Source of the DNA: an uncultured Bacilli bacterium
GTDB lineage: Bacteria; Bacillota_I; Bacilli_A; RF39; UBA660
Direction of reading: 5' to 3'
Length of the DNA stretch: 39,345 bases
Assembly: GCA_944372455.1 (NCBI GenBank)
Contig: CALVZF010000011.1
Span: forward strand, 1-39,345
A program made the translations under genes and the position numbers. A model generated the notes under the pieces. It searched no databases. It was not told the origin of the DNA and saw only the letters and a program-made list of their open reading frames with translations. Below are positions 1-39,345 of the stretch, piece by piece (the stretch's first letter is position 1; the number at the start of each line of letters is the position of its first letter).

Positions 1-7
1 GCATTAT

Positions 8-29
8 AAAAGGATGATTTTCATCATCC
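8..29 (-). terminator. Rho-independent terminator of ftsA-ftsZ
   Basis: Read on the minus strand, a 7-bp stem GGATGAT / ATCATCC with a 4-nt loop is followed by TTTTATA. It lies 46 bases beyond the ftsZ stop codon and is the natural end of the ftsA-ftsZ transcript. Confidence 0.75.
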
Positions 30-75
30 CTTTACATTGTATTTTTTTCTTCACCAACACTATTTGACAAAGAAC

Positions 76-1182
76 CTAAAATCCTCTTTTACTTCTTAAA
101 AATGGAGGAATATCTAAATCTGAATCATCATCATTATCATCGTCATCATCTAAATTAAATTTGTTCATAGCAGAACGAGTTGTTCTTATTTCATCTCTTT
201 TTTGATTTGTATAAGATTGATATAATGGTTCAGTTGGCTCTTCAAATCCTGTTGCAATTACGGTAACAATTACTTCATCAGTAAGATTTTCGTTAATAAC
301 TGCACCAAATATTGTATTGATTTCTGTGTTAGCGGCTTCTCTTACAATTTGAGCAGCATCTTCTGCTTCAAATAGTGTTAAATTACTTCCACCTGTAATA
401 TTTATAATTGCATCAGTTGCACCAGATATAGATGTTTCAAGTAATGGACTAGCTACTGCTTGTTTAGCTGCTTCTATTGCTCTATTTTCTCCTACACCTA
501 TACCAATACCAATAAGAGCATTTCCTCTATCTTTCATTACTGCTTTAACATCAGCAAAATCTAGGTTAACTAACCCTGCTACTGCAATTAAATCTGATAT
601 AGATTGAACCCCACGTCTTAATACATTATCAACTTCTCTAAATGCATCTAACATTGGAGTAGATTTATCTATTATTTCTCTTAATCTATCATTTGGAATT
701 ACTATTAAAGTATCAACATGTTTTTTTAATTCTTCAAGTCCATTCATAGCGTGTTCCATTCTTTTTCTACCTTCAAAACTGAATGGTTTAGTAACAATAC
801 CTACTGTAAGTGCACCTAAATTTTGTGCGATTTCTGCAATTATCGGAGCAGCACCAGTACCAGTTCCTCCACCCATACCACAGGTAACAAAAACCATATC
901 TGCTCCTTTTAAAGTTTCTTCTATTTCTTTTTTACTTTCAACTGCTGCTTCTCTACCTACTTCTGGATTTGATCCAGCTCCAAGACCGTCAGTTAAGGAT
1001 ATACCTAATTGAATTTTAATAGGAGCTTTAGATGTATTTAAAACTTGTAAATCAGTATTTGCAACGATGAATTCTACACCTTTTATACCAGATTCTATCA
1101 TTCGGTTTACGGCATTACATCCACCACCACCAACACCTATTACTTTTATTTTTGCCAATTGATCCATTTCTAATCCAAACAT
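76..1182 (-). CDS. ftsZ: Cell division protein FtsZ
   Basis: Tubulin-like GTPase that polymerises into the Z ring at mid-cell and recruits the divisome. The 368-residue protein has the glycine-rich nucleotide loop GGGGCNAVN (about 18-26), the tubulin signature GGGTGTG (104-110) and the T7-loop NLDFAD (206-211) that completes the neighbouring subunit's GTPase site. The C-terminal peptide DIPPFLR, which binds FtsA, is intact. The linker before it is very short and almost purely acidic (a run of Asp and Asn). The ATG is preceded by GGGAGG at good spacing. It lies 12 bases after ftsA, in the classical ftsA-ftsZ order, and is followed by a terminator. Identity is certain from the motifs; assembly properties of the acidic tail are not known. 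Confidence 0.98.
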
Positions 1183-1194
1183 AACGTGCCTCCC

Positions 1195-2445
1195 TTAATT
1201 ATCAAAAAAATGACCGAATACTTTTCCAATAATTGAACCATTAGAAAAGTTGTTTTTCTTTTTAGTTGAAATGAGTTCTTCTTGTTTTTCTTCACTAAAC
1301 ATTGAATACTCTCTACCTCTAAGTTCTAACTTCTCACTAAAGTATTTAATCATACCTACACAAGAAGAAAATCTATTCTTTCTAACACCTATTGTGTTCA
1401 TATCTGCCACACTAATAGTTTTACTAATAAACTCATTTAAAAGAGTATTAAACCCCATAAATTCACTAGTTCCACCTGTAATAATTATATAACTTATTTC
1501 CTTGTTTGTTAAGTCTTTTATTTCATTTTTTGCAATTTTTATAATTTCCATAAGTCTATCCATACAAATTTCTGAAACCTCATATTGATTTATTTTAAGG
1601 GTTTCACCCTCATTATTAACTATCTCAAAAGTTTCATTTACTTTAGAAAACCTTTTATGGGCAACTGCAAAATTTTCTTTTAATTTTCTACTATCTATTA
1701 AGTTTAATCTATATACAAAAGTAATATCCTTATCAATATTTTTACCTCCAATTGGTAAAATTTTTGTATTCATTAAAATTCCTTTATTAAAAACAGAAAC
1801 TGTAGTGATATCTCCTCCAATATTTATTATACCCGATACCTCACTATTTAATTTACTATTTTTAAATTCATAGTAATCGCCAATTGAATTTAAAGTAATA
1901 TCTACTACTTCTAAACCAATATTTTGTAAAACGCTTATAACGGAATCTACATTTTTTTTAGGAGTAGTAACCATTATTGCTTTTACACTAAGTTTTTCGC
2001 CTATAAGACCTTTAGGATCTCTAATTTTTTCTTCTTCGTCTAATGAAAATTCTATTGGAATAGTTGTAATTAATTCTCTATTTTCTTCTATTTTATTATA
2101 TACACAAGCTTGTAAACATCTTATAATGTCATTACCTGTTACTTTCTTTTCTTCATTAGTAATAGTTGAATATCCACTAACAAGCGCAAACTCTGCTCCA
2201 TTTGCAGGAACTGAGGCAATAACTTTATCTATTTTTAAACCTAAAACATTTTCTACACAAGTTAGAGCTTCTTTAATTGATACAATTGCTTTAGCAGCAT
2301 CTACTATAAGTCCTTTTTTAATACCTTCAGATTTTATGGAAGAAGATGCAAGTATATTAATTTTTTTACCATAAATTTCTGCGGTAACTACTTTGATATT
2401 ATCTGAACCTATATCTATACTCGTATATATTTTTTTCATAAGCAA
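1195..2445 (-). CDS. ftsA: Cell division protein FtsA
   Basis: Actin-fold ATPase that tethers FtsZ to the membrane and links it to the septal wall machinery. The N-terminus has the phosphate-1 motif SIDIGSDNIKV. A 1C (SHS2) subdomain follows around residues 85-165 (ending in VDSVISVLQNIGLEV), and a phosphate-2/adenosine region ITGGTS lies near residue 325. The C-terminus (SIIGKVFGHFF) is a typical amphipathic membrane-targeting helix. The start is ambiguous: TTG at 2445 is 7 bases after AGGGAG, while the in-frame ATG two codons later (2439) sits 13 bases away. Homologues usually begin MKKxYTSIDIG, so ATG remains possible. It is first in the ftsA-ftsZ operon behind its own sigma-A-like promoter. 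Length (about 415 aa) is normal. Confidence 0.96.
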   Translation of the reverse strand: MLMKKIYTSIDIGSDNIKVVTAEIYGKKINILASSSIKSEGIKKGLIVDAAKAIVSIKEALTCVENVLGLKIDKVIASVPANGAEFALVSGYSTITNEEKKVTGNDIIRCLQACVYNKIEENRELITTIPIEFSLDEEEKIRDPKGLIGEKLSVKAIMVTTPKKNVDSVISVLQNIGLEVVDITLNSIGDYYEFKNSKLNSEVSGIINIGGDITTVSVFNKGILMNTKILPIGGKNIDKDITFVYRLNLIDSRKLKENFAVAHKRFSKVNETFEIVNNEGETLKINQYEVSEICMDRLMEIIKIAKNEIKDLTNKEISYIIITGGTSEFMGFNTLLNEFISKTISVADMNTIGVRKNRFSSCVGMIKYFSEKLELRGREYSMFSEEKQEELISTKKKNNFSNGSIIGKVFGHFFDN

Positions 2446-2475
2446 ACTCGCTCTCCCTTATATATTCGTATTAAT

Positions 2476-2504
2476 ATTATACACTATTTCTAGAAAAAAC
2501 CAAA
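2476..2504 (-). promoter_or_regulatory. Sigma-A-type promoter of ftsA-ftsZ
   Basis: On the minus strand a perfect -10 TATAAT (2476-2481) is preceded by TTTGGT (2499-2504, 17-bp spacer) or TTGGTT (16-bp spacer). It lies 30-60 bases upstream of ftsA and downstream of the terminator of the preceding operon. Confidence 0.6.
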
Positions 2505-2535
2505 GCCCACTAACTAACTTAATATTTATTATAAC

Positions 2536-2565
2536 AAAACTACTGCACTTTTGTACAGTAGTTTT
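2536..2565 (-). terminator. Terminator of the murG-murB-divIB-carboxypeptidase operon
   Basis: A 10-bp inverted repeat AAAACTACTG / CAGTAGTTTT with a 10-base loop starts 7 bases after the carboxypeptidase stop. The 3' arm supplies a short T run. It separates this operon from the ftsA promoter. Confidence 0.7.
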
Positions 2566-2571
2566 AAATTT

Positions 2572-3675
2572 TTATTTTGTTCCTAAAAAATATGCATAAT
2601 ATTCTTCGTAAGTTACTCCTGTATCATGAACATATTTAGCAACTTCTTTTCCTACATATCTATAATGCCAAGGTTCAAACTTGTATCCTGTAATATATTC
2701 TTTACCTTGTGGATATCTTAATATAAAGCCATACTTGTAAGAATTATTTATAAGCCATTTATATTCTTTAGTATTTTCAAAGTGATCACTTGAACTAGCT
2801 GTATTAATATCTAGTGCTAACCCTGTTTGATGTTCAGAATAACCAGGTCGTGCAGAATAAGTATCAGCGGCTTCTTTCCCATCCCTATTAGCATAATTAT
2901 TATATAAGCTATTTTGAGTTTGATAACTTCTATATGCAGAAATATTATATAATTTTATCCCATCATTTTTAGCAACATTTACCATTTCTTTAAAATGTGA
3001 ATAAGCTTCACTAGTCATTTTAGCTCCACTAACCATGGTATATCCACTTTCCATAGTAACTAAGTCTGGAATATAACTAGAGTCTAATTTAGTATATTTA
3101 TTTACTAATATTAGATTTCCATCATCTAAGTTAGTATTAGTAACATGAGTATAAAATTCGTAATCTATATTAGAATTTACACTTCTAATAACTTCATCTA
3201 TATCTTTTTGAGGATAAAGATTAATATAATCTAAATATCTATCTAAATTTTGATCTATATAATAAGTCGCATTTTTAAATTTGCTTTTTATTTCACTTTT
3301 AGGATCTTCTAATGGTGCATTATCATTTTCATCTATTGGATCCTCTTCTTTTATGTCAGTTTCAAAAATTTCAGAAAGACTTTTAGAAGAATTTAAATCT
3401 TTAAAATAAGTTTTTAATTTACTACTATCATAATTATCATTTTTAACTAAATCTACAAGTAGTTTTTGATATTTATTATCTAATACTATAGAAATTTCTT
3501 CATCACTTAAATTTGCTTCTATAAATTTAATTTCCTTATCACTATATCCAATTCTTTTTAGTTTTTGCGAAGTAGTATTATAAAATCCAAAATAAAATAT
3601 TAAACTTGCTAAAATTAAAATTAATAATACTGATATTATAACTACTCTTTTTGTTTTTATTTTTTTTCTTTTCAC
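2572..3675 (-). CDS. Membrane-anchored M15B D,D-carboxypeptidase (VanY/DdcY family)
   Basis: Zinc peptidase that trims the terminal D-Ala from peptidoglycan stem peptides outside the cell. An N-terminal basic stretch and one hydrophobic segment (about residues 10-32) anchor it. A low-complexity linker follows, and the catalytic domain fills the C-terminal 150 residues. It shows the family motifs SEHQTGLALD and EPWHYRYVG; from the start chosen here the zinc ligands are His282, Asp289 and His337, with Glu334 as catalytic base. An upstream in-frame GTG (3687) has no ribosome site. The GTG at 3675 follows GGTGAT at 4-5 bases and is preferred. It ends the murG operon, 16 bases after divIB. Whether it acts on pentapeptide or tetrapeptide (LdcB-like) cannot be told from sequence. 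Confidence 0.88.
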   Translation of the reverse strand: MKRKKIKTKRVVIISVLLILILASLIFYFGFYNTTSQKLKRIGYSDKEIKFIEANLSDEEISIVLDNKYQKLLVDLVKNDNYDSSKLKTYFKDLNSSKSLSEIFETDIKEEDPIDENDNAPLEDPKSEIKSKFKNATYYIDQNLDRYLDYINLYPQKDIDEVIRSVNSNIDYEFYTHVTNTNLDDGNLILVNKYTKLDSSYIPDLVTMESGYTMVSGAKMTSEAYSHFKEMVNVAKNDGIKLYNISAYRSYQTQNSLYNNYANRDGKEAADTYSARPGYSEHQTGLALDINTASSSDHFENTKEYKWLINNSYKYGFILRYPQGKEYITGYKFEPWHYRYVGKEVAKYVHDTGVTYEEYYAYFLGTK

Positions 3676-3691
3676 AACTATCACCACTTAC

Positions 3692-4393
3692 TTAATTATT
3701 AAAAATTTCAAAATAATTACCAGAATCTAAATATAAAATACCTTTTTTATTTTCCAATGATGGAAGTATTTCTAAATATTTATTTAATTCTTCAATTTTA
3801 GGTAAAGTAATGTATACATAATTACCATCATTCATTGAAAGTAAAAATCTTTCTTTATCAACTTCATTTGGAACATAATTAATTTCTGATATTTTTTGTT
3901 TTACTGAATTTTCAATTAAAGAAAATCGTTCTATTAATTTTTGATAAATTGATTTATCAGAAATTTCATTTATTAAAATAGGAATATTATTTAAAGGTTC
4001 ATCACTATATAATTCTTTATCTTCTTCAAGAATTAATTTCTTGGTAACTTTACTATAAAATAATGGTTTGTATTCAGTAATATAAATATATACTTGACTA
4101 CCTATTCTTTTTTTTACTTGAACTTCTTTAACATATGGATTAGCTTTGATTCTTCTTTCCATTTCTTGTGAACTAATTGATAATATCTTAGGATAATTTT
4201 GAATTTTAGCTAGTTCAATAACCTCGTAATCTTTCAAAACTTGATTTCCTATCACGTAAATATTTTTAATATTAGTATCAATTAATTTATTGAAAGCAAA
4301 ATATATTAAATATCCTAATAATACTAATAAAATTAAGGTTAAAAAAACAACACGTAATTTTAATTTTTTCCTTTTTACTTTTACTGTAGTCAT
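3692..4393 (-). CDS. divIB: Cell division protein FtsQ/DivIB
   Basis: Bitopic divisome protein that, with DivIC and FtsL, couples Z-ring assembly to septal peptidoglycan synthesis. The 233-residue product has a strongly basic cytoplasmic start (VKVKRKKLKLR), one membrane span (about 14-35) and a POTRA-type domain immediately outside: the strand IKNIYVIGNQ and the later block ANPYVKEVQVKKR are typical. A beta domain follows. The ribosome site GGGAG overlaps the end of murB, whose last codons supply it, so the two genes are translationally close-coupled. It sits in a wall/division operon, which supports the call. DivIB sequences are poorly conserved, so the identification rests on topology, POTRA pattern and context. 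Confidence 0.88.
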   Translation of the reverse strand: MTTVKVKRKKLKLRVVFLTLILLVLLGYLIYFAFNKLIDTNIKNIYVIGNQVLKDYEVIELAKIQNYPKILSISSQEMERRIKANPYVKEVQVKKRIGSQVYIYITEYKPLFYSKVTKKLILEEDKELYSDEPLNNIPILINEISDKSIYQKLIERFSLIENSVKQKISEINYVPNEVDKERFLLSMNDGNYVYITLPKIEELNKYLEILPSLENKKGILYLDSGNYFEIFNN

Positions 4394-4399
4394 TATAAT

Positions 4400-5305
4400 C
4401 TACTCCCAATTAACAAATTCTTGTTCTTCTTTTAACTCTATCCCCGTTTGATTTTTAATTTCTTGCTTAACAAAATTTATTAAATTATAAACGTCTTCTG
4501 CACTTGCGTTGTTATAATTGATTATGAAGTTAGCATGTTTAGGGCTAACCATTGCTCCACCAATTCGTTTACCTTTTAAATTAGCATCTTCTATTAATTT
4601 TCCTGCTGGAACATCTATTGGATTTCTAAATACACTACCAGCACATGGGTATTCTAGTGGTTGTGTTTCCATTCTTCTCATACGTCTTTTATTTATTTTT
4701 TCTTTAATTTCATCAACATTTCCATGTTGTAAATTTAAGGTAACTTCTACACAAATATAATTTCTTTTTTCTTGTAATAAAGACTTTCTATAATCAAAAT
4801 GTAAATCATTATTTTTTAGTGTTTTTACTTTTAAATCTTCATCAATTACTTTAACTTCTTCAACTAATTCACTAATTGATGCTTTATAAGCTCCCGCATT
4901 CATAAAAATTGCTCCACCAACACTTCCTGGAATTCCAGATGCAAATTCTAATCCGGAAAGTCCTAATTTCGCAGTTTCTAGTGAAAGTTTTACTAAACTA
5001 TATCCAGCGCCTACTACTATTTTAGTATCATTTATTTCTAATTTATTTAAATTATCTAACCTAATTAAAATCCCATCGTAATCTTTATCTGAAAAAATTA
5101 AATTTGAACCTTTACCAATAACTTTATATTTAATGTTTTGTTCTTTAATTATAGCTAGAAGTTCAATTAATTTATCTATATTATCTGGAAAAATTATTAA
5201 TTTTGCCTTACCGCCTAATTTATATGTATTATATTTTTTTATTGATTCATTTTCAAGTATTTTTCCAATTTTTTTATCTTCAAGTATTTTTATTATATCG
5301 TTCAT
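4400..5305 (-). CDS. murB: UDP-N-acetylenolpyruvoylglucosamine reductase MurB
   Basis: Cytoplasmic FAD enzyme that reduces UDP-GlcNAc-enolpyruvate with NADPH to UDP-MurNAc, the second committed step of peptidoglycan precursor synthesis. The FAD-binding fold shows GKGSNLIFSD (65-74) and the signature GLEFASGIPGSVGGAIFMNAG (118-138). The proton-donating serine is in AGSVFRNP (Ser224). The 301-residue length and the SVFRNP context without the extra E. coli-type C-terminal lobe indicate a type II (Gram-positive) MurB. The start follows GAGGAG, which overlaps the end of murG; the two genes are 2 bases apart. This gene and murG show that the organism makes a wall despite its mycoplasma-like composition. 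Confidence 0.97.
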   Translation of the reverse strand: MNDIIKILEDKKIGKILENESIKKYNTYKLGGKAKLIIFPDNIDKLIELLAIIKEQNIKYKVIGKGSNLIFSDKDYDGILIRLDNLNKLEINDTKIVVGAGYSLVKLSLETAKLGLSGLEFASGIPGSVGGAIFMNAGAYKASISELVEEVKVIDEDLKVKTLKNNDLHFDYRKSLLQEKRNYICVEVTLNLQHGNVDEIKEKINKRRMRRMETQPLEYPCAGSVFRNPIDVPAGKLIEDANLKGKRIGGAMVSPKHANFIINYNNASAEDVYNLINFVKQEIKNQTGIELKEEQEFVNWE

Positions 5306-5307
5306 TC

Positions 5308-6396
5308 TTATTTCTCCTCAATAATATTTTTAATTGTTTTATAAATTTTATCAGAACTTCCACCTACAAAAGTTCCTTTTAAATTTTCTTTAATTTTATT
5401 ATACTTTATTTTATCTCTAAATAATTCATCAATAGTTCTTACTAAGATATCACCTTTTAAATTTTCTTCTTCAATAATAATTGCTGCATTTTTTTTAACT
5501 AAATCATTAGCGTTTCTATATTGGTGATTATCTGTAACATAAGGACTAGGAATAAATATTGTAGGAATTTCTAAAGCGATTATTTCACTCATAGTAGAAG
5601 CTCCTGCTCTAGATACCATTATATCAGTTGCTTTCATAACTCTAGTCATATTTTCTATATATGGTACTATTTTTACATTGTTTGGAGCTTTAACTTTTTT
5701 ATTTATCTCTTCGTAATAATTTTTACCCGTTACATATAATACTTCATAATCTCTTTCGTTAAACATAGGTAACATACTAGTAATTTTATCATTTACTTTT
5801 TTAGAACCTAACGATCCCATTACTATTAAAACTAATTTTTTAGTTTTTGATAAACCAAGTTCACTTTTATCAATTTTTTTAACCGATAAAGCACTTTCTC
5901 CACAAGGATTACCAGTATATACTATTTTTTCTTTTTCTTTAAAATACTCCCTTGAACTTTCAAAAGATACTGCAATTTTATCTGCAAATTTTTCTAAGTG
6001 TCTATTTGATAAACCAGGAATGCTATTTTGTTCGTGAATAAAAGTTTTAAAACCTAGTTTTTTAGCAGTTCTAATTACTGGTGCGGTAACATAACCCCCA
6101 ACACCAATTACAATATCAGGATTAAACTTTTTAATAACCTTTTTACATTTTTTTATAGCTTCAATATAACAATAGGCAGTTTTTATATTTGATAAAGTTA
6201 ATTTTCTTTTTAATCCATACATTTCTAATGCTACATATTTTATATTATATTGTGGAATAATATCTTTTTCCATTCTGTTATGAGTTCCAATATATAAAAA
6301 TTCGCTATTAGGTTCTTTTTCCTTAATTTTATTAATAATTGCAAGTGCAGGATATATGTGTCCACCAGTACCTCCACCACATACAATTGCTTTCAT
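5308..6396 (-). CDS. murG: Lipid II synthase MurG (undecaprenyl-PP-MurNAc-pentapeptide GlcNAc transferase)
   Basis: Peripheral membrane glycosyltransferase (GT28) that adds GlcNAc to lipid I, giving lipid II. The N-terminal domain begins with the glycine loop GGGTGGHIYPALAI (7-20). GVGGYVTAPV and HEQNSIPGLSNR follow, and the donor-binding domain has SRAGASTMSE and an ending typical of the family. 362 residues is the usual length. The ATG follows AAGAGGATG. It is the first gene of a four-gene operon (murG, murB, divIB, carboxypeptidase) with its own extended -10 promoter just downstream of the transketolase terminator. Confidence 0.98.
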   Translation of the reverse strand: MKAIVCGGGTGGHIYPALAIINKIKEKEPNSEFLYIGTHNRMEKDIIPQYNIKYVALEMYGLKRKLTLSNIKTAYCYIEAIKKCKKVIKKFNPDIVIGVGGYVTAPVIRTAKKLGFKTFIHEQNSIPGLSNRHLEKFADKIAVSFESSREYFKEKEKIVYTGNPCGESALSVKKIDKSELGLSKTKKLVLIVMGSLGSKKVNDKITSMLPMFNERDYEVLYVTGKNYYEEINKKVKAPNNVKIVPYIENMTRVMKATDIMVSRAGASTMSEIIALEIPTIFIPSPYVTDNHQYRNANDLVKKNAAIIIEEENLKGDILVRTIDELFRDKIKYNKIKENLKGTFVGGSSDKIYKTIKNIIEEK

Positions 6397-6419
6397 AAAG
6401 ATTCACATCCTCTTGTTGT

Positions 6420-6449
6420 ATTATATCACACTATGCCCATTTTGGTGAA
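6420..6449 (-). promoter_or_regulatory. Extended -10 promoter of the murG operon
   Basis: Minus strand: TTCACC (6444-6449), an 18-bp spacer, then TATAAT (6420-6425) preceded by TGA, which makes the extended -10 TGnTATAAT. It lies immediately after the transketolase terminator. Confidence 0.65.
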
Positions 6450-6481
6450 AAAAACTAAAAGAGAACTAACTAGTCCTCTTT
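6448..6481 (-). terminator. Terminator overlapping the transketolase stop codon
   Basis: Minus strand: a 10-bp stem AAAGAGGACT / AGTTCTCTTT with loop AGTT, then TAGTTTTTTT. The transketolase TAG (6470-6472) lies within the hairpin. Confidence 0.85.
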
Positions 6482-8455
6482 AATATCAAAAATATACAGT
6501 ATCTTATCTAAAATTTCTTGTTTACTAAAGTTCATATAATCTAATACATCATCTTTTTTCGCACTTATTCCAAATTTGTTTTCAAATACAGTATAACAAT
6601 TATTTGAAAATTCACTTAACAATTCAAAGTTATTTGTAGGTTCTATAAAAATAATTTTAGACTTATTATCTATAATTTCCTTTTTATAAGCTTTATCTTG
6701 CTTTAAAAATAAATTAATTGAAGGCATACTAACAACCCTAACTCCATAGCCTTTTTCTTCTAATTTTAAAGCTAATTCTAAAGTAGTATTCATATTATTA
6801 CCACTAGAAATAAAAATTGCAGTTAAATCGTTTTTTTCAGGTTTTATTATGTAAGCTCCATATTTTACTTTTTTATAGTTAGTATTCTTTAAAGTTTCAA
6901 CTTTATTTCTTCCAAGTATTAATATACTAGGTTTATTATTTTGATAAATTAAATCAAAACATCCTACTATTTCTTTAATATCACAAGGTCTATAAACATC
7001 TAAATTAGGAATACTTCTTAACATAGTTAATTGTTCAATTGGTTCGTGTGTAGGTCCATCTTCTCCAATGTCTATTGAATCATGTGTAAATATATAATTA
7101 ACTGGCAAATTCATTAAAGCACTCATTCTAATTGCTGGTTTTAAATAATCTGAAAAGCTTAAAAATGTAGATCCAAAGGTTTTAATATTATATGTAGAAA
7201 TACCATTTAAAATAGATCCCATAGCATGTTCTCTAATTCCAAACCAAAGATTTTTACCCTTATAATTATTTTTAGAAAAATCCTCACCTGTAGTTATATA
7301 AGTTTTGGTTGAAGTTGCTACATCCGCACTTCCTCCAATTATTAATTTATTAGAATTTACTAACTCATTTAAAATTTTTCCATTACTTTCTCTTAAAGAT
7401 TCTTCAACTATTTCTTTAGTGAATTTAACTAAATTACTAGTATCAATTGTGGTTTTATTATTTAAAATGTTAAAATCTCTTTTTATTTCATCACTTGAAT
7501 TATCCAAAAATTCATTATACATATCATTCCATCTATCATACTCTAGTGATACTCTATTTTTAATTTGTTCTCTAAAATATGAAACAGCTTCTAAAGAAGG
7601 AGTAAATTTTACTTCTCTCATACCTAATTTATGATTTAATTGTTTTAAATCTTCCTTTGTTAATGGAGAACCATGTACTTTATTAGTCCCCTCTAGTAAT
7701 GAACCGTTACCTAAAGTAGTTTTTATTTCAATAATAGTTGGTTTATCACTTTTTTTAGCTTTAACTAATGCTTTATCTATTTGATCAATATTTTCTCCAT
7801 CTTTAACTAAAAGATAATTCCAATTTAAAGCATTAAATCTTTTTTCAATATTTTCATTAAATGTCATATTTGTTTTACCATCTAAAGTAGTGTTATTTGA
7901 ATCATATAAAACAATTAAATTATCAAGTTTTAAATTGCCTGCAATTGATGAAGCTTCATAACTTATTCCTTCCATTAAATCTCCATCACCACATAATACA
8001 TAAATTTTATGATCAATTATATTATATTTTTTTGGAATGTTATAATTGGTTTTTAAATATTTTTCTGCAATCGCCATTCCTACCGCACTTGCAAAACCTT
8101 GTCCAAGAGGACCTGTTGATAAGTCTACTCCAGGAGTTACATTAAGTTCTGGATGTCCTGGTGTAATTGAACCCAATTGTCTAAACCTTTTTAACTCATT
8201 TAAATCTATGTCAAATCCCGCCATGTAAAGCGTAGAATATAAAAGTGCAGATCCATGTCCTGCAGACATTACAAATCTATCTCTATTTAACCATTTATCA
8301 GCTTTTGGATTTACTTTTAAATGTCTAGAATAAAGTGTGTAAATAATAGGAGCAGCACTAAGGACTATTCCAGGATGTCCACTTTTTGCTTCATCAATCA
8401 TATCTATTCCTAATTTTTTAATATTATCAACAATTTTTTTATCTATTGTATTCAT
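6470..8455 (-). CDS. tkt: Transketolase
   Basis: Thiamine-diphosphate enzyme of the non-oxidative pentose phosphate pathway. It moves two-carbon ketol units between sugar phosphates and gives the cell ribose-5-phosphate and erythrose-4-phosphate. From the chosen start, SGHPG (His27), HGSALLYSTLY (67-77) and GPLGQG (115-120) line the active site. GDGDLMEGISYEA (156-168) is the diphosphate/Mg site. The pyrimidine-binding domain has FGIREHAMG and the C-terminal domain is complete. The reading frame can be extended to an ATG at 8482. However, that codon overlaps the promoter -10 box, and the ATG at 8455 has GAGG at 7 bases, so 661 residues is right. It is monocistronic, with its own promoter and terminator. 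Confidence 0.97.
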   Translation of the reverse strand: MNTIDKKIVDNIKKLGIDMIDEAKSGHPGIVLSAAPIIYTLYSRHLKVNPKADKWLNRDRFVMSAGHGSALLYSTLYMAGFDIDLNELKRFRQLGSITPGHPELNVTPGVDLSTGPLGQGFASAVGMAIAEKYLKTNYNIPKKYNIIDHKIYVLCGDGDLMEGISYEASSIAGNLKLDNLIVLYDSNNTTLDGKTNMTFNENIEKRFNALNWNYLLVKDGENIDQIDKALVKAKKSDKPTIIEIKTTLGNGSLLEGTNKVHGSPLTKEDLKQLNHKLGMREVKFTPSLEAVSYFREQIKNRVSLEYDRWNDMYNEFLDNSSDEIKRDFNILNNKTTIDTSNLVKFTKEIVEESLRESNGKILNELVNSNKLIIGGSADVATSTKTYITTGEDFSKNNYKGKNLWFGIREHAMGSILNGISTYNIKTFGSTFLSFSDYLKPAIRMSALMNLPVNYIFTHDSIDIGEDGPTHEPIEQLTMLRSIPNLDVYRPCDIKEIVGCFDLIYQNNKPSILILGRNKVETLKNTNYKKVKYGAYIIKPEKNDLTAIFISSGNNMNTTLELALKLEEKGYGVRVVSMPSINLFLKQDKAYKKEIIDNKSKIIFIEPTNNFELLSEFSNNCYTVFENKFGISAKKDDVLDYMNFSKQEILDKILYIFDIKED

Positions 8456-8480
8456 TAGTAAACCTCGCATTCTTAAATTC

Positions 8481-8509
8481 ATTATACACTAGCTTTTAAA
8501 TAAATTCAA
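8481..8509 (-). promoter_or_regulatory. Sigma-A promoter of transketolase
   Basis: Minus strand TTGAAT (8504-8509), a 17-bp spacer, TATAAT (8481-8486). The predicted start of transcription near 8474 lies downstream of the ATG at 8482, ruling that codon out as the transketolase start. Confidence 0.75.
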
Positions 8510-8517
8510 AACAAATT

Positions 8518-8547
8518 AAAACAGATAGAAAAAATTCCACCTGTTTT
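8518..8547 (-). terminator. Terminator overlapping the stop of the unrecognised gene at 8546
   Basis: Minus strand: AAAACAG pairs with CTGTTTT and the stem extends by four more pairs including two G-T wobbles, with an 8-base loop. The stem ends in TTTT. It overlaps the TAA at 8546-8548 and lies next to the transketolase -35 box. Confidence 0.75.
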
Positions 8548-9109
8548 ATAATTTAAAACTTTCTTGCTTTGATTCGTTTTTTGTGATTTCTGCAAATTTA
8601 GAAGTAACCGCTTTTGCATATATAGGAATAAAAACTGATGGTTTTGTACTATTATAAATTGCATTTTCATAATTAGTACTATACATTTTAAAAGCATTTT
8701 GAATTTTTTTAGGATCTCCATAGTTTACTATATAATCAATTATTGTGTTATTTACAATTCCTTTATTTGTTCCGTTAATAAACGCTACATTATCTAATAC
8801 CGTATCCATATTTTTAAATGGAGTAAAAGCATATTCTATAATTGCATCTTTTAAATATATATACCCATTAAGTTGATTTTCTGTTTTTATTGCCCATCCT
8901 TCAGTGGGATAATCTAATGCTTCCAGTAAAGAATTAATAGTTAAATCCATCAATTCAAAGTTTTCATCACTAATGTTAGTATTTATATAACTATCTAATT
9001 TAATTATTAACTCATTATTTAATGGTTGAACTTCATTTACTATTTTTTTAAAAGAAGCTAAATCTCTTTTTGATAAATTATTTTCCAAAATTATTTTTTC
9101 TATATCCAT
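8546..9109 (-). CDS. Protein of unknown function, 187 aa
   Basis: I do not recognise this protein. It is soluble, with no signal peptide or membrane span, and looks mostly helical at the N-terminus (DIEKIILENN, then SKRDLASFKKIVNEV). A more mixed centre has the segment DYPTEGWAIKTENQLNGYIYLKDAI, and the C-terminus is rich in Lys and Glu. The frame is open to a GTG at 9118, but GAGGAG sits 8 bases before the ATG at 9109, which is chosen. A TATAAT at 9132-9137 lies just upstream without a clear -35. It is a single transcription unit with its own terminator, between transketolase and a second small unknown gene. No cysteine pair, nucleotide-binding loop or other catalytic motif is visible. Confidence 0.8.
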   Translation of the reverse strand: MDIEKIILENNLSKRDLASFKKIVNEVQPLNNELIIKLDSYINTNISDENFELMDLTINSLLEALDYPTEGWAIKTENQLNGYIYLKDAIIEYAFTPFKNMDTVLDNVAFINGTNKGIVNNTIIDYIVNYGDPKKIQNAFKMYSTNYENAIYNSTKPSVFIPIYAKAVTSKFAEITKNESKQESFKL

Positions 9110-9270
9110 GATTTTCACTCCTCTTTATTTTATTATACAAGATATTAAAATTGAAAATTTAACATAATTAGTATTTTAATTAAATTTGACACTTAAAATG
9201 TAAAATATCCTACTATAATATTTTGTACATAAATTTTAAAAATAAAAGAAAAATGAAAAAAAATATAAAT

Positions 9271-9603
9271 TTATTTTATTTCATCTTTATAGTAAATACT
9301 TTCTGAGGTATTACTAACAAACTTAATGGAATATAAACTAGGTATTTGATCTACAAAATAGTTTAAAAGTGCTAGATAATAGATTCCATTATTTTGTGAT
9401 TTATATTTTTTAAATGTTAATACATTTAAATTGTGTATCACTTCTTTAACTTTAATTCTGAAATCACCACTATCAAAATAATTTGGTTCATAATCTTTAA
9501 GTTTTAAAGATCCATTTTTAGTATATTTGCAATTGAATGCTAGATGAACTTCTTCATTATGAAAATCATTATTTAACTTTTCTTTGTATATTAACATTGG
9601 CAT
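9271..9603 (-). CDS. Protein of unknown function, 110 aa
   Basis: A small soluble protein I cannot assign. It begins MPMLIYKEKLNND and has alternating hydrophobic and charged residues suggesting beta strands (LIYKEKL, VHLAFNCKY, FRIKVKEVI), followed by a helix-like NGIYYLALLNYFVDQI. The start is supported by AAAGGAG 10 bases upstream; a second in-frame ATG lies two codons in. It stands alone between two other minus-strand units, with about 150 AT-rich bases on its 3' side and 120 on its 5' side. Its stop is followed by an AT palindrome and a T run that could be a weak terminator. Composition matches its neighbours, so there is no sign of recent transfer. Confidence 0.72.
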   Translation of the reverse strand: MPMLIYKEKLNNDFHNEEVHLAFNCKYTKNGSLKLKDYEPNYFDSGDFRIKVKEVIHNLNVLTFKKYKSQNNGIYYLALLNYFVDQIPSLYSIKFVSNTSESIYYKDEIK

Positions 9604-9678
9604 TTTGTATCAACTCCTTTAATTATTATATAAAAGATCATATAAATTAGTTTAATAAATATTTTTTAATAATTAAAT

Positions 9679-9714
9679 AGACTAAGATTTAATTTTTTTT
9701 AATAATCTTAGTCT
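9679..9714 (-). terminator. Hairpin terminator of ppdK
   Basis: An 11-bp perfect inverted repeat AGACTAAGATT / AATCTTAGTCT with a 14-base A/T loop begins 9 bases beyond the ppdK stop. The downstream tract is AT-rich rather than pure T, so strength is uncertain. Confidence 0.65.
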
Positions 9715-9723
9715 TTAATATAA

Positions 9724-12363
9724 TTATTTATTATTTTGCAAATCTGATTTAATTGCGGCTTGAGCAGCTGCAAGTCTAGCAAGTGGTACACGATATGGTG
9801 AGCAAGATACATAAGTAAGTCCCAAGTCATGGCAGAATTCTACAGTTGAAGGATCTCCACCATGTTCTCCACAAATTCCAAGTTTAATATCTGGTCTAGT
9901 TTTTTCACCCTTTTTAATTGCTATTCTCATAAGTTCACCAACACCTTCTTGGTCAACTTTAGCAAATGGATCAGATTCAAAAATTCCTTTTTTGTAATAA
10001 TCTTCTAAGAATTTAGAAGCATCATCACGACTAAATCCATAAGTCATTTGAGTTAAATCATTAGTACCAAAACTAAAGAATTCTGCTTCTTCTGCTATTT
10101 TATCAGCTGTTAAGGCAGCTCTTGGAATTTCTATCATAGTTCCTACATGATATTCTAAGTTTACTTTATTTTCTTTAATGATTTCATCAGCAGTTTCGCA
10201 AACAATTTTTTTAACATATTTAAGTTCTTTTACATCTCCTACTAATGGTATCATAATTTCTGGAACTACATTTAATCCTTCTTTATTAACATTAATTGCA
10301 GCTTCTATCACTGCTTTTGTTTGCATTTTAGCGATTTCTGGATATGTTATGGCAAGTCTACATCCTCTGTGTCCCATCATTGGATTAAATTCTTTTAATG
10401 AAGATACTCTAGCTTTTAAAGATTCAAAAGTAACTCCTAAATCTAAAGCAAGTGCTTTTATTTCTTCATCAGTATGAGGTAAAAATTCATGTAGTGGAGG
10501 ATCTAAGAAACGAATAGTAACCCCATAACCTTCCATAGCTTTAAATAATCCTTCAAAATCACTTCTTTGATATGGAAGAATTTTTTCTAATGCTTGTTCT
10601 CTTTGTTCTAAAGTTTCAGCCGCAATCATTTTTCTGAAATTGAAAATTCTATCACTTTCAAAGAACATGTGTTCAGTACGACATAATCCAATTCCTTCAG
10701 CACCAAATTTACGTGCTTGAAGAGCATCTTTTGGAGTATCTGCGTTTGTTCTAACTTTAAGAACTCTAGCTTCATCAGCCCACTTCATAAATTTTTCAAA
10801 ATCTCCACTAATTTCTGGATCAACGGTTTTAATTTGTTCTCCATAAACATTACCTGTTGAACCATCAAGACTCATATAGTCTCCTTCTTTATAAACTTTT
10901 CCATCCTTAGTTGTTAAAGTTTTAGCTTCTTCATCTATTCTTAATTCACCACAACCACAAACACAACAAGTACCCATACCACGAGCAACTACAGCAGCAT
11001 GGCTAGTCATACCTCCGCGGACTGTTAAAATACCATGGGCAACATTCATTCCCTCAATATCTTCTGGACTAGTTTCTAATCTAACTAATAATAGATCTTT
11101 TTCTCCATTTTTATAAGCTGTTAATACATCTTCAGCAGTAAAATAAATTTTACCAGTAGCAGCTCCTGGAGATGCAGCAAGTCCTTTAGCGATTACTTTT
11201 CCATTCTTTAAAGATTCTATATCAAAATTTGGATGAAGCAATTGATCAAGTTGTTTTGGTTCTACTTTTAATAAAGCTTCTTCTTTTGTAATCATTTTTT
11301 CATTAACTAAATCAACTGCAATTTTTAAAGCAGCAGCAGCAGTTCTTTTACCATTTCTAGTTTGAAGCATAAATAATTTACCATCTTCAATAGTAAATTC
11401 CATATCTTGCATATCCTTATAATGGTTTTCTAAAATACTGCAAATATTTACAAATTGATCATAGCATTCAGGCATTACACTTTTTAAAGTATCAATAGGT
11501 TGTGGAGTACGAATACCCGCAACAACATCTTCACCTTGAGCATTCATTAAATACTCACCATATAAAGCTTTTTCACCAGTTGCTGGATTTCTAGTAAACG
11601 CAACTCCAGTACCAGAAGTTTCTCCACGATTTCCGTATACCATTTCTTGAACATTTACTGCAGTTCCCCAACTAGATGGAATATCATTTAACCTTCTATA
11701 AGTAATTGCACGATCGTTATTCCAACTTCTAAATACTGCCTTAACAGCTTCTAGAAGTTGAACTTTAGGATCTTGTGGAAATTCTTCATTTGCATGTTTT
11801 AAATATTCAGATTTATAAATTTCTACAACTTCCATTAAATCTTCTGCGCTAAGTTCAGTGTCAAATTCTACATTTTTTTCTTCTTTGATTTTATCAAAAA
11901 GTCTTTCAAATGAACTTTTAGGAAATCCCATAACTACATCTGCAAACATTTGAATAAATCTTCTATAACTATCATACACAAATCTAGGATTATTAGTAAC
12001 CTTTGCAAAACCTTCTGCTACTTGGTCATTCATACCTAAATTTAAAACTGTATCCATCATTCCAGGCATAGAAGCTCTAGCCCCACTTCTAACAGATACC
12101 AATAAAGGATTGTTCATATCCCCTAATTTTTTGCCAGTAACGTTTTCAAGTTCATCTAGTTTTTCAAAAATTTGGTTTTGAATTTCACTAGAAACAACTT
12201 CTCCGTCATCGTAGTATTTAATGCAAGCCTCAGTTGTAACAGTAAATCCTCTTGGAACAGGTAATCCAATACTAGTCATTTCAGCAAGATTAGCTCCCTT
12301 TCCACCAAGAAGATTTCTCATGTCTTTGTTTCCTTCTTTGAAGGAATATACATATTTTGCCAT
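9724..12363 (-). CDS. ppdK: Pyruvate, phosphate dikinase
   Basis: Catalyses reversible conversion of pyruvate, ATP and Pi to phosphoenolpyruvate, AMP and PPi. In fermentative gut bacteria it usually works as a PPi-linked glycolytic step replacing or assisting pyruvate kinase. The 879-residue protein is full length. It has an N-terminal ATP-grasp domain (GGKGANLAEM at 20-29, RSGARASMPGMMDTVLNLG about 92-110). A swivelling phosphohistidine domain carries RGGMTSHAAVVARG with His455, and a TIM-barrel PEP/pyruvate domain follows with GLCRTEHMFF, FGTNDLTQ and the GICGEHGG segment whose Cys is the acid/base. The start follows AGGAGG. It is monocistronic, after the thymidine kinase terminator; I see no convincing -35/-10 pair. 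Confident. Confidence 0.98.
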   Translation of the reverse strand: MAKYVYSFKEGNKDMRNLLGGKGANLAEMTSIGLPVPRGFTVTTEACIKYYDDGEVVSSEIQNQIFEKLDELENVTGKKLGDMNNPLLVSVRSGARASMPGMMDTVLNLGMNDQVAEGFAKVTNNPRFVYDSYRRFIQMFADVVMGFPKSSFERLFDKIKEEKNVEFDTELSAEDLMEVVEIYKSEYLKHANEEFPQDPKVQLLEAVKAVFRSWNNDRAITYRRLNDIPSSWGTAVNVQEMVYGNRGETSGTGVAFTRNPATGEKALYGEYLMNAQGEDVVAGIRTPQPIDTLKSVMPECYDQFVNICSILENHYKDMQDMEFTIEDGKLFMLQTRNGKRTAAAALKIAVDLVNEKMITKEEALLKVEPKQLDQLLHPNFDIESLKNGKVIAKGLAASPGAATGKIYFTAEDVLTAYKNGEKDLLLVRLETSPEDIEGMNVAHGILTVRGGMTSHAAVVARGMGTCCVCGCGELRIDEEAKTLTTKDGKVYKEGDYMSLDGSTGNVYGEQIKTVDPEISGDFEKFMKWADEARVLKVRTNADTPKDALQARKFGAEGIGLCRTEHMFFESDRIFNFRKMIAAETLEQREQALEKILPYQRSDFEGLFKAMEGYGVTIRFLDPPLHEFLPHTDEEIKALALDLGVTFESLKARVSSLKEFNPMMGHRGCRLAITYPEIAKMQTKAVIEAAINVNKEGLNVVPEIMIPLVGDVKELKYVKKIVCETADEIIKENKVNLEYHVGTMIEIPRAALTADKIAEEAEFFSFGTNDLTQMTYGFSRDDASKFLEDYYKKGIFESDPFAKVDQEGVGELMRIAIKKGEKTRPDIKLGICGEHGGDPSTVEFCHDLGLTYVSCSPYRVPLARLAAAQAAIKSDLQNNK

Positions 12364-12403
12364 AACTTTTTCCCTCCTATTATGTACACCTTAATAATAA
12401 CAT

Positions 12404-12439
12404 AAAAAAAGAAAACTACACAATAACTTTATGCAGTTT
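12404..12439 (-). terminator. Terminator of the xer-tdk operon
   Basis: Minus strand: an 11-bp stem starting AAACTGC and ending GTAGTTT (two G-T pairs, 5-base loop AGTTA), then TC and a run of seven T. It lies between thymidine kinase and ppdK. Confidence 0.8.
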
Positions 12440-12455
12440 AATCCTTATTTTTTAA

Positions 12456-13028
12456 TTAATTTTTTAAATTAAAGTAACATTTTGGACACATTGATTCATA
12501 AGTTACGTTATCCATTCCATCAATTGCGATTTGATTTCCACTAAATACATATTTACCATTAACTTTTCTTACATTAATAGTAGCCTTTTTTCCACAACTA
12601 CAAATTGTTTTAATTTCTTCAATTTTATCTGCAATTAGTAATAAACGATTACTACCAATAAAACCATTCATCATAAAATCTGTTCTTATTCCATAACAAA
12701 TAACTGGAATATTTAAAAGAGAAGCAATTTTAAGAAGTTGATCTGCTTGCATAAAGGTAATGAATTGTGCTTCATCTACCAATAAACAATTTATATCACT
12801 ATATTTAGATTTGATGATTTCATAAATATTTTCAGTTTCATCAAGTAAAATATCTACTTTTCTATCTAATCCAATTCTTGCACAGATTTTGTTTTCTCCT
12901 TTTTTATCTACTTTAGGCTTTACAATAATTATTTTCATACCCTGTTCTTCATAGTTATATGCAGTTTGTAATAGTATAGTAGTTTTTCCTGAATTCATTG
13001 CTCCATATTTAAAATATAGTTTAGCCAT
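12456..13028 (-). CDS. tdk: Thymidine kinase (type II)
   Basis: Salvage enzyme that phosphorylates thymidine to dTMP. The 190-residue size is typical of the bacterial type II family. It has the P-loop GAMNSGKTT (9-17), the Walker B/catalytic-base segment LLVDEAQF (82-89; Glu86) and a lasso with a structural zinc site formed by Cys143, Cys145, Cys181 and Cys184. The thymidine-binding loop lies near YESMCPKC. The start follows GAGGGA, which is formed by the end of the recombinase gene 2 bases away, so the two genes form one operon. Function in the cell: recovery of thymidine from the environment or from DNA breakdown. Confidence 0.96.
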   Translation of the reverse strand: MAKLYFKYGAMNSGKTTILLQTAYNYEEQGMKIIIVKPKVDKKGENKICARIGLDRKVDILLDETENIYEIIKSKYSDINCLLVDEAQFITFMQADQLLKIASLLNIPVICYGIRTDFMMNGFIGSNRLLLIADKIEEIKTICSCGKKATINVRKVNGKYVFSGNQIAIDGMDNVTYESMCPKCYFNLKN

Positions 13029-13030
13029 TT

Positions 13031-13924
13031 TTATTCCCTCGCTCTCGGATGACTATGTAAATAAATATTTCTAAGTCTTTCATCTGTAATATGAGTATAT
13101 ACTTGAGTAGAACTTAACGATGAATGACCTAATAACTCTTTAACCGTAAGTAAGTCTGCTCCATTATTAAGAAGATGAGTTGCAAAAGTATGCCTTAATG
13201 TATGTGGAGTAGCATGGATACTAATACAAGCTTTCTTAATAATATTATCTATTATCATTCTTACTCCTCTAGTGGTAATATTACTACCTCTAGCATTTAA
13301 AACTAAATAATCGTTCTTCTTATCTTTTAATAAATTTAATCTACCATCATGTAAATATTTATCTAGTATTTCTTCTAAGTAAACTCCATATAAAACAATT
13401 CTTTCTTTATTTCCTTTACCTAAAATCTTAATGCTATTATTTGATATATTAATATCGCTTAATTTAATATTTGTTAATTCTGAAATACGTACTCCTGTAT
13501 CGTAAAGTAACTCTAAAATAAGTCTATCTCTTTGACCTAATGGATTACTTAAATTTGGGACCTCAAAAATTTTTTCTATATCATCATCATATAAAAACTT
13601 AGGTAATCTTTGTTCCTTTTTAGGAGAAGAAATTAAGTTAAAAGGATTCATATCAATAATATTTTTTAAATGTAAATACTTAAAAAAACTTCTAAGTGAA
13701 CTCAACTTTCTAGACACAGAATTTCTTTTATAATTATTATTGTATAAATACATTAAATAATTTTTTACTACATTATAATCTATCCTTGTTAAAGTTTTAA
13801 TATTTTTACTTTTTAAAAAATTTAAAAATTCTTCTATATCTATCTCATAATTTATAACTGTATTTTCTGAATAACCTTTTTGATATTCAATATTTTCTAA
13901 AAATTCATTTAAGTATTCTTCCAT
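13031..13924 (-). CDS. Tyrosine recombinase, XerC/XerD family
   Basis: Site-specific recombinase of the type that resolves chromosome dimers at dif. The N-terminal SAM-like core-binding domain (about 1-85) includes SENTVINYEIDIEEF and SVSRKLSSLRSFFKYL. The catalytic domain has the full set: Arg146 in GVRISEL, Lys170 in GKGNKER, His241 and Arg244 in HTLRHTFATH, His267 in LLGHSS and Tyr276 in STQVYTH. 297 residues matches XerC/XerD. There is no phage gene or att-like repeat nearby, and it shares an operon with tdk, so a housekeeping role is likelier than integration. Whether it is XerC or XerD cannot be decided without the second copy. A good promoter precedes it; its ribosome site is weak. Confidence 0.93.
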   Translation of the reverse strand: MEEYLNEFLENIEYQKGYSENTVINYEIDIEEFLNFLKSKNIKTLTRIDYNVVKNYLMYLYNNNYKRNSVSRKLSSLRSFFKYLHLKNIIDMNPFNLISSPKKEQRLPKFLYDDDIEKIFEVPNLSNPLGQRDRLILELLYDTGVRISELTNIKLSDINISNNSIKILGKGNKERIVLYGVYLEEILDKYLHDGRLNLLKDKKNDYLVLNARGSNITTRGVRMIIDNIIKKACISIHATPHTLRHTFATHLLNNGADLLTVKELLGHSSLSSTQVYTHITDERLRNIYLHSHPRARE

Positions 13925-13941
13925 TCTACATCACTATTTTA

Positions 13942-13970
13942 AGAATAGCAGAAGAACAAATGTTTGTCAA
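13942..13970 (-). promoter_or_regulatory. Sigma-A promoter of the xer-tdk operon
   Basis: Minus strand consensus -35 TTGACA (13965-13970), 17-bp spacer, -10 TATTCT (13942-13947). It lies between the scaffold-operon terminator and the recombinase start. Confidence 0.8.
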
Positions 13971-13989
13971 TAGTGTAATATATAAGAAA

Positions 13990-14022
13990 AAGGAATTAAA
14001 AATTTTTGATTTTTAATTCCTT
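13990..14022 (-). terminator. Strong terminator of the peptidase/scaffold operon
   Basis: Minus strand: a perfect 14-bp stem AAGGAATTAAAAAT / ATTTTTAATTCCTT with a 5-base loop, followed by TTTCTTATA. The scaffold TAA (14013-14015) is inside the 5' arm. Confidence 0.88.
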
Positions 14023-16859
14023 AAATCGTCAATAATTTCTGTATTGTCTTTATTAACTATTTCAATTTTATCTGCTTGTTCAAAGCTATCATTATTTGGA
14101 GTTGCATTATAAATTGGATCGTCAAATGAAACAGTACTTGTCATTCCGTCTTCACTCATATTACCTTTATTTTTATTGTTTTTATTTTTCATAATTATAG
14201 CAATTATTATTAAAGCAACTATCACAATGATTAAAGCAATAATTGAAACTATTGTAAGCACTCTATTTGTACTTATATTATTTGCTAATTTTAATACTGA
14301 AGTAGATAACATATATTTTGATAATTTATTAGATTCAAAGGTAATATAACCATCAACTACTTTAATATTTGTTTTAATTGTTTCTATTTTATTATTTTTA
14401 GGATTGTAATATGAAAGATTTAATACTTCACCATCTTTAAATTTATCTCCTACAAATACTTTAGCAATTAAATTAGTTGAAGATTTACCATTATCTTTAA
14501 AATTAAGGAATTTAACATTTTTATCGTTTAATTTTAAAGAAGTGTCTTCATTAAAATCTAAATCAAAATCTATATCTTCTATTTGTTTAACATCTTCAGA
14601 GGTTAAAGTTAAAGAATACAATAGTCCATCATTCTCATTTAATACTTCATATATTAATGTTTTATCACTATCTTTTAATTCTTTTAAAATACTTTGATCT
14701 ATTTGTCTATTTTTATCATTTTCTTTAACTGTTATAGTAATTACACTATCATCACCATTTTTAATAGCTTCAATTATACTTTCTTTATCATTTTGTACTA
14801 TACTTTGGTTTTCTTTCCTTTCTATCAAAATTTGGTAAGTTTTAGTAGTTCCATCTTCTGCTGTTACTATTATTTTAAAAGTATTAATTCCAACAATTAA
14901 ATCAGGTTTACCTTCTAATATCGCACTTGCTTTATCATCGTCTAAAATATATTTAATATCTACTGTTGAAATAGAATTTTTAACGCTAACAGTATAAACA
15001 TCTTGATTATCTTTTAACCTTAAATCCAATCCGTTTATAGTTATATTTCTAATTTTAGTATTATTAGATAGTTTTGGAGTTTCTCCTTCTTTATTTTTTC
15101 TAATGATTGTTACTATATATGTTTTAGTTTTAGAAGACTCTGAAGTTACTGTAATTTTAAATACATTACTTCCTACCTTTAATGTTTTTTTACCTAAACC
15201 AATAACAATTGCTTTACTATCTTCTTTTTCTCCACTAATAGTTACACTATCAATATTATTTTCTACAGTAACCGTATATGCAGTTTGACTTGGCTTAAAA
15301 TTAATAGTAGCATCACTAATTTTTAATGATTTCAAATTATTATTGTTACTTCTTCCATCTGTTCTTGTGATATTAAATGTATAAACTTTTTTAATACCGG
15401 TTTCAGAAGTTACAGTAATTTGTAATTGTTTAGTTTCTCCATAATTTAGTGTTATGGTTTGTTCTTTTGGACTAACAGTTGCTTTACTATCTTCTGCTAC
15501 TCCTTTAAGTGTAAACGAAGAATTATTACTTGGAATTGTAATATTATATAAAGTTATATCCTTACTGAAATTAATGTTTCCTCCACTTATAGTAACACTT
15601 TTTAGGTTAGCATTATTACTTCTATCATCACGTCTTGTAATGTTAAAAGTATAAGTTTTAGTAGCTCCCGATTCAGCAGTTACGGTAATTTGTAGTTGTT
15701 TAGTTTCTCCATAATTTAAGTTTATACTTTGACCTTTTGGATAACTAACTTGCGCTTTACTATCTTCTGCTGTTCCAGATATATTAAACGAAGAGTTATT
15801 TCCTGGAATTGTAATATCATATATTTCAACGGATTTATCAAAATTGATAGTTCCACTGCTTATTGTAACATTTTTTAAATTAGCATTCCCACTTCTATTA
15901 TCAGGTCTTGTAATATTAAAAGTATAAGTTCTTTTTCCCCCTTTTTCAGGAGTTACTACTATTTGTAATTGTTTAGTTTCTTCATAATCTAAAGTTATTT
16001 CTTTTCCCATTGGATAACTTACAATAGATTTACTATCTTCAGCAATTCCTTCTAAACTAAATGAAGAGTTTCCTCCAGGGATTGTAATGTCATAAGTTTG
16101 TATTGTTTTATCAAAATTAATGGTTCCACTACTTATTATAACATTACTTAAATAACTATTTGTACTTCTATTATCAGGTCTCGTAATTACAATTGTGTAA
16201 GTTTTTGAAGTTCCTGCTTCAGGAGTTACTACTACTTTAAATGTATTTGCCCCATAATTTAAACTTTTAGTTCCAGTACCAGTTACTGTACTTCCTTGAG
16301 CAGCAGTCGCACTTATAGTTACATTTGGAGCATCAACTGTTGCAGTATAGTTTGTAATACTTGCATTAAAAGCAGGAGATAAAGTTCCGTTATCTATTGA
16401 TAAGGAAGATAAATTATTATCTGTACCAGGTACTCTAACTGTTGTAGTTACATTTGGAACAGAAAATGAGTTATCAATGGTAAAAATTTTACCTCCGGAA
16501 AGTGAAATAGTTTTAGTGTTACTTCCATTGTCATTTACTGTCAAAGTTATAGTACCTACTGTAACCTCACCATCTAAATCGGTTCCAGAGATTGTTGATA
16601 GTTTTCCGTTTTCTAAACCACCTAAATCCCAATCACTTCCTTTTTCAAATTTAGTCTGTGTAAATCCATTATATGAAATATTGGCTTCTACCCCTCCAAA
16701 TCCTGATCCAGTAGCAGTAATTTTACAAGTAATTACTTCTCCATTACTAGCAGTTTCAGGACATTTAATATCAATACTGTAATTAGCAGCATTACTTTTA
16801 ACTATTATTATTAAAAATAATGCTATTGTAAGAATTACATATTTTATTTTACCTTTCAT
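14013..16859 (-). CDS. Membrane-anchored surface scaffold: cohesin-like domain plus six cadherin-like repeats
   Basis: 948-residue type I membrane protein. A signal peptide (1-24, cleavage after SNA) precedes an Ig-like domain (about 26-143) whose strand pattern resembles cohesins: ASNGEVITCKITATG, then GVEANISYNGF, GTITLTV and a closing hydrophobic strand. Six cadherin-like beta-sandwich repeats follow (about 149-228, 236-319, 327-410, 418-500, 508-588, 602-682), each opening with LxxLxIxxGTI-type text and ending KTYTxxITR. Then comes a membrane-proximal domain (about 690-855, ending VVDGYITFESNKLSKYML), one span (867-890) and an acidic cytoplasmic tail of about 55 residues. There is no LPXTG. 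It is the last gene of an operon with three dockerin-bearing peptidases, 11 bases after the previous stop, behind AGGAGG. The cohesin assignment is my inference; the beta-sandwich repeats and topology are clear. It probably displays the peptidases at the cell surface. Confidence 0.85.
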   Translation of the reverse strand: MKGKIKYVILTIALFLIIIVKSNAANYSIDIKCPETASNGEVITCKITATGSGFGGVEANISYNGFTQTKFEKGSDWDLGGLENGKLSTISGTDLDGEVTVGTITLTVNDNGSNTKTISLSGGKIFTIDNSFSVPNVTTTVRVPGTDNNLSSLSIDNGTLSPAFNASITNYTATVDAPNVTISATAAQGSTVTGTGTKSLNYGANTFKVVVTPEAGTSKTYTIVITRPDNRSTNSYLSNVIISSGTINFDKTIQTYDITIPGGNSSFSLEGIAEDSKSIVSYPMGKEITLDYEETKQLQIVVTPEKGGKRTYTFNITRPDNRSGNANLKNVTISSGTINFDKSVEIYDITIPGNNSSFNISGTAEDSKAQVSYPKGQSINLNYGETKQLQITVTAESGATKTYTFNITRRDDRSNNANLKSVTISGGNINFSKDITLYNITIPSNNSSFTLKGVAEDSKATVSPKEQTITLNYGETKQLQITVTSETGIKKVYTFNITRTDGRSNNNNLKSLKISDATINFKPSQTAYTVTVENNIDSVTISGEKEDSKAIVIGLGKKTLKVGSNVFKITVTSESSKTKTYIVTIIRKNKEGETPKLSNNTKIRNITINGLDLRLKDNQDVYTVSVKNSISTVDIKYILDDDKASAILEGKPDLIVGINTFKIIVTAEDGTTKTYQILIERKENQSIVQNDKESIIEAIKNGDDSVITITVKENDKNRQIDQSILKELKDSDKTLIYEVLNENDGLLYSLTLTSEDVKQIEDIDFDLDFNEDTSLKLNDKNVKFLNFKDNGKSSTNLIAKVFVGDKFKDGEVLNLSYYNPKNNKIETIKTNIKVVDGYITFESNKLSKYMLSTSVLKLANNISTNRVLTIVSIIALIIVIVALIIIAIIMKNKNNKNKGNMSEDGMTSTVSFDDPIYNATPNNDSFEQADKIEIVNKDNTEIIDDLRN
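14814..16415 (-). repeat. Six tandem cadherin-like repeats within the scaffold gene
   Basis: Six units of about 250-270 bases encode the beta-sandwich repeats: 16176-16415, 15903-16154, 15630-15881, 15360-15608, 15096-15338 and 14814-15056. Units 2-4 are the most alike, sharing blocks such as FNITR, AEDSKA and YGETKQLQI, which suggests recent internal duplication. Confidence 0.85.
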
Positions 16860-16870
16860 AATTTAACCTC

Positions 16871-19186
16871 CTATAAATCATCAATTTGACCTAATACAAA
16901 CCTATGTAGTCTTAATACATCACCTGTGTCAACTGTATCGTCACTATTTACTTTTCCTGCTCTTAAATAATAATCTTCTTCTATTGGAGTAGTTCCAAGT
17001 ACATGTCTATATAGTTTCATTACATCTCCTGTGTTTACTTCTCCATTTCCATCCATTTCACCTTTTACTGAAATTCGGTATTCTATATTACTTAATTTTG
17101 CTCTTACTAACATTCCACTTCTTATCATATTATTTATTCCGGTTACTTCTCCTGATAAATCTTGCTTATAAATATTAGAATCAAAAATACTAAAATTATT
17201 TAAAAACTCGCTTCTTACTACTGAATTTACATTTGTTATTGGATTTTTATATGTTGGTATTACATTTTCTATATATCCTTCTCCTATCTTGTATTTTGAG
17301 TCGTCGTTTAATACAAATCCTGTTCCAACTGATAAATTAAAACTACTTAATACTTGTCCATTTAAAACACTTTCTACTCTGTATACTCCTGGTTTAAATG
17401 TACTTGTATCATATGTTAAACTTGTTTTGGCATTTCCATTTACAACATATCCTTTATTATTTGTAATTCCTGTTGTTATTTTATTATCATCTTGATCATA
17501 TAAATTATACTCTATTTTTGAACCAGTTTCTATATTTTTTGAAAAAGAATATAAATCTATTTGTCCATTGAAGTAAGCATAATTATTTTCAGCCCTTGTT
17601 TCTTCAACTATATTAGTACTTTCACTAGCATTTTTAGTGTATGCATATATTTCTCTAGGAGAAAAACCATTTAATGGTCTAACCATAATAGAAAACTGAT
17701 CACTTTTTAATTCTAGATTATCAATATCAACCGAAATAAGTCCTCCATAACTTGGTGTTATTGTATCAACAAGTTCTAAATCTTCTTCTTTTCCTGTAGG
17801 ACTTACATACACTTCATAAGTAACTGCTCCAGGAGATGAAATGGCAGATGTTTCAATACCTATTCTATTTAATATTTCAGTATAATCACTTAATTTATTA
17901 TAAGTGACAATTTTAGAAGTTTTTCCATTTACAGATTTATTTTCTGATTTTCTTAAATCTGAAGTATCGTAATTATTATCATAATCTCTTTTTTTCATTT
18001 TTATTGTTCCGGATAATTCATGTGTTATAGCTTCAAAAGAAAGATAAGGATTAGGATTAGAGTTACCCCAAGAGTTTTTTAAAATCCATGCTCCCTCATT
18101 ATTTGGTCCATAGTTATCATCCCAGCCTACTATTGCCATTGCATGAGCAGCACTACTATTACAGCTTCCACCTTTTTGTACTATCATATTATACTCTTTA
18201 TCATAACAAGTAGATTTTATTTGTAAAGTTTGACCTACTGTTAAAGTTTCACTGGTTAAATTATTTAAAGTCATTATTTCTTCTTTGGTAGTATTGTTAC
18301 TACGTGCCAATGTTTCCAAAGTATCTCCACTTCTTACAGTATACGTTTTACTACCATTTGATCTATAATCAGGAGCGGTAGTTCCAACATATATAGCTCC
18401 ATACTGTATGATATGTTTTTTTAACATATCTCTGTATTCTTGTTTTACTTCTTCTGTAGCATTTGAAGTAAGTGATGGAAATTGTATATAATCACTTACA
18501 TAGTAATCTACATTTGATAAATCAAAAGTTTTCTTTAAATTTTGTTTTGATATTATAGTAGTATATGGTCCCCATACACTTTCTAATTGTGGGGATACCC
18601 CACGATTAATAGTACTAGTTACATCATTGTAAAAATTTCCTCCATTACCTGGAATTCCACTACCATAGGGAGTATAATTTTCTTCAAAATAGGCTTTGCT
18701 ACTAGTTACATAGTCAATTTGATTTTCTGAAAAATTTAATTCCCCTAATCCAGTTAATCTAGCATTAGTTTCCATTGTGGCAACACCAGCAAAAGCCCAA
18801 CATAAACCTAAACTACCTTGATTCTTTTGGTTTCCATAGTAATTTACTCCATCTACATCTTTTAGATTAAATGTAGTTGGCAAGGCTTCTGGTAGACTAA
18901 ATAAACTTATTTTTTTACTAGGAATAAAATCTACTATATATTTTGTTGGAACAACTTCTAATTTACTTTTTTCTTCCTCTGATAATTTCATATATTCTTC
19001 CCATTCAGGATTTATATATGGCATACCATCTATTTTGTTTTCTTCATTAAGTATTATGTTTCCTAATTCATCATATATAACTACATTTTTTTCCTCTGCT
19101 TTTGTTTTTGGAAACAAAAATGATATTAAAATAGTTAAAAATATTATACTAACTGTTATTATTATTCCTTGTTTATTTCTTTTCAT
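16871..19186 (-). CDS. Secreted papain-family (C1) cysteine peptidase with inserted LysM and C-terminal dockerin (copy 1)
   Basis: Predicted extracellular endopeptidase, 771 residues. Order: signal peptide ending TKA (about 1-30); propeptide-like region; C1 catalytic domain with the oxyanion Gln123, Cys129 in LGLCWAFA, His348 in HAMAIVGWDD and Asn371 in LKNSWG. A LysM module (about 281-323, TYTVRSGDTLETLA) is inserted between Cys and His. A lectin-like/beta domain follows (about 435-515), then further beta regions, then a dockerin of two repeats (about 708-766, each containing NTGD or DTGD then VLG). The frame is open to an ATG at 19204 that overlaps the previous stop as ATGA. The ATG at 19186 aligns with the paralogue's MKKNKQG and is preferred. 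Very similar to copy 2 throughout. Substrate unknown. Confidence 0.88.
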   Translation of the reverse strand: MKRNKQGIIITVSIIFLTILISFLFPKTKAEEKNVVIYDELGNIILNEENKIDGMPYINPEWEEYMKLSEEEKSKLEVVPTKYIVDFIPSKKISLFSLPEALPTTFNLKDVDGVNYYGNQKNQGSLGLCWAFAGVATMETNARLTGLGELNFSENQIDYVTSSKAYFEENYTPYGSGIPGNGGNFYNDVTSTINRGVSPQLESVWGPYTTIISKQNLKKTFDLSNVDYYVSDYIQFPSLTSNATEEVKQEYRDMLKKHIIQYGAIYVGTTAPDYRSNGSKTYTVRSGDTLETLARSNNTTKEEIMTLNNLTSETLTVGQTLQIKSTCYDKEYNMIVQKGGSCNSSAAHAMAIVGWDDNYGPNNEGAWILKNSWGNSNPNPYLSFEAITHELSGTIKMKKRDYDNNYDTSDLRKSENKSVNGKTSKIVTYNKLSDYTEILNRIGIETSAISSPGAVTYEVYVSPTGKEEDLELVDTITPSYGGLISVDIDNLELKSDQFSIMVRPLNGFSPREIYAYTKNASESTNIVEETRAENNYAYFNGQIDLYSFSKNIETGSKIEYNLYDQDDNKITTGITNNKGYVVNGNAKTSLTYDTSTFKPGVYRVESVLNGQVLSSFNLSVGTGFVLNDDSKYKIGEGYIENVIPTYKNPITNVNSVVRSEFLNNFSIFDSNIYKQDLSGEVTGINNMIRSGMLVRAKLSNIEYRISVKGEMDGNGEVNTGDVMKLYRHVLGTTPIEEDYYLRAGKVNSDDTVDTGDVLRLHRFVLGQIDDL
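17422..17743 (-). repeat. 322-bp tract identical to 19752-20073
   Basis: Base-for-base comparison with copy 2 finds no difference over 322 bases. Identity breaks abruptly at both edges, although the flanking peptidase sequence is homologous but diverged. It encodes part of the beta region after the catalytic domain. Recent gene conversion is the simplest explanation. Confidence 0.92.
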
Positions 19187-19200
19187 TTTATCAACCCAAA

Positions 19201-21525
19201 TCATAAATCTTTTACTTGACCTAACACAAATCTATGTAATCTTAATACATCACCTGTGTCAACTACTTCATCATTATTTACTTTTCCTGCCCTTAAATAA
19301 TAATCCTCTTCTATCGGAGTTGTACCAAGTACATGTCTATATAACTTCATTACATCTCCTGTGTTTATTTCTCCATTTCCATCCATTTCACCTTTTACTG
19401 ATATTCGGTATTCTACATTACTTAATTTTGCTCTTACTAACATTCCACTTCTCATCAAATTATTTATTCCGGTTACTTCATCTGATAAGTCTTGTTTATA
19501 TATGTTAGAATCAAACACTTTAAAATTGTTTAAAAATTCACTTCTTACTACCGAATTTACATTAGTAATTGGATTTTTAAATGTTGGTATTACATTTTCT
19601 ATATAGCCTTCTCCTACTTTATATTTTGAATCATCATTTAAAACAAATCCTGTCCCTATTGATAAATCAAAACTACTTAGTACTTGTCCATCTATTACAC
19701 TTTCTACTTTATATATTCCTGGTTTAAATGTACTACTATCATAAGATAAATTTGTTTTGGCATTTCCATTTACAACATATCCTTTATTATTTGTAATTCC
19801 TGTTGTTATTTTATTATCATCTTGATCATATAAATTATACTCTATTTTTGAACCAGTTTCTATATTTTTTGAAAAAGAATATAAATCTATTTGTCCATTG
19901 AAGTAAGCATAATTATTTTCAGCCCTTGTTTCTTCAACTATATTAGTACTTTCACTAGCATTTTTAGTGTATGCATATATTTCTCTAGGAGAAAAACCAT
20001 TTAATGGTCTAACCATAATAGAAAACTGATCACTTTTTAATTCTAGATTATCAATATCAACCGAAATAAGTCCACCATGATCTGGAGTTATTGTATCAAT
20101 AAGTTCTAAATCTTCTTCTTTTCCTGTTGTACTTATATAAACTTCATAAGTTACAGATCCTGGAGAAGAAAGAGCGCTCGTTTCAATACCTATTCTATTT
20201 AAAATTTCAGTATAATTACTTAATTTATTATAAGTTACCATTTTAGAATATTTACCATCTACAGTTTTATTTTCTGCTTTTCTTAAATCAGAAGTATCAT
20301 AATTATTATCATAATTCCTTTTTTCCATTTTTATTATTCCAAACAAACCTGAATATGCATTAGAATGTTTAAAAGAAAGATAAGGATTAGGAATAGAATT
20401 ACCCCAAGAGTTTTTTAAAATCCATGCTCCTTCATTATTTGGTCCATAATTATCATCCCATCCTACTATTGCCATTGCATGTGTAGAATCAACACCTTTA
20501 CCACAATACTTATGATAGGTTATTAATTTTTGGCTACTATCATAACAAATGGATTTTACTTTTATTGTTTCACCTATTGTTAAATTTTCATCTTTTAAAT
20601 TGTTAAGACTCATTATAGCTTCTTTGGTTGTATTATATTGTTTAGCTATACTATCTAAAGTTTCACCTGTTTTAATTTCATGATCATAAGTATAATTAGC
20701 TCTAGAATCAGGAGTTGGTGCACTAACATATATAGCTCCATACTGCATAATATGTTTTTTTATCATTTCTATATATTCTTGTTTTACTTCTTCTGTTGCA
20801 TTTGAACCAAGAGATGGAAATTGTATGTAATCACTTACATAATAATCTACATTTGATAAGTCAAAGGTTTTCTTTAATGTTTGTTTAGATATAGTAGTAT
20901 TATATGAACCCCATACACTTTCTAATTGTGGAGCTATACCACGATTAATAGAATTGGTTACATCACCACTAAAATTTCCCCCAGTTCCTGGTGTTCCACC
21001 ACCATAAGGAGTATAACCTTCTTCAAAATAAGACTTACTACTAGTAGCATAATCAATTTGATTTTCTGAAAAATCTAATTCACCTAATCCCGTTATTCTA
21101 GCATTTGTTTCCATTGTAGCAACACTTGCAAAATCCCAACATAAACCTAAACTGCTTTGATTTTTTTGTTTTCCATAATAATTTTTTCCATCTACATCTT
21201 TTAGATTAAATGTGGTTGGTAAAACTTCTGGTAAGCTAAATAAGCTTATTTTTTTACTAGGGATAAAATCAACTATATATTTTGTCGGAATAACTTCTGA
21301 TTTATTTTTTTCTTCTTCTGATAATTTCATATATTCTTCCCATTCAGGATTTATATATGGCATACCATCTATTTTGTTTTCTTCAGTAAGTATTATGTTT
21401 CCTAATTCATCATATATAACTACATTTTTTTCTTCTGCTTTTGTTTTAGGAAACAAAAATGATACCAAAATAGTTAAAAACATTATACTAATTGTTATTA
21501 TTATTCCTTGTTTATTCTTCTTCAT
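19201..21525 (-). CDS. Secreted papain-family (C1) cysteine peptidase with inserted LysM and C-terminal dockerin (copy 2)
   Basis: 774-residue paralogue of the copy 1 peptidase. Signal peptide with cleavage after KTKA (residue 30). The C1 domain has Gln123, Cys129, His349 and Asn372; LysM at about 281-324 (EIKTGETLDSIAKQYN) lies between Cys and His. The beta/lectin-like region is followed by a two-repeat dockerin (GEMDGNGEINTGDVMKLYR and VNNDEVVDTGDVLRLHR). The residue two after the catalytic Cys is Asp (CWDFA) rather than the usual Ala or Ser. The start ATG follows GTGGTGAT, 12 bases after the stop of copy 3. The gene is a mosaic: one tract is identical to copy 1 and another is nearly identical to copy 3. 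It ends in TGA, showing that TGA is a stop here. Confidence 0.88.
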   Translation of the reverse strand: MKKNKQGIIITISIMFLTILVSFLFPKTKAEEKNVVIYDELGNIILTEENKIDGMPYINPEWEEYMKLSEEEKNKSEVIPTKYIVDFIPSKKISLFSLPEVLPTTFNLKDVDGKNYYGKQKNQSSLGLCWDFASVATMETNARITGLGELDFSENQIDYATSSKSYFEEGYTPYGGGTPGTGGNFSGDVTNSINRGIAPQLESVWGSYNTTISKQTLKKTFDLSNVDYYVSDYIQFPSLGSNATEEVKQEYIEMIKKHIMQYGAIYVSAPTPDSRANYTYDHEIKTGETLDSIAKQYNTTKEAIMSLNNLKDENLTIGETIKVKSICYDSSQKLITYHKYCGKGVDSTHAMAIVGWDDNYGPNNEGAWILKNSWGNSIPNPYLSFKHSNAYSGLFGIIKMEKRNYDNNYDTSDLRKAENKTVDGKYSKMVTYNKLSNYTEILNRIGIETSALSSPGSVTYEVYISTTGKEEDLELIDTITPDHGGLISVDIDNLELKSDQFSIMVRPLNGFSPREIYAYTKNASESTNIVEETRAENNYAYFNGQIDLYSFSKNIETGSKIEYNLYDQDDNKITTGITNNKGYVVNGNAKTNLSYDSSTFKPGIYKVESVIDGQVLSSFDLSIGTGFVLNDDSKYKVGEGYIENVIPTFKNPITNVNSVVRSEFLNNFKVFDSNIYKQDLSDEVTGINNLMRSGMLVRAKLSNVEYRISVKGEMDGNGEINTGDVMKLYRHVLGTTPIEEDYYLRAGKVNNDEVVDTGDVLRLHRFVLGQVKDL
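19752..20073 (-). repeat. 322-bp tract identical to 17422-17743
   Basis: Partner of the tract in copy 1. No mismatch was found by eye over its length. Confidence 0.92.
20401..20798 (-). repeat. 398-bp tract nearly identical to 22804-23201
   Basis: Three mismatches in 398 bases, all within the first 61. The last 337 bases (20462-20798) are identical to 22865-23201. It encodes the inserted LysM module plus the catalytic His and Asn, while the regions on either side of the two genes are strongly diverged. Confidence 0.92.
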
Positions 21526-21537
21526 TTTATCACCACT

Positions 21538-23943
21538 TTATAAATTTTCTATTTGACCAAGAGCATATCTATGTAATCTTAATACATCTCCGGTATCTAT
21601 TTCTTCATCATCATTAATTTTTGAAGCTTCTTTATAATATAATTCATCCATTTTTACAGTTCCTAACACATAACGATGAAGTTTTAATACATCACCAGTA
21701 TCTATTAATCCATCACCATTATTATCTCCTTTTATTGATATAGGTACATTAAATGGTGTTACTAAATCATTACTATTGGAAATTGTCATTCCTGTTTTTA
21801 AATTAGTATTTGCATTTGTTATTAGTTCTGAATTAAGTCCATAAATGTTATATGTATTAGCTAAAAAGATATTACCTCTAAATTCTTTTAAATTGACAAA
21901 ATTATTACTTTTAGGAATAACTTTAAATATATATTCATTATTATCGCTATCATATATTAAATTATAATCTGAATCGGTATAAATCATAAACATATTATAT
22001 TTATAATTATAGTTTCCCAGAGTTATAGGATAATTTTCCATAACTTTATCTTTATATTTAACTTCAATTCTATATATTCCGTCATTAACTTCATTGTTAT
22101 TAAAAATAAATTTACTTTTTTGAAAACCATTAATTATTGAAAAATTATTCACAGCTATAAATTTATCAGTAACATCATTCCCATTAAAATCATAAATTTC
22201 AATGTCTAAGCTTGCACCTTGATTTATACTTTTAATATTTGAAATTATGTTAAAGTCCGTTGTTTCTTTATCTGTTTTTTGAATATAATTTTTATATCCA
22301 TAACCTCTGTTATCATAATCAATAAATGATGAGATTGTTTCTTTATCCGTAGCATCATCAGTATAAACAAAAAGTTGTAAGGGACTTACATAATCATTTG
22401 TATATGGATTTCTAAATTCAATTAGAATTTTATCACTAGTAAGTTCTAAATCATTAAACTCAATAGTATTTATAAGTTCAAAATTAGATTTTATTGTTTT
22501 TAAAAATTTTAAATCTTCTACTTTCCCAGTTGTACTTAAATATATATCAATATCATTATAAAGGTATTGAGCAAATGGTGTATATACTATTTTTTTTAGT
22601 ATTTCTTTTTCTTTACTTTTATAAATATATTGTCTAGAATAACGATAACTATCATTACCACTATTTATTGTTCCAACCTTATTTGTTCCCCAATCTTTTA
22701 TATAAACGTTATCATAATCATAAATGTTTGAATTTTGAATTTTTGTAACTCCATAGAGAGCTCCATATTTAGATTTATATGATAAATATATAGGGTTATC
22801 ACTACCCCAAGAATTTTTTAAAATCCATGCTCCTTCATTATTTGGTCCATAATTGTCATCCCAGCCTACTATTGCCATTGCATGTGTAGAATCAACACCT
22901 TTACCACAATACTTATGATAGGTTATTAATTTTTGGCTACTATCATAACAAATGGATTTTACTTTTATTGTTTCACCTATTGTTAAATTTTCATCTTTTA
23001 AATTGTTAAGACTCATTATAGCTTCTTTGGTTGTATTATATTGTTTAGCTATACTATCTAAAGTTTCACCTGTTTTAATTTCATGATCATAAGTATAATT
23101 AGCTCTAGAATCAGGAGTTGGTGCACTAACATATATAGCTCCATACTGCATAATATGTTTTTTTATCATTTCTATATATTCTTGTTTTACTTCTTCTGTT
23201 GATTCACTAGGGTTAAATGAAGGATACATTTTAGCAGACTCTATTGAATATTTTACTTTACTTTTATCAAATACTTTATCTACGCTTCGTTTATTTTTTG
23301 AAGTATCGTATGGACCCCAGTCACTTTCTAATTGAGGTGATACACCAGTTAAATTTGCTACTATAAATTCAGAAGTAAAACTTCCACCACCACCTAATTC
23401 TCCATTTTCATAGAGACTACTACCTTCTATTAATCCATCCTCACCAGTTACATAGTCAATTTGTCTTTCAGAAAAAACTAAATCTCCTAATCCACTTAAT
23501 CTAGCATTAGATTCTAAGGAAGCAACACTTGCAAAATCCCAGCATAAACCTAGATTGCTCTGGTTTTTTGTTGGCCCTACATATCTTTTTCCATTTACGT
23601 CTTTTAAATCATATTTTTCTGGTAAAACCTCATCTTCCGCAAAAAAGCTTTTAACTTTTGAAAATAAAGTTTTTTTTGTTGGTACAAAGTCTACTAGATA
23701 TTTTTCTGGAATAATTTCCCATTTACTTCTTTCTTCTTCTGATTGACTTATATACTCTTCCCATAACGGATTTAAATACGGTTTACCTTCTTTTTTATTC
23801 TCCTCTGTATATACTATATTTCCATTCTCATCAATCATTGTGTTGCTTACATCTACTTTTATAGCTTTAGAAGTAGGTAATAAAAAAATTACAGTAATTA
23901 AAACAATTACAATTATTGAATTTATTAGCCACTTTTTTTTCAT
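21538..23943 (-). CDS. Secreted papain-family (C1) cysteine peptidase with inserted LysM and C-terminal dockerin (copy 3)
   Basis: First gene of the peptidase operon; 801 residues. Signal peptide ending TSKA (about 27). The C1 domain has Gln128, Cys135 in LGLCWDFA, His354 and Asn377, with LysM inserted at about 285-329. A divergent beta region follows, then a dockerin with canonical calcium loops (DNNGDGLIDTGD and INDDEEIDTGD). Outside the shared LysM tract it differs markedly from copies 1 and 2, including a different segment after the catalytic Cys (EDGLIEGSSLYENGELGGGG), so substrate preference may differ. The frame extends to GTG at 23952, but GAGGTGGGA sits just before the ATG at 23943. 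It is 12 bases from copy 2, so the two are cotranscribed. Confidence 0.88.
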   Translation of the reverse strand: MKKKWLINSIIVIVLITVIFLLPTSKAIKVDVSNTMIDENGNIVYTEENKKEGKPYLNPLWEEYISQSEEERSKWEIIPEKYLVDFVPTKKTLFSKVKSFFAEDEVLPEKYDLKDVNGKRYVGPTKNQSNLGLCWDFASVASLESNARLSGLGDLVFSERQIDYVTGEDGLIEGSSLYENGELGGGGSFTSEFIVANLTGVSPQLESDWGPYDTSKNKRSVDKVFDKSKVKYSIESAKMYPSFNPSESTEEVKQEYIEMIKKHIMQYGAIYVSAPTPDSRANYTYDHEIKTGETLDSIAKQYNTTKEAIMSLNNLKDENLTIGETIKVKSICYDSSQKLITYHKYCGKGVDSTHAMAIVGWDDNYGPNNEGAWILKNSWGSDNPIYLSYKSKYGALYGVTKIQNSNIYDYDNVYIKDWGTNKVGTINSGNDSYRYSRQYIYKSKEKEILKKIVYTPFAQYLYNDIDIYLSTTGKVEDLKFLKTIKSNFELINTIEFNDLELTSDKILIEFRNPYTNDYVSPLQLFVYTDDATDKETISSFIDYDNRGYGYKNYIQKTDKETTDFNIISNIKSINQGASLDIEIYDFNGNDVTDKFIAVNNFSIINGFQKSKFIFNNNEVNDGIYRIEVKYKDKVMENYPITLGNYNYKYNMFMIYTDSDYNLIYDSDNNEYIFKVIPKSNNFVNLKEFRGNIFLANTYNIYGLNSELITNANTNLKTGMTISNSNDLVTPFNVPISIKGDNNGDGLIDTGDVLKLHRYVLGTVKMDELYYKEASKINDDEEIDTGDVLRLHRYALGQIENL
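22804..23201 (-). repeat. 398-bp tract nearly identical to 20401-20798
   Basis: Partner of the tract in copy 2, covering LysM and the His/Asn half of the catalytic site. Confidence 0.92.
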
Positions 23944-23964
23944 TATTCCCACCTCTATTTTATC

Positions 23965-23993
23965 TATATAAAGTATAACCTAATTTTTGAAAA
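23965..23993 (-). promoter_or_regulatory. Possible promoter of the peptidase/scaffold operon
   Basis: Minus strand TTTTCA (23988-23993), 17-bp spacer, TATATA (23965-23970). A competing -10 TATACT lies at 23972-23977 with a poor -35. It lies between the AI-2E permease terminator and copy 3. Weak matches; the position is the main support. Confidence 0.35.
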
Positions 23994-24031
23994 AAGAAAA
24001 GCGTTATTTAATTTGATATAACACTTTTCTT
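23990..24031 (-). terminator. Terminator of the relA-dtd-permease operon
   Basis: Minus strand: a 14-bp stem AAGAAAAGTGTTAT / ATAACGCTTTTCTT (one T-G pair) with a 10-base loop and a trailing T run. The permease stop (24008-24010) is inside the hairpin. Confidence 0.85.
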
Positions 24032-25066
24032 GTTTTTAAGTTCTACAATATCTTTTCTATAATATTTATAAGTTTTAGTTAAAATTATCGTAACTGGTAA
24101 AGCAATTATTATTCCCATTACTCCAAATAGTGCTCCTCCTGCAAAAACTCCAAAAATAGTTATAACAGGATGAATATTATTCGTTTTACCATAAATTTTT
24201 GGAGACCAGAAATATCCATCAACATTAGGAAGTACTAGTGCAACTATTAAGGTTAAAACAAATAATTTAGGACTAACAAATAAAGCAGTTATAAGTGCGA
24301 TAATATTTGCAAAAATTCCTCCAAAATACGGGATTATAGTTGTAATTGAAGCTAAAATACCTAGTATTAAAAAGTAAGGATGGCCGATTAAATAAAATAC
24401 TAAAGTATATTCTATTAATTGAATAAATATATATTTAGCAAGTCCTATTGAATAATTTTTCATTTCAATATCTAAAGCTTTAACATAATTAAATGTTTTT
24501 TTACTTTTCCTTTTAAAGAAATTTCTAACTCCTTTTCTTATATTATCCATATCTAATAAAAAATAAATACTCGTAAAAAAAGAAATTACCGCACTAGTCA
24601 TTATACCTATAGATTTATTTATAATATTAAAAGCACTATTTGAAATAAATTTACCAAAATCTAAAATAATATTATTCAAATTTGAAAAACTTTTTTGAAT
24701 ATAATTTAAATCTAAATTATATTTATTGGATATATCTTGAACAAATTTAATGGCACTAGAAATTAAGCTTATTACTTGATCATAAACTAAAGGTACTAAT
24801 AAATAAATCATTAAAGAGACAAAACCAATTGTTAATACTAAAATTATGCCAACACCTAGCCATTTAGGAATTCCTTTACTTTCCATAAATTTAAGAAAAG
24901 GATAACATACATATGCAAAGGCAAAAGCAACTACAAATGGTACTAAAATTTCAATTGCTTTGTTAAACACCCATATCCAAAATCCTCCCGTAGATAGTAA
25001 AATCCAAACTAGAATTGCAAATAACACTAAATTAATTAGTTTAATACTTACCTTTTTTGAGGACAT
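24008..25066 (-). CDS. AI-2E family (YtvI-like) membrane permease
   Basis: Polytopic inner-membrane protein of about 352 residues and the AI-2E/UPF0118 family. The usual arrangement is visible: two N-terminal spans (LINLVLFAILVWILL and the VPFVVAFAFAYVCYPF helix), another near GVGIILVLTIGFVSLMIYLL, an extracytoplasmic helical region, and C-terminal spans with the family's glycine/proline-rich text (ILGILASITTIIPYFGG, FGVFAGGALFGVMGIIIALPV). Substrate is unknown; despite the name, many members do not move AI-2, and some are Na+/H+ antiporters. The frame is open to a GTG at 25075 that overlaps the dtd stop, but the ATG at 25066 has AGGGAG at 8 bases. It is the last gene of the relA-dtd operon. 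Confidence 0.87.
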   Translation of the reverse strand: MSSKKVSIKLINLVLFAILVWILLSTGGFWIWVFNKAIEILVPFVVAFAFAYVCYPFLKFMESKGIPKWLGVGIILVLTIGFVSLMIYLLVPLVYDQVISLISSAIKFVQDISNKYNLDLNYIQKSFSNLNNIILDFGKFISNSAFNIINKSIGIMTSAVISFFTSIYFLLDMDNIRKGVRNFFKRKSKKTFNYVKALDIEMKNYSIGLAKYIFIQLIEYTLVFYLIGHPYFLILGILASITTIIPYFGGIFANIIALITALFVSPKLFVLTLIVALVLPNVDGYFWSPKIYGKTNNIHPVITIFGVFAGGALFGVMGIIIALPVTIILTKTYKYYRKDIVELKNKKSVISN

Positions 25067-25071
25067 AAACC

Positions 25072-25512
25072 TCACTCCCTACTATCTATTATAATTGTTA
25101 TAGGACCATCGTTTATTAGACTAACTTCCATTTCCGCTCCAAAAATTCCAGTTTCTATTTCAATATATTTTGAAAGTTCATTATTAAACTTGTTATATAA
25201 AGTAATGGCACCTTCTCTTTTCAAAGCTTTAGAATAACTTGGTCTATTTCCTTTTTTAGTATCTGCATATAAGGTAAATTGAGAAACAGACAAAATTTTA
25301 CCTCCTACTTCTAAAATACTTTTATTCATTATTCCATTTTCATCATCAAATATTCTTAAGTTAATTATTTTTTTAACTATATATTCAATATCTGTTATAT
25401 TATCATCAGAAGTAAAACCTACTAAAACTAATAGTCCATTATTAATTTTTCCAACTATTTCTTTTTTTACTCTAACATTTGATTCTTTAACCCTTTGAAT
25501 TACTACTTTCAT
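25072..25512 (-). CDS. dtd: D-aminoacyl-tRNA deacylase
   Basis: Proofreading enzyme that hydrolyses D-amino acids (for example D-Tyr) and also glycine wrongly attached to tRNA. The 146-residue size is standard. It begins MKVVIQRVKESNV and has the active-site motif SQFTLYADTKKGNRPSYSKA and the Gly-cisPro motif in NDGPITI near the end. It directly abuts relA (no intervening base) and its stop TGA lies next to the permease start. The relA-dtd order is conserved in Bacillus, which fits. A wall-building cell with D-Ala and D-Glu pools has a clear need for this enzyme. Confidence 0.97.
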   Translation of the reverse strand: MKVVIQRVKESNVRVKKEIVGKINNGLLVLVGFTSDDNITDIEYIVKKIINLRIFDDENGIMNKSILEVGGKILSVSQFTLYADTKKGNRPSYSKALKREGAITLYNKFNNELSKYIEIETGIFGAEMEVSLINDGPITIIIDSRE

Positions 25513-27678
25513 TTATTTTATAATCCTTTCTACTTTTTTTACAAAAGAAAGATTATATAAATCTGTTATAAATTTATCTAAAGTTTCTGTATCAGTAACT
25601 AAAACTGTAATTTCATAAACTGTAATAGTAGATCTGCTAACAGTATTTACTGTTTCTACATTTATATTATTGTTGGCAGCTTTGGTAACAATATCTAAAA
25701 GTGGATTTTTTACAGAATCAACTTGTACTACAATAGTAGTAGGATACTTTTTAGTAATGTTAGAATTCCAATATACTTTGATTAATCTTTCATCTAAATC
25801 AATTATATTATGACAATTTTTCCTATGTACACTAATTCCATTACCTTTAGTAATAAAGCCTATTATCTCATCATTTTTAACTGGACTACAACAACTAGCT
25901 AAATTTACTTTAATATCATCAATTCCTTCTACTAAAATATCATTTTTAATATTAACTGGTTTAGATTCTTTAGTTAGCATTTTATCAATTGTATTTGAAG
26001 GAACTTCTTCTGCATTTAATATATTAATAATATGCCCTACTGTATATTTATTAGTAGCGATTGCAAAATATAATTCTTCTAAATTTTTAAGTTTTAAATC
26101 TGAAAGAATTTTTTCCATATTTTTTTCATTATAAAATTCATTAATTGATAGTTTCTTCTTCCTAAGTTCTTTTTTTAAATTTTCTTCTCCAATTAAAATA
26201 TATTCATCTCTATCTTTTTTTAGAAAGAAAGCTTTAATTTTATTTTTAGCTTGGTTAGTTTTAGCAATACTAATCCATTCTTTATTAGGGCCTAAAGAAG
26301 TTTTACTTGTATTAATTTTAACAATATCATTATTTTTTAATTCATAATTTAAAGGTACTATTGTATTATTTACAAGTGCTCCAATCATTCTATTACCTAC
26401 TTCAGTATGTACTTTATATGCAAAATCAATTGGAGTTGAGCCCTTTGGAAGTTCTATTACATCTCCTTTTGGGGTAAATACATAAATACTCGCTTTAAGA
26501 ATATCTGTTTTTACATTATTTACAAACTCTTCATCAGTTCCTGTTTCTTCTTGCAATTCAATTATATTTCTAAAAAATTGTAATTTTTGTTCCATTGCAT
26601 TTTGCATACTTGTGGCAATATTTGATCCCCCATTTTCTTTATAAGACCAATGAGAAGCAATACCAAATTCAGCAATTTTATCCATATCTTTAGTTCTAAT
26701 TTGAATTTCAAATAGGAATCCATCTATTCCAAATACAGTTGTATGTAATGATTGATACATGTTAGTTTTAGGTCTAGAAATATAATCTTTAAATCTTTTA
26801 GGAATTGGTCTATATTTTGAATGAATTAAACCTAGTGCGACATAACATTCTTGTTCTGTATCAACTATGATGCGTAATGCAAGTAAATCAAATATATCAT
26901 TCCAATTTTTACCTTTATTTAATTTATTATAAATACTATATATTGATTTAGCTCTTCCTTTGATTTCATGTTTTATATCATGTTCATTTAATAGTTTAGA
27001 AACTTCTTTTAACATGTCTTGTACAGTCATATCACGTTCTAGTTTAGTTTGATTAAGTCTTTCTACAATGGAATAAAATACATCTGGTTTTAAATATCTT
27101 AAAGATAAATCTTCTAGCTCGCTTTTAATCTTATGAATCCCTAATCTATGAGCTATTGGTGTTAATATTTCTAAAGTTTCTTTAGCATTTTTCTTTTGTC
27201 TTTCTTCAGATAAAGCCCATAATGTTCTCATGTTGTGAAGACGATCTGCAAGTTTTAAAATTATAACTCTAACATCTTCAGATAATCCTACAAAAATTTT
27301 ACGTTGATTTGCAATTATTGCTTCATTATCAGTAGAAAAGTTTATATTGTTTATCTTAGTTACACCATCTACAAGTAAAGCCACTTCATCTCCAAAGTTT
27401 TCTTTGATATCTTCTAAAGAAACCATAGTATCTTCCACTGTATCATGTAAAAGAGCTGCACAAATAGTTTCATAATCAGCATAAATATCTGTTAAAATCA
27501 TAGCGACATTTAATGGGTGATATATGTATGGCTCACCACTTTTTCTAACTTCACCAGTATGGGCAATAGAAGCAAAATTATAGGCCTTTCTTATTAATTC
27601 TATTTCATTTTCAACCGTTATATATTTTTTAACAGATTTTTCTAAATCTTCAAAATTATTTATACCTACTTTACTCAT
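25513..27678 (-). CDS. relA: Bifunctional (p)ppGpp synthase/hydrolase RelA/SpoT family (Rel)
   Basis: Stringent-response enzyme that makes and degrades (p)ppGpp in response to uncharged tRNA on the ribosome. 721 residues. The HD hydrolase domain has His40 (AHTGEVRKSG), His54 and His78-Asp79 (LLHDTVEDT), with RLHNMRTL further on, so hydrolase activity should be retained. The synthetase domain includes SIYNKLNKG and KPKTNMYQSLHTTV-like text (here RPKTNMYQSLHTT). TGS (VFTPKGDVIELPKGSTPIDFAY), a zinc-finger-like CC region (LASCCSPVKNDEIIGF) and a C-terminal ACT domain (about 645-721) complete the long-Rel layout. The start follows AAGGTGA. It leads the relA-dtd-permease operon. Confidence 0.97.
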   Translation of the reverse strand: MSKVGINNFEDLEKSVKKYITVENEIELIRKAYNFASIAHTGEVRKSGEPYIYHPLNVAMILTDIYADYETICAALLHDTVEDTMVSLEDIKENFGDEVALLVDGVTKINNINFSTDNEAIIANQRKIFVGLSEDVRVIILKLADRLHNMRTLWALSEERQKKNAKETLEILTPIAHRLGIHKIKSELEDLSLRYLKPDVFYSIVERLNQTKLERDMTVQDMLKEVSKLLNEHDIKHEIKGRAKSIYSIYNKLNKGKNWNDIFDLLALRIIVDTEQECYVALGLIHSKYRPIPKRFKDYISRPKTNMYQSLHTTVFGIDGFLFEIQIRTKDMDKIAEFGIASHWSYKENGGSNIATSMQNAMEQKLQFFRNIIELQEETGTDEEFVNNVKTDILKASIYVFTPKGDVIELPKGSTPIDFAYKVHTEVGNRMIGALVNNTIVPLNYELKNNDIVKINTSKTSLGPNKEWISIAKTNQAKNKIKAFFLKKDRDEYILIGEENLKKELRKKKLSINEFYNEKNMEKILSDLKLKNLEELYFAIATNKYTVGHIINILNAEEVPSNTIDKMLTKESKPVNIKNDILVEGIDDIKVNLASCCSPVKNDEIIGFITKGNGISVHRKNCHNIIDLDERLIKVYWNSNITKKYPTTIVVQVDSVKNPLLDIVTKAANNNINVETVNTVSRSTITVYEITVLVTDTETLDKFITDLYNLSFVKKVERIIK

Positions 27679-27712
27679 AAATTTTTCACCTTCTTAAAAA
27701 TAAACAAAATTG

Positions 27713-27747
27713 CTAAATAGGTAAATTATAATAATTTACCTATTTAG
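27713..27747 (-). terminator. 17-bp perfect palindromic terminator of comN-secDF
   Basis: The arms CTAAATAGGTAAATTAT and their exact complement are separated by one base (a smaller loop would open in RNA). A T-rich stretch follows on the minus strand. The secDF stop (27736-27738) is inside it. Confidence 0.75.
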
Positions 27748-30045
27748 ACCCTTTATTACTTTTTCATCTATTTCGTCATCTTCAATATCAAAAAGTTTCT
27801 TCTTTTCTTTTTGTTTTTTGCCAATATTTTTCTTTTCTATTTCAAACCAAATTTGACTTGCAATAAATAATGATGAATATGCTCCTATTATCAATCCTAA
27901 AATCATTGCAATATTAAATTCAAAAATACTACGAGATCCCATTATTAGTAACATAATTACTGGTAAAAGGGTTGTAAGTGTAGTCATTATACTTCTATAA
28001 AATGTTTGTCTAATACTTACATTGATCACATTTTCTAACTCACTTTTATTTTTAAATTTATTTTTATACATATCTTTAATATTCTCTCTAATTCTATCAA
28101 ATATTACAATAGTATTATTTATTGAATAACCAATAATAGCTAGAATAGCAGCAATAAATATTGTTCCTACTTCTAATCTTAAAATACTAAATATTGCAGT
28201 AACAAATAAAGCATCATGTAAAAGTGCGATAATTGCAGAAATTGCATAACTAAATGTATATCTAACACCAATATAAATTATAATACCTACTGATGCAAAT
28301 ATAATTGAAAGAATTGCATTCTTAGTTAATTCTTGTTTTACTATATTAGAAACTACACCAATATCTGTTTTAATTGTTTGACTCTTATCTAAATTATCAA
28401 CATCAGAAATTATTTGTTTAACTTCCTTATTACTTAAAGTTTCATCAATTTTTAAATATATCCCATTTTCATCATTAATATAATTAATATCTGTCACAGT
28501 ATATTTTTCATCAGTAAAATATTTCTTAATTTGTTCTTTATTTAATTTTTGTTCACCAGAAATAGTAATCGATGAACCTCCTCTATAATCTATACTCAAA
28601 TTAAATCCATAAATAAATGTAAAGATTATTCCAACTAAAATAATTACAGATGAGAAAATAAAAGCTTTCTTTCTAGGTTTTACAAAATCAATTTTTACTT
28701 TGGTATCAAATTTTACCTTTGCTTCTTTTGTATTTTCCTTAACTACTTTGTCTTTAAATCCAAATAATACATTTGGTTTATTATCAAATTTATCAGTATT
28801 TATAAACTTTTTAAGAATCCATTTTGTAATAAATACCATAGATAAAATAGTAACAATAATGCTTATGATTAACATAGTTGCAAAGCCTTTAACACTACTT
28901 TCCCCAAAGATAAATAATATTACGGCTACTAATAAAGTTGTAAGGTTTGAATCTAGAATTGTACTAAAACTTCGTTTACTACCTTCAATAAATGCATTTT
29001 TTAAGCTCTTACCCATTTTTAATTCTTCTTTAATTCTTTCAAAGGTTAAAACATTTGAATCTACTGCCATTCCTATTCCAAGTACAAGTGCTGCTAAACC
29101 TGGTAAAGTCAATACTCCACCTATAAGATAGAATGTTAAAAATACTAAGAATGTATAAATCATTATACTAACACTTGAAACAATTCCTGCTACTTTATAG
29201 GTAAATATCATTAATGCCATTATTAGGATTACTCCTACTACACCTGCACCAAGTGTAATATATAAACTTCCTTCTCCAAATGAAGCATCAACTGTACGCG
29301 AAGAAATTTCTGTAAGTTTAGTTGGCATACTACCACTATTTATTAAATCTACTAAAGTACTTACTTCTTCTGTTGTAAAATTTCCTTCAATTATAACATC
29401 TGAAGCAAATCCTTGACTTACTGTTGCAGCAGATAAGCAATTTGAAGTTCCATTTCCACATTTTGCTTGTTCAGAAGAGAAACTGTCTTTTTCCTCATCA
29501 AAATCCAACCAAATCACTATTCTATTATCTTGCGATTGGCTTACTTTTAATGTTTGTTTATAGAATTCATCTTTATCTTTAACTCCTAAACTAACAACTG
29601 GTAATCCATTTTCATTACGAGCTACTTTAGCTCCCCCACTTTTTAAAACACTAGAATTCATAAGTAAGTTGTTAGAAGTGTCTCTAAAAGTTAAATTTGC
29701 TGCTTTTCCAAGAATTTTTCTAGCTTCATCAGGATTTTTAACTCCTGCTAATTTAACTCTAATTTTATCATTACCTTCTATGGTAATCTCAGGTTCGGAT
29801 ACTCCTAAAACATCTACTCTTCTAGACAATGTTTTATAAGTAGCATTTGCCATATCAGAAGTTACTTTTTCTTTTCCATCTAATGAATCTAATTTATATA
29901 ATACCTCAAATCCACCTTGCAAATCTAAACCAAAATTAATACTGTTAAATATTGGAATAAACATTAAAATAACTATAGCAATAATCATTATTAATCCAAT
30001 TATTAAAACACTCAATTTAGTTTGTTTATTTTTCCTTTTTACCAT
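27736..30045 (-). CDS. secDF: Protein translocase subunit SecDF (fused SecD-SecF)
   Basis: Proton-motive-force-driven accessory motor of Sec protein export. The 769-residue protein is a natural fusion of SecD and SecF, as in Bacillus. SecD half: first span, then FGLDLQGGFEVLY (about 38-50), the P1 periplasmic domain and five C-terminal spans including the GIGMAVDSNVLTFERIKEE motif. SecF half: a second first span, SIDYRGGSS, and spans ending with SINNTIVIFDRIREN and TLTTLLPVIMLL. The start follows AGGAGG and sits 12 bases after comN. It would support export of the large peptidase and scaffold proteins made from the neighbouring operon. Confidence 0.97.
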   Translation of the reverse strand: MVKRKNKQTKLSVLIIGLIMIIAIVILMFIPIFNSINFGLDLQGGFEVLYKLDSLDGKEKVTSDMANATYKTLSRRVDVLGVSEPEITIEGNDKIRVKLAGVKNPDEARKILGKAANLTFRDTSNNLLMNSSVLKSGGAKVARNENGLPVVSLGVKDKDEFYKQTLKVSQSQDNRIVIWLDFDEEKDSFSSEQAKCGNGTSNCLSAATVSQGFASDVIIEGNFTTEEVSTLVDLINSGSMPTKLTEISSRTVDASFGEGSLYITLGAGVVGVILIMALMIFTYKVAGIVSSVSIMIYTFLVFLTFYLIGGVLTLPGLAALVLGIGMAVDSNVLTFERIKEELKMGKSLKNAFIEGSKRSFSTILDSNLTTLLVAVILFIFGESSVKGFATMLIISIIVTILSMVFITKWILKKFINTDKFDNKPNVLFGFKDKVVKENTKEAKVKFDTKVKIDFVKPRKKAFIFSSVIILVGIIFTFIYGFNLSIDYRGGSSITISGEQKLNKEQIKKYFTDEKYTVTDINYINDENGIYLKIDETLSNKEVKQIISDVDNLDKSQTIKTDIGVVSNIVKQELTKNAILSIIFASVGIIIYIGVRYTFSYAISAIIALLHDALFVTAIFSILRLEVGTIFIAAILAIIGYSINNTIVIFDRIRENIKDMYKNKFKNKSELENVINVSIRQTFYRSIMTTLTTLLPVIMLLIMGSRSIFEFNIAMILGLIIGAYSSLFIASQIWFEIEKKNIGKKQKEKKKLFDIEDDEIDEKVIKGLNR

Positions 30046-30057
30046 ATTTATTACCTC

Positions 30058-30303
30058 CTAATTTTTAAAATATAAATTTTCTTTTATATATTCACTAATT
30101 TTATAACCATCTACATTTAGAATATCATCAACAATACTTGAAAGTTCTATTTCATCTTTGTAAATCCAGTCTTTTTCTAATAAATAATTCCATATATCTT
30201 CTTTAGTTATTATTAAATAATTTTGTCTATGCAGTGATGCTTCACTAGCATTAAGAGCAGGTAATACATTATTGTATAAATCTTCAAGGTTTTTGAACTT
30301 CAT
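30058..30303 (-). CDS. comN: ComN-like post-transcriptional regulator
   Basis: Small protein of 81 residues. In Bacillus, ComN interacts with DivIVA and affects comE mRNA. The recognisable core is DIWNYLLEKDWIYKDE followed by LSSIVDDILNVDGYKISEYI, matching the family pattern W-x-YL-x3-W then IV-x-DIL-x-Y. The assignment is strengthened by position: between divergent spoVB and secDF, the same neighbourhood as yrzD/comN in Bacillus subtilis. Its TAG overlaps the AGGAGG of secDF, so the two are cotranscribed. The N-terminus is short compared with the Bacillus protein. No competence comE genes are in this window, so the target here is unknown. Confidence 0.72.
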   Translation of the reverse strand: MKFKNLEDLYNNVLPALNASEASLHRQNYLIITKEDIWNYLLEKDWIYKDEIELSSIVDDILNVDGYKISEYIKENLYFKN

Positions 30304-30333
30304 GATACCACAATTTTCCTTTCATACGTTATT

Positions 30334-30362
30334 ATTATATATGATAATAGAGATTTTTTAAA
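30334..30362 (-). promoter_or_regulatory. Promoter of comN-secDF
   Basis: Minus strand TTTAAA (30357-30362), 17-bp spacer, TATAAT (30334-30339), about 30 bases upstream of comN in the region divergent from spoVB. I saw no equally good promoter for spoVB in the 30363-30524 stretch. Confidence 0.55.
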
Positions 30363-30524
30363 GAAATAATAATATAAAATTTAAAATATTTGAATTTTTC
30401 ATTTTTAGCTTCAATTTTATTCACAGTTCTTTAATTTCTCATAGTAAAAAATCCGATAATATACACTTCATATTATAAAAATTGTTTACTATTCATATAT
30501 TTATTATGGGCTATGGGTGATAAC

Positions 30525-31844
30525 ATGAGTAAAAGAAAAAAGACTAGTATTTTTATTAAATCAACCCTTATTTTAATCTTAGGTGGAGCAATTACTAAAG
30601 TACTAGGAATGATTATTAAAATATTTACTACAAGAATTGTAGGTACTGAAGGTATTGGATTATATATGATGATAATGCCTACTTTTAATTTATTTATTAC
30701 ACTATCACAATTAGGGTTTCCTATTGCCATCAGTAAGTTAGTAAGTGAAGATAAAAACAACAATAAGAAACTTATTTTGACAACAATTAGTTTTTCAATT
30801 ATATTTAACATTATATTAATATTCTTAGTATTTTTATTAGCGCCTATTTTCTCTAATTTTCTTTTAAAAAATTCAAATACTTACTTACCTATTCTTTGTA
30901 TTGGATTTACCTTACCATTTATTGGAATTTCTAGTATAACAAGAGGTTATTTTTTTGGAAAACAAAAAATGGTTCCACATGTTATAAGTAATGCATTTGA
31001 ACAAGTTATAAGATTAGTAATAATTATTATTATTACTCCAAAATTACTTAGTTTTGGAATCAATTATGCAATTGCAGGATTAGTTATTTATAATGTTGCT
31101 AGTGAACTTCTATCAATACTAATTTTATATTTTTTTCTCCCTAAAAACTTTAAAATAGCTAAATCTGATTTAAAACCAGATAAAAACTTATTAAAAGAAG
31201 TAATGGCAATTTCTATTCCTACTACTTCATCTAGATTAATAGGATCAATTGGTTATTTTTTTGAACCAATTATTTTAACTCAAACTTTAATGCTTATGGG
31301 ATATTCTAATAAATTTATTACTACAGAATATGGTGTTGTATCAGGATATGCAATTGCCACTTTATTAATGCCTTCGTTTTTTACTATGGCAATTTCACAA
31401 GCTTTAATTCCAGTTATAAGTAAAGGATACGCTAATAGAAACTATAATTATGTTAAAGATAGAATTAAACAGGCTACACTTTTATCTTTTTTAATTGGAC
31501 TAATAATAACCAGTATTCTTATGATTAATCCAGAATTTTTCCTTAATTTTTTCTATAATACAACTGAAGGTACTACTTATTTAAGAGTTTTAGCTCCGTT
31601 CTTTTTAATATTTTATTTAGAGGGACCATTAACCTCTTCTTTACAAGCCATGAATAAAGCTAAAGATGCTTTTAAAATTACCTTTAAAGGTATGATATTA
31701 AAAACATTAATTTTATTTATTAGTTGCCTATTTAAAATAGGAATGTATCCATTAATAATTGCAAATGTTTTTAATATTATTTATGTTACATTTAATCAAT
31801 ATAAAGTAGTTCAAAAAAGTTTAAAAAATAACGAATTAGTTTAA
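30525..31844 (+). CDS. spoVB: SpoVB/MurJ-like polysaccharide or lipid flippase (MOP superfamily)
   Basis: Polytopic membrane protein of 439 residues with the many evenly spaced hydrophobic helices typical of the oligosaccharidyl-lipid flippase group. The N-terminus has [26 protein letters not shown], the family signature, and later LVSEDKNN and [12 protein letters not shown] are characteristic of SpoVB-type proteins. It is the only clear plus-strand gene here. Position opposite comN-secDF matches Bacillus spoVB. The frame opens at an ATG at 30513, but the ATG at 30525 follows GGGTGATAAC and is preferred. It may flip lipid II or another undecaprenyl-linked precursor. SpoVB homologues also occur in non-sporulating species, so this gene alone does not show that the organism sporulates. 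Confidence 0.9.
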
Positions 31845-31859
31845 AACTAGTTCGTTATT
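31827..31859. terminator. Bidirectional terminator shared by spoVB and clpB
   Basis: A 15-bp stem with AATAACGAA / TTCGTTATT outer arms and a 3-base loop. T runs follow on both strands. The stop codons of spoVB (31842-31844) and clpB (31836-31838) both lie inside, so the convergent genes overlap by 9 bases. Confidence 0.88.
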
Positions 31860-33950
31860 TTTAATATCTATATTTATTTCTTGACCAAATTTAATTTTTC
31901 CTAGAATGATTTCTTTAGCAAGTAAGGTTTCAATATTTCTACTTACATATCTTTTAAGTGGTCTAGCACCATATATATCGTCACTACCATTTTCTATGAT
32001 GAAATCTTTTGCTTTATCATTTAATTTTAACTTGATATTTTTATCTTTAAGTCTAAGTTCAATTTCGTTTATTAGTTTATCTAAAATTTTATACATTACA
32101 GTTTTATCTAATGAGTTAAAGATAATTATTTCATCAATTCTATTTATGAATTCTGGTCTAAATGTAGCTTTTAATTCTTTCATGACTAATTCTTCACTAT
32201 TAGTTTCATTTGAGAGTATATATTCACTTCCTAAATTAGAAGTCATAATTATAATGGTATTTTTAAAATCTACAGTTCTACCTTGACCATCGGTAATTCT
32301 ACCATCATCAAGTATTTGAAGTAAAATATTAAATACATCTCTATGGGCTTTTTCTATTTCATCAAATAATATTATACTATAAGGATTTCTCCTTACTGCT
32401 TCAGTTAATTGACCTCCATCATCGTATCCTACATATCCTGGAGGAGAACCTATTAAACGAGCAACTGAATGTGATTCCATATATTCACTCATATCAATTC
32501 TTATAATATGTTTTTCATCATCAAATAATTCGTAAGCAAGAGTTTTTGCAATTTCAGTTTTACCAACTCCAGTAGGTCCAAGAAAAATAAATGAGCCTAT
32601 TGGTCTATTTGGATCTTTAATTCCTGCACGTGCTCTAATAATAGCTTCACTTACTAAATGTATTGCATTATCTTGACCTATAACACGTTTTTTCATGTTA
32701 TCTTCTAGTTTTAATAATTTTTCTTTTTCTCCCTCAACTAGTTTAGTAACTGGAATTTTAGTCCAACGTGAAATAATATTTGCGACATCTTCTTCTGTTA
32801 CTGTATCACTAATCATTTTATTTTTATCTTTATTTTTTAACTCTTCTAACTCCTTTTCAAGTCTTGGAATAGTACCATGGCGAAGTTTTGCAGCAGTTTC
32901 TAAATCATATTTATTTTCAGCACTCTCTAGATTAAATTTAGCTGTTTCTAATTCTTGTTTCTTTTTATTAATTTTTTCATTAATATCTTTTTCTTCTTCC
33001 CATAAGACTCTATAATTTTTTTCTTCTTCTTTTAATTTTAATAAATCATTATCAATTGTTTCAACACGTTTTTTACTTAATTCATCTTTTTCCTTCTTCA
33101 AAGCTTGTTTTTCTATTTCTAGTCTCATTATCTTACGAGTTAAGGTATCTAATTCTACTGGTACAGAGTCCATTTGTACTTTTATAGTCGCACAAGCTTC
33201 ATCTATTAAATCTATAGCTTTATCTGGTAAAAATCTATCCGTTATATATCTGTTAGACATATTTGCAGCGGCTACTAAAGCTTTATCTGAAATAGTAACT
33301 CCATGATGAACTTCAAATCTTTGTTTTAATCCACGTAAAATTGTAATGGTATCTAAAACGTTAGGTTCTTGTACAATTACCTTTTGAAAACGACGTTCAA
33401 GTGCTCCGTCTTTTTCAATATATTTTCTATACTCATTTAAAGTTGTTGCACCAATTGTATGAATTTCTCCACGAGCAAGCATTGGTTTTAACATATTACC
33501 AGCATCCATAGCTCCCTCAGTAGCTCCTGCCCCTACAATTGTATGAATTTCATCTATAAATAAAATTATTTTTCCTTCACTTTCTTTTATTTCTTTAAGT
33601 ACTGCTTTTAGTCTTTCCTCAAATTCTCCACGATATTTAGCTCCAGCAATTAATGACCCCATATCTAATTCCCAAATAGTTTTATCTTTTAGGCTATTAG
33701 GAACGTCACCTTTGACAATACGCCATGCAAGACCTTCTACTATGGCAGTTTTACCAACTCCTGGTTCACCGATTAATACAGGATTATTCTTAGTTTTTCT
33801 AGAAAGAATTCTAGTAATATTTCTTACTTCTTCATCTCTTCCTATTACTGGATCAATTTTACCTTTCTTTACATCTTCTACAATATCTCTACCATATTTT
33901 TCAAGAGGCTTTTCAATTGATTCAGCAAATGGATTCATTCCATTATTCAT
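31836..33950 (-). CDS. clpB: ATP-dependent disaggregase ClpB lacking the N-terminal domain
   Basis: Hsp100 chaperone that, with DnaK, extracts proteins from aggregates. Both AAA+ modules are complete: Walker A GEPGVGKT (61-68) and Walker B LFIDEIH (130-136) in the first; GPTGVGKT (458-465) and [13 protein letters not shown] in the second. Between them is the long coiled-coil middle domain (about 265-375), which separates ClpB from ClpA and ClpC. At 704 residues it lacks the usual N-domain of about 145 residues. The start has AAAGGAGG at 7 bases and lies just downstream of the promoter, so this is not a misplaced start. Mycoplasma ClpB is similarly short. A CIRCE operator overlaps the promoter, predicting HrcA control and heat induction. 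Confidence 0.96.
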
Positions 33951-34007
33951 ATTATTACCTCCTTTATTATTGTATTAAAAAACGAATGGAATAACCATTC
34001 ACTAATA

Positions 34008-34035
34008 ATTATATCACTTTTTTAGCACTTGTCAA
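34008..34035 (-). promoter_or_regulatory. Sigma-A promoter of clpB
   Basis: Minus strand consensus TTGACA (34030-34035), 16-bp spacer, TATAAT (34008-34013) with an extended TGA before it. The -35 lies in the CIRCE spacer, so HrcA binding should block RNA polymerase. Confidence 0.85.
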
Positions 34036-34048
34036 GCAAGAGTGCTAA
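34022..34048. promoter_or_regulatory. CIRCE element (HrcA operator)
   Basis: TTAGCACTT, nine bases, GAGTGCTAA: one mismatch from the consensus TTAGCACTC-N9-GAGTGCTAA. Binding site of the heat-shock repressor HrcA in Firmicutes. hrcA itself is not in this window. Confidence 0.93.
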
Positions 34049-34061
34049 AAAAGTGATATAA

Positions 34062-34580
34062 TTATGCATTTTCATAACTTATATTTTCTTTTGCAAATTC
34101 TATTATTTGATCTAAATGATCAATCGCATAAAAACCTTTACCATTTCTTTTTTCTGAAAAACGCACTCCTATTCCACCTTCATTAGCCCACTCTCTTAAA
34201 TTACCTGCATAATCATCAATTAGTATTGAACCATTAGTATGAACCATTTTCGTTTTAGAAATTTTTTTAGGCACTGGTATAAAGGTAATATCTTTAAAAT
34301 ATTTTCTAATATATTTTATTTTTTCAATAGCTTCATCTAGTGAATTAATATGGCTAAGAATATTAACATTAAATAGATTACTGTCAACTATTTTTTGAAT
34401 ACACTCTATAGAATTATTAATCTCTTGACACTCTTTTAAAAATTTTTTCCAATCAAGATTACCGTAAAAACTAATACAGTTTTCTACATTTCTCTCAAGT
34501 CCTAACTCATCCATTTTTTTATACCCTACTTCAATTGTATTCATTATTACACCATCAAAATCAATGTATAGATTTATCAA
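34062..34580 (-). CDS. HAD-superfamily hydrolase, 5'(3')-deoxyribonucleotidase-like
   Basis: Small soluble phosphatase candidate of 172 residues. It starts MINLYIDFDGVI, where Asp7 and Asp9 are the catalytic pair of HAD motif I. A helical cap (about 15-85) precedes a motif II/III area around TFIPVPKKISKTKM, and ILIDDYAGNLREW near 117-129 carries the motif IV acidic pair. The IDDYxxN wording resembles the NT5C-type deoxyribonucleotidases, hence the call, but the substrate is uncertain. The start is TTG: GGTGGTG, formed by the end of whiA, lies 7 bases before it, and the reading frames are 2 bases apart. It is last in the yvcK-whiA operon, and its stop lies in the CIRCE-containing inverted repeat. 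Confidence 0.78.
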   Translation of the reverse strand: MINLYIDFDGVIMNTIEVGYKKMDELGLERNVENCISFYGNLDWKKFLKECQEINNSIECIQKIVDSNLFNVNILSHINSLDEAIEKIKYIRKYFKDITFIPVPKKISKTKMVHTNGSILIDDYAGNLREWANEGGIGVRFSEKRNGKGFYAIDHLDQIIEFAKENISYENA

Positions 34581-34582
34581 TT

Positions 34583-35524
34583 TTATTCACCACCATTATT
34601 TTTATTATCAAATTTAAGTGCCAACTCTTTTATTTTTCTTAATTTATGATTAAGTCCTGATTTAGTCAGTTCATAATTTGTTTCTATACTTATTATTTCA
34701 CTAAGTTCTTGCATTGATGATTCAGGATATTTTTTTCTATAATGTATAACATCTTTTGTTTTATCATCTAAAAGATCAATGGCTTCATTATCTTCTAAGA
34801 TTTTTATATATTTTAACTGTTTATTTGCAGTATTAATTATTTTTTCCACATTTGCTTGTTCGCAATTATTAAGTCTATTTGTCATATTAACATGATCTCT
34901 ATATATTCTAATATCTTCAAAGTATAGTACTGATGAATATGCTTTCATCATTCGTAAGAAATCACTAATTCTTTCAGCTTCTTTTATATAAACCATATAT
35001 CCTCTTGTTCTACGCAAAATTTTACTCTTTAAATCTAATTGATTTAATAATGTATTAATTAAATTAGCTTGTCCTAAATCTTTTATCAAAAATTCTAAAT
35101 GATATCTAGCTGTTTTAGGATCATTCACACTTCCCGATGAAATAAAGCAACCCCTTAAATATGATTTTTTTTCCTCATCTCCGCTAATTATATAATCACT
35201 AGGTATTTTTTTTATTTGATTATTTTGTACTAGTGATAGATCTTCTAAAATTTCTTGAACACTGTTTTGATATTCTAAAATATAAAGGTGATTTCTATTA
35301 AAATTATATTGCCTACGAATTGTAATTTTAGGAATAATATTATATAAATTTTTAATTATTGAAAAATATCTACGCGCTATACTTGCATTTTCAGTAGTAA
35401 TTTTTATTGTTTTTTTATCTATTTCTCCACTATTTATTACAAAAGCACATATTTCTGCAATATATTCTGACTTTTCACATTCAAGCTTTGAAATTTCATT
35501 TTTTACAATACTTGTAAATGACAT
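34583..35524 (-). CDS. whiA: Sporulation/cell-division regulator WhiA
   Basis: DNA-binding protein of 313 residues. The N-terminal LAGLIDADG-homing-endonuclease-like domain begins MSFTSIVKNEISKLECEKSEYIAE and contains SYLRGCFISSGSVNDPK and YHLEFL. The C-terminal helix-turn-helix is in SMQELSEIISIETNYELTKSGLNHKLRKI. In Streptomyces WhiA activates sporulation genes; in Bacillus it influences division and chromosome segregation, consistent with the division genes elsewhere in this window. The start follows GAGGAG, formed by the last codons of yvcK one base away. The conserved yvcK-whiA pair is present, but rapZ (yvcJ), which often precedes it, is not. Confidence 0.96.
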   Translation of the reverse strand: MSFTSIVKNEISKLECEKSEYIAEICAFVINSGEIDKKTIKITTENASIARRYFSIIKNLYNIIPKITIRRQYNFNRNHLYILEYQNSVQEILEDLSLVQNNQIKKIPSDYIISGDEEKKSYLRGCFISSGSVNDPKTARYHLEFLIKDLGQANLINTLLNQLDLKSKILRRTRGYMVYIKEAERISDFLRMMKAYSSVLYFEDIRIYRDHVNMTNRLNNCEQANVEKIINTANKQLKYIKILEDNEAIDLLDDKTKDVIHYRKKYPESSMQELSEIISIETNYELTKSGLNHKLRKIKELALKFDNKNNGGE

Positions 35525-35525
35525 G

Positions 35526-36482
35526 TTATTCTCCTCTTATTAAATATGAAAAAATTAAAAATGCAGTTTTCATAGAATTATGCCTTACTTGTTGATTTTC
35601 ATTTATACTAACTAAATTGTCTTCAATTACTTCTATATTAAATTTATTTAATTCCTTTTTATCTACTGCTACTGGTTCGCTTTTTTCAAGTTTTTTATAC
35701 CTATCTTGTATATCTATGTCTATGTATTTTGAATTTACAATTACGGCATCTAAAAAATTTTGACCTATATATTTATTTAGTACTTTAATATAATCACTAA
35801 CTTTGAAGTTATCGGTTTCTCCGTGCTCAGTCATTATATTACAAACATATAATTTTTTAGCTGTGCTTTTTCTTATTGCTTCTTTTACATTTTCACATAT
35901 CATATTTGGTAGTATACTTGTATATAAACTTCCAGTAGAAAAAACAATTAAATCAGCATTCATAATTTCTTCAATTACTTCTGGCACTATTTTAGGCTCT
36001 TCTTTAAAGTAAATTTTCTTAATTACTTTACCAGCTTTAGTGATTTTAGATTCTCCTTCTAATATTTCACCTTCACTAGTTTCTGCCATTAATGTTGTTT
36101 TATCCTCAGTAAATGGTAAAATTTTTCCTTTTATATTTAAAATTTTAGAAAAACATTCCATTGCATCTACGATATTTCCCGTAATATCTAGCATTGAAGC
36201 TAAAAGTAAATTTCCTACTGCATGACCATTTAAATCACTTGATGTTTTAAATCTATATTGTAATAGTTGTTCTAAAATCGGTTCAACAGATGAAAGACTA
36301 ACCATTACATTTCTTAAATCTCCTATTGCTGGTATATTAAATTCTTCTCTTAGTCTTCCAGTAGAACTTCCATCATCACTAACTGATACAATAGCAGTAA
36401 TATCAACAGGAAATTGTTTTAATCCCCTAAGTAATGTGGATTGACCAGTACCTCCACCTAATACAACTATTTTTTTATTCAT
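35526..36482 (-). CDS. yvcK: YvcK/GlmR (gluconeogenesis factor, CofD-like)
   Basis: UDP-sugar-binding regulator of 318 residues from the CofD/YvcK family. In Bacillus it is needed for growth on gluconeogenic carbon sources and helps direct carbon into the wall precursor UDP-GlcNAc. The N-terminus has VVLGGGTGQSTLLRGLK (about 6-22). VSVSDDGSSTGRLREEF, IGDLRNVM and the later STGSLYTSILPNMI are diagnostic. It starts the yvcK-whiA-HAD operon. The upstream 36495-36536 palindrome lies directly before its ribosome site (GGCTGGTG). The wall-precursor role fits the nearby murB and murG. Confidence 0.96.
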   Translation of the reverse strand: MNKKIVVLGGGTGQSTLLRGLKQFPVDITAIVSVSDDGSSTGRLREEFNIPAIGDLRNVMVSLSSVEPILEQLLQYRFKTSSDLNGHAVGNLLLASMLDITGNIVDAMECFSKILNIKGKILPFTEDKTTLMAETSEGEILEGESKITKAGKVIKKIYFKEEPKIVPEVIEEIMNADLIVFSTGSLYTSILPNMICENVKEAIRKSTAKKLYVCNIMTEHGETDNFKVSDYIKVLNKYIGQNFLDAVIVNSKYIDIDIQDRYKKLEKSEPVAVDKKELNKFNIEVIEDNLVSINENQQVRHNSMKTAFLIFSYLIRGE

Positions 36483-36494
36483 TGTTACACCAGC

Positions 36495-36536
36495 CTTCTA
36501 ATAATAATTATACTATATTATAATTATTATTAGAAG
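36495..36536. repeat. 18-bp perfect AT-rich inverted repeat between recX and yvcK
   Basis: CTTCTAATAATAATTATA and its exact complement flank a 6-base loop. It begins right after the recX stop and ends 12 bases before the yvcK start. On the minus strand it is followed by GGCTGG rather than a T run, so it is not a classical terminator. Confidence 0.8.
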
Positions 36537-36537
36537 T

Positions 36538-37314
36538 CTAATTATAATATTGTTGTAAAATATTATCAATTGAATTTCTATTAAATCCTTTTTGATATAG
36601 TTTTGCAATTATTTTTAATTCAAGTTCTTTTCCATTATATTTTTTTGATAATTTATTATACTGTTTTTCTACTTCTTTTTTAAGTAATTCTTCATCATTA
36701 TCTACTTTTATACTACTAAGTAATTCATTATATAAATAATTTGGATATCCTAACGTATTTAGATAATCAGTTAATTTATTTTTTAACATGTATTCAGTAT
36801 ATTTTTTATTAGTTTTTACATATTTATTGATAATTTTATTCAATTTTTCAACGAGTTGGTCTTGATTTATATTATTAATATATTTTTCTATTAATTCTTC
36901 ATTAATTCTATGTTTTAAAAGTTCATTTTTAATTTTGTAAGGGCCATAATTAGTCATTAATAGTTTATCATTTATGTATGATTTAACAAATTCTTCATCA
37001 TTAATTAATTTATTTAACTTTAATTTTTTTATAGTATTATTTATATCAAAAGTATCAAATCCTTTTTTTTGTAAATAATCATTTATTTCTTTTTCCGATC
37101 TTATTCTAATACTGATATATTTTAAAGCAGTAACATAAATACTTTCCTTTTTATTTTCTTGAATAATCTTTTTTAATGTTTTATCATCTAGTTCTCTTTT
37201 TAAAAGTAAATTATTTTTAATAATTACTTCATCATATACGGTTAATTTTGTATTATTATCTAAAAATATCTCGTATTCATCCTTATTCTTTTTTTTAAAT
37301 TTAATTACTTTCAT
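36538..37314 (-). CDS. recX: Regulatory protein RecX
   Basis: Modulator of the RecA filament, made of three-helix repeats. The 258-residue length suits Firmicute RecX. Recognisable text includes ALKYISIRIRSEKEINDYLQKKGF, INDEEFVKSYINDKL and GPYKIKNELLKHRI, the hallmark repeats (RS-E---YL--KGF; D--FA--Y; GP--I---L---GI). The frame is open to a GTG at 37323, but AGGTGA precedes the ATG at 37314 at 5 bases. It has its own extended -10 promoter. recA is not in the window. Confidence 0.92.
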   Translation of the reverse strand: MKVIKFKKKNKDEYEIFLDNNTKLTVYDEVIIKNNLLLKRELDDKTLKKIIQENKKESIYVTALKYISIRIRSEKEINDYLQKKGFDTFDINNTIKKLKLNKLINDEEFVKSYINDKLLMTNYGPYKIKNELLKHRINEELIEKYINNINQDQLVEKLNKIINKYVKTNKKYTEYMLKNKLTDYLNTLGYPNYLYNELLSSIKVDNDEELLKKEVEKQYNKLSKKYNGKELELKIIAKLYQKGFNRNSIDNILQQYYN

Positions 37315-37331
37315 ATACATCACCTATAAAA

Positions 37332-37361
37332 ATTATAGCATACATTTGTTCTGTTTATCAA
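37332..37361 (-). promoter_or_regulatory. Promoter of recX
   Basis: Minus strand TTGATA (37356-37361), 18-bp spacer, TATAAT (37332-37337) preceded by TGC, an extended -10. Confidence 0.75.
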
Positions 37362-37425
37362 CAATTTGGTTGTAATCATTATTTGTTTTTTATAATTACT
37401 AATATAATATAGTGTAACATGATAA

Positions 37426-37481
37426 AAAGTACACATTACCCCCTGTAAAAGAGAACAAGTTTCTCTTTTTTTGTGTACTTT
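37426..37481 (-). terminator. Two-tier hairpin after rpoZ (terminator or small structured RNA)
   Basis: The outer 10-bp stem AAAGTACACA / TGTGTACTTT encloses an inner 9-bp stem AAAAGAGAA / TTCTCTTTT. Between the two stems one side has an unpaired 11-base stretch with five C (plus strand) or five G (minus strand). On the minus strand the outer stem ends in a T run, which would terminate rpoZ transcripts. On the plus strand the inner stem alone is followed by a T run. Confidence 0.6.
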
Positions 37482-37518
37482 CATTATTATTATATTTAAT
37501 TTTTATAATATGGTTATA

Positions 37519-37725
37519 TTATTCTTTTTCATTTTTTACAATAATTAACCCTTGGGCAAGTTCTTCCAAAGCTCTTCCAATTGGTTTTTCACAGATGTAT
37601 TCATTTTCTTTCATTTGATAAAATTCATCTTTTTCAATTTGATGAGCTCTTCTTGCTGCAATATGTACTAAAGCATATTTTGAATCTACAATATTTAGTA
37701 TTTTATCAATAGATGGGTATATCAT
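37519..37725 (-). CDS. rpoZ: RNA polymerase omega subunit
   Basis: Small RNA polymerase subunit that wraps the beta-prime C-terminus and stabilises the core. The 68-residue product starts MIYPSIDKILNIVDSKYALVHIAARRAHQI, matching the omega pattern PSIDxLL-x-SKYxLV-x2-AKRAR. KPIGRALEELAQGLI completes it. The frame extends to a GTG at 37734, but the ATG at 37725 places PSID at the usual position. It stands alone, without the gmk or priA neighbours common in Bacilli. Confidence 0.93.
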   Translation of the reverse strand: MIYPSIDKILNIVDSKYALVHIAARRAHQIEKDEFYQMKENEYICEKPIGRALEELAQGLIIVKNEKE

Positions 37726-37783
37726 AAGTATCACACACTCCCTCTATAATAATCATATTATTATGATATTTTTTTTACAAGGG

Positions 37784-37814
37784 ATTATACAAAACTTTAC
37801 AAAATTATTGACAA
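37784..37814 (-). promoter_or_regulatory. Possible promoter of rpoZ
   Basis: Minus strand TTGTCA (37809-37814), 19-bp spacer, TATAAT (37784-37789). The spacer is long; the position about 60 bases upstream of rpoZ fits. Confidence 0.45.
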
Positions 37815-37843
37815 AAATTTTTGAATTGTTTAACCTTTAGATA

Positions 37844-38722
37844 TTATAAGGACTGAGTATGTTCTTCACTAAAATTTTTAATATTTTTAAATTGTTTTTT
37901 AAAATTATTATAGTAATCTAAATTTTGATCAACATTTTTATAACCAATTTTATCACTGAATCCAAATTCTCCTCTAACTCCATTTTTAGTTATAATAAAT
38001 TCTTGAAAATTAGAGTCAATAAGACTTTCTTTATTATATAGCGATTTTTTTATAAATGTATTTATCAAAATTCTATCTATTTTAAAAGCTAACATATCAT
38101 CTGAAGTAGTAATCTTTCTATTATCATGATTAACAGCAGTGAGATTATCCATTAAATCAACTAAATTTTTAAAAGTATTTTCTTCATTTGTAAAGAAGTT
38201 AAATTTTTCTTCAAGTTCTACATAATCATTATTGAAATAAGTTTTTATAATAGTTTCACTTCCAACTATCTTTTCTAGTTTTGCTAAATTTTTGCGTTCA
38301 GTAATGTATTTTCCTATTTCTTCTCCATCATCACACATCATAAGATTTAAGATATTTTCAGTAATGGCATTATTTAAAGAATAATTAAAATTGCCGTTTT
38401 TAGTAATAATTGCTACTCCTTGTAAAATTCCTTTATCAGTTTTTTTAGTAGTTGTGCATTCCAATAAACTTTTATTTAAAAAATATCTTAAATTAGGAGC
38501 ATTTAATGAATTTTTATTTATAAAAATAATATTTTCGTTTTGATTGTAATTACAAACTTGTGATTGAGAATTACTTTCATCAATAGAAATACTAATATTG
38601 GCTAAATTAGGATTGTCAAATTCAATATCAGTTATTCCTAACTTTTTTAATATATTTTTTAAATCGTTAGCAAAACTTCCCACATAATTAGTAATTATCA
38701 TATTTATTTCTTCATAAGTCAT
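37844..38722 (-). CDS. Protein of unknown function, 292 aa
   Basis: No confident family. It is soluble, without a signal peptide or span, and begins MTYEEINMIITNYVGSFAND. The central text, FLNKSLLECTTT, a later GVAI, then LNNAITENILNLM, has the spacing of a class of putative zinc peptidases with FxHELLHxxS ... LNEGxTE. But His, Glu and His of such a motif are all absent here, so if related it is a non-catalytic derivative; this is a weak inference. The C-terminal half is charged and probably helical. The frame is open to a GTG at 38731, but AGGTGAG sits 5 bases before the ATG at 38722, and a TATAAT (38740-38745) lies just upstream. It is monocistronic. Confidence 0.75.
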   Translation of the reverse strand: MTYEEINMIITNYVGSFANDLKNILKKLGITDIEFDNPNLANISISIDESNSQSQVCNYNQNENIIFINKNSLNAPNLRYFLNKSLLECTTTKKTDKGILQGVAIITKNGNFNYSLNNAITENILNLMMCDDGEEIGKYITERKNLAKLEKIVGSETIIKTYFNNDYVELEEKFNFFTNEENTFKNLVDLMDNLTAVNHDNRKITTSDDMLAFKIDRILINTFIKKSLYNKESLIDSNFQEFIITKNGVRGEFGFSDKIGYKNVDQNLDYYNNFKKQFKNIKNFSEEHTQSL

Positions 38723-38824
38723 AACTCTCACCTAGTTTTATTATACAGAATTTTTTTTAAAATTATAAGACTTTTGCTGTTAAAAATTATTTCTTATCTT
38801 TATTTTACATTAATAATAAAAATT

Positions 38825-39191
38825 TTATATTGCAGGAGATCCAATAAAATTATTTTTCTTTAATTGAAAATAAAGAAGACAAAGTGTACCAACTATTAAA
38901 AATAAACTCCAAATCTTTAATAAAATATATATCTTTTTGACTATTATCTACTTTTTCATAAATTTTATAATTTCTTAAAAAAAAATAAATATAAATAAAA
39001 AATGTTACTATTAAAGAAAGCGTAAAAGTTTTATTTGCACTTTACTCATATTGATCATCATGGCTTTTTAAATATTCTATATCATTGTAATCTCCATAAA
39101 TATTTAAAAATGATAAAAGTGCAAAAATTAGCCATAACAAATCTTCAAAGTTTAATCTTTTAATTTCTTTTTCTAATTCACTATAATCCAT
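38825..39191 (-). pseudogene. Decayed small three-span membrane protein gene
   Basis: From the ATG at 39189-39191 the minus strand encodes MDYSELEKEIKRLNFEDLL and a first hydrophobic span (WLIFALLSFLNIYG), then stops at TAA (39042-39044) after 49 codons. Past the stop the same frame goes on sensibly (SANKTFTLSLIVTFFIYIYF, a second span, then LRNYKIYEKVDNSQKD). After that a shift of frame restores a third span (WSLFLIVGTLCLLYFQ) and an ending NNFIGSPAI before TAA at 38825-38827. Two lesions, one nonsense and one frameshift, in an otherwise coherent 120-residue membrane protein indicate a pseudogene. No good ribosome site precedes the ATG. The first 49 codons alone could still make a small peptide. 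I believe similar small three-span proteins are common in related gut Bacilli, from memory only. Confidence 0.7.
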
Positions 39192-39228
39192 ACTTAATTA
39201 TATTTAACATAATTATAATATTAACACT

Positions 39229-39267
39229 ATACTAAAAATAAAAATCTCTTATAAATTAAGAGATTTT
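39229..39267 (-). terminator. Terminator of a gene beyond the window's right end
   Basis: A perfect 10-bp stem AAAATCTCTT / AAGAGATTTT with a 7-base loop. On the minus strand it is followed by TTTATTTTT. It would end a minus-strand transcript entering from the right, before the pseudogene. Confidence 0.72.
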
Positions 39268-39280
39268 ACAGATTGTAGAC

Positions 39281-39307
39281 AAACCCCTAGATTTTTTCTA
39301 AGGGTTT
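39281..39307. terminator. Second hairpin near the right end
   Basis: An 11-bp stem with one mismatch, AAACCCCTAGA / TCTAAGGGTTT, loop of five T. A T-rich tail follows on the plus strand. Together with the hairpin at 39241 it forms a tandem pair. I could not assign any gene to 39192-39345. Confidence 0.5.
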
Positions 39308-39345
39308 TCTTATGCAAAAATTTTTAGAGTGAAAATGTTAATAAT

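Follow-up and report, generated by a model that had tools for sequence, protein, structure and literature searches.

Cohesins and dockerins have been studied almost entirely as parts of cellulosomes. The window analyzed here, by which we mean the whole 39,345-nucleotide stretch of DNA, contains three genes for dockerin-bearing peptidases followed by one for a membrane protein with a cohesin-like domain, and it raises the question of how these enzymes would be held at the cell surface and how many of them at a time. A preliminary description took the locus for a cellulosome-like complex, an array built for proteolysis. Our data point to a simpler arrangement. We consider it likely that the operon encodes a monovalent tether, made of cohesin and dockerin, that holds surface peptidases at the membrane, a reading in which we infer the binding, the 1:1 stoichiometry, the geometry of the stalk, the ligand of the LysM module, and the substrate.

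Three dockerin peptidases with a nested LysM

The four-gene unit occupies the minus strand at 13985-24030, with the three peptidase genes first and the anchor gene last. Its genes are separated by 11 to 12 bp or overlap by 4 bp, and the anchor gene begins 11 bases past peptidase C. Terminator-like hairpins, recognized by eye, lie at both boundaries; a simple terminator scan, the rule of which needs a G+C-rich stem, flagged neither.

23995..24030, minus strand: terminator-like hairpin that closes the AI-2E-family transporter gene upstream, agaaaagtgttat / ataacgcttttct followed by a T-rich stretch
21538..23943, minus strand: peptidase A, 801 aa, ATG start with GAGGTGGG upstream; signal peptide, LysM-split C1 peptidase, dockerin; Gln128, Cys134, His354, and Asn377, numbered from the ATG
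19201..21525, minus strand: peptidase B, 774 aa, same architecture; Gln123, Cys129, His349, and Asn372
16871..19204, minus strand: peptidase C, 777 aa from its listed start, same architecture; Gln129, Cys135, His354, and Asn377
14013..16859, minus strand: membrane anchor, 948 aa, GGAGG ribosome site
13985..14022, minus strand: terminator-like hairpin at the end of the anchor gene, aaggaattaaaa / ttttaattcctt followed by TTTCTT

For peptidase A, the listed GTG start at 23952 is less likely than the ATG at 23943, and peptidase C is probably translated from the ATG at 19186. We also considered that the operon had recently been inserted as foreign DNA and rejected this, as the G+C content of both the operon and the LysM-encoding part resembles that of the surroundings.

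Each of the three proteins contains a Peptidase_C1 domain (Pfam E 3e-9 to 3e-11) in which the papain active-site residues Gln, Cys, His, and Asn are intact. Judged by both active site and sequence match, the enzymes are papain-family C1 peptidases of the Cwp84-like kind. Cwp84 of Clostridioides difficile (4ci7, 4d59) is the nearest solved peptidase, and the match spans both catalytic halves as well as the region after them, whereas Cwp84 has neither a dockerin nor a nested LysM. A full-length model of the window peptidases, built from four sequences, was poor (pLDDT 40.8), with the LysM of peptidase B among its few well-predicted stretches.

This LysM, overlooked in the preliminary description, lies in every window peptidase between the catalytic Cys and His, just before the His:

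22957..23085, minus strand: LysM within the catalytic domain of peptidase A, Pfam PF01476 E 4.4e-13
20554..20682, minus strand: LysM of peptidase B, between Cys129 and His349, Pfam E 2.2e-12
18215..18343, minus strand: LysM within the catalytic domain of peptidase C, Pfam E 1.2e-13

The PF01476 motif is present in each of them, and the solved LysM of LytE was also matched. The module lengthens the Cys-His spacing to 219 to 220 residues, versus 176 in a same-genus peptidase of G001, where the sequence TPDSR-GG-SCY runs uninterrupted with no LysM at that site; nested LysM modules were absent from all other peptidases examined. In the open-access literature we found no description of a papain-type domain with a LysM inside it, an absence that is weak evidence. 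LysM modules bind peptidoglycan, and the enzymes would thus have a hold on the wall in addition to the membrane anchor.

The peptidase genes share two blocks of identical DNA:

22865..23201, minus strand: 337 bp in peptidase A, covering the LysM, with an identical copy at 20462-20798 in peptidase B
19752..20073, minus strand: 322 bp in peptidase B, with an identical copy at 17422-17743 in peptidase C

Such blocks may be an assembly artifact, but the DNA flanking the block in A and B is only about 45 to 79% identical, and identity bounded by differing flanks points to gene conversion between the peptidase genes.

All three enzymes end in a dockerin:

21565..21732, minus strand: dockerin of peptidase A, NNGDGLIDTGD ... 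INDDEEIDTGD; Pfam 21.4 bits, independent model E 1.6e-13
19222..19386, minus strand: dockerin of peptidase B, by Pfam and the independent dockerin model
16892..17056, minus strand: dockerin of peptidase C, by Pfam, the independent model, and PDB matches to the dockerin entries 8x3a and 5nrm

In hmmscan the Dockerin_1 scores (20.6 to 21.4 bits) fell just below the 22.9-bit cutoff, and two of the three passed it in a genome-wide dockerin search (24.4 to 24.6 bits). An independent model, built without any window peptidase, recovered every one of them (E 3e-11 to 2e-13); the best of 300 shuffled copies reached 0.2, some ten orders of magnitude away. The two calcium-loop/helix repeats of a type I dockerin (PF00404) are present, although the set of calcium ligands is not complete: position 1 of loop 2 is Lys rather than Asp in all three, while the other ligand positions look kept.

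The two halves of each dockerin share their recognition residues, with an average identity of 0.73. In a comparison of hand-picked repeats that omitted G009, the second repeat of which is degraded, identity across the recognition stretch was 0.64 to 1.0 within operons versus 0.11 to 0.43 between operons. Residues specific to each operon fit what would be expected of private cohesin-dockerin pairs, and those shared by the three window dockerins would be consistent with three enzymes competing for one cohesin. The similarity of the window dockerins could derive partly from recent duplication and gene conversion. In G001, however, an LRR protein and the peptidases share recognition residues while being unrelated outside the dockerin, and likeness within an operon is thus not only a matter of gene duplication.

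The membrane anchor and its cohesin-like domain

The protein encoded after peptidase C consists of a signal peptide, a cohesin-like domain, six cadherin-like repeats, a membrane-proximal domain, one membrane span, and a cytoplasmic tail:

16422..16787, minus strand: cohesin-like domain, residues 25-146, from profile comparison and fold model, with a Cys pair
14787..16418, minus strand: six cadherin-like (PF12733) stalk repeats, residues 148-691, Pfam E 1.8e-40
14196..14252, minus strand: transmembrane segment, residues 870-888, hydropathy 3.67, followed by a 60-residue tail

The preliminary description had much of this right. Its three neighboring secreted C1 peptidases, each with a two-repeat dockerin, are borne out by Pfam, the active sites, and the independent dockerin model; its next gene, 11 bases on, encoding a signal peptide, an Ig-like domain, six repeats, and one span, holds by Pfam and hydropathy; and the single span at residues 870-888 agrees with its view of an anchor held in the membrane without a sortase signal.

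Whether the Ig-like domain is a cohesin needed more distant comparisons, the Pfam cohesin model (PF00963) giving no match to the window anchor. Iterated searches with the mature domain, without its signal peptide, link it to anchors of relatives that Pfam does call cohesins, and the counterpart in G009, encoded right after a related dockerin peptidase, matches the Pfam cohesin at E 1.9e-12. A profile of the window's subfamily (A1) matched a profile of cohesins of relatives, several of them recognized by Pfam (A3), at 93.4% and E 2.4e-7, compared with 0.6% and 0.2% for decoy profiles made from cadherin-like repeats. Against the PDB, profiles A3 and A2 matched only or almost only cohesins; A1 alone reached a cohesin at E 0.49, ranked behind an unrelated Ig protein. 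Structure prediction, proposed as a check in the preliminary description, returned a cohesin-like fold, and the contrary outcome, no cohesin fold, did not occur. The best PDB matches to the model were to a Clostridium perfringens cohesin (2jh2/2w1n, E 1.1e-6, TM 0.70), which accounted for four of the top five. This fold test is shallow, since only two sequences, those of the window and L020, went into the model (pLDDT 66.5, pTM 0.66). Taken together, profiles and model make it probable that the N-terminal domain is a cohesin.

A pair of cysteines (IKCP..VITCKIT, window:16725-16763) is an invariant hallmark of the window-type cohesin subfamily; a disulfide may join the two. The membrane-proximal domain and span (window:14190-14720) also occur as stand-alone membrane proteins of about 210 to 235 residues in several genomes of the family, for example at C13:8999-9490 in the genome of the window itself (G000).

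Enzyme-anchor pairs in the genome and in its relatives

Two cohesin modules were found in G000 in all, the analysis of this genome covering the surroundings of dockerin and cohesin matches; each module is encoded after its own enzyme gene or genes, which fits private pairing. The second pair (L011:8457-11828, contig C16) comprises a SagB-like glucosaminidase with an SH3 domain, a cadherin-like repeat, and a dockerin, then, 10 bp on, a one-cohesin membrane protein. No multi-cohesin protein was found in G000, which is 94.65% complete, so that such a scaffold could lie in the missing part. About 13 dockerin proteins are encoded, namely, the three window peptidases, the SagB-like glucosaminidase, and nine TasA/SipW-like surface proteins; none of them is a plant-polysaccharide hydrolase. 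The earlier statement that no glycoside hydrolase is involved consequently stands for the operon but not for the genome, where the C16 glucosaminidase carries a dockerin and has a one-cohesin anchor of its own. The nine paralogues, on contigs C10, C13 (two), C17, C20, C21, C25, C31, and C37 (L012-L019; several cut by contig ends), have a TasA/SipW-like N terminus and, internally, a dockerin that differs in recognition type. Their varied C-terminal ends (..RGG..GIF..) recall the targets of diversity-generating retroelements.

Among 117 relatives, drawn from a genome search (a separate contig search for related loci gave one match only), Pfam at permissive cutoffs found dockerins in 63 and cohesins in 56; these and the following counts are lower bounds, because the contigs are broken and the searches work by similarity. 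At 43 dockerin places, in 35 of the 117 genomes, a cohesin starts within 600 bp downstream on the same strand. A cohesin upstream of a dockerin was seen at eight places, most of them within one long reading frame, and a cohesin on the strand opposite to a neighboring dockerin at none among the 117. The gap between enzyme and anchor in 33 distinct pairs ranges from -19 to +26 bp. The commonest enzyme is a SagB-like glucosaminidase (16 of the 33), the pair type of contig C16 recurring across the family.

The preliminary description had also suggested looking for the window's gene order in related genomes, and this enzyme-then-anchor order is indeed present in no fewer than a dozen of the family's genera, as well as in a metagenome-assembled genome (MAG) from Clostridia. 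With a peptidase as the enzyme it occurs in G001, G009, G014, G034, G163, G204, G205, G239, G245, G292, and G301, in the Clostridia MAG (L020), and probably in G306; in four of these (G205, G239, G245, and G292) the N-terminal domain of the anchor scores weakly as a cohesin. In G219 the order is reversed, with the anchor first, and in a few genomes (G010 and G238) no neighboring anchor was found beside the dockerin peptidase.

As the pair of enzyme and socket recurs family-wide, it would represent a general scheme for holding single enzymes at the surface rather than a cellulosome. Going further, we propose that private cohesin-dockerin pairs, encoded by two genes and with a recognition code specific to the operon, serve a whole family of small-genome, cellulosome-free bacteria as membrane tethers that each hold a single surface hydrolase, such as a glucosaminidase or a papain-type peptidase, and that the peptidase of this lineage gained a LysM nested in its catalytic domain and is held by both anchor and wall; to this broad form we give about even odds. 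A literature search for RF39 together with dockerin returned nothing, and we met no report in the open-access literature of enzyme-anchor operons running through a family of reduced genomes that lack cellulosomes, which is weak evidence. If the proposal is true, an arrangement of one plug and one socket per operon, by which one enzyme is kept at the membrane, is widespread among bacteria that have reduced genomes and no cellulosome. This simplest of tethers could then show how scaffold systems begin, the family would offer natural cohesin-dockerin pairs by the dozen on which to study changes in recognition, and the peptidase would be one whose catalytic domain has a wall-binding module built in.

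A probable monovalent tether, its alternatives, and known systems

We propose the following model. The three secreted papain-type peptidases would be exported, folded, and then docked singly on the one cohesin of the anchor, at the tip of a stalk of six cadherin-like repeats that would reach through or beyond the cell wall. A cadherin-like repeat measures about 4 nm, and the stalk would be roughly 25 nm long, similar to the thickness of a Gram-positive wall. The LysM beside the active site would provide a second contact, to peptidoglycan. Since the three dockerins that face the one cohesin share a recognition type, each anchor would display one of three alternative peptidases at the wall, where these might process surface or wall-bound proteins in the manner of Cwp84 or digest extracellular protein.

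An alternative that differs in purpose only is that the same tether serves the maturation of the cell's own surface proteins, as in Cwp84-like processing of wall proteins, with no role in nutrition. Cwp84 cleaves the S-layer precursor of C. difficile and is held by cell-wall-binding repeats. Its position as the closest solved peptidase over both catalytic halves and the following region, a LysM that would put the enzyme in the wall, and the nine other surface-type proteins of G000 with internal dockerins all favor this narrower purpose. We regard it as possible but hold it tentatively, as three paralogues that are most divergent in their catalytic and following regions would fit varied substrates equally well.

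A second alternative questions the binding itself: the N-terminal domain could be an adhesin with a cohesin fold that does not bind the window dockerins, in which case the peptidases would pair with the C16 cohesin or be retained at the wall by the LysM. Divergence has put the domain beyond the reach of Pfam, many Ig-like domains share its fold class, and a LysM alone could hold the enzymes. We nevertheless think this unlikely, given that the enzyme-then-anchor order is conserved and directional, that the window dockerins differ in their recognition residues from the C16 dockerin (TGDVxxLxRxxLG versus ILDLLxVQKxIL), and that the C16 cohesin already adjoins an enzyme gene of its own. Finally, a cellulosome-like proteolytic array with several enzymes on one complex, as first described, has in its favor three co-encoded dockerin enzymes and the multi-enzyme dockerin systems, peptidases included, of Limousia and Ruminococcus (PMC12997984, PMC2930009), but we rejected it as very improbable for want of any multi-cohesin protein found in G000, the anchor having a single cohesin, which would leave room for one enzyme, next to cadherin-like repeats that are unlike cohesins, and the family-wide pattern being a two-gene tether, mostly for glucosaminidases.

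The components of the proposed monovalent tether are already known singly, as dockerin peptidases, single-cohesin anchors, and pairwise cohesin-dockerin use (PMC5301203, PMC12484212, PMC11557425, PMC12997984). In Ruminococcus flavefaciens, a dockerin-bearing cysteine peptidase binds the single-cohesin surface protein ScaE by ELISA (PMC5301203, PMC3573020), and the dockerin recognition residues there share the two-fold symmetry seen here. ScaE, however, is sortase linked and holds a whole cellulosome, and its X-dockerin cysteine peptidase is of the NlpC/P60 type, whereas the anchor of the window spans the membrane, has a cadherin-like stalk, and shares an operon with its enzymes, and the search of G000 turned up no scaffold with several cohesins. 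The pairwise enzymes of C. perfringens (X82 cohesins, 2jh2; PMC12997984), also the closest fold match, resemble the window in their noncellulosomal, one-to-one use, but there the cohesin sits on a glycoside hydrolase and enzymes pair with one another, while the window cohesin belongs to a membrane anchor that has no enzyme domain. An S8 protease of Clostridium thermocellum, the double dockerin of which (dDoc_0689) prefers the cohesin of cell-bound ScaD (PMC12484212), is likewise thought to be held at the cell surface through dockerin-cohesin binding, although it is a serine protease and part of a complete cellulosome. Transmembrane scaffoldins of H. luporum, C. cibarium, and Lachnoclostridium sp. 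MSJ-17 (PMC11557425) combine one cohesin with a C-terminal membrane helix as the window anchor does; they come from a survey for cellulosome-type genomes that left their partners unclear. The Limousia mucinolysome (PMC12997984) is similar in its gut host bacterium, dockerin peptidases, and surface anchor, and differs in having multi-cohesin scaffoldins and many dockerin glycoside hydrolases.

Some relatives show other features. Small relatives of the same class have in-frame TGA codons, on which basis the genome of the window would belong to Bacilli as GTDB defines that class. Reading frames of about 2,400 to 3,100 residues in G019 (C1), G012 (C8), G031 (C27), and others combine cohesin and dockerin in one protein. 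In G001 (contig C7, L082:702-2720), two one-cohesin genes adjoin each other, one with a sortase-type NPQTG signal and the other with a plain membrane span, and four dockerin genes with a similar recognition code lie next to them.
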